Origin: Lactarius indigo | Lineage: Eukaryota > Basidiomycota > Agaricomycetes > Russulales > Russulaceae | Assembly: GCA_025766275.1 (NCBI GenBank) | Contig: JAFKAC010000025.1 | Location: 62,001-126,000 of the forward strand | Direction: 5' to 3' | DNA: 64,000 nucleotides | Shown here: one piece after another, positions 1-64,000 of the stretch | Layout: every line of letters begins with the position of its first letter | Position numbering within the stretch: position 1 is the stretch's first letter | Made by a program: the position numbers and the translations under genes | The notes under the pieces: generated by a model | Told to the model about the DNA's origin: nothing | Database searches by the model: none | The model's input: only the letters and a program-made list of their open reading frames with translations

Positions 1-433
1 AGTGAATGGGGATCACGTGTCAACCCAACACAAGCTGAACAGGGGCACTACTGGCACACGCCGCAGCTAAAGGATGAAAGAGGAATATCCCTAAGTGGAG
101 GCACTCTTAGTCCGAGACTAAGGCAAACTAGATGCGAGTCAAATGGTGGATTGAAGAAGACCAAGATGGGGACTCTTGGTCTTCCGAGTCAACTACTTAT
201 ACAGATACACGCGGGCTTTAAAGCGCCGCTAGAATAGTACGTAACCAATAGCGTAACTAGCTCGAACCCTAGTACAGCTATCCTAGGAATGAGTCATACA
301 TGAGTCACAATCACATGCAAACTACTATGCTGACTGATGCGAAGTAAGAATCCATAACTAATGCTGATACCGGACCGTAGTCATAACCGGTCATGGGTCG
401 TGTGTAATGAGTCATTGAGTCCGTACCGTAACA
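1..433 (-). mobile_element. Relic gypsy LTR (partial, truncated by window edge)
   Basis: This stretch resembles the intact LTRs at 44433-44943 and 51767-52277. It shares the AAGACCAAGA...TCTTGGTCTT hairpin (about 158-183), a GAGTCA block and an end in GTAACA (428-433). The end is followed by a pyrimidine tract, TACCTCCCCTTTTC, which matches the polypurine tract next to the 3' LTR of the intact element read on the minus strand. It is therefore the 3' LTR of a related but diverged element whose outer end lies left of position 1. No coding gag or pol was recognised nearby. The match was judged by eye, so the family assignment is likely but the exact identity is not measured. Confidence 0.6.
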
Positions 434-974
434 TACTACCTCCCCTTTTCTGTCCTTATCTGATCCACTTCCTTTCTTGGTAGTTACCTTCTTATGCTTC
501 CCCTTATCTGATTGTGCTAGCACCTTCTGTGCTATTCTTGTTCACCCTTCTTGTTGTCTTGCTGGCATGATACCATCTTGCACAATACTCGCATTATCTT
601 GCCAGCACAGCACTCTATCTATAACAACCAGTAGCATTATGCGCTCAGGCACAATCCTGTACTATATAAGGATTCCTGTAGTGCGCCTTAGCTCCTTAGC
701 TTTGGCTTAATCAACTATCTGCGTTGTATCTTCATTGCCTCCTTGAGTGCCTCAGTCCCTTCAGCACTCAAGCCCTTGACCCTGAACCCCTGACCCTTGA
801 CCCTTCTCTCCTTTGGGTCATTCCCCTCTCAGCCTCTGTGCAGGCTTCCCCTTGACTTCACTCCAAGTCTTATCCCCTTTCTGTCTTACTGGTCAGCCCA
901 GTGACACGTGACCTTTGGACTTAGGCCTCCGAGCTTGTCCATTGTTACCAACTCAGTCACCTTAGCACAAGGGG
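434..974. other. Non-coding region next to the LTR relic
   Basis: No convincing gene. It begins with a polypurine-tract-like sequence on the minus strand. It is rich in CCCTTGACCC-type short direct repeats (about 770-810) and has a TATATAAGG motif near 662-670. It is probably decayed retroelement interior or LTR, but no protein similarity is readable. Confidence 0.35.
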
Positions 975-1083
975 CTGTTTCAGAAGATCTTAGGAATCCT
1001 TCCATTCAGTGGGGATCTGACTCAGAGTCCTTTGCCTCAGGCAGGATCTGTTACAGAACAACTCATGCCCCCACAGAGGCGTG

Positions 1084-1270
1084 ACATCGACATACACATA
1101 CAGTATCTCTGAGTCTATGCAGAGTTAATGCCACCTTTCGGCTAACCGTGAACTACACGACGGCCACACACACGTGCAGGAGATACTTGCACTCCCAGTG
1201 GAACTTGCGATCGAGATCACGGGGCATGCTCCCACTTATGGAGTGCCCAATTAAGAACAGAGATTGTCAA
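1084..1270 (+). pseudogene. RING/IBR-gene coiled-coil remnant, unit A1
   Basis: Decayed counterpart of the start of exon 5 of the intact gene at 26875-29419. It retains the ACGACGG...GCGCAGG-type stretch and the GATCGAGATCACG block, which encodes the 'VEIT' segment in the parent gene. Reading frames are interrupted. Sister remnants lie in B1, A2 and B2. Confidence 0.5.
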
Positions 1271-2230
1271 GGTCCCATGTTCCCCAAACAAAATCATTGT
1301 CGCTGACTTCCCTATGGCTCTACTATCTTTTAATGTTAAACATTAAAACGTTACAACGCGTTTTTTCTTCGACCAGCATCCCCGAGAAGCAGGAACAATG
1401 GAAACATTATTATAAGGGGTTTACGGACCGTATGAGTACACAAGTAGGTTGGCCAACAGAGAAAGGTTAGCAAGCGAACCGTCCGGCGGTGGTTTGTCCG
1501 TAGGCAGCGGGCCGAACGACCCGACTTAGACTGCACTGACTGTTTATTGGAACCCGGACTTAGTTCTGTGCAACTGCGCCGCCAATCTCGTGGTTTTCTG
1601 AGCTTTGAGCTCCTGGACCTCCACTCGAGAACTTTGTAACTGGCCTTGGTCATCGTTTCCAAGCTTCCTAGAAAAAGCTTATATTCTTCGGTACATCCGC
1701 TCCTCCCATGCTACGGACGGGCATCCTGACTCTTGCATACTGTGCGCGCTAATGGCAAGGGGTCGCAATGGCCTCGCTATGGACAATCATATCGAGTTTT
1801 GTTGTTTGCTTCTCAATCAATCATGGGTGAGAGGCATGAGCGTATCTTCTGCACGCGACGACCGATAAAGAGCGTGGAAAGGGCAAGACCAGTATGTATG
1901 GCTAGGGGCTACTCGTCCCACCCCGCACCCACGAGGTTGGCTTGTACGAGACCCTGCACATCATCTACTTATCCTGAGATTGTGCCCTTGAACGGCTTAT
2001 TTTCCTTGCGTGAAGTTTGCAACGGGTCGAGTCGCGACACGCACACACTGCGCGCAGAACGACGTCCGCGGTTAGAGCGTAGCGCCCCACTGCAGGTGCC
2101 GGTAATTCCCAAGAAGTACTTCAGCGCCGTGGTCGGAAATAAATGTGATAGCACGATTGTGTGAAATACATAATTTAGCCTGACTATTGCTGAATCTCGA
2201 CATGGGGGTCTTTGGCTATACCTCGGTCCA

Positions 2231-3094
2231 CTAGCGATTGCACCTTGGACAAAATGTCTGGTTCTCGGGATAAACCTGCTTGCATGTAGTACATGACTTC
2301 GTGCGTACTGATATAGGTCAGTGTACGCTGGGTTTCCGATGGAGTGCAAGACTCACCCGTGTCCCGTACCCCATAAGCAACATGGCTCGGCGGTCCCTTT
2401 GCGCGCATGTTGCCGTCGTGCGTTACCAAGGAGGCCTGGCTTATCGGATATTCTTCGTCGTCCGAGTCGTCCTCTATTAAAATTACACATCCAATCGTTG
2501 AGCGTATGTCGATATTATGCAATAGGGAGCACACGTACGATTTCTTTGGACAACGGGAGCAGTATGACCCACCACCGACATCCCTGATTCATACTGTAAT
2601 GGCGAATGCGACAACACCGGCGCTTGTGGGGGGTAACTCGGATGAAACCAGGGTGTGACTTGGGGATTACTATGATGTCCAGGCGTGTGCGTAGTCTGCA
2701 CTATGGGTGGCGACGGGTATGAGGTGATAGTGTGGTCGGGCACATGGATGTTTGGTACTTGAGGCATCGGGAATGCCGGAGGGGTGGGAATTTGACCCTG
2801 TATGGGTCGGTGCGGGGGGATTTGGGGAGGTGGACGTCGCGGAGGTGCGTTTAGTATTGGCATAAGATTAGGAGTGCTTCCATGGCTCTGAACTGGAAAC
2901 GGTGTCTGGGGCCAATAGGGACTGTCGAGCGAAGTGCCAATGGCACTTCGTGCGAACACGCTATCTGGAGGATAGGCAGAAACTTGTGCGGGATCTATGC
3001 GGCGTTGTTCAGGAGTGCCCGGCGCATCTCGTGCGGGGTATGAGGACCCAGCAGAGAAGGGCTGAGGGAAAGAGGGAGGGACGCGGTTTGACAT
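2231..3094 (-). CDS. Proline-rich zinc-ribbon protein, copy A1 (intact, 3 exons)
   Basis: Unrecognised protein of 249 residues. Exons, in order of translation, are 3094-2539, 2473-2357 and 2307-2231; the introns are 65 bp and 49 bp, each in phase 1, with GTACGT/TAATAG and GTGAGT/ATATCAG ends. Residues 1-185 are proline-rich and probably disordered (start MSNRVPPSFPQPF). An acidic patch QDDSDDEE follows. The last 21 residues form CTTCKQVYPENQTFCPRCNR, a C-x2-C-x10-C-x2-C pattern like small zinc ribbons. The ATG is 55 bp from a TATA box. The splice signals and cysteine pairs are conserved in A2, so the model is well supported although function is unknown. A nuclear adaptor or regulator role is only a guess from its composition. 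Confidence 0.72.
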
Positions 3095-3148
3095 CGGTGT
3101 GGTAAAGTTGAATGCTTTGCTGACTTAAAGATGGGGGCAGGGATGGCG

Positions 3149-3156
3149 TATATATA
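3149..3156 (-). promoter_or_regulatory. TATA box of zinc-ribbon gene A1
   Basis: TATATATA, 55 bp upstream of the ATG at 3094. The same motif at the same distance is found in all four units. The motif is self-complementary, so it could also serve transcription to the right. Confidence 0.6.
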
Positions 3157-3159
3157 GTT

Positions 3160-5250
3160 GTCTTGCTCGGTACGCCGAACGGGCACAGAGCGCTCGCGGG
3201 GAAATGTCCGCAACTGGACAGGAACTGCCGTTATCCGCGTTCTTCAGTGTGAGAGAGCGAAGCGAGGGTCACAAGGACCAGACCAAACCACACCCTGACA
3301 GGATTCCTAGACTGCGGTGACATGTCGCACGCGATAGAGACCACGCACGACCAAGCACTTACTTCGGAGCTTGTTGAGGCGAAATAAGACCAATCGAGTC
3401 GGAGCTGGTAAGTTACAACCGTCTATGAATGACGCGCGCGCCACGATCGCTAAAGGGATGTCATTGGAATTGCGTCAGCTCTTAGGGAAGAAATAGAACA
3501 CAAGGCCTGCCTGTGCCTTATCGTAACGATCGGAGGTCCTCATGTCCTTTCGGACGGCTCGTGTCCGCAGAGACAACGAGGCCGCGGTGTGGAATTCATT
3601 ACCTACCCAATCCCGGACAATTCTGCATGTAGACCGCCTGCCTGTCGGTGATTACAGATTAGATGCTGCGTCTTGACACGAGCGAGAGAACCCCTCCGTT
3701 AGATAGTATGTGAAAATATACCAGTGGAGGACGAGCCATAGCATTCGGGCGCTCTCAGATCGCGGAAACGTTGCTACCATAGCCAGACATGCCTCGAGAG
3801 TATACAGTTAGACATACGGTAACGATAGAACAGGGAAGGATAGGAATGGTACTAGTTTAGTATGTAAGCGGTAGCGATATTTGATGTCGCATTGAACAAC
3901 CCCGCGATTTGAATGGGCAGTTATGAGAGCGCTTGGTGCAGTGATACTTCGACCCAAGAGTACAATACTGAATATTCTTGACCTTGGGGAAAGACCAGCG
4001 TGATGGAAAACTGTTGGCGCATTGTTGATCCCCGTTCTGCAGAAACGTGAGTGTCGCGCCCTCACGGGCCCGATCTTTACCTCCGTGGGAAGCGGAGACC
4101 TGAAGCTCTCCCTCAGCAAAGTGGCCAGAGCCTCTACAATCGCCCAGCGCCAATCCCCCTGTGATCGATCCAAGACCGGAAAGGAATGCGTTAGAGAACC
4201 CGTACGAGAGTAGGACGGATAACAGTCCTGAGCAAGCTGAAACAGCTAAGCGGACCGCATCATGTGAAGGTTCAGACGGACACTGGGCTGAGGTCATTCT
4301 ATGGGCGGAGAAAAAATGGGAGAATAGAGTCGGTGATGAGGTGATGAGTCAGAATCGAAATGCTGTGGGCACGCGCACAAGACCCGTAAGATGAACGTCC
4401 ACGAGGACAGACAAACAAGGTATCGATCCAGCAAGTCCATCCTCCGATCGATTTCAAGTAGCACACCTGGCTGAGAGAAAAGCGGTCATCGAGAAATGTC
4501 TTGGAAAATCAGTCCCACGAAACTAGCACTGCAGAATTCGAGCAGAAGCTAGATCTGGATTACAGTGCGGTACTAACCGTAGCCGCACACTGTCGGAGAT
4601 TTAATTATCTTCTATCTCCGCGTTCTGGTTCGAGATTGACACCTAGGTACACTCTTCCGCGGAATTGGAGGCGCGAGGCAACCGCAAGGCGCATCAGCAG
4701 TGAAAACCAAGACAGGGGCAAGACAGACTGATACGAGTTCTCCGGTCAAACCGCAGAGGACGGAGAGCCAGAGGAACGCCAGGCGATAAGCACAGGGAAA
4801 CTCGGGCTCCTGCGCGTGGTAACCTGGAGGAGGGTACTACTGTTTCTTTGATGTTGCTGCTGCGCCTCATGCGATACAACACAGGGGCCTGACTTCGCCT
4901 TTCTCGGGGTGATCGTCGATGTGGTGTGCGCACATATTACGACAATGGTAACAGAGTAGTAGACACATTCACTCCGAGTCAAGGCGTCATGCGTGCACTT
5001 TACTCGTGTGGATATAAGGATTGGGCCGTTGATATTCATAAAGGGAGCCGCACTGTAATGAAAAATGATGTTCAGTAAGGGGACACAGGGAAAGCGCGGT
5101 TTCTTGAATACCAGGAGATGACGATGCGGCAGCAGTGAGGGTTGCAGAATGCTTCTCGAAGCGGCAAGTGACAAAAAAGTTGGGGTGCCAGCCCGCGACC
5201 CGGGATTGATCGCGGCCACGGTGAATCCGGCGACGGAAACGAAGCCGCAG
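3160..5250. other. A1 interior with decayed plus-strand frames
   Basis: No intact gene. A plus-strand frame at about 4022-4213 contains an ASTIxQR motif that is shared with the B units (9535-9897). There the longer frame resembles the coiled coil of the last exon of the RING/IBR gene. Here it is broken by stops. Conservation of amino acids rather than of all bases between A and B on the plus strand suggests former coding sequence. Confidence 0.35.
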
Positions 5251-5254
5251 GTCT

Positions 5255-5400
5255 AACACCTGGCGAGGACCGTTTGTTTCGGTGTGGGCGGCGCCAGTGC
5301 CGTGATCCTCAGAGCGGGCCACCTGAGTACATGCGCATTCTGTGGGCAAAAGGCCTCACGATCAGCAAGTTTCGGGGGTAGGTTACTTATGATCGGTTGC
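5255..5400. repeat. Near-identical A1/A2 block
   Basis: This block is almost identical to about 17037-17190 in A2, whereas flanking parts of the units differ at many positions. On the plus strand it reads a C-terminal frame ending QSGPPEYMRILWAKGLTISK and then a stop. On the minus strand it gives the frame MPTECACTQVARS. Which strand codes is not settled. Confidence 0.5.
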
Positions 5401-5640
5401 CTCTTCCATTACGTTCCGTCCCCCTTGTGAGACCCTGTGCCCTATTCGCGCGACAGAAACGCTTCGCTTGGAGTAAGGTGTTACGGCTATGATTGTCGTG
5501 TCGCGCTTGTCGCGCGCTGTATGTTGTGATTTAGCGTAGCAATAAACCCGACGGGGGAACGTGAGCAAGAGACGGTTATGAGCTGAGCGCTGAGCGCCGA
5601 GCACCGAGACACCATTTTCCTTGGACAACTTAAATATTAC
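5383..5640 (-). other. Conserved minus-strand frame at the A1/B1 junction
   Basis: An unrecognised 81-codon frame containing TARDKRDTTIIAVTPYSKRS. The same segment recurs at 17197-17394 (A2/B2 junction), and a diverged form lies within 25331-25681 next to the intact RING/IBR gene. It may be the 3' part of a gene divergent to the RING/IBR gene. There is no known domain. Confidence 0.3.
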
Positions 5641-6019
5641 ATAATATTTGGGTCTCGTCTACCATCATTCACAAGTTCTTTGGGGCTGGATTCAGACCAA
5701 CACCGTGGCTGTCATAGGTTGAAGCGCGCAGTATGTATAGCGCCCATCTCCCACTCTTCTCTTGGCACTACAATAGCCTTCATGGCGCCGGAGAGGCTGT
5801 AATGACTTTTTTTTTTTTTTTTCGCTTACACCCAAAGCAAAAACCTCTCCCCCTCCGCAGTCTTAAACCCTGGGTTATGTTCTACGTTCGTCTGCGTACT
5901 CTTCCGTAGCATGTCACTGTGGGGCTGTCATTTTTAGGGATCTAGGTCGAGACCTCAGGCTTGGGGCCCCGCTCATATTGCTTACCCAATACGAGGGTGA
6001 ATCGTATATCACGTCATAG

Positions 6020-6540
6020 ACTTCAGTATTCAATATCTCTGCGACGGGGATGAAGAGTATTCAGTTCTCGCAGCGGTGCGCAGCTATACAGTCTAGGTTG
6101 CGTGACATTCCACACGTGCTACGGGGGGCTAGAACACTCATGTGACTATGGACGAGCGCCATTGACTAGTCTTGCAGACCTGAGGAGCTGTGAGAGGGAC
6201 GTGGCGGAAAGAAAGGACACAGCACGAATGGTCATACGACAGATTGAGAAGAAGGGTGTGTGAGTATGGGACCTCCGCTTTGTCCACACCAGGCATCAAA
6301 ACACGCATACTATGCGATCGATGAACCCGTCTGTGTCCAGTCAGTGCGAGCTTTCTAACGCCGTCGCCCATATCTCCATGCTGATGGATTTGCCCAAGCT
6401 CGGAGATGCCGTCTTTCGGCTATCTGTGAGTCGTACGACGGTCGGCGCACACGCGCAGGAGGCGCTGTCACCTCGAGATCGAGATCACGAAGCACGTTCC
6501 ACTCAGGAGCGCCCGATCAAGTGCAGAAACCTGTTACAGT
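6020..6540 (+). pseudogene. RING/IBR-gene remnant, unit B1 (IBR end and coiled-coil start)
   Basis: This aligns with exons 4-5 of the intact gene at 26875-29419. The AGAACACTCATG stretch, the CCATTGAC...GACCTGA stretch and the later LSVSRTTVGAH segment (parent: LSVGRTTVAR) are recognisable. The intron-like GTGAGTATGGGACC corresponds to the parent intron start at 28252. Frames are interrupted and part of exon 5 is missing, so this is a pseudogene. Confidence 0.6.
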
Positions 6541-7828
6541 AAGCCGAAAAAGCCCCATATTCCCAAAAAGAATCACTTTCTCTGCCCTAGTGATACTTCC
6601 TGTTACCTTTGAACTTGTCCTACCCTTTGACGTTACACGGTAAACGTTACAACGAGCATTAACAACGAGCGTTTAAGTCACAAAATTGAGCAGCACACCG
6701 GAAGACAATTAAGCGAGAGTAGCAACAACAAAACAACATGAATATAAGAGGGTCTGCGAATTTACTGGCAGTTCTACCAACAGAAGGTAGGAAAAATAGA
6801 GGAACAAGTCTGTCCTTTCTTGGTCCTCCGAGTCTCACCGTCCTCTCTCGGTGGTTTTACCGGAGGTAGCGGGCCGAGACCGGAGTGAGGCTCAGACTTG
6901 TTTCCGCTTTCAGCTCAACGGCGCTGCCAATCCTGTGGTTTCTTGCTTTAGCCGCGGGGCTTTCAGCTCCTGGCCCTCCACTGCAGTAGAGAACTCTGTA
7001 GCCTGCCTTGCCAAGTCTTTTGGAAAACCTTATCCTCGAGTACATCCCGTCCTAACCTAAACACTGTAACACACGATTCGTAACTCTTGCACAATGCGTT
7101 AACGGCGAGGGGTTGGGTTCGCATATCACTTTATCGTATCGAGTTTTATTTAACCTCTGAGTGAATCCTGAATGCGACAAGTGCTTCTTCTGCATGCAAT
7201 GAATATACATTGGGCACGGATGGAAGAAGACCTGGTCTACCGAGCTAGAGATCACTCGTACCTCACCGCGACCTCGAGGTTGGCCGGTCTGAGATCTGAG
7301 GCTATGTGTACCATTTATCAGCAGGGTGAAGCCAAGAGTCTGAGACGCCAGACGGATAAACACCTCACCCAAGACTTCTGCAGCATAGGAACCTCAAGCC
7401 ATGCACTTGCAACTGTGACCCACGCGAAAGGTTAGGTCGTCCATGGGTCGATGATATAGATACAGCAGCCTTCTGGTTGGTCATCAATTGAACCACGCCG
7501 TCGATCAATCAAACAGAGTCTGGAGGTGGAATTACCATCACCTTAGGGAGGTTCTCGCAGTATAAACTGTGTCCATGAACAAGTGTTTGGGGTTGGAGGC
7601 TTTGTAATGGGTTGAACCACGACACGCGCGCACGGACACACACACACGTCGCACACAAAGAGCGGTGTCTGCAGTCAGATCGCTTCACCGCGCTTGCAAA
7701 TGATGCTCAAGAAATTCTTCGGGGCTGTAGTCAGAAATAAATAGCACGGTCTCTTTATTAAATACATAGTTTGGTCGGACTATCGCCGAACCTCGATTTG
7801 AGGATCTTCAATTATGCCGCTCTGAATA
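6541..7828. other. B1 spacer between RING/IBR remnant and zinc-ribbon gene
   Basis: No intact gene seen. It contains the empty target TA (6949-6950) that is occupied by a MITE in B2 (18685-18963). A plus-strand frame at 7172-7435 has weak similarity to A-unit frames but no recognisable domain. Confidence 0.4.
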
Positions 7829-8679
7829 TCAGCGCCGCTTATTAGCACACGCTGCACTACAATATCGCTGTCCTTCGGGACATCTCCGGCCGCATCTGGG
7901 ACATGGCGGATAGCGTACTGATATGCGTCAATGTATGCTAACTTCCTGATGGAATGCAAGACTCACCTGCGGGCGGCACCGTACCAACCGAAGGGGTCGC
8001 CGGTGAATCTTGGGGTACGCTGTCATTATTAGTCGTCGGAGTGCTTTGGCTAGCCGCGTATCTCGACTCGTCCGAGCCATCCCCTACTCGAATCACACCA
8101 CCAGTCGATATGAGTATGCATATGTTAGGCTGTAGGGAACACACGCACGATTTTTCCCGTCGCGGGAAACATTATGCGCTGCCACAACCACCCCTGAACC
8201 AAGCTGTGAGTGTGAGTGCGACATGATCGGCGCTTGTAAGGGCGAGTTCGAAAAAGCCGGCGCAAGCTGGTTATTATCATGATGACCGGTCTCGTTCCTT
8301 TTTGCCTTGCGTCGCGGCGGGCCTGAGGGTGTAGTGGGTACTTGAGGGATTGGGAATGTCGGGGGAGGGTTGAATGGAACATGCGTGGGTTGGTACGCGG
8401 GAGGATGTGCTGCCTGAGCTGGATATCGTGAAGGTGCGTTAGTGGGAGGGACATAGCCAGGAGCGACTCTGAGGACATTGGCTAGAAATGATTGTAGGAA
8501 TCAATCGGGAGTGCCAAAAAATGTGCAAGGAAATTTAGTGTGAACGTACATTCTGGGGGATAAACAGAACCCTGTGCAGGAACTACGGTGCGTTGTTCGG
8601 CGGTGTCTGTCTCATTTTGCGTAGGGTATGTGGTATCAGCGGAAGCGATGGGCTGAGGAAAACGAGGTGGGTTAGACAT
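7829..8679 (-). CDS. Proline-rich zinc-ribbon protein, copy B1 (intact, 4 exons)
   Basis: Paralogue of the A1 gene, 222 residues. Exons are 8679-8550, 8481-8149, 8083-7967 and 7917-7829. The introns are 68, 65 and 49 bp, all phase 1, with GTACGT/TTCTAG, GTGCGT/GAGTAG and GTGAGT/TATCAG ends. Compared with A1 it has one extra intron after codon 43, and B2 has it too. The start is MSNPPRFPQP and the middle is proline-rich (PFNPPPTFPIPQVP). The C-terminus CPRCGRRCPEGQRYCSAAC carries five cysteines, a different spacing from the A copies. A TATA box lies 52 bp upstream. Without the first intron the frame is closed by stops, which supports the spliced model. Function is unknown. Confidence 0.72.
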
Positions 8680-9100
8680 CGGTAGAGCGAGATCAGCGAT
8701 TTGACTGACTTTACGAGAGGGACAGGAACAGTATATATATAGTTGCCCCTGCTCGGTCTACTGAACGGGAGGGTACAGGGCGCGAGTGACGAGATGTGTT
8801 TGAGCAGGAACTGGCGCTATCTGCATCCTTTGGTGTAGGATAGCGAGGTGAAGGTCATGGGACCAGAGCAGGCCACGCCAATGGGACTCGTAAACTACAG
8901 TAGGTTGATCATGTCGCACGTGGTCAAGACCATCCACGATCGAGTAATTATTCCCTTAGTTATTTCCAAGTTTTTTTGGGTGGAAGAAAACCAATCGAGT
9001 CGGAACTGGTGCAACCACCCATCGATGTACGGGGGTCGCAAAGGTGGCATTGTAATTACGTCGACTCCTGGGAACAATACAATGAACGGCGCTACGCCCG
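8680..9100. promoter_or_regulatory. Zinc-ribbon gene B1 promoter block with TATA box at 8732-8741
   Basis: TATATATATA lies 52 bp upstream of the ATG. About 300 bp of this block differ from the B2 counterpart (20694-20990) at only a few positions, while coding and spacer parts of the two units differ far more. This suggests selection or gene conversion. A plus-strand frame starting near 8848 (GPEQATPMG) is conserved in A2 as GPEQATPAG. Confidence 0.5.
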
Positions 9101-9534
9101 GACACTGTACCTCAACGTAACGATCAGAGTTCCGCAGAGTCCTCTCGGACGGCTCATGTCAGAGTCCTTCCGCTGAGTGACAACGAGGCCGCGGTGTGGA
9201 GTCCTTTCTCCCACTCTCAATCGGTTCTGCGTGCAGTCTGCTAGTGATTGCAAATTAGATGTGGCATACGAGGGGAGAATCCCTCCATCTGATAACATGG
9301 GTAAATGCACAGGGGGCAGCCAACCACCCGGGTGCCTCCAGACCGCGGAAAAGCTGGTAGCCAGACCTGTCCTGAGGGGGAAGTCATAACCGGCAGAACG
9401 GATCAGGACAGGAGAAATACCAATCCAGTATGAGAGTGGCAGTGATATTGACACGCTGCACAGAATAGCCCCGCGATTTGAACGCGCGACCACACAACAT
9501 GTTGAACATGCAAAGTGCTTGATGTAGCGATGCC

Positions 9535-9897
9535 TTGACCCGAGGACAAACTCTTGACCATTGGGGCACGACTAGCGTCATGGACAACTGCTGCCGTCCT
9601 GTTGATTGCCATTCGGCAGAACGTGAGTGTCGCGCGCCCATGAACCTGATCGCTGAACTCCGTGGGAAGCGGCTAACCAGATACGCTCCTTCAGCGGGAG
9701 TGGCTTCCACGATCATCCAGCGCCGATGCTTCCTGATCGGTTTGATCATTTCGGGCTTGAAAAGGAATACAGTAGAGATAATCGCCCAGACGGACCACCT
9801 TCTTGAGCACGCCGAGAGCAATTGGGCCGCTGAGCAAATGGAATTCAGACAGACACTGAGGCAACATGGTACGGGCGGAGACAAGGCGGCAGAATAG
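9535..9897 (+). pseudogene. Coiled-coil remnant, unit B1
   Basis: A plus-strand frame of 120 codons with segments IIQRRCFLIGLIISGLKRNT and EHAESNWAAEQMEFRQTL. The pattern resembles the last exon of the RING/IBR gene (IFTLGIGALFDIGG, then AEARRNASREELDARH). If so, the zinc-ribbon gene lies between the two halves of a decayed RING/IBR copy. The similarity is weak and judged by eye. A GTGAGTGTCGCG motif at its start could be an old donor site. B2 has a matching frame at 21486-21938. Confidence 0.35.
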
Positions 9898-9899
9898 AG

Positions 9900-10975
9900 A
9901 TAGAGGTGGTGATGAGGTAATGGGTCGTGTTCGAATGTCGTGGGACTACTGTGGACATACACACAAGAACCGAAAGAGGAACATCCACGAGATCAGACAA
10001 GCAAGTTATTGACCTAGCAAATCTATGCACCAATAGGTGACTGAGAGAGAGGTAAGTGGGAGAAATATCTTGGAAGGTTAGACACGACAAGCCGAAGTTC
10101 TGTAATGCTAGATTTAGATTACAGTACCTCTAGCCATACAATGTCGGAGTTTGCATTTTCTTCCATCCCTGCGTTCCGATTCAAGATTGACACCCTAAAG
10201 GTACACTCGTCCGGAATTGGATGCGCGAGGCGACCGTAAGGCGCATCAGCAGTGAAAACCATGACAGGGGTCCCACGCACGTGGTGATACGAGTTCTCCC
10301 CTCAAACCGCAGAGAACGGGGAGCGCAGAGGAACGCCAGAGATAAGCATGGTGAGGCACAAAAAAAAGCATAGTGAGGCTAGAGCCTCCGAGTCTGCGCG
10401 TGATAATCCAGAGGAAGGCACTATCTGTAGTATTGTTGCCGCGCCTCTTGCGGTACAAATGTCGTCGCTTCTAAAAGCCAGGCCTGACTTTGCTTCTCTC
10501 TTGGGCTTCTGTGATCGTCGATGTGCACATATTACGATATTGGTACCAGACCATACGCATCCACTTCGAGTCGAGGCGACACGGTGTCACCGCGTGCACC
10601 GTAAACGTGTTGATATAAGGGTTCAAAGAAACGCCTGGCTCATGAGCCACTAGTTGTGTCCCTGAGATTCGTGATGCGAACAACGAAGCCGCACTGTAGC
10701 GAAATCATACAGTAGTAGGGAAGAGAAGGTAGGTGCCCGTGCCCCTTTTGTTTATTCCATGGTGGTGCACCCAGAAAGAGCGGTTTCTCAAGTCCAGAGG
10801 AGGGAAGTCATGGCAGAGTAGGAGCGCAGGCTTGAATATTCAGAGACAACGATGTGGCAGTGATAGTTGCAGAACGCGCCTCGAAGTGGCAGAGGATGAG
10901 TTGGGGTCGGGGGAAACTCGCCACCCGGGAACAACCGCGGCCACGGTGCACCTGGAAATCGGAGCGATACCACAC
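9900..10975. other. B1 right part with conserved frames
   Basis: No intact gene recognised. A plus-strand frame at 10348-10653 (MVRHKKKHSEARAS) is well conserved in B2 (22357-22656), and the stretch GFCDRRCAHIT recurs in altered form in A2 (GFVGDRRCGVCTYY, from 16683). It may be decayed coding DNA of the same gene family. Confidence 0.3.
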
Positions 10976-12230
10976 TTTTTTTTTTTTATGAAGTTTATAT
11001 TCCGGAGCAGTGGGTAACACAAAGCCAGTCCTACTGGCCGTACAGCTACTACTCTGTATGGAAACTCAGTATATTACCTACAGCTGGTTCCATAACGATT
11101 GTCCCCTGGTGACCAAATTTTGGACATAGGCGAGGTTTGAATTGGTAACTCCGCCACCGAGATGGCACAGCTCTCGAGCGCAGCAATACAGATAACCATT
11201 CCATAACCCCAATTGTTACAAGATAACTATTCTATAACCTTAATTCTGTGAGATAACCTGATTTCCTGAGAATTTCTCCCTCGACTTAATTATGAATCCC
11301 GCTCTCGAGTTTTGGATGGCCGACTATGTTCTCAAAATGGCAGGGGACAATCGTTATGGAACCAGCTGTAATCCCTCAACTCTTAATCAACTATTCCCAG
11401 GCATGCATATCTGCCCAAAGGCTGCTATGTCGGGAAACTTTCGCCACCATCGAAATGCGATCCCGTGAAAACGGTGTGTATCGTCGCCACTCACAAAAGT
11501 AAAAGTAACTCACAAAACCCTGGCAGTTCTCCATGCTTGATCCGAATAGATGCCTTAAGTAGGTATACAACGGCCGCTTGTGAACCAAACATTATCTCGA
11601 AAGATTACATAATTCCTACCAAAACACAAGCAAGGTTACATTCGACAGAGTCGACAGCTAGTGTGCAACACGGGCCAATAAACGTTGCGTGAACCCCTAT
11701 CTCTCCTCTCACATGAACTTTAAGGCCTCTTCGTAACTAACGAAGAGATAGCTATAACCTCTCTATGTCAATCGCCACTTGAATCTCCAGGCATCTCCAC
11801 GTCATTGGCCCACTCAAGGGCCCACTCGTCCAATGTTCATGCCGCTTCGTTGCACAATTCCACCCAGTTAGGCCAGTCCACCTCCTTGGGCTTCGAACCT
11901 TCCCCCTGAGGACGAATGCGCGGCCTCTCTTTATTTCTTCATCCCTGCAACGTGTCCGTCCTCGTGCACGGATTCTGCTGGAAATACGCGTTCGGCGGCA
12001 ACGTGTGTGCCTTTCGCGATGTCCCTCCTGGATGCTCCGCGATACGACGCTCGCCATTGAACACACGCTCCTGCCACATGTAACCTCCCATCTTTGACGT
12101 GGCCCATGTTAGGCGACTTGGCACCTTTCACGCCTCCTTTTGGCGGGTACTAATCGGCGAGGTCGTCAGGAATAGTCATTGTCGGAGATTTTTTGCTGGA
12201 ACACGGTATGTACTGTAAGTGCAGCAGTCT
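10976..12230. other. Unique insert between B1 and A2
   Basis: DNA not shared with the other units. It begins at a T-run followed by TTTATATTCCGGAGC, which could be the poly(A) end of a minus-strand retroelement, and holds the MITE at 11081-11368. From 11369 to 12230 only short frames are seen (for example minus 11752-12066), with no recognisable domain. Confidence 0.4.
11081..11368. mobile_element. MITE with 28-bp perfect terminal inverted repeats
   Basis: A 288-bp element starting CAGCTGGTTCCATAACGATT (11081-11100) and ending with its exact complement. The inverted repeat is perfect over 28 bp (11081-11108 and 11341-11368). Flanking TA dinucleotides (11079-11080, 11369-11370) fit a Tc1/mariner-type TA target duplication. 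The interior has no coding capacity; it contains AACCATTCCATAACCCC-like internal repeats (about 11190-11240). Perfect ends suggest a fairly recent insertion. Confidence 0.85.
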
Positions 12231-12689
12231 GCAATAAAGGCGCAGGAGGAGCTGTTACCTATAACGTGTTGTCGCTTCCACAAGCGCTTAAAGCGAAAGA
12301 AAAACCCTCTCCGCAATGCAGCAATCATGGGCTTCGTCTGTTCAGCGACTCTGCGTGTTCTTCCAGAACATCTGCATGTCGTTTTCTGGGTCTATATCTC
12401 GACCTTGGGGTCACACTCATATATACTATACACAATCCCATACCTCGTTGTCACTTTCCCGTGGGTAAATCGAATTTCACGTCAAAGACTTCAGCACTCA
12501 ATACACGTGCTACCTTTTCTACGACCTAGTGGTACTGACTTCGTGAACACACCCGTACCTACCTTTTTCTCGGCGTGGTACTCGAACTTGGAATAGCGAC
12601 GACGATCGCGTTTGAGTAGAATTGGAAATTTCTCTGATTTCGGTCGTTAGTGAGGTCACTGTCATCAACTCATGTGTGTTCTTGAACAT

Positions 12690-13140
12690 CGTTATCCGAG
12701 TGTGAACATTCAATATTCAACATTCATAAACCGCGAAGATTTGGAAGAGAGAGACCAGTCCATCTGCATCTAATTGAGATCAGCGGTGCAAACCATGTCG
12801 ATAACGATCTTTCTAGGTCCAGAACACCTGTGCAGTCACTGAACTTGTGAAGGCCCGGAGCTGCGAAATGGGCTACGACGAGAGAGGACAGTCCACGAAT
12901 TATTGAGCTCAAGAGGTGGTGACACTGGTGAGTGTGCGACCTTCGTTTTATCTACAGCAGGCATCGAAATACGCACACAGTATCTCTATTCAGACGCGTT
13001 CTCTGTGGTTACCATAAGCCCGCTGATGCCACCTTTTGGCTAACCGTAAATTGCACGATGGTCACACGCAGGAGGTGCTCCCACTCCCAGCGGACCTTAG
13101 GATCGAGATCACGAGGCATGCTCCCACTTGGGAGAGCCAG
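12690..13140 (+). pseudogene. RING/IBR-gene remnant, unit A2
   Basis: Aligns with exons 4-5 of the gene at 26875-29419. GAGTGTGAACATTCA (IBR cysteine region), AACCGCGAAGATTTGGAAGAGAG and GTCCAGAACACC are still visible, followed by a GTGAGTGTGCGACC donor-like site. Several frameshifts and stops, so it is a pseudogene. Confidence 0.6.
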
Positions 13141-14002
13141 ATCAATAACAGAGAATCGTCAAGGCACCATGCCCCCCAAACAGAATCATTGCCAGTGTCG
13201 CCAGTTGGCCAACAGAGAAAGGTTAGAAAAGCAAGCGAACCGTCCCGGGCCGGTGGTTTGTCCGCAGGTAGCGGGCCGAACGACCCGACTGAGACCGCAC
13301 TGACGGTTTATTGGAACCCGGACTTGGTTTCGTGTGCAACTGCGCCGCCAATCTCGTGGTTTTCTGAGCTTATCGGGGCTTTGAGCTCCTGGACCTCCAC
13401 TCGAGAACTTTGTAACTGGCCTTGTTCTTCCTTGCCAAGCCTCCTAGAAAAAGCTTATCTTCTTCGGTACATCCGCGAGTCCCGCGCTACGGAGCGTCCT
13501 GACTCTTGCATGCCGCGCGCTAATGGCGAGGGGTCGCAGTGGTCTCGCTATGGACAATGATATCGAGTTTTGTTGTTTGCTTCTCAATCAATCATGAGAG
13601 GCATGAGTGCATCTTCTGCACGCGACGACCGTACAAAGAGCGCGGAAAGAGGAAGGCCAGTATGTATGGCTAGGGATCACCCGCCCCGCCCCCACCCACG
13701 AGGTTGGCTGGTACTAGATCCTGCACATCGTCTAATTATCCCGAGATTGTGTCATTGAACGATTTATTTTTCTTGAGTGAAGTCTGCAACGGAGTCGAGC
13801 CACGACACGCACACACCGCACGCAGAACGATGTCCGCGCTTAGAGCGCCTCACCGACGGTGTCGGTGATGCTCAAGAAGTACTTCAGCGCTGTAGTCGGA
13901 AACAAATAGCACGATTGTGTGAAATACATAATTTAGTCTGACTATCGCTGAATCTCGACATGGGGATCTTCAACTGACAAGTGACAACTATACCTCGTGC
14001 CG

Positions 14003-14864
14003 CTACCGATTGCACCCTGGACAAAACGTCTGGTTCTCGGGATAAAGTTGCCTGCATTTAGTACATGACTTCATGCGTACTGATACAGGTCAAGGTACGC
14101 TGGGTTCTGATGGAGTGTAAGACTCACCTGTGTCCCGTACCCCATGAGCAACATAGCTCGGCGGTCCCTTTGCGCGCAAGTTTCTGTCGTGCATTGCCGG
14201 GGAGACCTGGTCGACCTGATATTCTTCGTCGTCCGAGTCGTCCTCTATTCGAATAATATCGCCGATCGCTAAGCGTATGTCGATATTAGGCCTTAGGGAA
14301 CACACGTACGATTTCTTTGGACAACGGGAGCAGTATGAGCCACCACCGACATCCCCGATTCGTACTGTAATGGGGTATGCAACAACAACGGCGCTTGTGT
14401 GGGGTAACTCGAATAAAGCCAGGGTGTGACTTGGGGATCACTATGATGTCCAGGCGTGTGCGTAGTCTGCACTATGGGTGGCGGCGGGTATGAGAGGATA
14501 GTGGGGGCGGGCACATGGATGTTTGGTACTTGAGGCATTGGGAATGCCGGAGGGGTGCGGATTTGATCCTGTATGGGTTGGTGCAGGGGGATATGTGGAG
14601 ATGGACGTTGCGGAGGTGCGTTCAGTATTGGAATAAGTTAGGAGTGCTTCCATGGCTCTGAACTGGAAACGGTGGCTGGTGCCAATAGGTAGTGTCGAGC
14701 GAAGTGCCATTGGCAGTTCGTGCGAACATGCTATCTGGAGGATAAGCAGAAACCTGTGCGGGATCTATGGGGCGTTGTTCAGGAGTGCCTGCTGCATCTC
14801 GTGCGGGGTATGAGGACCCAGCGGAGAAGGGGTGAGGGAAAGAGGGAGGCACGCGGTTTGACAT
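14003..14864 (-). pseudogene. Proline-rich zinc-ribbon protein, copy A2 (frameshifted)
   Basis: Closest paralogue of the A1 copy, with the same ATG context, TATA box (14919-14926), splice sites and C-terminal CTKCRQLYPENQTFCPGCNR. Relative to A1, one base is missing near 14636 (A1 reads AATCTTATGCC, here AACTTATTCC). The first exon therefore closes after STPNLFQY. Everything downstream, including the acidic patch QDDSDDEEYQ and the four cysteines, remains open in the expected frame. It is either a very young pseudogene or a sequencing error; the preserved C-terminus argues that decay is recent. Confidence 0.65.
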
Positions 14865-16682
14865 CGGTGTGGTGAGGTTGAAAGCTTTGCTGACTTAAAG
14901 ATGGGGGCAGGGATGGTGTATATATAGTTCTGCTTGGTACGCCGAACAGATACAGAGCGCTCGCGGAGAAACGTCTGCAACTGTACAGGAACTGCCGGTA
15001 TCCGCGTTCTTCATTGTGAGAATGCGAAGCGAGGGTCACAAGGACCAGAGCAAGCCACACCGGCAGGATTCCTAGACTGCGATGACATGTTGCATGCGAT
15101 AGAGACCACGCACGGGCAAGCACTTATTTCGGAGCTTTTTGAGGCGAAAAAGACCAATGGAATCGGAGCTGGCGTAACCATTTAACAATGATGCGCGCCA
15201 CGATCGCTAAAGGGGTGTCATTGAAATTGCGTCAGCTCTGGGGGAAAGTTGAACGCTAGGCCTGCGATCTGTGCCTTAACGTAACGATCGGAGATCCTCA
15301 TGTCACTTCTGACGGCTCGTGTCCGCAGAGACAACGAGGCCGCGGTGTGGAACTCATTTTCTACCAATCCCGGACAATTCTGCATGTAGACCGCCTGCCT
15401 ATCGGTGATTACAAATTAGATGCTGCACCCTAACGCGTGTGGGAGAATCCCTCCGTTAGACAGCATGGGATAATGTACGCCAGTGGAGGACGTTCCCAGT
15501 CATTCGGGTGCTCTCAGATCGCGGAAGAGATGCTAGCCCTAGCCAGACATGGCTTGAGAGCAGAAGACATACGGTAACGATAGAACGGGGTAGGACGGGA
15601 AGTTACTAGTTCAGTATGCAAGCGGCAATGATATTTTATATGTTGCACAAAACAACGTAATTTGAATGGGCAGTCATGAAAGCACTTGATGCAGCGATGG
15701 CTCGACCCAAGGGTACAGTACTGAATAGTCTTGACCTTTGGGGAACGACCAGCGTGATAGACAGCCGTTGGCGCATTGCTGGTCCCCATTCAGCAGAAAT
15801 GTGAGTATCGCGCGCTCATGGGCCTGATCTTTAACTCCGTGGAAGGCGGAGACCTAGAAGCACTCCCTCAGAAAAGTGGAAAAAAAGTCTACACAATCAC
15901 CTAGCGCCAATCCCCCTATAAGCGGTTCAAACTTGGAAAGGGATACGTTAGAGAACTCGTACGGGAGCAGGACGAATAACAGTCCTGAGCACGCTGAAAG
16001 CAGCTAAGCGAACCGCTTCATACGACTTTCAGACGGATACTGGGATGAGGTCATGCCACGAACGGAGAAAAAACGGGAGAATAGAGTGGGTGATGAAGTG
16101 ATGGGTCGGATTCGAAATACTATGGACATGCACACAAGACCCCCAAGATGAACGTTCACGAGGTCCGACAAGTGAGGCGTCGACCCAGCAAGTCTATGCT
16201 CCTATCGACGAGAAGTAGCGCGCCTGGCTGAGGAAAAAGTGGTAATCGGGCAAAATGCCTTGGAAAATTAGTTCTACGAAATGAGCAGAGTTCCTGAAGA
16301 AGCTAGATTTGGATTACGGTACTACTACCCCTAGCAGCATACTGTCGGAGTTTGCATCATCTTCTATCTCCGTATTCTGATTCGAGATTGACACTCTAAA
16401 GTTCCACCCTTCCGGAATTGTAGGCGCGAGGCCACCACAAGGCGCATCGGCGGTGAAAACCAAGACAGGGGTAACACGCACGGGCTAATACGAGTTCTCC
16501 TGTGAAAACGCAGAGGACGGAGAGTGTAGAGGAACGCCGGAAAGATAAGCATAGTGAAACTTAGGCCCCTGCGCGTGGTAACCTAGAGGAGGGTACTAAC
16601 ATACCTTTGATGTCGCTACTGCACCTCTTGCGATAGTGTTGATGTCTCGCTTCTCAGGGCGGGGCCTGACTTCACCTTTCTC

Positions 16683-17169
16683 TTGGGCTTCGTGGGTGAT
16701 CGTCGATGTGGTGTATGCACATACTACGACAATGATAACAGAGCAGACACATTCACCCTGAGTCAAGACGCCATGTGCTCACTTTACTCATGTGAATATA
16801 AAGGAAAGGACTGGCCCGCTGAGATTCATGAAGGGAGCCGCACTGTGATGAAAATGATGTTCAGTAATGGGATGCAGGGAAAACGCGGATTCTTGGACAT
16901 CCAGAGACGACGATGGGGCAGCAGTGAGGGTTGCAGAACGCTTCTTGAAGCAGCAAGTGACAAAAAGTTGGGGTGTCTGCTCGCAACCCGAGGTTGATCG
17001 CAGCCACGGTGAATCCGGCGACCGGGGCGATGCCGCGGGTCTAACACCTGGCGAGGACCGTTTGTTTCGGGGTGGGTGGCGCCAGTGCCGTGATCCTCAG
17101 AGCGGGCCACCTGAGTACATGCGCATTCTGTGGGCAAAAGGCCTCACGATCAGCAAGTTTCGGGGGTAG
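16683..17169 (+). other. Unassigned plus-strand frames at the right end of A2
   Basis: Two overlapping frames, one starting LGFVGDRRCGVCTYYDNDN and one ending EYMRILWAKGLTISKFRG. Parts are conserved in A1 and in the B units on the plus strand. They may be pieces of one decayed gene; there is no known domain. Confidence 0.3.
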
Positions 17170-17415
17170 GTTACTTATGGTTGGTTGCCTCTTCCATTAC
17201 GTCCCGTCCCCCTTTGTGCGACCCTGCCCTATTAGCGCAACAGAAACGCTTCGCTTGGAGTAAGGAGATACGGTTATGATTGTCGTATCGCGCTTTTCTC
17301 GCGCTGTATGTTGTGATTTAGTGCAGCAATAAGCCTGGCGAGGGAGCGTGGCTACGTGAGCAAGAGGGTTATGAGCTGAGCACCGGAACTCCATTTTCCT
17401 CAGACAACTTAAATA

Positions 17416-17790
17416 TTACATAATACTTGGGTCCCGTTTACCATCACGAGTTATCTTCACAAGTTCTTTGGGGCTGGATTCAAACCAACCCGTGACTGTC
17501 ATAGGTTGAAGCGCGTAGTATGTATAGCGCCCATCTCCCACTCTCCTCTGGGCACTACAATAGCCCTCATGGCGCCGGAGAGGCTGTAATGACATACTTT
17601 CGCTTACACCCAAAGGGCCAAAGCAAATACCTCTCCCCCTCCGCAGTCTAAAACCCTGGGCTACGTCTATTCTACGTCCGTCAGACTCCGTCTGCGTACT
17701 CTTCCGGAGCATCTCCCTGCCAGGCTGTCATTTTTTGGGGCCCCGCTCATATTACATACCCCATACTTCGTCGTCACTTCTTCGTGGGTG
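17416..17790 (-). other. Conserved divergent minus-strand frame in B2
   Basis: A 98-codon frame with RRVGDGRYTYYALQPMTVTG, preceded by a GTGACGACGAAGTATGGG stretch (VTTKYG). Counterparts lie next to the intact RING/IBR gene (25653-26027) and in the truncated copy (29638-29980). An unrecognised gene or its remains, always divergent from the RING/IBR gene. Confidence 0.35.
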
Positions 17791-17839
17791 AATCGTATAT
17801 CACGTCATATCACGTCTTGGCCCTCAGTATTCAATACCT

Positions 17840-18290
17840 CTGCGACGGGAATGAAGAGTACTTGGTTCCCGCAAGGGTGCGCGACCCTGCAGTCTAGATT
17901 GCGTAACATGCCACACGTGCTACGGAGGCCCAGAACACTCATGCAACTATGGACGAGCCCCATTGACCAGTTTCGAAGACCTGAAGGAGCTGTGAGAGGG
18001 ACAATCGTGACGGCAAGACAGGCATCAAAACGCATACTATACGATCGATGAACCCGTCTTCGCCTATGATAGTCAGTGCGAGCTTTCTAACGTCGTCACC
18101 CATATCTCCATGCAGATGGATTTGCCCAGGCTCGGAGATGCCGTCTTTCAGCTGTCTGTGGGTCACACGACGGTCGGCGCACACGCGCAGGAGGCGCTGT
18201 CATCTCGAGATCGAGATCACGAAGCACGTTCCACTCAGGAGCGCCCGATCAAGAGCAGAAACCTGTTACAGTAAGACGCAAAACCCCCTA
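17840..18290 (+). pseudogene. RING/IBR-gene remnant, unit B2
   Basis: Same remnant as in B1. It has CCCCATTGACCAGTTTCG, the LSVGHTTVGAH segment, and then in another frame IEITKHVPLRSARSRAETC, matching the parent VEITYWRTRAESCARG. Frameshifted. Confidence 0.6.
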
Positions 18291-18684
18291 TTACTAAACA
18301 GAATCATTGTCTCCGGCCTATGTGGTGAAACTTCCCGTTGCCTTGGTCCTACCCTTTGACGTTACGCGGTAAACGATGCAACGAGCGTTCAAGTCACAAA
18401 ATTGAGCAGCACACCGGAAGTCAATCAACCAGGCGAGAGTAGCAACAACAAAACATTATGAATATAAGAGGGTCTGCGAATTCACCTGCAGGATGACCAA
18501 CAGAAGCTTGAACAGAAGGTAGGAAAAACAGAGGAACAGGTCCTTCCTCAATGCCGTCCTCTCTTGGTCCTAGGTGGTTGTACCGGAGGTAGCGGGCCGG
18601 TGACCAGCTGAGATCGGAGTGAGGCTCGGACTTGTTTCCGCTTTCAGCTCAACAGTTCCGCCAACCCTGTGGTTTCTTGCTTTA

Positions 18685-18963
18685 CAGTAAAATCCAAAAT
18701 GGGGGGCCCCTTGAGTAAAAATGGACGACAGCTGACCTCCAAATTTGATGTGCGGGGTTCATAGTTAATTGAAGTCTAAAATTCATGAGAAATTTGATAT
18801 CTCACAAATATATAGTTATAAAATAGTTATCTAGGGTATAAAATAGTTAATTCAGCAAAGGGTCGGCAAAGTTAAGGTTATCCCACTTAACAGGACATCC
18901 TTTCAGGCTCAGCCTGTACGCCTAATGTGGTCGCAAGGGGCCTCCCATTTTTGGATTTTGCTG
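18685..18963. mobile_element. MITE inserted in B2, absent from B1
   Basis: A 279-bp element flanked by TA. It begins CAGTAAAATCCAAAATGGGG and ends CCCATTTTTGGATTTTGCTG, nearly perfect inverted ends of about 30 bp. B1 has the undisturbed site CTTGCTTTAGCCGCGGGG with a single TA (6949-6950). This proves both the TA duplication and insertion after the B1/B2 duplication. Non-coding; contains short repeats of ATAGTTAT. Confidence 0.9.
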
Positions 18964-19840
18964 TAGCCGCGGGGTTTTCAGCTCCTGGCCCTCCACTACA
19001 GTAGAGAGCTCTGTAGCCGGCCTTGCCCAGTCTTTTAGAAAACCTTATCCCCGGGTACATTCCGTCCTAAACACTGTAACACACGCATCGTGACTCTTGC
19101 ATATTGCCAGTGAGGGATTGTGCTCGGATATCACTTTGTCGTATCGAGTTTTATATTTAACCCTTGATTTAACCTCTGAGTGAACCCCGAGTGCGACAAA
19201 TGGTTCTTCTGCATGCAATGAATTACATTGGGCGCGGATGGAAGAAGACCCGGTCCACCAAGCTAGAGACCACTCGTACCTCACCGCAAACTCGAGGTTG
19301 GCCGGTCTGAGATCTGAGGGTATGTGCACCACCTATCAGTAGGGTGAAGCCCGGGCCAAGAGTTTGAGGCGCCAGACGGGTGAGCACCTCATCCAAGACC
19401 TCTGCAGCATGTGAACCTCAACTCATGCACTTGCAACTGTGACCCACGCGAAGGTTTAGGTCGTCCATGGGTCGATGATATCGATACAGCAGCCTTCTGG
19501 TTGGTCGTCGATTGAAACACGCCGTCGTTCGATCAAACAGAGTTTGGAGGCGGAATCACCATCATCTTAGGGAGGTTCTCGCAGCATGAAGTGTGTCCAT
19601 GAACAAGTGTTTTGGGTCGGAGGTTTGTAACGGGTTGAACCACGACGCGCGCACGCACATACCGCACATAAGAGCGGTGTCTGCGGTTAGATCGCTTCAC
19701 CGCGTTTTCCAACGATGCTCAAGAAGTTTTTCGGGGCTGTAGTAAGAAATAAATAGCACGGTCTCTTTATTAAATACATAGCGTGGTCGGACTATCGCCG
19801 AACCTCGATTTGAGGATCTTCAATTATGCCGCTCTGAATA
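18964..19840. other. B2 spacer left of the zinc-ribbon gene
   Basis: Counterpart of B1 6951-7828. No intact gene seen. Confidence 0.4.
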
Positions 19841-20693
19841 TCAGGGCCGCTGATTAGCACACGCTGCACTACAATATCGCTGTCTCTCAGGACAATCCTG
19901 CCCGCATCTGAGACATGGCCGATAGCGTACTGACACGCGTCAATATGCACTGTCTTCCCGATGGAATGCAAGACTCACCTGCGTACGGCACCGTACTGGC
20001 CGAAGGGGTCGGCGGTGACTTTGGGAGGAGCGTGCTGCCATTATTGGTCGCCGGAGTGCCCTGGCCAACCGCGTAGCTCGACTCGTCCGATCCATCCGCT
20101 ACTCAAATCACACCACCAGTCGATATGAGTATGTATATGTTAGGCTGTAGGAGACACACGCACTATTTTTCCGGACGCGGGGAACATTATGCGGCCCCCC
20201 AACCATCCCTGAACCAAGCCGTGAGGGTGAGTGCGACACGATTGGCGCTTGTAAGGGCGAGTTCGGATAAGCAGGCGGAAGCTGGTCATTATTAAGACGC
20301 TCGGCCTCGTTCCATTGCGCCATGCATTGCGGCGGGCCTGAGGGTGTTGTGGGTACTTGAGGGATTGGGAATGTCGGGGGAGGGTTGAATGGAACATGCG
20401 TGGGTTGGTACGCGAGAGGATGTGCTGCATGAGACGGATATCGTGGAGGTGCGTTAGTGGGAGGGATATGGTTAGGAGCGCCTCTGGGGATATGGGCTAG
20501 AAACGGTCGCAGGAATCAATTGGGAGAGTCAAGAAATGTGCAAGGAATTTCATGTGAACGTACATTCTGAAGGATAAACAGGACCCAGTGCAGGAACTAC
20601 GGTGAATTGCTCGTGGGTGTTTGTCGCATTTTGCGTAGGGTATGTGGTATCAGCAGAAGCGAAGGGCTGAGGAAAACGAGGTGGGTTAGACAT
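19841..20693 (-). CDS. Proline-rich zinc-ribbon protein, copy B2 (intact, 4 exons)
   Basis: Sister of the B1 gene, 223 residues. Exons are 20693-20564, 20496-20164, 20098-19979 and 19929-19841; introns are 67, 65 and 49 bp, all phase 1. The start MSNPPRFPQPFASADTTYPT, the proline-rich centre and the C-terminus CLRCGQDCPERQRYCSAAC match B1, with the same cysteine spacing. The only length change against B1 in exon 3 is a whole codon. A whole-codon indel and preserved splice sites despite many base changes argue for constraint on the protein. TATA box at 20746-20755. Function unknown. Confidence 0.72.
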
Positions 20694-21000
20694 CGGTAGA
20701 GCGAGATCAGCGACTTGACTGACTTTACGAGAGGGACAGGGACAGTATATATATAGTTGCCCCTGCTCGGTCTACTGAACGGGAGGGTACAGGGCGCGAG
20801 TGACGAGATGTGTTTGAGCAGGAACTGGCGCTATCTGCATCCTTTGGTGTAGGATAGCGAGGTGAAGGTCATGGGACCAGAGCAGGCCACGCCAATGGGA
20901 CTCGTAAACTACAGTAGGTTGATCATGTCGCACGTGGTCAAGACCATCCACGATCGAGTAATTATTCCCTTAGTTATTTTCGAGTTTTTATGGGCGGAAG
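20694..21000. promoter_or_regulatory. Zinc-ribbon gene B2 promoter block with TATA box at 20746-20755
   Basis: Nearly identical to 8680-8986 in B1, with only a few substitutions by eye. The TATA box is 53 bp from the ATG. Confidence 0.5.
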
Positions 21001-21485
21001 AAAACCAATCGAGTCGGAACTGGTGAAACCGCCCATCGATGTAAGGGGATCGCAAAGATGGCATTGTAATTACGTTGGCTCCTGGGAACAATACAATGAA
21101 CGGCGCTACGCCCGGACACTGTACCTCAACGTAACGATAGTTCCGCAGCGTCCTCTCGGGCGGCTCATGTCAGAATCTTTCCGCGGAGAGACAACGAGGC
21201 CGCGGTGTGGAGTCCTTCACCCACTCTCAATTAGTTCTGGGTGCGGTCTGCTAGTGATTCCAAATTAGATGTATCATACGAGTGGGGGAATCCCTCCGTT
21301 AGATAACGTGGGTAGCACAGGGGGCGGCCAACTACCCGGGTGCCTCCAGATCGCGAATGAGATGGTAGCCAGACTTGTCCTAAGAGAGAAGTCATAACTG
21401 ACAGAACGGATCAGGACAGGAGAAATGCCAATCCAGTATGTGAGTGGTAGTGATATTGACACGCTGCACAGAATAGCCCCGCGAT

Positions 21486-21938
21486 TTGAACGCGCGACCA
21501 CACAATACGTTGAACATGCAAAGTGCTCGACGCAGCGATGCCTTGACTCGAGGACAAACTCTTGACCATTTAGGCACGACTAGCGTCATGGAGAACTGCT
21601 GCCGTCCTGTTGATTACCATTCGGCAGAACGTGAGTGTCGCGCGCCCATGAACCGAATCCGTGAACTCCGTGGGGAGCGGCGAACCAGATACGCTCCTTC
21701 AGCGGGAGTGGCTTCCATGATCATCCAGCGCCGATGCTTCTTGATCGGTTTGATCATTTCAAGCTCAAAAAGGAATACAGTAGAGAGAATCGCCCAGACG
21801 GACGACCTTCTTGAGCACGCCGAGAGCAATTGGGCCGCTGAGCAAACTGCATCATGTGGAATTCAGACAGATACTGAGGCCACATGGTACGGGCGGAGAC
21901 AAGGCGGCAGAATAGAGATAGAGGTGGTGATGAGGTAA
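21486..21938 (+). pseudogene. Coiled-coil remnant, unit B2
   Basis: Counterpart of 9535-9897, with the frame SAGVASMIIQRRCFLIGLII and then EHAESNWAAEQ. A small insertion (ACTGCATCATGTG) shifts the frame relative to B1. Confidence 0.35.
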
Positions 21939-23020
21939 TAGGCCATGTTCGAATGTCGTGGGAATACCGTGGGCATGACACAAAAACCGAAAGAGGAACG
22001 ACCACGAGATCAGACAAGCAAGTTATTGACCTAGCAAGTCTATGCATCAATAGGTGACTGAGAGAGAGGTAAGCGGGAGAAATATCAGTCACGACAAACC
22101 GAAGTTCTGTAATGCCAGATTTAGATTACAGTACCCCTAGCCATACAATGTCGGAGTTTGCATCGTCATCTATCCCTGCGTTCCGATTCGAGATTGACAC
22201 CCTAAAGGTACACTCTTCCGGAATTGGATGCGCGAGGCAACCGTAAGGCGAATCAGCAGTGAAAACCAAGAAAGGGGCCCCACGCACGGGCTGATACGAG
22301 TTCTCCCTTCAAACCGCAGAGAATGGGGAGCGTAGAGGAACGCCAGGGAGATATGCATGGTGAGGCACAAAAAAAAGTATAGTGAGGCTAGAGCCTCCGC
22401 GCGTGATAATCCAGAGGAAGGTACTATCTCTAATGTTGTTGCCGCACCTCTTGCGGTACAAAGGCTGTCGCTTCTCAGAGTCAGGCCTGACTTTGCTTCT
22501 CCCTTGGGCTTCTGTGATCGTCGATGTGCACATATTACGATATTGGTACCAGACCATACGCATCCGCTTCGAGTCGAGGCGACACGGTGTTACCGCGTGC
22601 ACCGTAAAGGTGTTGATATAAGGGTTCAAAGAAACGCCTGGTCCATGAGCCGCTAGTTGTGTCCCTGAGGTTCGTGATGCGAACAACGAGGCCGCGCTGT
22701 AGCGAAATCATACAGTAGTAGGGAAGAGAAGGTTGGTGCCCCTTCTGTCTATCCCGTGGTGGGGCACCCAGAAAGCGCGGTTTCTCAGTCCAGAGGAGAG
22801 AAGTCGTGGCAGAGTAGGAGCGCAGGCTTGAATATTCAGAGACAATGATGTGGCAGTGATAGTTGCAGAACGCGCCTCGAAGTGGCAGAGGATGAGTTGG
22901 GGTCGGGGGCAGCAAGCCACCCGGGAACGACCGCGGCCACGGTGCACCTAGCAATCGGAGCGATGCCGCGCGCTCAACGTTCAACACCTGGAGACGGTTT
23001 CGGGTTGCGGCGCTGGCTCA

Positions 23021-23673
23021 AAATTATCCATGCGTTCTCGAACCTGTCTCTGTTCAACTCCGACGCTCAACTCCGAGTCCCCGCTTTCTCCGAAGACCTT
23101 GCCGAAGACCTTCCGAAGTAGCGTCACTTTTGGCGTCACGCGTCACGTCACAACATCACATGACCCAACTGATAAGCTGCCTCGGGCTCTGGTGCGATCA
23201 CTGGCACAGACGTCGAGTCACTCTTGGAGTCACCGTACCTGTATCACGACCTCCGTGGTTCAGTCAAGTATCTGCGTACTGGTTACAGCTACTGTCCCAT
23301 TCGTACCTCTGTCTAACAACTATCACGCAACTGAGACAGAATTCGACAGAAATCGAATCATTTGCGAATCATACAACTTCCAAGAATCAGGACCTTGATC
23401 AAGACACGCTTCCAGATAGTACCACCGTCACTTCTCCTAGTTCCCAAAGTCACACATACAGATTCTCGTCTTCGGTGCCTGGTGGAGATTTGAAACACAG
23501 AAGCACATTCATATACAAAGTTTCATATACAAAGTTTCATACAACACGGCATTGGATGAGATGCATTAATACACGACGATATCCGCATTGCCGTCCCTTC
23601 TGTGTCCGAGGTGGTGAATGCAGAACATTGCCCGGGAACTGCCATTTTGATTTCCGTCAGGGAGGTCGGTTTC
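23021..23673. other. Unique region between array and penta-EF-hand gene
   Basis: No gene recognised. It contains short serine/threonine-rich frames and a 15-bp direct repeat, TATACAAAGTTTCAT (about 23513-23543). Confidence 0.4.
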
Positions 23674-24779
23674 TCACGGGAGCCTCAAAATCGTGAGGAG
23701 GAACTCGTCTCGGCTGACCTCCATTGGTCCGGCTCGCCCGACTTCGCAGCGGTCATACAACACAGACATCTGTTGTACGACAATGCAAGCACAGACGAAA
23801 CGGTCCAGTTCAATCTGTGGTGGGCCGCTGTGGCCATTAGTGGGCTGCGTCCCTGTAGGATGCGTTCGCGTGATGGTAGGGCGGAGAAAAGGTGATTGCA
23901 ACACACCATATTTGTGTACTAGGAATTGGATGACGGGCTGGCCAACTTGCAGTCTATTGTCAGGTACGAGTCCTCAGATCCAGTACGCAACTACTTCAGA
24001 TGAAAGCGAGGCGCACTCGTAATGGTTGAGCGCGCTCGCGAGCTCAGTAGCGTCTATGATGCCGTCTTGATTATAGTCGAAGGATTCGAACATCTCTCGC
24101 CATTTCTGCGACAGGGGTTGGAAGAGACAAAATATCTCGTGAACTACACCATACCGTAACATAGACCCACAAAGGCTTGAACTGGACGTAGAGGATGAGT
24201 TCACTTTCGTGATCAGAGAGTAAACACTCTCACTTCCTGAAACCCAATTTCACCGCTGCCATCCAGATCCTGCATAAATAAACTCATGAGAGGAAATCAT
24301 AAGGAACGTTGGACCACGCACGAAAACATTCATCAAGTATTTCACAGTCTCAGAAGAAAACGCTAGGTCAGCACGACAGATAAGCAAGACATTGCAGAAC
24401 AGAGATCTAATGATCATACGCTTTCCGCCACGTCCATTTATGAGTGCTCTCCCTGTATAATAATCGCTCAGGCTTCGTTCAGTTGGGAAAGAGATCACAC
24501 CGACGCAGCTCCTCGACAGATATTTGTCCATTACCGTCCTCGTCAAGAGTGTAGAACCAGGCCACAGATCTTGAAGAATCAAATAATATAATAGTTTCAG
24601 AAAGCTGGAACGCGTATCTCACTCGTCATCTTGGGTATTTGGAGGTTCAGAAGGTGCTGGTTGAGTGGGACCGCTCCCGAGGTAGGGATATGTCGCTCGC
24701 CGCTGAGATTCAAGTCAGAACCGAAAGTAACCACTAAAGAGGCCAATGCTTAAACGGATTTTTCACTGACCGTAGCCAT
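23674..24779 (-). CDS. Penta-EF-hand calcium-binding protein (10 exons, 201 aa)
   Basis: A calcium-sensor protein of the ALG-2/peflin class, which in other fungi and animals acts in membrane repair and ESCRT-linked processes. Exons: 24779-24771, 24702-24623, 24569-24505, 24452-24420, 24362-24322, 24269-24234, 24181-24155, 24105-24017, 23953-23907 and 23852-23674. All phases agree. A short proline-rich N-terminus (YPYLGSGPTQPAPSEPP) is followed by EF-hand loops DEDGNGQISVEE, DLDGSGEIGFQE and DYNQDGIIDATE, then the degenerate C-terminal hands typical of the family (VGQPVIQFLVHKYG, FVCACIVVQQM). Most exons are 27-90 bp, and the first encodes only MAT. Exon 3 uses the donor GTCGGT. A relic of the last exon lies at 29475-29610. 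The family call is firm; the exact start is slightly less so. Confidence 0.88.
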
Positions 24780-25330
24780 AATAATAGTTTCCAATCAAAC
24801 GGGCTGCCAGTGAGGTGGGTTTGGGGCAATGACTAGGCGACCGAAGTCGTCTTTAGCTTGGTTTTTAGTACTGTGAGTGTATGCCGTCAAGGTGCATCGC
24901 ATTGTAAAGGCAGTGTCAATCCTCTTCTTTTTACTAGGATAGGATATATCGTTGATAAGACGCTTTATGAAGAGTGTGTCATGCTGTGTCCTAGTTTTCT
25001 GTCAGTTTTACGGCTGAATCCGTTCCTGTGGCGTGTTCAGAGCTACATTGACCGAGTTTACGTCCACAGATTAATCCCGCCAGCGGTTCCCCACATTTCG
25101 TCCTATATATCTTTAATGGAGCCAGAGTACAGCCGTCGCATTGATATGCATGATTCATACACATCCAGGGGTGTAAAAGTAACAGTTGTAATATAAGTTA
25201 ATGTGTTGTGACCACGTGATTGATGGTGGTACTCCGGGCCGAGAGGTCAGTTACCTAGTATGGGTATTGGTAAGTCAGCAAAGTGACACACGCCCGCAAT
25301 ATATACCTGGCAGTGGTGTGGGTGGATGCC
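24780..25330. other. Intergenic region upstream of the penta-EF-hand gene
   Basis: Promoter side of the gene at 23674-24779. No further gene recognised. Confidence 0.4.
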
Positions 25331-26027
25331 CTATTCGCGAGGTGAAACAGCCAAGTTCTCACTTCTCATACAACCAGGATATTTTCCCTTTACAAGGGCT
25401 GGTGGAGTTGCTACGGCTGCAGTCACGGTATCGCGCAAGGCATCGCGTCTTGTCGCGCGCTCTATGCGCTGATCATCGCGATCAACGGCACCCTTACCCA
25501 GAAGCAAATGAAGCAACGTGTCCAACCTCGTGCATACTTTGTTTCTTGGGGCTAGTCTTGCGCGGGTGCTTCGAGTTGATTCCTTTCTTGAAGTTCCGGC
25601 CGTATCAAAATGAGGGTAACGGTGATGCTTTCGCATTGAAGCCACGTTTCCGCTAGAGTCCGTCCCCCTGCATCTTGTCACCTTTCACCCCACCTCCTGG
25701 CCATCTGATACCGGACAGGACCAGCGTCAAGGGTACAACAATGGCTTTGATGGTCTGGGGCGTGCTATCATAGCGCCCATCTCTGATACTTCTCTGGGCA
25801 CAAGTAGCCCTCATGGCCGTCTTGGAGAAGCTGCAATAGACACGCTGCATATCCCCTTGCAGTGATTTCGACCCCCCTCTCACCCCGCACTGTGGCAACC
25901 ACCACGACTGCATAAGTTCCGCGTCTCTGCGTGTTCTGTTAGAGCTTCCTCGTTGTTCTCCGCTGCAGTCCAATTCTGGGTCACCGATCGAAACCTCTCC
26001 CTCCCATATGCCATACTTTGTTGTCAC
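25331..26027 (-). other. Unrecognised divergent gene candidate (fragmented frames)
   Basis: Two minus-strand frames: 26027-25653 (starting from a MTTKYGIWEGEVSIG context) and 25681-25331 (RIERATRRDALRDTVTAAVA). Both have counterparts in the array units (17197-17790, 5383-5640) and the first also at 29638-29980. The repeated association with the RING/IBR gene suggests a real neighbour gene, transcribed away from it. No intron model could be fixed and no domain is recognisable. Confidence 0.3.
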
Positions 26028-26249
26028 TTCTTAATGGCTGAATGTCCTATGAGAGGATGCATACTATCCCATTGATCGATCACGCTACGTGGGGGTCTCG
26101 CGCTTTGGCCGTGCTTTGTATCTTGATTATCGTCACATCCCTGATCGAAGGTATACGCGTCTGGACCAATGACGCTTTCCCTGAAATTCTAGAGTGACAA
26201 CGCATACGTAACTTCATACATAGGGCCGCGCGGCACTTCTCACGATTCG

Positions 26250-26708
26250 TTGCATTCGCTCTCCACTTCGCGACAACCTTTCCACCGGTGTAGTCGGAGT
26301 TTTTGGGAAAGAGTACACCACTTATTTCAGATGATTCACCATCCTTCTAGAGACAATATCCCGCGACGAAGGTCTGGGGCTTCGGGCCAAGGCCGTGTAT
26401 CACTGCCTGACTTTGTGGACGACGTTCTGAGCGGTTCAGAGCTTACTTTCCATCATCACGTACTCCGCAAGCGCCAGATTCAAACCGCTTCTACTGATCA
26501 GGCTACTCCCTCGCAACTTTCCGCCCTAAACTTTGTCCGCCTGGCCTTATGGAAGGATTGGGGAACAAAAAGGGAAATCTCATCCTTACGGGAGGTACTT
26601 TCAAAGGAAAACGCTGAGGTGCGTACGACATCCCACTTGAAAGCTGAACAACAACCAAAGATCGGTTGTTCAGGAGGCGGCCTCGATATGCAATCACTGG
26701 ACAAGTAG
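26250..26708 (+). other. Unassigned 152-codon plus-strand frame
   Basis: Ends EVRTTSHLKAEQQPKIGCSG and carries a coiled-coil-like stretch (TKREISSLREVLSKENAEV). It lies 166 bp upstream of the RING/IBR start and could be a 5' exon of that gene or a separate small gene. No domain, no array counterpart seen. Confidence 0.25.
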
Positions 26709-26874
26709 CTACTCAATGGATTTCGAGGAAATACTACGCGTTCCTCTGTTCTCCCTATCCCTTAACCTGCAAGGCACAAAATTTGGTCGTCCAGATGGAG
26801 AGGGATTCAGGAGGGAACTAACGTTAGCCTGTTCCTCAGACTATTGGTGATCTGCGCATACGCAAACTAACTAG

Positions 26875-29419
26875 ATGGCAGCGAGCTTGACGCGCTCAGG
26901 AGTCCAGCGTGCCTTATCATCGTACGCAACTCTGAAGCCGTCGCATGTGTCAAGCTTCGGGTTTTGAATCGATCAATTTTCGTTATCTTTAGTACCGACT
27001 TGCAAAACTATCCCAATAGTGTGCATCTTTCTGTGGATACATCTCTCACACGCACAGCCCGCCAGCTGGTTGCGCATTTCCCAGCGATACGCGTTTCTGA
27101 TGCGCGGCTGAAGGGTCAAGCAGAGTTGATTTCCAGATTCACTGCCTACGCGTTCGTACAACGCAATGAAAGAGTAGGCTCAGCTACATTGACCGATGCG
27201 CTGCTCAAATCGGGCCTTTCTTTGCTGTCTCTGAGGGAAGAAGCTGCGGACCTTAGATCGCGAAGTTCGACTCTTTCTGGTGACACAAAGCGCCTGGAAG
27301 CGAAACTCGAGGAGGGGAGGAAGCGTTACGAGGAACAGCGCAGGACAATTGAAACTTTCGAGAGCCGGGATACCTGGGACGCCGTAACGCCGAAACCGCC
27401 TACTTTCCGGTCACACACACCTCCCGCCTTCCGGCCTCGCTCAGTGTTCGGCGAAAGACCAAAGGCCGTAGACCCCCCGTTGACGGTCGTGTTTTCTGAA
27501 CGCGACGACCTCGAGTACGCAATATCTCTGCAGCTCCAGTTCGACGAAGAGAACTTGGTGCTCTCTGCAGAGCGGGACCTGGTGACCCAAGATGCGGAAC
27601 GTACTTTCGTATGCAACATGTGTTACAGAGACCATTCCTACGACTCGGTGATGCTCATGAACCCATGCGAACATACCTTTTGCCCAGCGTGTCTACGGAC
27701 CCATGTCGTATGGGAGCTGAACGAGAGGCATTTCCCGGTGCAGTGCCCCGCATGTAGATTGAATCCAGTCCATGAGCATGGATTGGGAGGTGTGTTGTTT
27801 CATCGGCCCGTGTGCGGTGCTCTCTACTCATTGTGCTCATACAGTTGTAACCAGTGCAATGGTGCTTGAGCTCGGAGTTACGGACGACGAATACGACGTT
27901 TGGGTCGAGTTGGAAATGGCCCCGATGTCGGTCGTTTTATATTGTCGAAAGTGAGATCGGCGTCGTCGATTCTTTGGACTGCTTGAACACCGTTTAGGTG
28001 CGAACATTCCGCGTTCGTGGATCGCGAAGATGTGGAAGAGAGGCCCGTACTTCTGTGTCCAGTTGGGAACTGCGACAACGTCTGGTGCAAATTATGTCAG
28101 ACGACAATCGTTGTTGGAGGTCCAGAGCACTCATGCGAATACTGGACGGGCCCCATTGACCACTTTGCGGACCTGAAGGCGCTGAGAGAACGACTACGGG
28201 GAGAGAGGACACAGCACGACCAGTGGCACGCTCGATTGAACGGTGGAGCTGGTGAGCGTCCAACTTTAGCCATATCCACTCACAGCTAGCTAACGAAATG
28301 CACCCACCTGCGTTCATAACAGTCTCAACAATCGCCGATCTCCAGCGAGTGACTGGCGAGCTCGCCAACGACACCGCGCACATCTCCGCACAGACAAATG
28401 GCTTCGCGATTGTAGTCCCGAACTTCCGGGAGGCGCTCGTCCGCACGATCCGCGTCTCTGCCGACGCTGCTATCTCTTCCGTCGTGGGACTCGGTGATTC
28501 CCTCCTACAGCTCTCTGTGGGCCGCACGACGGTCGCACGCACGCGCGGACTTGCGCTGCGTGCACAGCGCGAATTCCGCACCGTACATGAGCGCGCGCGC
28601 GAGGCACTCGTGCTCGCGACGGACCTTGGCGTCGAGATCACGTATTGGCGCACCCGCGCGGAGAGCTGTGCGCGGGGCGTGCGCGAGTGCCGCGTGGTCG
28701 CTGGCGAGTTCGCGCGTGGTGCAGAGGCACAGGTAGCACAAGCACAGGAGCGCATTGCAGCTGCACTAGCGGACTGCGACCGCGCGACACAGGCATACAA
28801 CTCCGCGGAGGACCGCAAACGGAGCTACCAGCGCGCGCGTCGTATCCGGTACGTCATTTATTCCCCCTTAAAAACAAAATGCTCCGGACCTACGTTGGTT
28901 ATATTTTCTAGGAATATCTTCACGCTCGGAATCGGCGCGTTGTTTGATATTGGCGGGCTGGACCAGGCCGTCGAGGCCGCTGTGCAGGTGATGCGAACTG
29001 CGCAGGCGAACCGTGGCGCGGCGGAGGCGCGGCGGAACGCTTCGCGTGAGGAGTTGGATGCGCGGCATGAAGAACAACGCGCGATCGAGGACGTGTCTGC
29101 CCGGCTTGAGGCTCTGGGCCCCACCCTAGCCTTGGCGGAGCGCGCGCTGGATGAGCACCGCGCCCGGCTCACAGACGGGGCGAATGCCGCGCTCGACGTG
29201 GGCGTGTTCTTTGGTGGGCTTGTTGCACGCACCGCTGCGTGGGACGTCATTACGTCCGCGCCTGCGCTTGCTGCGGCAGTCGTAAAACTCCAGCGGCTTC
29301 TCGACGCTAACACCCATCTTACGGGGGTGTTTATCACTTCGCCGACTGTGTTGAATGACGAGCTAATGCGGCTGGCAGATAGCAACGTCCCTCCTGACGA
29401 ACTCTCTGCTTTGATGTAG
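26875..29419 (+). CDS. RING-IBR ubiquitin-ligase-like protein with long coiled coil (6 exons)
   Basis: A 745-residue protein. Exons: 26875-26921, 26993-27789, 27845-27950, 27998-28251, 28323-28848 and 28912-29419; introns 71, 55, 47, 71 and 63 bp, phases consistent throughout. Residues about 219-270 form a C3HC4 RING (CNMC, CEHTFCPAC, CPAC). Residues about 315-365 form an IBR-like zinc site (CRKC, CPVGNCDNVWCKLC, EHSC). A second RING is not seen. From about residue 400 a long alanine/arginine-rich helical region (AEARRNASREELDARHEEQR) follows. The RING and coiled-coil parts join through intron 28252-28322 (branch CTAAC, acceptor ATAACAG). The same intron is preserved in the truncated copy at 30300-30420, which supports one gene rather than two. 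It probably acts as an E3 ubiquitin ligase or adaptor. It resembles the parent of the remnants in the A/B units. Confidence 0.82.
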
Positions 29420-29474
29420 ACCTCGCACAACCGGACGTTGTATTGTTTTTCTGTTCTCAATACAGAACGTGAGA

Positions 29475-29610
29475 TACACACTATATCTGGCTTTCACAGT
29501 GGTCGCACAGCGGACGCATCTGCTATACGACTATGCATGCACAAACGAAACAATCGAGTTCAATCTGTGGTGGGCCGTTCTGGCCATTAGTAGGACCCCC
29601 TCGTGCGACA
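29475..29610 (-). pseudogene. Relic of penta-EF-hand last exon
   Basis: About 110 bp match 23750-23865, within the last exon of the gene at 23674-24779 (for example CAATCTGTGGTGGGCCG and GGCCATTAGT). The rest of the gene is absent. It marks a segmental copy of the penta-EF-hand/RING-IBR pair that was then heavily deleted. Confidence 0.75.
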
Positions 29611-29637
29611 GTGGCGCGGGAAAATTCCCTTCTGTGA

Positions 29638-29990
29638 TTAGTGTAATCCCACGCCTCCTCTCGGCGAGTCACGGATCATATATCGAGCGAGGACATCTTC
29701 AAGGACAATCACTTTGATGGCGTAGGGTTGGCTATCACCCATCTCTAACTCTTCTCTGGGAACAATCACCCTCGTGACTGGACATGGAGGCTGTAATGGA
29801 CGTGCAACACATTTCCGCTGAAGTGAAAGCGCAACTCCCCTCTCACCCCGCAATGCGGCAACCATCATCCGTCCGTTCTGCGTCCGTTCTGGTGTCATTC
29901 TCCGTTTTCGATCGTCTTCAGTGTTATTACCGTCGACACACCGATCGAAACTTTACACTTCCATTCCCCATACTTCGTTGTCACCTTCGA
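29638..29990 (-). pseudogene. Copy of the unrecognised divergent frame
   Basis: Minus-strand frame TRVIVPREELEMGDSQPYAI, with an upstream VTTKYGEWKCKVSIG frame near 29930-29985, matching 25653-26027. Probably part of the truncated segmental copy. Confidence 0.4.
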
Positions 29991-30240
29991 TCCTGTTGAT
30001 CAGTCACGCCTCGTGGTTCTGGCACCTTGGCCACACTCTCGCGATTAATTTCATCATACAGAGTTCTATGTGTGTCTGGGCCAATGACGCCTCCCTGGAG
30101 TAACAGCGCAGACACGCACAGGGTCGTGCGGGAGTCTCACACAGTTCGCTCTTCACTTCACTGTACTTTGGTCCTCGCAACCCTCTCTAACAGATGTAAT
30201 TGGAACTGTAGGAAAGTATTTTATATGGAATTGAAGACGA

Positions 30241-30827
30241 TCACTGTTCATCGCTTACTAAGGGCGCTGAGAGAGTGCCTGCGAGGAGGACACAGTACAA
30301 ACAGTGACCCGGTTGGTTGAGCAGAGGAACCGGTGAGCGTCCGACTCTGGCTCTATCAATCCACAGATAGTCGACGAAATGTACCCACCGTCTGCCACCT
30401 GTATCCCATAACAGTCTCGACAATTGCCGAGCTCGCCCACATCACCGCGCAGACGGACGACTCCGCGATTGCGGTCTCGAACTTTTGGGAAGCGCTCGTC
30501 CAACCGGTCCGTGTCTCCGTAGACGCCGCCATCTCCTCCGTTGTGGGGTCCGGCGGGGTACTCGACGTCGGCGGGTTCACGAGGTTCGTCCCGAATGCTG
30601 AGGGGACGATGCGTGCGGTGTGAGTGCCACAACGCGCAGCGGAGGTGTGGCGGGACGGCTCGCATGCCGAGCTGAACCCGCAGCTCGCGGAGCAGCGTGC
30701 GATTGAGGACATGTCCACCCGGCTTGAGGCCTTGAGGCGTCGGGCCCTGCCGAAGCGCGCGCTGGATGGGCTGATGCGGCCAGCCGACAGCAGTGTCTTG
30801 CCCAACGGGCTTCCTGCTTGGATGTAG
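30241..30827 (+). pseudogene. Truncated RING/IBR-coiled-coil gene copy
   Basis: Matches the end of exon 4, the following intron (GTGAGCGTCC...CATAACAG) and the start of exon 5 (STIAEL, HITAQTDDSAIAVSNF). It then jumps to pieces of exon 6 (LAEQRAIEDMSTRLEALR and the C-terminus LMRPADSSVLPNG). The RING is missing and the frame breaks after EGTMRAV, so it is a pseudogene with internal deletions. Confidence 0.8.
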
Positions 30828-30984
30828 ACTTCGTACGACCGTCCTTATGTTATTTTTCTGTTCTCAATACAAACTACAGGCAGTTTCTTGTTCACTCCCA
30901 ATACGGTATACAACCCATCCATTTAACTACAGCTACAGTGATAGCTACAATTTATTACAACCAAAACCAAAACCAAACTCAAAC

Positions 30985-33900
30985 TCAACCCTGATGTTCA
31001 GTGTTGCGCTGAAGATAGATATCAGGCGACGCATATTGCAGGTGTCCATAGAACAACGCCCGGTGTGGGTCAGCGTAGACCATGTACGATGGCTCGGGCA
31101 TGCCGATGCGGGAGACGCGCACAACGACGTATATGTCCGTACCGATTTCAGCACGCTCAGAAAACCTAGATGCCTGCCATGCACCAAATTATACATGTCA
31201 TCGTCGTCGATTATGGATCAGACCGGACGCACCGTGATCATCTGAACCCGACTCATATGGAACGGCTCGTTCTCCTCTCCGCGCGTCGACTTGACCTCAA
31301 TGTGGTATCGCGGCCAGCGGCTGTGCCACGCGGCAGCCTTCTCCGGACCGAACCACTCACGTGTGAGCTGTCCGCGCGTATCTTCGTACGTAAAGTCTGC
31401 GTGGGCCATTCCGTGGAACGGCGCAAAGCCAGGGATAAAGTGCCGCAACTCGCTCGTCCAATTGTTTGGTCCAAAATCGTCCAGCATACGGATGAGCATT
31501 TTGTAAGCCTGTTATACTATATGTATCAGTGCTTTATTTCGATTGGTTGGAGAGAAACGGAATGCACATAATGCTCGCCCATGACTCCCACCAGGTCGGT
31601 GTCGCCCGTCGCCGTCGGCGGCACATTGAAAATCCCAAATGGAGGCCAGACGGGGTTTCCGAGCGTGCCGGGCGCCATCTGGTTCCCATTGGCGTGCGCC
31701 TGGGCCTGCGCAGCGAGCCTAGCCATGTCACGGGCAGCGCCCATAACAGGACCCGGAAGAGCGAGCGGCGCGGCGGGCTGCAAAAACGCCTGTCCTTGCG
31801 CAAGTCCATTCGCATTTAATGGCGACCGCGACCGCTGCAAGAACTGCGAATGTTCCGCGACGCCAACCGAGCTCTGCACCGAGCGGCGGCGCTGCCTCCC
31901 GTTTCCATTCGCCGGCGAAGCAGGGTATTGGGAGGACTGAGTGTCGGTACGTCGGCGCGGGGTCTTCGGTCCGCGCGTGCCGAGAGGGGGAAACTGCCCA
32001 GCGTCCTGCACAGAGAGTGCCGAAAGGGAAGGGGAAGGCGGGAGTGGCTGGGGAGGCGATGCAGGGCTCGGGGGCCGCTCGTTCTGGACAATGACTGCAG
32101 CCGGCGCAGGTACCACGGGTTCATTGGGGTGTAACATCGCTTGTAGCCACGAGCCGTCGACGTCGTCATCGACCGGGATCTCATCTATGCCGTGGAACGC
32201 GAAAAGGTCGCGGATGACCTCGGCATTTTGAGTAATGCATGTGAATAGTGCCATCCCATCAACCTCGAGCAAGCGAGAAAGCTCCTTGCAGATGTGCATG
32301 TCGATGGATTTGCCCGACATGCTCGTGCGACTGAAGAACGTGGTGAACTTGTCATCCGTCTCGAAGGAGACGACTTCTGATGTCGGCTCATTATACGAGC
32401 CGAGTGACAGAGTGGTAGTAATCGACTCTACCCCAATAACGTTGATATTGCGTAGCTTGGGAAGGAAGTCCTTGGCTTGCTGTGGGAGGCTCATCTTGTT
32501 GGTGTGGTACACCAGCCTGACAGGCACGAGGCGGATCGAATATCCCGTCGAATTACAATCAGCGATGTCCTCTGGTTCAACGAATAATGTATACCTTGCA
32601 ATGTACTCAACCCTGCTCGAATACAGGTCCGTAGCTTTGAGATCAATCACCCGTTTCCCAAGCGGCGTTGACCGTTTAGACACGTGCTCCTCGAGGTAGC
32701 GCATCTTGTCTTTAAGAATAGACGACTCGAGCAGCGGGCGGATACGTGTGGTGTCCGATTCAGAGAGCGCGAACAGCGGGACACGCGAACGGAACACGTC
32801 CGCATACTTGCCTGATTTGTCTGGGATGTAAAATTCGTCAACTGCGCAGAGGGCGACGCCTACTGAGGGCACAGATGCAGGGAATACGGAGATCTGCGCA
32901 AGGTCCGCGAAGGATGGGGGTATCTTCGGCATAGTTTGCAGGATCTTGCTGATGTCTGCGAGGATGTCTGTGATATGCTCCTTTACCCCCAGCGGTACCG
33001 GCCCGCGCTGGTGCTGCCTCGCGATCGCACGCAGCTCCTCGATGAGAGCGTACGGCGGGGCACTGGTGATGCCGAGCTTCCGGAAGAAGAAGTTGCTCAA
33101 GTTTGGATATGAGTGGCTGATGACTGCCCTGGTCGTCATTGACGGCGGGCCATCCCAGTAGACATCCGTCTTGCGCAGCCAGACGCGCTCTGACTGGCCG
33201 TTGACAGCCAGTATGATCGGGTCCTTTGTGAACGCGTCTCTGCCCCGTGATATGAACGATCATCGTTCCTAGACAGTCACAACAACCAACACTCACCTGA
33301 TCGACACCTCGTCCTCATCAAATCGCGCATCGAGCTGCTTATAGATCTCCGCGGCGGCCTCGCTATCTTTATCGCCTTCCCCTTGCATGTGTACTAGTTT
33401 GTTCAAATAAAACTGCGCGTTCAAGCGCGTCGTAACACCGAGTTGCTCTAGAAAGTCCCACCCGCGATCTTCGGGGTTGTCCACGGGAACGAAGGGTAGT
33501 TCAAGTGCCTGGTCAGCCCGCGCGAGCGCCCCGCGGCGCAGGTACAGTTTGTCGAGCCGGCGCCCCGCAATTGGTATTTCACCGAGCGCCCGTGCACCAT
33601 CTGCTTTGAGACGCGTAGAGAGGCGGGGCCACCAGGCGCGCAATGAGGCGACGAGTTCATAGCCTACGAGCTGCGGAGCGTGATTGGTGAGGTCTGGGAT
33701 AAGGCAACCGTTTAGCACGCGCGGGACCACGTTGACGCCGACGCAGTCCCGCAGCCAAGCAATCCACTCGCTCCGCGTGTTCGTTCTCACACCGTCTTCG
33801 TCAGTTTCATTATCAGGGGCCTCTTCAGGGTACGCGGAGAGATAGTTGGGGTGGAGGAAGCGCGCTGTGAGAGGGGAAAGGGCATCGCGTAGCGCAAGTG

Positions 33901-35961
33901 CGCCGTCTTCTCCAGGCAGATCCAAATACAACTCGTCTGCCTGTGCGCCTTCGCCACGCTCATCTGCGAGCCGAAGTCGTGCAGCAGGTGGCATATTCGA
34001 CACCCCACGATACTCAAAGAAGAAGCGGGCGTGGTCGACCCGGTTCACGACGGATCGTGGGCCTCCTGTCATCAGAATCTTCTTCGCAATCGTGGCCGGG
34101 TTTGGGAGTGTGACGCCGAGACGGACGAAGAGGTTGTACCGCGCGGAAAACATGGGGATTCCGGGCGCGACACTCTGCAGGCCGAGGTCATCTGGAATGT
34201 TCACTCCTGTGGGGGGGAACATAAACCTGGAAGCAAGTGAGGCAACCGCCCAACTGCCGTTGTGAAGTGGGAGGATACGCAGAAGTGTCACCTCGGAGCG
34301 CACGCCTCTTCCAATTGGATGTGGTAAACGCAGGATGCAGGTCGCTACTGACTCGTGCCATGCAGCACTCTGTGCACCGAACAAGTTGGCTTGGTCCATT
34401 TTGATGAGGCCTGTGAGAAAGTCGTCATCCGTCATTTCGCGCACACCGAGGCGGCGAAGAATGAGCCCATCCCGGCCATAAGCATCGTAATCCGACGAAA
34501 GGTAGTACATGCCACGTGGGAGGTGTGCCTCGGGAATGAGTGGCGCATCGAAGTCGTCACGGAAGGACATGGGAAGAACAATAAGTTGAGACGCGCGAAA
34601 ATATGTACCATTCGAAGAACGGAGAATTGGCCGATGTTGGAGCTCGGTCATCAATTTATGCTCGACGTAACAGAAGAAGCTGTCGGAGATAGACTCGGGC
34701 AAGTAACGGAACCAGACATTGCGGAGAGTGGGGTGGTCCGCGAAGCGGTTGACAGCGAGGAGGAAGGTATCGATAATGCTTCGAAGAAGAGCACGGTTCC
34801 ACTCTTTATCTGCCAGAACGTCCTCCCGGCTAGCCGAGGTGATGAAATCCGCCTGTACGATGAACTGTTCCTCGAAACATTATATGTGCACCCAAACCGA
34901 CAACATAAGAGGACTTACGTTGAACCCGTAGCGTCGCAAGGGCAAGAACGCATGCACCTCCTGCATCTCGATCACAGGCTCTCCTGTTTCTGTGATCGGA
35001 AATGCCAACATTATCTCACTCCGCTCGACGCCCTCTCTCCCAGGTTCCTCGGCAGGTGTCTGTGCGAGGTGCCTCACCAGCACGTACTTTTCTACCTTGC
35101 GGTCCCCGTTATCTATGCGTTCCAGGGAAACGAGGTCGTCGCCGGGACCATCCTCGCGCCGCATCTGAAGACCGCCGCGCCGAGGGGCACCTGGGATGGT
35201 GACGTTAAGGACGCGGAGCTGGCGCAGGAAGAGGAGCAATGTGGGACGCAGGCCGCTCAGTTGGGCGCTAAGGTCTGTGCCGTTCTCGGAAGGCGCAAGG
35301 CGCAAGTGAAACGTGGTCCACCCGGGTCTTGGAGGGTACTCGGAGCCCCAGACTGGCGTGATCATCCCCAGCTGCGCTGTGCGATCGAAGTAGAAGGAGT
35401 ACGGGCCGGAGGATATGTGCACCTCGTCTGCAACGGTGAAGACGGACTTGAAACCGATACCCTTCTCGCCTGCACGTGCATATATGCGCGTTACACGAGG
35501 CATAGAGTGTGAGAGAACAGAACGGGACGCACCGATGAATCCGCGTGTCGCATTTTCACGGGTCTTGGTGCTCTGACCAATATCGCATATAGCCTTGACA
35601 TTGTCGGCTAAAAAGCCGCGTTCATTACACTCAAACACGACGAGGCTGTCCTCGATCCGAAGGTTAAGCGAGGGGGTGACGCCATCTGCGTATGTATTGT
35701 CGTCTGCGTTTTGTATAAACTCGAGTAAAAAGTGGGTTTTTTTGTTGTACAAGTCGCTAGAAAGTCTGTAGAGAGGGTGTGGGGAGGGGCGGTGGGAGTA
35801 GGGATATGGGGGAGGGAAAGGGCTTACCGCTCAAGAGCACGCTCGAGTTTGCCGCGCAGCTCACGAACAGCAGGGGAAGGAGTTGATTGGCCATCATCAA
35901 AGCCGTGTTGTTCACGAATGATGCGGATAAGTTCCAAGGCGGCATCGGCGGAAGTGGACAT
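30985..35961 (-). CDS. NO VEIN-like protein: Hsp90-type ATPase domain plus C-terminal DUF3883 (7 exons)
   Basis: A 1542-residue protein. Exons: 35961-35828, 35765-35533, 35469-34919, 34870-33297, 33239-31568, 31508-31233 and 31173-30985, with consistent phases. The N-terminal third has the GHKL/sacsin-type ATPase motifs EFIQNADDN (N box) and GEKGIGFKSVF (split by intron 35470-35532). A long unassigned middle and a low-complexity serine/proline region (about 31800-32130) follow. The C-terminus has the DUF3883 signature of NO VEIN proteins: GEHYAYKML, then YHIEVKSTRGEENEPFHMS (PD-(D/E)XK-like E-x-K), then IYVVVRVSRIG. In plants the family affects vascular development; fungal roles are unknown. 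A large-scaffold ATPase with a nuclease-like end is inferred. The antisense frames over it are shadows. Confidence 0.85.
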
Positions 35962-36268
35962 GATGGAAGCGAAGAGGGAAGAAGAGCAACATGTTCAGCG
36001 GACAGCCCGTCGTAACGGGTCGAGGGTGAGACGCGCCCACGTGTTTTGCGCGTGATCTGGCTTGGCCGCCCAACTCTCAACGTCATACTCAGCCCTCTAC
36101 GATATAGCCTTCGATGTCCAGGACTCTTCATGAGGCTATCAACATACGCGAAACAGGAATAGGTACAGCTCCTCTTGCTCTTTTTTTTGTCGTTCTCACT
36201 CACCATACCCGCGTGTAGGCGACAACCAATACCCGCCCCAGTCAGCGCCGAATCAAGCGTCACATGGA

Positions 36269-38764
36269 ATGTCTAACTTTGTCGATGGCTCCGGACCTAT
36301 TTTTTCCATGTATTTGGAAATGGCAACGGAAGAAGACAAGAAGATGGCTGAGAGCTGGAAAGCGGACGCCGACGGGATCCTTATATTCGTGGGTCTCCAT
36401 CTTCTAATTTTGCGCTTCGCAACGACTCAATAGCAATAGACTGGTCTTTTCTCTGCTTCTGTTGCGTCGTTGATCTCAGTGTCGATTCAGGACATTCGAC
36501 CAAACCCACAGGACACCTCCAATTTCTACCTCGCAAATATCTATCAGACCGTTGCCGACCCAAATCGAACCAATATTTCGAGTTCCCTTCCTGCTTCCCC
36601 ACCTCCTTTCACTCCGCCAAACTATGCAGTCTGGGTGAACGCACTTTGGTTCTTGAGCTTGGTGATCAGTATAACCTGTGCTTTACTTGCGACGTTGCTA
36701 CAGCAATGGGCACGAAGATACCTCAAGGTCACTCAGCCACATTACAGCACACACAAGCGAGCACGGATCCGCGCATTCTTCTTTGAAGGTGTCGGGAAGT
36801 TCCTCCTTCCATGGGCAGTTGAAGCATTGCCCACGCTGCTACATGTTTCCCTATTCTTGTTCTTTGCCGGTCTGACTGTCTTCCTATGCAACATCGATCT
36901 CACAATTTTCAAGTTGATCCTGTCATGGGTCAGCGCTTGCATGGCTCTGTACGGATGCGTCACCTTCATGCCCATCTTTTGTCACGACAGCCCATACCAC
37001 ACCCCACTCTCATTACCTGCGTGGCACATTGTCACTTGGATGACATTGGTCATTTTCCGGGTCATTTTGTGGTTCACCGAGTTCAAGTATTTCAGTTTTG
37101 AAGTCTGGAGTCGCTTTCTTCACTTGAAGAGAAGTTATCACGAATTCTTTGTGCAGGGCATGCAGAAAACCGCCGAGGAGACCGCACTGAACTCACCATC
37201 TGAGATCGACACTCGTGCCTTCATGTGGACATTCGACAGCCTGGATGAAGACCACGAACTGGAGCGCTTCTATTCCAGCTTACCCGGCTTCCGCAACTCA
37301 AAAGTGGTCAACGATCCTTTACCCAGTCTCACTAAAGAGCAGAAGTCGAAACTTTCAATAGGTTTGATCGAGTTGTTGAACCTGACATTCTCGTCCGATC
37401 TGTTGCCCGAGGCTGTCAAAAACCGACGCGCCATCATCTGCGCTAGGGCCATTGGTTCAACAGAAATCCCCTACGCGTATTGGCACATCGTTAATACGAT
37501 ATTGTCCGAAGACCGATATACGGGACTGCAAACCACTGAATTTGGCGATATTATGTGGGACTGGGAAGATAGTGGAGACCAAGGCACTACTTTGGTTGTG
37601 CAAGCCGTACGTATGGGTATCGTCGCAAGAGCCCAAGAGCGCGATGACTCTTGGTTTTCTCACGCCTCCAAGGAACTACGCCTCCTAGAATCTGAACTCC
37701 GAGACTACGCCACAAACGGTGACACCCTGTCACTCGTCATCTTGATTCACATTATTCGCCGGCAACTCGACTATATCCAGAAATGGCCCTGGCCGGAGGA
37801 TAGTACTGCGTTGTCGGAGGTTCTAAAAGCAACTTCTGAATTCAATGTACGAGACACGCCGCTTGATCTGCAGCTCCAGTTCTGTGCACTCTGGAATCAA
37901 GCCGTTCTTAAAGCACAGAATGACGATGACATGTCGATCGCGAGGTATATCCTGAGACCCATTCGCGGCATTTACATTGCTCTACACCATAATACCAGTT
38001 CTGCTCCAACGCAGTTCTCCCCCTCCACCAACGATTATGATCTGATTCTGCTGGCGCCATCCTCATACCCATTGTGCAACGCCACGGGGCCAACACCTTA
38101 TATCCACGAGAATTCTACCTCCACAACCTCTTCTCGCTCCGTCCTGCGCGATAGCGCTCCACTGTCCCCTGTTTCCATTGTCAGCAGCACCGATGTGCCT
38201 TCCTCGTCCGTACCCGCTCCAATTCATGTAGGCGAATCACCGCTCGACGACAATATCTCCGTCCTAGGACCCTTGCAACCTGCTTCTCAGACAACCGCCA
38301 AGACCCGCTGCATTCCCGCCATTTCACCTGATTCAGTCACCAATGTCACTGCAAGCACCCTGGAACTGTCGGCGTCCTCCCATCCTTCTACATCTAAAGC
38401 CTCTACCTCCTCCCCACCTGATGCTGTTACACACTGCCGGACTCCGAGTCCTCCGGATGTCCTAGATATTTTATCGTCACCTCTGGTTGTTGAAAATGCG
38501 CTCCGTGCAGATCCGCCGTTATCTTCAAACTCTGCCGCGCGGCCCGGATCTGACCACGCGCCTTCTTCGCCAGAATCTCATTCATCGGTACTAGCTCCCG
38601 CTCCTCCATGCGCTCCTCCTTCACGGCAGATCTCTGCACCTGATCTAGGTGTTGCTGCCCAGGGAGGACGTGGCGCGTATGTTAGTTCGCGCGAGAACGA
38701 GGACGCTCCTGGTTCTACTCCAGCGATCCGTCAAAACGCTTCACGGACCTCTCTCGATGCCTAA
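36269..38764 (+). CDS. DUF6535 multi-pass membrane protein (2 exons)
   Basis: An 814-residue protein of the mushroom-specific DUF6535 family. Exons: 36269-36388 and 36440-38764; intron 51 bp (GTGGGT...CAATAG), phase 0. The N-terminus holds the family signature FSMYLEMATEEDKKMAESWK, and the join restores IFTGLFSASVASLISVSIQD. Transmembrane segments are visible at YAVWVNALWFLSLVISITCA, at LLHVSLFLFFAGLTVFLC plus the following hydrophobic stretch, and near WHIVTWMTLVIFRVILW. A cytosolic helical part and a long serine/proline-rich C-terminal tail (after about residue 510) follow. Function is unknown in the family. A further upstream exon cannot be excluded. Its tail is duplicated at about 60975-61806. 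Confidence 0.85.
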
Positions 38765-39300
38765 CGCATCAGAGATCGTCCTCTGGACCCTTCGCATGAC
38801 CGGTATGATATCGTGTAGTGGGACGAGTGCCTCCTGTAAGTACGTACTTATTACGATCGCTTCAGACAGAGAGGGAGTACGACCTTTCCCTAGTCTGGGG
38901 CTCTTTCATTCCTTATCTTTATTTCTTATCTCGGAATGTGTACAACGCCACATGCATTCCAGAGCACTAGAGACGAATGCTATATAAGATGACCCCCGCT
39001 ACCTTGGGTCGTCGGTCTCTCTTTTCTTCCTTCTTCCTTCCTCTTCGTGTATCCGTACCGCTGCTCTGGGAATTCCCTCTCGTAGAAATAGACCAACTTC
39101 CACGTTTCCCGCGCGATCTCTCCCTTTACAATTGAGTATGCAATCTTATTGGGTCCTCAGTAATACCGTCGTGGTACTGTTGTCCCTCACTCAGCATGTT
39201 ATGGTGTATATATAATAACACGATACGAAGGGTGCAGCAAAACGCGAGTAGAATAGGACACGCCGCAGCCTTATCAAGACTTTGGTCTACTATGCAGTAT
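38765..39300. other. Intergenic region between DUF6535 and SDR1
   Basis: No gene. Conserved with 61807-63008, where it is interrupted by a LINE fragment. Contains TATATATAAT (about 39208-39218). Confidence 0.5.
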
Positions 39301-40677
39301 TCAATATTTTTTCGTCTCATTCTCCAACCAAGACCACAACCTCTCGCCAACTTGCGGATCTAAAGCAGCCTTGTTCGGCTCTCCAAGTCGTGCCCACGGA
39401 ATGAAAAACTTTCCGTTGGCGTCCGCCGCAGAAGGCGCCGTCGCACAGTAAAGCTGTGTAAGCGCTCCGTACGATACCGGGTACAACAACAGCCAATGCT
39501 AATGCCCACCCAGCAAAAGAGTTAGCTATCTGTGAGCCATAGAACCATACGGGGTGAAGAAACGTACGACTATTGCGTTCCGCCAGCCGGGCTGGTGCCG
39601 CAGAAGATCCGTGTCAATATTTCCTGGATTAAGACTCGTGGAGACGATCTTGTCGCCATACCGCCGCGCTAGCTCGCGTGCCACGATAACGTTACCCTGC
39701 GATCGAGTTTGGCGCAAATATGTCAGGAAAGTAGGAAGAATCTTGGCTCTCTACGCACAAGTTTACTCTTGCTATACAACCCCAACTCGCTGTACTTTGT
39801 TCTCTTAGGACCATCCGCGATGGCATCAAAGTCAAGGCCCGTTGTGAAGTAATTAGCAGACGATGATACCGTCACGACGCGGGCTTTCTCGTGGGAGGGC
39901 GACGCGTCGGTAGCTGCAAAAAGGGCAGGTAGCAGCAGTTCTGTGAATAACCAGTGGCCTACAGCACCAGCGATTAGCGCACCGCGGCTAACTGGAAGAG
40001 GATAGGCGCTTACCGATGACGTTGGTGCCGAACTGCAAGTCATACTTTTGTGTGGTGACCTGCTCTTTTGGCGACATCATCACACCACTGTAATTAGCGT
40101 CATCACGGTCCATTAGCCGCCGCAGAAAAGAGTTCCGGCACCAACGCGAGACTCACGCATTGTTGATGAGGACGTGCAGTTGACTCTCCTTCCTTAAAAC
40201 ATGTTTTGTGAGCCTCAACGGAAAGATAACAGATAAGAACATACGAGAGGAACTCTTGTGCCGACTTACGGACCCCAGGGATATCTGAGAGATCAAGCTG
40301 GAGGAAAATGGCTTCCTTGCCCGTTTCGTTCTTCAGCTCGGCGATTGCCTCATTTGCTTTTTGAGAGCTGCGCGCCGCAAGGTAAACCTTCGCGTTGCGT
40401 ACCAGGAGTTGCTGGTGTTCTATGAGCCATGTCTCGTACCCAGTGTGGGGTGATGAGTTCCCCAGACGTACCTTGACAGTCTCCTTTCCGACACCAGTAT
40501 TACCACCTACGGAGGATCACGACGTTGAGCACACGCGCATTTATTTATTCTGAGAAACGCACCCGTGACGAGAATGACTTTCCCGGTCAGGTCTGGTATG
40601 TCACCGACGCCCCACGTTGGCTTCGGAGGGACAGCCTGCTGCAAGTAGGGCCACAAAGCCGATATTGCGCCACCCAT
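39301..40677 (-). CDS. Short-chain dehydrogenase/reductase, copy SDR1 (8 exons)
   Basis: An NAD(P)-dependent oxidoreductase of 317 residues, classical SDR fold. Exons: 40677-40563, 40506-40472, 40411-40245, 40192-40157, 40087-40014, 39958-39759, 39696-39568 and 39498-39301; phases consistent. Motifs: TGGNTGVG (TGxxxGxG, cofactor binding, built across intron 1), NNAG (built across intron 4), VSSSANY (catalytic serine region), YSKSK (YxxxK) and LNPGN. The substrate is not predictable; retinol-dehydrogenase-like mushroom SDRs are the closest type by pattern. First of four tandem copies in the same orientation. The MITE-size exon 4 encodes only [12 protein letters not shown]. Confidence 0.88.
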
Positions 40678-41723
40678 GTGTTCTCTGCGTTACAAAGTAA
40701 GGTGGAGAGAAGGTAGATAGGGACGAGAGGTAAGAGGAAAGGAGATGAGAGCCAAGGAAGCTGGATTCCGGTCAATATAAGAGACAGGATGTGTGAAGCA
40801 TCACGGCGATCGAGCCAGTGGCTCGATCGCCAAGCCCGACGGCGACGCGCGGCGACGTGCCGTGTACCATCGGGAAACGTTGCGCCGTCGGACGACACAG
40901 CGAGTCATGATCATCCTCACTTTTATTCGCGATCAATCTCTATACTTTGACGAGAAGGAATGTTATTCCCTGTTTCGGGCCGACTTATGTTTGAAGGGTT
41001 CCTTCTTTTTTCCATGCGGGGGCATTACACTTTACGCCGGGCGGCGGCGGCCCGAGGGAGGGTGCATACATTGGGGGTGCCTTGGGCCCCGCATTCTTTA
41101 CACCTTTTTTTTTGTATCCATATATCTCCCGGCTGATAGGCCATAGGCCCAGACTAGACGCAGCGTGAACAAGCTACATTAAGGGGGGGGTTGTAACACG
41201 AAGGTGCTCAGGTTACAAAACTACTAGGGATGATGGATTTATAGACCATATCGAAGCCCGCCATTGCAGGACAGATATAGCAATACAGGAGTCGTTGAGT
41301 CGCAAAACAGTTGACCGTGGCGTCAGACACCGAGAGCTTCTGTTCCCCTCCTGGGTGAGGCCCCCTTCCCCCAAACATCGGGAGCCCATTCTTTACACTT
41401 TTCTCTTTACCCTACGACTCGGAGTGCCCTGCCCTACTTACTCTCATAACATATGGATTCCCAGGGCCGAAGTAGTCGTCGAAGCTAGCACGGAGGGGAT
41501 GGTAGATTAATCGGCTACTTGCCCTGGATGCCCAGTCGGCCGCATGTAACATCAGCGCGAGGGCTGATGCCACTCAAAGCGGGAACTGAGCTAGGAGTTT
41601 GGTATATTCCTCTAAGGCACAGTGGAAGATCGCGAGTGCGGCCCGAGGCAGGGAGAACAAGAGGTGTGGATATGATAAGATAAGAAAGATGGAAAAAAGA
41701 GACTGAGCGACCGTCGCTTGTGG
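40678..41723. other. Intergenic region between SDR1 and the RecQ/DUF6589 element
   Basis: SDR1 promoter side. Up to about 41546 it is similar to the region upstream of SDR2 (57166-57760). From 41547 to 41723 it is unique flank of the mobile element. No gene seen. Confidence 0.5.
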
Positions 41724-41730
41724 TACTGGT
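41724..41730. repeat. Target-site duplication, left copy (TACTGGT)
   Basis: TACTGGT immediately before the left terminal inverted repeat. The same seven bases in direct orientation follow the right terminal repeat (55440-55446). Confidence 0.85.
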
Positions 41731-41987
41731 CCAGACTCCTTCCCGTTTCGATGCTCCGCGTAAGAGACTATTACTCACTGTGCACGTGTTTCTTCCCACA
41801 GCCACTTTCCTTTTATATCCTAACTTTGCGTCTCGTTACGCTACGCACCGACTGGGGACACTTGTGTCGGCTTCTCCCGGGGCGTGACGCATGGTGCTCT
41901 TTCGTGTCGATCCTTATGTTTTTTTAATGTAAACGCGTGTGTCCGTATTCGGAAAATATAATAAATTTATTGCTTGCTTGACATTGG
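41731..41987 (+). repeat. Left terminal inverted repeat of RecQ/DUF6589 element
   Basis: The first 36 bp are identical to the complement of the right end. A diverged middle of about 65 bp follows, then 156 bp (41832-41987) with one visible mismatch. It includes CCTTATGTTTTTTTAATG and the start of an open frame (MSVFGKYNKF) shared by both ends, which is probably 5' leader rather than protein. Confidence 0.85.
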
Positions 41988-42040
41988 GATCAGCGCGTGC
42001 ATATGTGGTGTATACATCTTCGTTGCTGTGCCCTATTCCG

Positions 42041-45000
42041 ATGGACAACCGAACAAACCCTGAACTCGCTACTGTGCTCCGGTGTCTCTCCGACAATGGT
42101 TACTCAGTATTTTCTTTGTTCACCAGCGTTCTCTCATGGTGCGACCCGGATGATCTTATGGTTCAATCAGCTCGGGAAGACTTGGAGCTCGATGCTGTCA
42201 ACGTATGCGCTCGCCTTCTCAGTCACACCCCAACATCTGTGTCTGTGTCTGCATGGGCTCTCCAGGTCACACAGTCAACGCTACGGTCAGAGGTAGAAGA
42301 AATGACAAAAAAAAAGAACGGACTTCACTTCAGCGCGAGCACTGCGACAGCGGAACAAATTGAGCTCACTTTCATGCCTCAGCTTGCGGGGAAGTTGCGT
42401 CTACTGGCCCCGTCTCTATGGGGAGTCGTTTTCACTCTGCTTGGAGCACTCGATGAACGCCGCTCGTCTGTCATGGTCGACCCAAGCAACCTCAACCTGT
42501 CTGAGCTCTTTCAAATATCTGAGCAACTCCTGGGAGACCTTGGTGAAGACGACGCGGCCGACGAAAACATAGATGCTGTTGGAGATGACAGTGACTCAGG
42601 TATCCAACAAGAGGACGAGAGGAGGCCTCGGAAGAGATCGCGCAAGGACGTATCGGCACGGAACACAGCTATTCGAGTCATCGTAAGTTACTACTATACC
42701 TCAGTTAATTAATACACGTCGTAGATGATATACTCATATGAACTACTTGAAATACTAGAAATCAGTTGTGTGCATCAGTATCATCCTACAGAGCGCGAAC
42801 GAAAATTGTAATCACTTACAAGGGATTATTGGGATGTTCGTCCACTCTGCCAATGTACCTCAACGTGTCATAGAGGTACTTGCACACGCTGGGCTGTCAA
42901 TTAGTATCAAATCCATCCAACGGGCTGTGAAATCAATGTCAAATGACAGCGCGCGGAAAATCAGACAAAGTCTGCGCACACTCAAAGTGGCTATGGCATA
43001 CGACAATTTTGATATCAACTTCAAGACCTCGGAACCGACAATTGCTCATCATTCGTCTTTCGTGAGCGCTACATCTGCTACGGCAATACCACTTATTGGC
43101 GTGGAAAATCTTGATGCGTTGTGGTGTTCTGCGGCCCTATGGAATGTGGACCCCCGCAACCCTTCGCCGTCAGCTTCACCCGTATCCTTTGACGAATTTG
43201 ACTTGTTAAAGTTCCATCTGATGGGAACTTATGACCGCCGTATACCTGAGAAGGAGCTCACCCCGCGGCGCGAGGCATTTGCCTGGCATGTGCGCGAAAT
43301 ACTGATCAATCATGGTCAGTATTTCGGGCATTTCTTAAAGCAGCTTGGGGCTCCCGAATCCGTCCTTAAGATACCACTTTCGAAAACCGAGCAAATACCT
43401 ATGAAGTCGATGAAAATAAAGCAATCATCGGTGGATGGAAACGTCGAGGTTATGGAGAGCTTACTTCGACAGGGTGGCCTGGGCGATCCGACAGAACCTG
43501 GCTTCAACACACATGGAAATGTCGACATCTCCGAATTTGTGCTGTTGATTCACGGAGACCTTCTAACAAAAGAACGTCTTGACACCATAAGGGATTCGCG
43601 GCGGATTGAGGACACTCCTAAAAATCGGTTTCAGTATGTCGTTTTCTTACCTGGACTGTTCCACTACAAGATGGCATGTGTCGACGCACTATGGAGGACA
43701 TACCTTCAATGTAAGGAAGGGCGCGAAGACATCAACAGCAGTTTTCAGCATGTTGGAATTTTACGACCACGGGAGACCAGTATACTGGTGACAAAGCCCG
43801 GGTTCCGACGAATGCATGATGTGGTTCATCATGAGCTTCGCGCTGCCATCCTCGAGTGCTGGCGGGCAGAGGCGTCTTCCTCCGGCTCAGCAATGACAAA
43901 CCTGAAGGAATTCGCGAACTCAAAACCCGAATGGGACCTGGTAGTCAAGATGTCAAGGGATATCGTCCGAAAGTATGTCGCGACGACGGAAGGCATATCC
44001 GAGTCACGCGCAAAACCGGAAGGCGACAGAGACCAGCAGTACGAGAACCAGGCTCTCCGCAACCGGGATTACCTTCTATATATTGACCTCTGTAATGCGA
44101 TAAACAATGGCGACGTTGGACGCATGGAGGCCTCCTTCATTCCGTGGATCTATACATTCTCTAGCACAGGAAAACATAAATATGCTTCTCAATTGGCGAG
44201 GTTTGTGAGGAACTTACACGATGTATACCCTGCAGATTTGAGGTAAGACCTGGTCATATTGGGTCAGCGTATGTGACGCTCAGTTAGCAAATGCAGTCAT
44301 ATCGTCCGGATGAACATCCTGTGCAACCCCACAGGGAAACCGAATGCGTTCCGACCCATGGACTGGTTGGTAGAACGTAATAACCTATACACAAAGGTCA
44401 GTTAAATCACTTTGGAGATACTATACCGTTGGTGTAACGCCGTCACGACGTTAGCTCGACTTGAGCTCTACAGAGGCGGTAACAACTTAGCGAATACTTC
44501 TGAAGACACGGAGGTCCAGGCGTAACGAGTTGTCTTGAAGACTTGGAGGTCCAAGCATAGACAATGGTGAACACACGAAGGCGCACGACTTTGAAAGAGG
44601 CGATCGAGACAGAGAAAGAGATAGAGGGAGAAAAACGAGAAACAAGTGACGATTCAAGAAGACCAAGATGGCGTATCTTGGTCTTCGCAAAGCACTATAA
44701 ATACAAGTCGAGCAGGCTTACAAGCGCTGCTATGAGTCACTGTAGGTAGCGTCCAACGTATCACAGAAACATCGCAAACCCTAATACTACTAGTACCTGT
44801 ACTAGTGGTGTCGGTCATCAGTCAGCTATCGTACCGTATCTCCTATCGCACCGCCTATCACCGTAAGTAAGTCCGCAACTAATCTACCTTACCGCCGTAG
44901 TTGCAACCGGTACAGTAAGGGTCGAAACGCTCGAATCGTAACATCACCTCCCTTTCTAGCGTGAGACCCCTGGCTCACCGAAAGTCACGTGCCGGCCAAT

Positions 45001-48000
45001 CGCGTTGTTCGTCGGCGATGCGTTCCAATGCGGTGGCGCGCTCCAAGCGATAAATCGCGTCGCGCCGATCGTCCTGCGTGCATTCGATCATAGCGCGGAG
45101 CTGGCTCACCCGCGCCCTGAGTTGATCCAGCTCATAGCTGGCCGCGCGGAAACGCGTAACCTCCGCGGTAAGCGACTCATCGTTGATACGATTGAGCGCG
45201 CGGTCGGTGATCTTGTCGGCTTCGAAGACGACGAGGTCTTCGTGCGGGTACGTGGGGCGGAGCGCCGCGGATACGTGGGGTTCTGCGTAGAGGGGCTTAC
45301 CATAGACGTGTGGTGAACCCGGGATGACTCCTAAGATGAGGGGGTCTGCCCCTCCGATAATCTGGACGTGCGACGCGTCCCTCTCTACTCTGTCTGGCCC
45401 GGTGATGGGGTATCGAATGTGATGGGGTCGTCGGTTCGCCTGGAACCCTTCAGGCGCAATGACGTGCACGGGGTCCTCGGCGGTGGTGAACGGACGGTGA
45501 TCGGCGGCACCAGGCACGCGCACACGTCCTCGATACATGGGGGACCCGTCGGAGTAGACGAGCCAGGGCGTGATGAGGGAATTATCAGGGTCGCGTTTCG
45601 TTCGAAGGAAGGGGTGTCTCGCCGGGTAATAATCTTCGTCGTCATGGCCAGCCTCAGCTGCCGCCATCGCTGCCGTCGCTCGCGCATCTCCCTCAGTCGG
45701 GCCGCTACCGAGTCCAGCTGCTCCTTCTGCCACGCTGCTGCCACTCTCTTCCAACCCTCCAACTCGTACTCCATCATCGCTTGAACACTGGTCGTTGCTC
45801 GGGAAAACTCCGTGAACGCCAATGAGGTCGTCGCTTGGGGGGATAGCGGCGATGGGTTCGCGCTCACCGCGATCGTTTCGGAAGACGTGGACGACGGCTC
45901 GGTCGTCGTCAGGGGTGGTCATTGGGTCTGGGAATCTGGTGACGACGTTGATCCATTCTTGCGCGGTGATGGGCCCCTCTGCTGGTGTAAGAGGCGTCCA
46001 TGGCGTGAGCTGAGTGTTGGGAACTTCGGTGTCGCTGTTCTCTGCAAGGAGGGCGCGGGCGTCTTCTGCAAGGGAGTCGAGGAGCTGCGCCTGTGTGACA
46101 TGTCGTAATGGAGAGGTGGGCATAAGAGTAGTGGTGGAGCGAAGGAAGAGGGGATGACTGTCCTCCATTCGAGCGACTCCCACTTTATCTCTTTTACCGT
46201 GGGTCTGTGCTTCCTGATATAGGCGAAGTGCTTCCGGTGCAAAGACGTCGTCCTTGTTGACCCACTGATTCTCCGAGTCGGGGTACCCCTTCCATTTGAT
46301 CAAGTATTGAAGGCGCCTTCCTCTGCCAAAGTGCCGAGTGTCTAGAATGGCCTCGACTTCGTATTCCTCTTCTCCATCAATCAGTTCGGGCGGTGGTCGT
46401 GTGAAGTTTTCCCCGTGTAAGGAAGTTTGTCTGTATGGTGTGAGAAGATCGATGTGAAACACTGGATGGATGCTCCACTGTGTGGGAAGTTCCAATCGAT
46501 AGTTGTACGGGGACATCACCTGTACCACCCGAAAGGGTCCGTGGCGCCGCGCTGCTAATTTCGCCGTAGGCTGATTGGTCCGAAGATGTTTGCCTTCGAG
46601 CCACACAAGATCGTTGATGTTGAATTTGGGCGTATCTTTGTTGCGCACCCATGATTCTTGCGCCTTCTTTATAAGGCGTTGGGCGTTGTCTCTAGCTTCT
46701 TTTAGCTGTGTCAGTCGCGCGGTCGCAAGGGGAATGGGAGATGGCTTATCCGTCCAGTCCGCTTGCGGGTTATACCCCATCAGAAGTTGGAACGGCGATT
46801 CTTTAGTGTGTTCATGTGGCCAGTTGTTGTGCGCAAACTCGGCAATTGGCAGATAGGCTTCCCAGTTGTCTTGCCGCTCGTTTACCCAAAATCGTAGGTA
46901 CTGTTCCAGCCATTGATTAGTTCGCTCGGACTGTCCATCAGTACGTGGGTGGTATGCGGTCGATATGTTCTGCTGAATCCCCAGAATGCGGCATACTTCT
47001 CTGGTGAACTTGGATGTGAAGCGTGGATCGCGATCGCTTATTATCTTGCGCGGCAACCCGAAGCGTTTGAACACGTGGGCGATATACAGAGTCGCCGTTT
47101 CTTCTGCGGTGATTTCTTCTCGACATGGGATAAAAACTGAGGCCTTACTGCAATCGTGGTCCGTGACTGTCAGTATACTGTCATATCCCTTGGAGACAGG
47201 GAGTTTGGTGATGAAGTCCACGGCTACCGTATGGAATGGCGTGGCTTCTAGTATTGGCGTGATGGGATGCAGCGCGGCTCGGATGGGCCTCGTGTTGACT
47301 TTATTCCTTTGGCATTCCGCGCAACCTTGCACGTATTCATATACGTCTTTTCGAAGTCGCGGCCACCAGTAGTGTCTCTCCAAGATGCGTTGAGTTTTCA
47401 CAATTCCCGGGTGGCCGTGTATCGGCAGGTCGTGATGATCGTGTATTAGTATTCGTTGAGTCGATGCTGGTCCGGTGATTACGAACCTGCCGTCCTTATA
47501 CCATTCTCCTTGTATTTTCTTAAGGTGGTAAGGGTCGATCCATATCTTAATCACCTTTTCGTCTTGTTGGTGACGTGGTTGTAGTAGATTCGGGTTGGCG
47601 ATGAAGGTGCGCGCGGTGTTAAGGGTTCATACAAAGATTTCAGGGGGTAGGACCACTACTTCGCTATTGTCCCCGACGCCTTGGTCGTAATCCGGTCGTC
47701 TTGACAGTGCATCTGCCCGTCCGTTGTTCTTTCCCTTAATGTGATGAATTTCGAAGTCGTATTCAGAAAGTTCGAGTACTTCCCTGGCGACTCGTCTGCT
47801 GATCTTTTGTGGTGACTTCCAGTACTGTAGGTTTAGGTGGTCCGAATAGATCTTGATCTTGTGAGGGGCACCTGCGAGAAGCGGTCGCCAGTTTCGTAGG
47901 GCTTTGACTATCGCGAGCAGCTCTAGGTCGTAGATGTCATAGTTTCTTTCGGCTTCGGAAAGCGTCGCCGAGTAGTAACCTATGGGGTGTCGCTTGCCGT

Positions 48001-51000
48001 CAGATTTCTTTTGTAGTAATACGGCTCCCACCACATAGCCCGAAGCGTCTACTTCCAATTCGAATGGGTCTTGAAGGACGGGGTGTGCTAACACCGGTTC
48101 CTCTGTCACAAGTCGTTTTAGGGTGTTAAACGCCTTTTCCTCTTCCTCCGTCCATCGCCATTCTTCGTCTTTTCGTGTTAGTTTGGTGAGTGGTTTGGCG
48201 TGAGTTGCGAAACCGCGGATAAAGAGTCTGTAAAAGTTACAGAAGCCGAGGAAAGAACGGACGTCCTTGACTTTTGTTGGCGTTGGCCAGTCCTTGATGC
48301 CCTGAACTTTTACAGGGTCCATTCGGGTCACCCCCCTTTCAAGGATTACCCCCAGGTAATCCATCCGCGGTTGATGGAACAGGCACTTTTCGAGTTTGAA
48401 ATAGAGATCGTGCTCCTCCGCTACACGCAAAACATCGCAAACGGCGTCTACATGGGCCGTTAGGTCGTGATCAAAGTGAGTAGCAATGCCAATGTCGTCC
48501 ATATAGACGCGTATGGTAGTGCCCAAACGTTCGTGCTTTGCGATGGTGTCGCGATAGATATGGTTCATCATGGCTTGAAACGTGGCGGGGGAGTTGGTGA
48601 GCCCGAAGAACATGACTGTTGGTTCGAAGAGGCCGAATTTAGTTTTGAACGCTGCCTTCTCCTGGTCGCCGTCGCGGATGCGTATGTTATTGTAACCCCA
48701 TCGGATGTCGAGTTTAGTGTAGATGTGGGCATTACTGAGGTCTAGGATGAGGTCTTGTATTAATGGCAGCGGGTACTGGTTTCGAATAGTATGGGAGTTG
48801 ATGACCCGGTAATCCTGTACTGGGCGTAGTTTTCCGTCCTTCTTTTTAATGAAAAAGAAGGATGATGCGTACAGGGAGATAGAGGGACGTAAATATCCCT
48901 GCTTTAGTTTCTCCTCGAGGAATTCTTTGAGTTCGCTCTCCTCTTTCTGGGTCATAGGGTAAATTTTGCAGTCGATGGCGGCCGGCGCAGATGGTTTGAA
49001 ATCTATTGCGTGATCCCACGGCCTTGCCGGGGGGAAGCGGTGCGAGGCTTGCTCGTTGAAAAGTTTGGCAAACGTCGCGTATTCCTGGGGGAGCACTGCT
49101 GCCACTTGTTGTTGTTTTGCTTGTATAGCCAACTCCGTCGAGGTGGTGGCTCTAGCGAATGTTTCTTCGTCCAATTCCCGTACAATGTCTTCCTTTTCGG
49201 TCACAATGAGGGCTCGGACGGTCGTTGTTGATAGTAGGGCTTCGGTAGTCGCCAATATTACTGGCTGCATGTCGGGGTGCATGGTGGCGGCGGCCCAGCT
49301 AATTGTAGGTTCGAATGCGCTTAGCCATGGATACCCTAGCACCATGTCTTCGCTTCCAAGGTCGGTGACCAGGAAGGTCATTTGTTTTATCTGTCCCCGT
49401 GTTTTCACTTCTAGGTTAACATAATGAGTGATTAACCCAGCTTTGTTTTCCGTGTTGTCTATATTCCATATTTTACGAGGCGTATTCAGCAGTTGTGTTT
49501 GGATACCAGCTCTTCTTGCCAAGCTGGGTCGGATGAAGTTGTCGGTTGCGCCAGAATCGACTAGCGCATTTGTTTCAGTCGTTTGGTAATTCGTTCGGAC
49601 AGTTACTGGAATTCGCATAGATCGGTAGCGCGTTGTCACAATTACAGAATTACATTGAAGAGCCCTCACCCAGACTGACGGGTTTAGGCGTCCCGAAAAC
49701 CCTCTTTCCCCCACAGATCTTGAAGTATAAGATCTTTTACTTCATCCGTACTGTTGGCCACTTGTGTGAGCCATTCTTTGGCTTGTTCTCCCGCTGTCTT
49801 CATGCTTGCCGCATTTATTTGGGGTGCGGGCGTTACGCTTGGTGCCGGCGACATATATCCCGGCAGTGATGGTGCGTACTGTGATGGTGCGTATTGTGAG
49901 ACGGGTCCTTGAGGGTATCCCGTAGTTTCGGTCATGCGGCTGCTGGATGAGGCAGCCTGCCACTGCGGCTGCGCACACGGGTACGGGCAATTTCGTGAGA
50001 GGTGGCTGGGAGCGTGACAGTTATAACAGAGGACATTCCTTAGGTCCCTTCGAGATCCTCCTCTTCCTCGTCCTCTAGCCCCTGGTCCTCCTCTTGGGGG
50101 GAATGGTGGTGCAGGCCAATCACGGTGCGGTAGTTTATTGAAATCGATGTCTTCGGACCCCGCCAGCCTTACTCTTGCGCGATCAGCCGAGGTGTCCATC
50201 GCCCAGGGGTTAGTTTGTGGCAGGTTCTGCGGGAGCGTCCACCCCGCATTACCGCCCTGTTTCTTCGGTTGTGTTGTCGTATTTTTGTGTTCGTTGAGTC
50301 GTGCCTTGAGGTGGATGTAGTTTTTCTGCCGCTTGAGGACGGCCCTTTTCCAGTCGTCGAACGTGACGGGGTCGTCGAACTGGAACGCGTTTTTGAACAG
50401 TTCCTTGGGCAGACCCGACGTAAACAGGTCGATGGTTTGGGGTTCGTTGAGGCTATAGTGAGCTTTCCGCGCGAGCTGTTCGAAGTCATTGACGTACTTG
50501 TCAATGTCCTCCCCCATCATTTTGTACCCCTTTCGCAGTATGGCTTGAGCTTGCTCCCTTTCTAGCGTGTTTTCAAATCTTTGGCTGAACCCGTCGGCCA
50601 CGGCGTCCCATAGAGCGCGAGTGTAGGGACTTATTCCCCGTTGTATCTGTCTGTTGAGCCAGTTCAGGAAGGATAGGACCCATTCGCTGACCGCTCCGCC
50701 TTTGATGTAAGAGAGAAACAGAAGGCATCTTCTGTAGTCGTTGCGCATAATAGGGGCATCCAAATTCATGCCCCAATAAACATGCCACTGCGTTAGGAAT
50801 TGGTCTACTTTGAGTCTGTCGCCGTCGAAAATGGAAGGTGGCTCGCCGGTTAGTTTTTCGTTATGAGGTCCCCCTCCTCCGGCATCTCCACCTCCTCCTC
50901 CGCCGCCACCACCTCCTCCGCCTCCTGGCGGTCCTCTAGGTGGCATCCTTGGTGGCTCGGTTCTTTGTAAGTCAAACGGGATACCTCCTCCTGGTGGCGG

Positions 51001-52839
51001 TGGTGGGTCTTCGCTCGGCCCTCCTATTCCCGGTGGAAGGTCTAGCGCAGGTTGTCGTCCGGATGGGGGGTCTCCTCGATCCGACCCTATCGCTCGGAAG
51101 ATGGCTGCGTCGTCAGCAGTCATTCGCACGCCGGTTTCGGGGTTAATGGGCATGAGGATTTCTCGTGCTTCTTCTCGTATTGCGTGCGCTTCTTCGATTG
51201 CGACCTCTTCCATAGCTCTTGTTATGGTTGCCATAATAGCTGGTGATCGGATGTGAATTGGCTCTGGTTCTGTAATGTGTGCGGACTCAGCTCGTTCGAT
51301 GAGGAGATCTTGTATTGCTCCTCCGCTAGTTTCTGTTTGGTTTGGCTCTCGTCCTTCGCTTTCGTCTTGGCTTTGTTCTTCTTCTTCTGATACCACTTCT
51401 CCAGTAGAGTGTTCTCGTACCTGCCCGTCGATGGGGCCCCAATCTGCTCGGCTGTTGAGTTCTCGAGCGTCGATGTCGCACTGGTATCTAGGTCCTGCTG
51501 GTCGTATGACGTCCCACTGGGAATCTATGGGGTTCCACGCCACTTCCGTCCAACACAAGTGGTCGAAATTGAACTCAACTGGTCGGAACCTACTAGGTCC
51601 GTTGAACTCGACAAAGTAACCGGTTTCTTCTTGCCTCTCCCTCCAACTAGCAGCTTGTAGAAAGCGCGTGGGGACGTTGCGTTCTCCTCTTCTTGGGAGT
51701 GAATATGGACGGAAACTCGTCCACTGATCTCTTGTTGTTACGGCCACGGTGGAATCTTGGTCTTAATGTAACGCCGTCACGACGTTAGCTCGACTTGAGC
51801 TCTACAGAGGCGGTAACAACTTAGCGAATACTTCTGAAGACACGGAGGTCCAGGCGTAACGAGTTGTCTTGAAGACTCGGAGGTCCAAGCGTAGACAATG
51901 GTGAACACACGAAGGCGCACGACTTTGAAAGAGGCGATCGAGACAGAGAAAGAGATAGAGGGAGAAAAACGAGAAACAAGTGACGATTCAAGAAGACCAA
52001 GATGGCGTATCTTGGTCTTCGCAAAGCACTATAAATACAAGTCGAGCAGGCTTACAAGCGCTGCTATGAGTCACTGTAGGTAGCGTCCAACGTATCACAG
52101 AAACATCGCAAACCCTAATACTACTAGTACCTGTACTAGTGGTGTCGGTCATCAGTCAGCTATCGTACCGTATCTCCTATCGCACCGCCTATCACCGTAA
52201 GTAAGTCCGCAACTAATCTACCTTACCGCCGTAGTTGCAACCGGTACAGTAAGGGTCGAAACGCTCGAATCGTAACAGTTGGTCATGCGGCCGGAGTCAT
52301 TGTGTCCATCGTTGTGGCCGGTGCTTGAGGCACCGGAGGTGGACTAGACGGGAAGTGACGCTGGAGGCGGCGGGCTTTGATAGGGCAGACGTCGGCGTTG
52401 TCAGACTCCGCGGCAGGTCTCAAGTGTGTGGTCGATGGAGTAGAGCCCAATGGGCTGACAGAGACGCGGTGTGCTGACACAGACCCAGGTCATTTACGCT
52501 GGAAGTGGTCCGAATAGAAACATAGACTATATCTGCAAGCAATCACCTCTGATCGAGGTATTCCGAAGCTGTCATGTTATCGTCGAGAAAGCGTTTCAAC
52601 TCACGCATCGAACACTCAAACATGCGCCACCAGACATGACCACAACAATAGAGAGGTTGCGCACCCATATGCAAACATCTGGCCTGTGCGAATTTCGTCG
52701 TGGGAGGGCCGTGGAGCGGGAGATAACGGATAATATTGCAAGGGGTCTAGACTCGGAGGTAGTACATGCTAAGAGAGTTGTGCTACCTGTTGAAGAGGAA
52801 GCACATGAGATCGAGGCCGCGGATTTAGAGGTCCACTGA
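42041..52839 (+). CDS. DUF6589 protein, last intron invaded by gypsy element (4 exons)
   Basis: An 858-residue protein. Exons: 42041-42682, 42759-44242, 44297-44396 and 52489-52839; phases 0, 2 and 0 agree. Recognised from mushroom DUF6589 proteins by the order of AYDNFDINF, the LIHGDLLTKERLDTI block, FVVFLPGLFHYKMACVDALW, NPTGKPNAFRPMDWL and GPNRNIDYI...SPLIEVFRS. Exon 4 resumes the family pattern exactly after NNLYTK, so the gypsy at 44433-52277 lies inside the intron. Conserved aspartates in YDN and GDL resemble those of RNase H-fold transposases (inference). A nuclear-localisation-like RRPRKRSRK precedes exon 2. Whether an 8-kb intron is still spliced is unknown. Confidence 0.82.
44433..44943 (-). 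repeat. 3' LTR of the gypsy element
   Basis: Begins TGTAACGCCG and ends CGTAACA in plus orientation. It is 511 bp and differs from the other LTR at 44550s-44560s positions (CTTGGAGG/CTCGGAGG and GCATAGAC/GCGTAGAC). Confidence 0.95.
44944..44957 (-). other. Polypurine tract of the gypsy element
   Basis: AGAAAGGGAGGTGA on the minus strand, directly before the 3' LTR. It is the expected plus-strand primer site. Confidence 0.75.
44975..49714 (-). CDS. pol: Pol polyprotein, interrupted by one in-frame TGA
   Basis: Polyprotein in the -1 frame relative to gag, overlapping it by at least 31 nt, so probably made by frameshifting. Domains in order are: aspartic protease (LVDSGATDNF, about residues 51-60), reverse transcriptase (YMDDIGIA), RNase H (LEVDASGYVVGAVLL), an integrase zinc finger of HHCC type (HGHPGIVKTQR, CAECQRNK), an integrase core (AVDFITKLP, SDRDPRFTSKF, TDGQSERTNQ), and a chromodomain (YLIKWKGYPDSENQWV). 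A tail of about 400 residues without known domain follows. At 47629-47627 a TGA separates RNase H (…PPEIFV) from integrase; the frame is otherwise continuous. It fits a CGA to TGA transition. A readthrough role cannot be excluded. Confidence 0.9.
49684..51747 (-). CDS. gag: Gag polyprotein
   Basis: Capsid/nucleocapsid precursor, about 687 codons. It has an acidic N-terminal part, a glycine/proline-rich stretch with a run of glycines, a retrotransposon gag core (TQWHVYWGMN...FSQRFENTLEREQAQA) and a CCHC knuckle, CYNCHAPSHLSRNC. The likely start context reads CACCGTGGCC; an ATG here would give a perfect Kozak context, so the start codon seems lost by an A-to-G change. The next in-frame ATG lies far downstream. 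It stops at 49684 within the pol overlap. Confidence 0.88.
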   Translation of the reverse strand: MAVTTRDQWTSFRPYSLPRRGERNVPTRFLQAASWRERQEETGYFVEFNGPSRFRPVEFNFDHLCWTEVAWNPIDSQWDVIRPAGPRYQCDIDARELNSRADWGPIDGQVREHSTGEVVSEEEEQSQDESEGREPNQTETSGGAIQDLLIERAESAHITEPEPIHIRSPAIMATITRAMEEVAIEEAHAIREEAREILMPINPETGVRMTADDAAIFRAIGSDRGDPPSGRQPALDLPPGIGGPSEDPPPPPGGGIPFDLQRTEPPRMPPRGPPGGGGGGGGGGGGGDAGGGGPHNEKLTGEPPSIFDGDRLKVDQFLTQWHVYWGMNLDAPIMRNDYRRCLLFLSYIKGGAVSEWVLSFLNWLNRQIQRGISPYTRALWDAVADGFSQRFENTLEREQAQAILRKGYKMMGEDIDKYVNDFEQLARKAHYSLNEPQTIDLFTSGLPKELFKNAFQFDDPVTFDDWKRAVLKRQKNYIHLKARLNEHKNTTTQPKKQGGNAGWTLPQNLPQTNPWAMDTSADRARVRLAGSEDIDFNKLPHRDWPAPPFPPRGGPGARGRGRGGSRRDLRNVLCYNCHAPSHLSRNCPYPCAQPQWQAASSSSRMTETTGYPQGPVSQYAPSQYAPSLPGYMSPAPSVTPAPQINAASMKTAGEQAKEWLTQVANSTDEVKDLILQDLWGKEGFRDA
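51754..51764 (-). promoter_or_regulatory. Candidate self-priming primer-binding site
   Basis: AAGACCAAGAT, two bases inside the 5' LTR end. It is exactly complementary to ATCTTGGTCTT in the LTR (minus strand 52003-51993), which starts 34 bp after the start of a TATTTATA box (52037-52030), that is, where the transcript should begin. This is the arrangement of Tf1/sushi elements, whose mRNA 5' end primes reverse transcription. No tRNA-type TGG site is present. Confidence 0.65.
51767..52277 (-). repeat. 5' LTR of the gypsy element
   Basis: 511 bp. It contains TATTTATA (52037-52030, minus strand) and the hairpin AAGACCAAGAT...ATCTTGGTCTT (about 51993-52020). Confidence 0.95.
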
Positions 52840-55128
52840 CCGTAAATACATTCTCATTTGGGCCTTGCACACCTCCTGTATGCGGCTTGTAATTCGGACA
52901 GATGCGATTAGAAGCTATGGGGGTAACCATGAACAACGTAGACACGAACTATTACAAAATAACGACATACCTATGTGCGTGTTGCTGCCACATGCACTAC
53001 ATCGCCTCGTGCGGGGCAGTTTGGGGTCATTTGAACTTGGTGTCGATTGGGCAACTGACAACCTCTGCACGGTGGATGGCCCGGGCAGATTCCCGGCAGG
53101 CTGCAGAGCTGGTCTAGACAAACCAGCGTTAACAGGTGGGATGTGTTTCTCGATGATATCGAGAATCTCCGCGCCCCAGCGATCGGTATACCGCCAACTG
53201 ACTTGGGCATGAATTGACGCGAGATCGGAGACCTGCTCGAAATGGGCCAACTCCACTAAGCGTTCGAGTACATCGTCGGTCATGATGAGCTGGGGTCCGA
53301 ACATATCATCATCGCCCACAGTGCTCAGGAGCTGGTTTCTCCGCCAGTCTTGCAAGGCGGTCTTGAGCCTCGTGTCTGTGCTGGTCAACTCGTACCGGCC
53401 CGCCTTGAATTTGCTCGGAGCCCGACTTTGTTTTGAGGCAGATGTTTTGGGGAGCGGTAGAATAAACGACCCGGGGTTGCAGATATCACAGCACAAACGG
53501 GAGCCCTTGACAACACATCGCAGGCAATTAGAACAGGCAATCGATGGAGACGCTGGCCGCGGGTCAAACCGAGTCCCAGTAAACAGATTCCAAACACGTA
53601 CATGGACGATTACCAAAGAACTCATTTGATATTCCACGGCGACAGACCCCTCGTGAACGTGCGTTGATATACGCATCCATGGCAGCCTCTTCGTAATTCT
53701 CGTGTTTCTCCTCTTGGACAATCAACCTGCCCGTTGTACGCGGTGCACCAGAATCAGGCTCTGGTTGATCGCGCTGGTGGCGAGGCCGCTTCCGTGAAGA
53801 TGGGCCAGCCTTCCCACTCTGCACATGCGCACTCGTTGATGTTGATGTTACATCCACTGTGTCTGGGACTCCATGCAGTTGCCTCTGCTGCGATTTCCCG
53901 GCATTCGTTGCCGCTTTCTGTTTGGTTTGCATGCGGCGGTCCATGAATTTCGGCTCGACAATATAAATCCCGGTAGCTTCAGTTGATGGATCTCTTGCTG
54001 CACGACCAAGACGCTGCCAGAGCATACAGAATGACTTTGTATGTTTCCACTGAACAACAAGCTCGATATTGCGCAGGTCAAGACCCTAACAACTGATTGG
54101 CACGACTTCAACAATTTATGGATAACGACGCACCATTCCAGCCGCATCGGTACAGAAGATCCCCCATATTTCACTTAAGCAAAGTTTCTTGATCGTTTCT
54201 GTCCGGAAGCTTGTACTCATACCAGAATGGAACCAGAGAAGCTTCCCGACAAGTTCAGAAGGCGCATGTGAACGAGCAAACAGGCAAAGTCTCTCCGTTT
54301 CTTTTCGGTCGTTACAAAAAACCATGAATGGGGGCGGTGGGGGATTCCCATCGAACCTAAGCACGCGGAGGATGTCATGGCACGAGTTTATAGGGTCCAG
54401 CATCTCCAAGGTAAGCAAGTGAATATTTGGGCGATCATTGCTGAGCCGAATCTCCCTAGTTCTCTCTGATCGCATCTGAAGAACAGACTTTATGTGGCCA
54501 AGAACACGAGACGGTAGCGTTGCAGATGCCGCGTAGAAGACAACATGTCCAGGGAGTAGCCAACGTAGCCTCCCAACTTCAGCGTACTCGGGGCGGAAAT
54601 CCCCTGACCACTGGCTGATACAGTGGGCCTCATCGAATATAATATTGTGCAGTCTGTTAACAAATTTCTTCAGCTTCCACAGTTCAAGGAACCTCTGGTC
54701 ATTAAGAACGCGCTCGAGACTTGTAATAATAACGCGGTACTTCAAGGACTCGATATCCTGTTCGCTACATTACTCAACGGATAGAGGCACTCATATAGGA
54801 CTCCCACCTCATATGTATCGTCTGACTCGGATGCAAGGTTTATTGCTGGGATTGAAACTGCTGACAGCTCTGCGACATATTTATCACCTAAGACAATTAA
54901 TGGTGTGATAACAATCGTGATCCCGTTTCTATTGAAAAGGAGCGGCATCCAGAACGTCAAGGTTTTTCCAGATCCTGTAGGTGCCAGAGTAACCAAGTCC
55001 ATTTGCTTTAGCTGAGTCAATGCGGCCTCAAGTTGCCATGTGCACGGAAAGAAGCCGAAGCGATCCTTGACAGCATCTCGCATGTCATTCAGAGAAGGAA
55101 GATCGACAGTGGAATCGAGCGAGGCCAT
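52769..55128 (-). CDS. RecQ-family DNA helicase of the inverted-repeat element (5 exons)
   Basis: A 714-residue ATP-dependent helicase. Exons: 55128-54808, 54757-54134, 54085-53614, 53552-52971 and 52914-52769; phases agree. Motifs: APTGSGKTLTF (Walker A), IFDEAHCISQWSGDFRPEY (DEAH), ASATLPSRV (motif III), FHSGMS (motif IV region), GMGLDLRNIELVVQW (motif V, formed across intron 54086-54133) and QRLGRAARD (motif VI). Behind the core are a cysteine cluster (CSNCLRC, CCDIC) and a final zinc-knuckle-like CSACGSNTHIASNRICPNY built across the last intron. The arrangement resembles the RecQ proteins found in many copies in mushroom genomes rather than the housekeeping RecQ. The last 71 nt overlap the DUF6589 3' end on the other strand. 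Confidence 0.88.
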
Positions 55129-55184
55129 TGCACAGAGAAGACGCGAAGGTGGGATTCGCGCATTCACATATTCACACATACACA

Positions 55185-55439
55185 CCAATGTCAAGCAAGC
55201 AATAAATTTATTATATTTTCCGAATACGGACACACGCGTTTACATTAAAAAAACATAAGGATCGACATGAAAGAGCACCATGCGTCACGCCCCGGGAGAA
55301 GCCGACACAAGTGTCCCCAGTCGGTGCGTAGCGTAACGAGGCGCTGAAGTTGGGATAAAAAAGGAAGTTGGGTGTGGGAAAGCACACGTGATTGATTAGG
55401 AGCCTCTTACGCGGAGCATCGAAACGGGAAGGAGTCTGG
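55185..55439 (-). repeat. Right terminal inverted repeat of RecQ/DUF6589 element
   Basis: Inverted counterpart of 41731-41987. The outer end reads GGAGTCTGG (55431-55439) on the plus strand. The RecQ ATG lies 57 bp from its inner end, so the repeat contains or borders the promoter. Confidence 0.85.
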
Positions 55440-55446
55440 TACTGGT
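55440..55446. repeat. Target-site duplication, right copy (TACTGGT)
   Basis: Direct repeat of 41724-41730, directly outside the right inverted repeat. Confidence 0.85.
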
Positions 55447-55809
55447 CTCTGAATATCTGAATTCCCGAGTCTCTGCAATGCATCTGAAACTCCTGAGCTC
55501 TGACGTGTGCGAAAGTAGAAGAGTTCGATGATCGGCGTGATCGGAGCGTGTTTGGGTAAGGTATACTTACACTGCACCGTAGTACCGGTCTTGTATCACA
55601 TACTGTCCCACAATATAAACGGTTAAAAATATACAGTAGCACATCAAGATGTAAAGCTACACGATATACAATGCTCTAAGGTGCACGAAAAAGAAAAAAG
55701 AAAACATACGGGAGGGCAACGAGTTCAGTGAACAACCATTCGTGACGGGTCAAGGTAAGGACACGTCCACGTATCATGCATGCACTTGATACATACACGA
55801 ATTTAACAA
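55447..55809. other. Intergenic region right of the element
   Basis: Flank of the element, then, from about 55580, sequence shared with 57770-57790 and 58685-58872 (ACATACTGTCCCA and the SDR 3' flank). No gene seen. Confidence 0.5.
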
Positions 55810-57165
55810 TCAGTACTTCTTCGTCTCATTCTCCAACCAAGACCACAACCTCTCCCCAACTTGGGGATCTAAAGCCGCCTTGTTCGGCTCACCAAGTCGT
55901 GCCCACGGATTGAAGAACTTTCCGTTGGCATCCGCCGCAGAAGGTGCCGTCGCGCAGTAAAGTTGTGTAAGTGCACCAAGCGGTATCGGATACATCAACC
56001 AATACTATATGCCCACCCAGCAGAAGAGTCAGCTACCTGCGAAACCATACGGGATGAAGGGGAACGCACGAAAATAGCGTTGCGCCACCCGGGCTGGTGC
56101 CGCAGGAGATCCGTACGAATATTACCTGGATTAAGACTCGTGGAGACGATCTTGTCGCCATACCGCCGCGCAACCTCGCGAGCCACAATAATATTACCCT
56201 GCGACAGAGTTACAGCGAATACGTCAGGAAGGTAGGGAGAATCTTGGCTCTCTACGCACAAGTTTACTCTTGCTGTACAACTCCAACTTGCTGTACTGTG
56301 TCCTCGCAGGGCCGTCCGTGAAGGCATCAAAGTCGAGGCCTGTTGTGGAGTAGTTAGCAGACGATGAGACGGTCACTACGCGGGCTTTCTCGTGGGAGGG
56401 TGATGTGTCGGTAGCTGCGAACAGGGCAGGTAGCAGCAGTTCTGTGAATAACCAGTGGCCTACAGTATCGGGAATTAGCGCACCTGGCCGCGGCTAACTG
56501 GAAGAGGATAGGCGCTTACCGATGACGTTGGTGCCGAACTGCAAGTCATACTTTTGTGCGGTGAGCATCTCCTTTGGCGACATCATCACACCACTGTAAT
56601 CAGCGTCACCGTGACTGATCAGTCGCCACAGAAAACACAATCTGGCAACAACGCGAGACTCACGCATTGTTGATGAGGACGTGTAGTTGACTCTCTTTCC
56701 TGAAAACGCGTATTTTGGGAACCTCGATGGAAAGATAATAGATAAGAACATACGATAGGAACTCTTGCGCTGACTTCCGGACCGCGGGGATATCCGAAAG
56801 ATCAAGCTCGAGGAAAATGGCTTCCTTGCCCGTCTCGTTCTTCAGCTCGGCGATCGCCTCGTTTGCTTTTTGAGCGCTGCGCGCCGCAAGGTAAACCTTC
56901 GCATTGCGCGCCAGGAGTTGCTGATTTTCGATAAGCCCACGCTCGCACCCAATGTCTCTAACGTACCTTGACAGTCTCCTTTCCGACGCCAGTATTACCA
57001 CCTATGGCCGGGAGGAGCACCATGTTGAGCACACGCGCATTTATTTGTTCTGAACAACGCACCCGTGACAAGAATGACCTTGCCAGAAAGGTCTGGTATG
57101 TTATCGACACCCCACGTTGGCTTCGGAGGAAAGGCATACGGCAAGACCGATAGTGTGCTACCCAT
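55810..57165 (-). CDS. Short-chain dehydrogenase/reductase, copy SDR2
   Basis: Paralogue of SDR1 with the same eight-exon layout judged by eye. The N-terminus is [20 protein letters not shown]. Motifs: TG plus GNTGVG across intron 1, NNA plus GVMMSPKE across intron 4, LYSKSK (active site), and the C-terminus WLENETKKY. No frame break was noticed, so it is probably functional. It lies directly right of the RecQ/DUF6589 element. Confidence 0.82.
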
Positions 57166-58872
57166 GTGTTTTCCTGTGTGTAGTACAAGGTAGTAGGGAG
57201 GAGGTAGGTAAGTAGGGATGAGAGGAAAGAGAAAAGGAGATGAGAGCCGAGGAAAGCTGGGAGCTGGGTTTCGGTCAATTAAGAGACAAATGATGCATAA
57301 TGAAGTGAAGCTCCGCAGCGGTCGAGCCAGTGGCTCAACCACTAAGCCCGACGGCTACGTGCCGTGCACCATCGGGAAACGTTGCGCCGTTGGACGACAC
57401 GGCGACTCATGAATCATCCTGACTTTTACTCTCGTTACCTGACGAGAAAGAAAAGGCCCCTGCATTGAAAAAGAGGGGGCCCATCTATTTATAAATCGGC
57501 CCAAGATAGGAAATGGCATTTTGTGTCTTTACCTTGATCCATACGTTCAACGTCGGGCGGCGCTTGGGTATTACACACATTGGGGTCCCCACAGGGCACC
57601 TCATTCTTTAAGCTTTTCTCTTCACTCTACGGGTGCCCCGGCCTACTTACTCTCGTCGTATCACAACATATGGCTTCACAGGGCTGAAGTAGTCGAAGTT
57701 AGCGTGGAGGAGGATGGTGGATTAGTCAGCTACCTGACCATGCCCAGTTGACCGCTTCGTAGGGCCGGCCTTGTGTATTACATACTGTCCCAGAATGTCC
57801 CTGTGGCCGCCACGGTGACCCGGGTACCCGTGACTATAACTGGGGGTCAAATATATTCGTGGTGACGCCACCGCCTGGCATGGGTACACCGTACACCGTG
57901 TACGGCGTCCGAACGTTTTGGATAGGGGGGGTCCACACAGTAACCGAAATTTTCGAAGTGGAATAAGGGTGCTAAGCAACCTTACGATCCGAATCAGTGA
58001 ATAGACTGGAAAGAGTCGAAACATGTCAAAAGATGGGGAGAATATTGGGGCTGTGAAGCGACGCAAGTTGAGCGCGCAGGCCTCCGCGGGTGCGAGATGT
58101 CGTAGGTAGGTCCGTGGTAGTCATGATCGTCCCTTTGTCGAATAACTAAGGCTGCGCGCGCGTGCAGCGCACTCCGGAAAAGGGAACGGCCCGGGTGGGC
58201 TACACTGAACCCTGCTGGGTCAGTGGTCGCAGGCGACCGCAAACGGTCGCGCACGCTTCCGCGCGACGCAGCACTTTTATAGAGATGGCTACCTTGGTCG
58301 GCGACACGTTGAATTCGAGTCGTTCATGCCGCACGTAAGTGCAGCGATGTCGGAAATAGGAACAGCGTGCTGCATGGAGCCCTGCTGGTCGGGTGGTCGC
58401 AGGCAATCGCAAACGGTCGCGCATGCTTCTACGCGACACGAAAATTTGCTTGGGTGGGCGCAATGGTTGTAGACACGTCAAGCTCGAGTCACTAAGGCCG
58501 CGCGTGGGTACGGAACGCTAGGGAACGCGAGGGAGTAAGTCAAAAATGTGTGAAATGTGCAAAGCGCCCCTAAGGACATTCCAGGTACTGCCGCAGTACT
58601 GTGGTGTGACTCCCTGGTGACGTGATCGCCCCGTCACCAGCGCCGTCGCCGTCGCCAGCTGTCGACCGGACGTATACTGGCTCAAAAGATACAGTGACGC
58701 ATTAAGATGTAAAGTTACACAATATACAATGCCATAAGGTACACGAAAATGGAGAAGAAAAAAAATACATGGAAGGAGGGCAACGCGTTCAGTTGAACAA
58801 CCATTCGTGAGGGGCCAAGGTAAGGACACACGTCCACGTATCGTGCACTTGATCCACACACGAATTCAACAA
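57166..58872. other. Intergenic region between SDR2 and SDR3
   Basis: No gene. Up to about 57760 it resembles the SDR1 upstream region. It contains a GTACACCGTACACCGTGTAC inverted motif (about 57885-57905) and the tandem repeat at 58130-58500. Confidence 0.5.
58130..58500. repeat. Two imperfect tandem units with palindromic core
   Basis: Two units of about 185 bp. Each contains GGTCGCAGGC followed by CGCAAACGGTCGCGCA and an ACTAAGGC(T/C)GCGCG motif. In the first unit GCGACCG-CAAA-CGGTCGC (about 58231-58248) is a perfect palindrome. Possible regulatory element upstream of SDR2; function unknown. Confidence 0.6.
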
Positions 58873-60229
58873 TCAATACTTCTTCGTCTCATTCTCCAAC
58901 CATGACCACAACCTCTCGCCTACTTGAGGTTCCAAAGTGGCCTTGTTCGGCTCACCGAGTCGTGCCCAGGGAACGAAAAATTTCCCATTGGCGTCCGCCG
59001 CAGAAGGTGCCGTCGCGCAGTAAAGCTGCGTGAGAGCTCCGTACGATACCGGGTACATCAACCAATACTAATGCCCAACCCAACGAGAGTCAGCTATCAG
59101 CCCACCATACGCGACAAAGGGGGGAAACGCACGAAAATAGCGTTGCGCCAGCCGGGCTGGTGCCTCAGAATATCAGTGCGAATATTTCCTGGATTAAGAC
59201 TCGTGGAGACGATCTTGTCGCCGTACCGCCGTGCCAGCTCGCGCGCCACAACAATGTTGCCCTGCGACCGGGTTCGGCAAATGAGATACAGTTTGTGAGA
59301 AAAGTTATTTAGGCTGTACGCACAAATTTACTCTTGTTGTACAACTCTACTCCGCTGTACTGTTTCCGTTCAAGACTATCCACCATGGCAGAGAAATCAA
59401 GACCGGTTGTGAGGTAGTTAGCGGACGACGAGACCGTCACGATGCGCGCTTTCTCGTGGGAGGGTGATGCGTCGGTAGCCGCGAACAGAGCAGGTAACAG
59501 TAGTTGTGTGAATAACCAATGGCCTGCATGCAGTCATCGGCAATTAGTATGACGAATTCGAAGAGGATAAGATAGGCACTCACCAATGACGTTCGTGCCA
59601 AACTGCATGTCATACTTTTGTACAGTGACCTGCTCCATCGGCGACATCATCACACCACTATAAATTAGCGTCACCACAGCCGATTAGCCGCCGCAGGAAA
59701 TCCACGGATTCAAGGAACAGCACGGGACTCACGCATTGTTGACGAGGACATGAAGTTGGCTTTCTTTCCTAAAAACACATGGTTTGAGAAAGACGCGACG
59801 ATAACAGATAGGAACATACGAGAGGAACTCTTGTGCCGACTTCCGGATTGCAGGAATATCTGAGAGATCGAGCTGCAGAAAAATGGCTTGCTTTCCCGTC
59901 TCATTCTTCAGCTCTGCAATTGCCTTGTTCGCCTTTTGAGCGCTGCGCGCCGCGAGGTAAACCTTCGCGTTGTGTGCCAGAAGATGCTGGAGTTTGATGA
60001 GCCATAGTCTGGTATGCAATGTCTCTTAACGTTACCTTGACAGTCTCCCTTCCAACGCCAGCATTACCACCTGAGGACGAAAACCACGTTAAGCATACGC
60101 GCGTTTATTTATTTTGAGAAACTCACCTGTGACAAGGATGACTTTGCCAGTAAGGTCTGGGATGTCATCGACGCCCCAGGTTGGCTTTGGAGGGAAGGAC
60201 TGCTGGAAGATCGATAGTGTGGTACCCAT
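58873..60229 (-). CDS. Short-chain dehydrogenase/reductase, copy SDR3
   Basis: Third SDR paralogue, same exon layout by eye. N-terminus [20 protein letters not shown]. The cofactor motif is GNAGVG, with a conservative change from GNTGVG. Active site ELYNKSK, C-terminus WLENETKKY. Frames appear open. Its 3' flank matches that of SDR2, so SDR2 and SDR3 are a closer tandem pair than SDR1 and SDR4. Confidence 0.82.
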
Positions 60230-60974
60230 GTGTTATGAAAGATGTGGGATAAGAGGAAAGAGAGAACGATATGAGAGCAGAGAAAGTTGCGTCTCGGTCT
60301 ATAAGAGGCATGATGAAGCGCCCAACGATCGCCACTCCAGTGCCGCCCTATTGCTGTATGTGTAAGCAAAGCTCGCTTACTGTAATCTCTGGTCCGACTC
60401 GCACTCGCACTGGTTCGATCACTAAGCGCTACTAAGCCCTTGACTAAGCCCATCGTCACTGCGCCGTCGGGAAACATTGCGCCGTTGGACGCCGCTGGGA
60501 GATGACTCATCCCAACCTTTCATTCCCGATAGATACTTGACGGTGGTATGCTTGCTCTCTCCCTGGCTGATAACATCGCGTTTCTAGCAGGTTCTCCACG
60601 CTCGCCGGGTTTGCCCGCGCTTGCCCCGCTATTCTCTACACACTTCCTAAGCGCTGCTTTCCCCACGCGCTTCGCTGCCTTTCCCGCGTTGTGAACACGC
60701 CGCTCCCCAACCCATTCTAGTATGTGTCTCAGTCATTCCTGTAGAGATATGGCACAGTGATGAACCAAATATATGCGTGGATGGGAGTTCCCTGGAGTCG
60801 AGCACTGAGTTGTTTGTGCGTACAGCCAAACGCCCATATTTAATGCCTCGCCCACAGTCTCTAGTGCGTTGGACGCCTGCAGACGCGGCGGCGTTCAAGT
60901 GAACCTGTACCTCAACCTCGGATTCAACGATCGAGGCAAGATGATTCCGTTTTAAGGCGGCACCAACGAAGACT
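60230..60974. other. Intergenic region between SDR3 and the DUF6535 fragment
   Basis: SDR3 promoter side, then non-coding DNA up to the break-point of the DUF6535 duplication. No gene seen. Confidence 0.45.
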
Positions 60975-61806
60975 CGACGACTCCGATTCTGCTCCAGCAC
61001 GCCGCTCCACTAACGATTATGGTCCAATTCTGCGAGCGCCATCTTCGTATCCATTGTACAACGTGTCTGGCCACAATCCCGGTTCAACACCTCATGTCCA
61101 CGAGGTCTCTGCTTCCACGACCTCTGCTTGCTCTGTCCTGCGTGATAGCGCCTTGGATAGCGCTGCACCATTTCCTGTTCCCTTTTCTAGTGGCACTGAT
61201 GCGCCTTCCTCGTCCTTACCCACTCCAATTTATGTAGACAAACGCATCACATATGTCCCACCACTCGGCGACAACATCACCATTCCAGCATCTCACACAA
61301 CCATTGAAAACCCCGCATTCCCGCCACTACCTGATCCAGTCGCCGTTCACGTGACGACACAAGGCACCCGGGCCGATGCCACCGCAAGGTTGATGCTCTT
61401 ATCCTTCCCGGAACTTTCAGCACCCTCTCTTTCATCTACCTCTAAGGCCTCAACATCCCTATCTGGTGCCATTACACACTGCCGAACTCATAGTCCCTCT
61501 GATTTCCCAGACATTTCATCATCACCTCTGGTTGTTGACAATACTCTCCCTGCAGATCTGCCGTTGTCTTCAAACTCTGCCGCACGGCCCGGATCTGACC
61601 ACGCACCTTCTTCGCCGGAATCTCATTCATCGGTACTAGTTCCCGTTCCTCCAGGCGCTCCTCCTCCCCGGCCGATCTCTGAACCTGGTCTAGGTGCTGC
61701 TGCCCAGGCAGAACGTAGTGCGTATGTTGGTTCGCGCGAAAACGACGCTCCTGGCCCTACTTTGGCGATCCGTAAAAATGCTTCACGGAGCTCTTTCGAT
61801 GCCTAA
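60975..61806 (+). pseudogene. C-terminal fragment of a DUF6535 gene
   Basis: An open frame of about 250 codons similar to the serine/proline-rich tail of the gene at 36269-38764. Shared segments include APSSYPL, SNSAARPGSDHAPSSPESHS and the end KNASRSSFDA (there RQNASRTSLDA). All transmembrane exon sequence is missing, so it cannot be a functional copy. Its left edge marks the break-point of a DUF6535-SDR segmental duplication. Confidence 0.8.
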
Positions 61807-62029
61807 CGCATCAGAGATCATCCTCCGCACCCTTCACATGGCCAGTATGATATCGTGTAGTGCGACTAGTGTCTCCTGACAGAGAAAGTCCAATCCTTCC
61901 CTAATCTGGGGCTCTTTTATTTCTTATCTCGGAATGTGTACGACGCTACATGCATTCCAAAATACCAGAGACGAACGCTAATAAGACGACCCTCGCTACC
62001 TTTGGTCGTCGGTCTTTCTTTTCTTCTTC
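61807..62029. other. 3' flank of the DUF6535 fragment
   Basis: Matches 38765-39025. No gene. Ends in the LINE target GGTCTTTCTTTTCTTCTTC. Confidence 0.55.
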
Positions 62030-62708
62030 TTTTTTTTTTTTTTTTGATCAATATTTATTCTGGGATGCGCAACAGAGAGTTACAGACCAATCACAGCCAA
62101 ACGAAGTCGTATTTTAAGGAATACATTAGTCCATGGGAGGTGCCCCCGAGACAGAGTAAGTACGGAACCAAAATCCCAGAGAAAAATTACAAGGGAGGCA
62201 ACCACTGGGGTCACTGGGCATACAGTCGCAGTCAGAGATGCAGAGAATAAAATATGCGGGGTTGAATCCGCCGATTAGACAGTCAAAAGAGACCATAGAG
62301 GAAGCCAAACCTCAGTGTGCACCTACCTAGTCGGGTTCAGGGGGCACGGGTATAGGGGGACCGGATTCCGGCTTGGAGAGCACGCGAGTCTGGTCGAAGA
62401 AGTCGAGTGATTTACCTACGCCCCTCTTCCCTGATAAGAGGAGGGTGAACGGGTAAAAGGGGGGGGGCGTAGGGGGTAATCGCAAACCGGAGGATGCCGG
62501 TGTTGATGCGATCGAGAAGGTAACGCGGGCAGGAATGGATGATGTGCTCCGCGGTTCGAAGGGGCGCGCCGCAAGGGCAAGACGCATTTTCGGGATGGGT
62601 CGTTGGTGCGGAAGCGTTGGACGTACATGCCCGTGAAGGCGTGGTCCGTGGCAACCTGCATAAGGGTGGAAATACTGCGCCTAGGTGTGTTTGGCGCGAC
62701 GACGGCCC
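62030..62708 (-). mobile_element. 5'-truncated LINE (non-LTR retrotransposon) fragment
   Basis: On the plus strand it starts with 16 Ts (poly(A) tail of a minus-strand element). It is flanked by an imperfect repeat GGTCTTTCTTTTCTTCTTC (62011-62029) and GGTATCTCTTTTCTTCCTTC (62709-62728). The sister region at 39013-39032 has a single copy. Frames in three registers together show ATDHAFTGMYVQRF, CPCGAPLRTAEHIIHSCPRY and SLDFFDQTRVLSK, the pattern of the C-terminal end of LINE ORF2 behind RNase H. Frameshifted and therefore dead. Confidence 0.8.
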
Positions 62709-63008
62709 GGTATCTCTTTTCTTCCTTCGTTCCTCTTTTGTGTATCTACACCGCTACTCTGGGAATTCCCTCTCGCGGAAATATACCAACTTCTACGTTC
62801 CCGCGTGATCTCTCCCTCTACGGCCGAGTACGTAATCTTGTTGGGTTCCTCAGTGACACGGTCGTAGTATTCTTGTCACTCAGGACACGTTATGAGGTAT
62901 ATATAATTACACGATACGAAGGGGTCCAGCAAAACATGAGTAAATGCGAGCATGATAGGACACGCCGCAGCTTTATCAAGACTTTGGTCTGCCATGCAGA
63001 CCTACTAA
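62709..63008. other. Intergenic region left of SDR4
   Basis: Counterpart of 39013-39300, with the same TATATATAATTACACGATACG motif region. No gene. Confidence 0.5.
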
Positions 63009-64000
63009 TCAGTATTTTTTCGTCTCATTCTCCAACCAAGTCCACAACTTCTCGCCAGCTTGTGGATCTAAAGCAGCCTTGTTCGGCTCACCAGGTCGTG
63101 CCCACGGAATGAAAAACTTTCCGTTGGCATCCGCCGCAGCAGGTGACGTCGCGCAATACAGCTGCGTGAGAGCTCCGTACGGTATCGGGTGAAACAACCG
63201 ATACTAATTGCCCCCACCAGCAAAAGAGTCAGCTAGTATTCCGCGAAATCATACGCGATGGAAGCAACGCACGAATATCGCGTGGCGCCAGCCGGGCTGG
63301 TACCGCAGAAGATCCGTGCGAATATTTCCTGGATTAAGACTCGTGGAGACGATCTTGTCGCCGTGCCGTCGCGCTAGCTCGCGCGCCATAACAACGTTAC
63401 CCTGCGACCGAGTTGGGCGAATACGTCAGGAAAGTCAGGAGAAATCTTCGCTCTCTACGCACAAGTTTACTATTGTTGTACAACTGCAATGAGCTGAACT
63501 TTTCTCTCGCAGGACCATCCGGGACGGCATCAAAGTCAAGACCCGATATGAAGTAGTTAGCAGCCGATGAGACGGTCACGACGCGGGCTTTCTCGTGGGA
63601 GGGTGATGCGTCGGTAGCTGCAAACAGAGCGGGTAACAGCAGAGTGGTGAATAACCAGTGGCCTACAACGTCGGGAATTAGCGAACCCGACCACGACTAG
63701 CTGTAAGAGGATAGGCGCTTACCCATGACGTTCGTGCCGAACTGCAAGTCGTACTTTTGTACGGTAAGCATCTCCTTTGGCGACGTCATCACACCACTGT
63801 AATCGGCGTCACTAAGGTCGACCCAGCCGCCACAGAGAACACATTTCTGGCAACAACAACGCGATGACTCACGCATTATTGATAAGGACATGCAGCTGAC
63901 TCTCTTTCCTGAAAAGGCGTGGTGTTTGGGAACCCTGATGGAAAGGTAATAAGATAAGAACATACGAAAGGAACTCTTGCGCCGACTTCCGGATCGCGGG
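63009..64000 (-). CDS. Short-chain dehydrogenase/reductase, copy SDR4 (5' part outside window)
   Basis: Fourth SDR paralogue, cut by the right window edge within the exon that encodes the cofactor-to-helix region (KSAQEFL). Visible motifs: NNA plus GVMTSPKEML, VSSAANYFI, LYNNSK (YxxxK kept), LNPGN, and the C-terminus WLENETKKY. With the DUF6535 fragment on its left it repeats the arrangement of 36269-40677. Splice sites appear intact. Confidence 0.78.

Follow-up and report, generated by a model that had tools for sequence, protein, structure and literature searches.

A recently mobile DNA transposon of Lactarius indigo carries a DUF6589 gene and a RecQ-like helicase gene

We analysed a 64,000-nt stretch of the Lactarius indigo genome (hereafter, the window), which belongs to contig C168 in our search of the genome (90 Mb, 291 contigs). 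The window contains an element of 13.7 kb (41732-55438) that begins with CAGACT, ends with AGTCTG, and is bounded by imperfect inverted repeats of about 257 bp (Table 1). Two genes face inward between these repeats, a DUF6589 gene on the forward strand and a RecQ-like helicase gene on the reverse strand, as the original prediction had described.

Table 1. Features of the element and of its immediate surroundings (window coordinates).
Feature	Position	Strand	Basis
Left 9-bp target site duplication, GTACTGGTC	41723..41731	.	Read directly outside the end
Left terminal inverted repeat, starts CAGACTCCTTCCCG	41732..41987	+	Alignment of the ends
DUF6589 exon 1 (putative transposase)	42041..42682	+	Start and donor inferred from similarity to L011 (C112) and by eye
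DUF6589 exon 2, start approximate	42759..44242	+	
DUF6589 exon 3	44297..44396	+	Splice sites by eye
Chromodomain-bearing Ty3/Gypsy retrotransposon nested in the last intron of DUF6589; separate from the transposon	44433..52277	-	
DUF6589 exon 4 with stop codon, past the nested retrotransposon	52489..52839	+	
RecQ-like helicase gene, at least four exons, outer limits approximate	52915..55128	-	Family from the L011 copy
Right terminal inverted repeat, about 92% identical to the left, inverted	55183..55438	-	Alignment of the ends
Right 9-bp target site duplication, GTACTGGTC	55439..55447	.	Read directly outside the end

The inverted ends are real. Repeat detection in the window returned two inverted pairs (I1, 204 nt, 90%; I2, 47 nt, 91%), and 237 of 258 columns agreed in an end-to-end alignment. 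Identity is complete over the first 35 bases inside the duplication; 36 identical terminal bases had been proposed, and the 36th is a target base. Columns 101-258 of the alignment agree at 155 of 158 positions (by subtraction), in keeping with the 156-bp near-identical block described earlier. The ends are also more than a chance similarity, because the same ends recur across the genome. The 7-bp sequence TACTGGT (41724 and 55440), originally taken for the target duplication, is the middle of the 9-bp GTACTGGTC. At the left ends of the five copies for which both ends could be read, the base just outside CAGACT is C, A, C, T, and T; as it varies among copies, we assigned it to the target and not to the inverted repeat. 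The 7-bp duplication was therefore dropped in favour of 9 bp, the length found in all five copies. The apparent inverted repeat of the window copy is one base longer on each side because its duplication has G as the first and C as the last base. The element is inserted in a dispersed repeat about 310 bp long (about 41545-41731 and 55448-55572), and 15 other places match this repeat across the junction at 70-93% identity.

The DUF6589 gene has conserved Asp codons in exon 2 at 43002-43004 (YDN) and 43557-43559 (HGDLLT), and a conserved Glu codon in exon 3 at 44373-44375 (DWLVERNN). The RecQ gene has open frames across four exons, with what we take to be Walker A (54961-54987), DEAH plus the FRPEY loop (54584-54634), and motif VI (53987-54016). 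In the C112 copy (L011), the second gene matched PF00270 and PF00271 in a Pfam scan, and its best PDB sequence matches were RecQ, BLM, and RECQ1 entries (E 4e-32 to 1e-30); TIGR00614 was the top NCBIfam family, yet below its cut-off.

Both gene models had been called intact, which holds for the exon joints and frames that were read, although 7.8 kb of foreign DNA interrupts the DUF6589 gene. This insert is a Ty3/Gypsy retrotransposon with domain matches to gag, protease, reverse transcriptase, RNase H, integrase, and chromodomain. It lies 36 bp past the splice donor of the last intron (donor placed by eye), between 5-bp duplications GTTGG (44428-44432 and 52278-52282); at the equivalent place, the L009 copy lacks the insert and has GTTGG once. 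Its LTRs are identical at 506 of 508 compared positions, and the retrotransposon is young. Minus this insert, the window element would measure about 5.9 kb, compared with 5.74 kb for the C112 copy.

Other copies of the element were sought with its left end. The search scored 40 matches of 63 candidates, and 17 stretches were read around the best of them. Both ends were readable at five places: the window, C112, C86, C251, and C68. In all five, DUF6589 starts at one end and RecQ at the other, the two genes being convergent, and the 9-bp duplications are each different, none of them TTAA. Common ends, which other DUF6589 and RecQ pairs might have lacked according to the original prediction, are thus present in all five two-ended copies. 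C106/C58 and C35/C151 each seem to represent a single insertion seen on two contigs. On C106 and C58 the second end is truncated, and an end on C233 has the same flank. C35 carries two ends in the same orientation (278434, L021; 316101, L022) whose flanking 9-mers are reverse complements. This pattern suggests an inversion of which one breakpoint lies within the element; one of these two ends recurs on C151 with an identical flank. The element was seen at a single end on C253, C270, and C201.

The C68 copy (479568-560990, ends L017 and L018) spans 81 kb between matching 9-bp duplications, with DUF6589 and RecQ exons scattered between them and LTR-like sequences in both end stretches. In view of the scattered exons and the LTR-like sequences, an 81-kb cargo element was rejected. 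This copy is apparently an element swollen by nested insertions, as judged for its middle from the ends and the exon matches.

We searched the joined flanks of the five two-ended copies in the same genome and aligned the results. An unoccupied allele with an exact junction and a single copy of the 9 bp was found for each of three copies: the C86 copy (at C230), the C112 copy (at C52), and the C251 copy (at C201); the 500-bp matches were 100%, 99%, and 97% identical, respectively. The best unoccupied match of the C68 copy was on C254 (88%), and several paralogues occur in this region. For the C35 copy, no unoccupied site was found within 3 mismatches in the same genome. The nearest unoccupied site of the window copy was on C226 (93%), where the sequence reads TAACTGGT and is 18 nt longer than the joined flanks. 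At this site, indels separate the occupied sequence as well as C226 from seven further copies of the flank repeat, and the window site therefore gives no evidence for or against a clean single target. A single TACTGGT had been expected in an empty allele; the window site on C226 is not clean, and junction-exact unoccupied alleles exist for the C86, C112, and C251 copies. The shared ends, target duplications, and unoccupied sites bear out the proposal of one DNA transposon carrying both genes, and this transposon is real and recently mobile. Relative to other copies of the repeat, C226:748051-748449 (L051) contains a short extra stretch, either an indel or an old excision scar.

The role of DUF6589 (PF20231, a Pfam family of unknown function) was assessed via its structure. 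The fold appears to comprise an RNase H-like core that is interrupted by a helical insertion after the second Asp and before the Glu, and D, D, and E are conserved in this transposase-like arrangement; the Foldseek result taken by itself is weak. The best structural match was hAT (Hermes), although a shared fold by itself shows no function, and families missing from the structural family list (VIA-align) are not thereby excluded. By its fold and the conserved D, D, E, DUF6589 is strongly suggested to be the DDE transposase.

A single search for DUF6589 relatives gave 328 proteins at E <= 0.01, of which the best 120 were examined. Among the matches listed, the closest named relatives of the C112-copy protein come from Lactarius (Russulaceae). 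The relatives with a species name, again among the matches listed and also when non-fungal relatives were sought, are all mushrooms, which we take to be Agaricomycetes, and the remainder are unnamed; absence from animals does not follow from this. No DUF6589 relative was detected in the viral contigs searched, a BFVD search gave nothing at E <= 0.001, and a PDB sequence search with the DUF6589 profile gave no match. Our literature search returned no paper naming DUF6589 and none linking this family (PF20231) to Academ, a link that may exist in print.

Next, we assessed how often the two genes occur together. The RecQ search of the genome yielded 45 matches on 19 contigs, which were counted as places. 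Identity was at least 50% at 14 places, with DUF6589 nearby on the same contig at 11 of these (the exceptions were C253, C131, and C224). Five RecQ places were weaker: DUF6589 lies about 4 kb away and convergent on C212, lies about 35 kb away on C219, and was not found near RecQ on C291, C217, and C74, which probably carry cellular RecQ genes. The C212 pair is divergent in sequence (RecQ at 32-41% identity), and no recognisable common end was found within the 10 kb examined around it.

The element is best read as an AcademH-type transposon with DUF6589 as the DDE transposase and RecQ as the helicase, to which we assign a probability of about 0.84. AcademH is reportedly a lineage of the Academ superfamily described by Kojima in 2020, and we take terminal inverted repeats to be a general feature of that superfamily. 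The original prediction knew of no established superfamily that fits, a view that published descriptions do not support. A 'RecQ Helicase in Academ' is named in PMC3627910 (in excerpt), and excerpts of PMC10045372 give AcademH a helicase and 9- or 10-bp duplications, give AcademX a nuclease and 3- or 4-bp duplications, and relate the length of the duplication to the presence of the one or the other. According to PMC10799480, AcademH is present in low copy numbers in Basidiomycota, Ascomycota, and Mucoromycota, and its helicase domains are DEAD and Helicase_C. Academ is also listed among the DDD/E transposase superfamilies in a section of PMC9587614. Our element shares with AcademH the inverted repeats, a 9-bp duplication, a helicase, and a DDE fold with D, D, and E. 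No difference emerged in the features compared, the match being one of published description and not of transposase sequence, termini, or gene order. AcademX belongs to the same superfamily but has duplications of 3 or 4 bp, compared with 9 bp here. Pfam scans of the window and of the L011 copy gave no nuclease family over its cut-off; a weak REase_AHJR-like match in the DUF6589 frame (E 0.011) was below it.

The element could instead represent a DDE superfamily of its own outside Academ that gained RecQ and the 9-bp duplication independently, which we consider unlikely. The comparison with Academ transposases was made by description only, and the species-named DUF6589 relatives among the matches listed are from Agaricomycetes, both of which speak for such a superfamily; however, absence from animals cannot be read from the best matches, and a basidiomycete element that combines a DDE transposase, a RecQ-type helicase, and a 9-bp duplication fits AcademH as far as the excerpted descriptions go. 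Equally doubtful is a related proposal that DUF6589 marks an unnamed, mushroom-wide transposase superfamily distinct from Academ whose RecQ partner was kept across deep divergence. Its basis is the divergent C212 locus, with its convergent pair about 4 kb apart, though common ends were not recognised at that locus.

It is very improbable that DUF6589 is cargo or a regulator and that a transposase acts from elsewhere. That a shared fold is in itself no demonstration of function leaves some room for this, but the RecQ helicase is the sole other recognised gene in the compact copies, and DUF6589 has D, D, and E in a transposase-like fold.

KolobokH, a lineage of Kolobok in fungi with a RecQ helicase, has next to no likelihood as the identity of the element. 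Excerpts of PMC9587614 describe fungal KolobokH elements that carry RecQ, one red-alga Kolobok with RecQ on the complementary strand, and 4-bp TTAA duplications for Kolobok. The element thus shares RecQ within a DDE transposon and the fungal host with KolobokH, but is set apart by 9-bp, non-TTAA duplications in five of five copies. In addition, the KolobokH helicase lies downstream of the transposase domain, whereas RecQ is a separate convergent gene here. Helitrons lack inverted repeats and target duplications and encode an HUH/Rep protein plus helicase. They were ruled out by the inverted repeats and 9-bp duplications of the element, and no Rep domain appeared in the Pfam scans. Zisupton and KDZ are likewise fungal DNA transposons, but Zisupton duplications are 8 bp, as opposed to 9 bp here, and KDZ transposase genes occur in association with TET/JBP genes, whereas the element gave no TET/JBP domain in the Pfam scans. 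No hAT domain was returned by the Pfam scan of the window, and we know of no hAT element with a RecQ partner. Duplications of hAT elements are 8 bp as a rule and 5 to 7 bp in variants (PMC12730594, in excerpt), compared with 9 bp in all five copies here.

Many DUF6589 matches had no RecQ match on their own contig, including those of a second DUF6589 subfamily. This subfamily has 14 near-identical left ends, several of them near contig ends, and seven of the 14 share their left flank; it looks to have multiplied partly by segmental, perhaps subtelomeric, duplication. Its places are L046 (C168:756200-763200), C265 (three), C90, C274, C87, C234, C112 (146 kb), C109, C250, C53, C33, and C26. L046 has an in-frame stop in exon 2, and no RecQ was found in that stretch. 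Such duplicated blocks could have lent colour to the view that two multicopy genes came together by chance in segmental duplications and form no transposon, an explanation that the five different flanks, the five different 9-bp duplications, and the three junction-exact unoccupied alleles leave with virtually no probability.

For an AcademH-type element, transposition could proceed as follows. The putative DUF6589 transposase would bind the inverted repeats, cut the ends, and join them to the target strands at positions 9 bp apart, and host gap repair would then produce the 9-bp duplication. The RecQ protein would probably unwind DNA, either where the donor is broken or at the gapped joint. 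In the window copy, the Gypsy element entered the intron later.

The reading of DUF6589 as the DDE transposase of this element, most likely within AcademH, is a useful new point. When TE-derived domains were surveyed across 1237 fungal genomes, most helicase domains were curated out because their origins are often ambiguous (PMC10799480, in part). If DUF6589 is a DDE transposase, probably of AcademH, it would be a cleaner marker than the helicase, and many of the DUF6589 and RecQ genes annotated in multiple copies in mushrooms would be transposon genes. Because some insertions are matched by an unoccupied allele within one genome, the element is a good subject for studying the function of a transposon-borne RecQ.

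Outside the element, the window contains a 774-aa frame with a DUF6535 domain (36440-38761, forward strand; PF20153, E 1.2e-42). Long frames are also present on the reverse strand (31529-35830), with a weak sacsin-domain match, below the curated cut-off, at 34883-35830.
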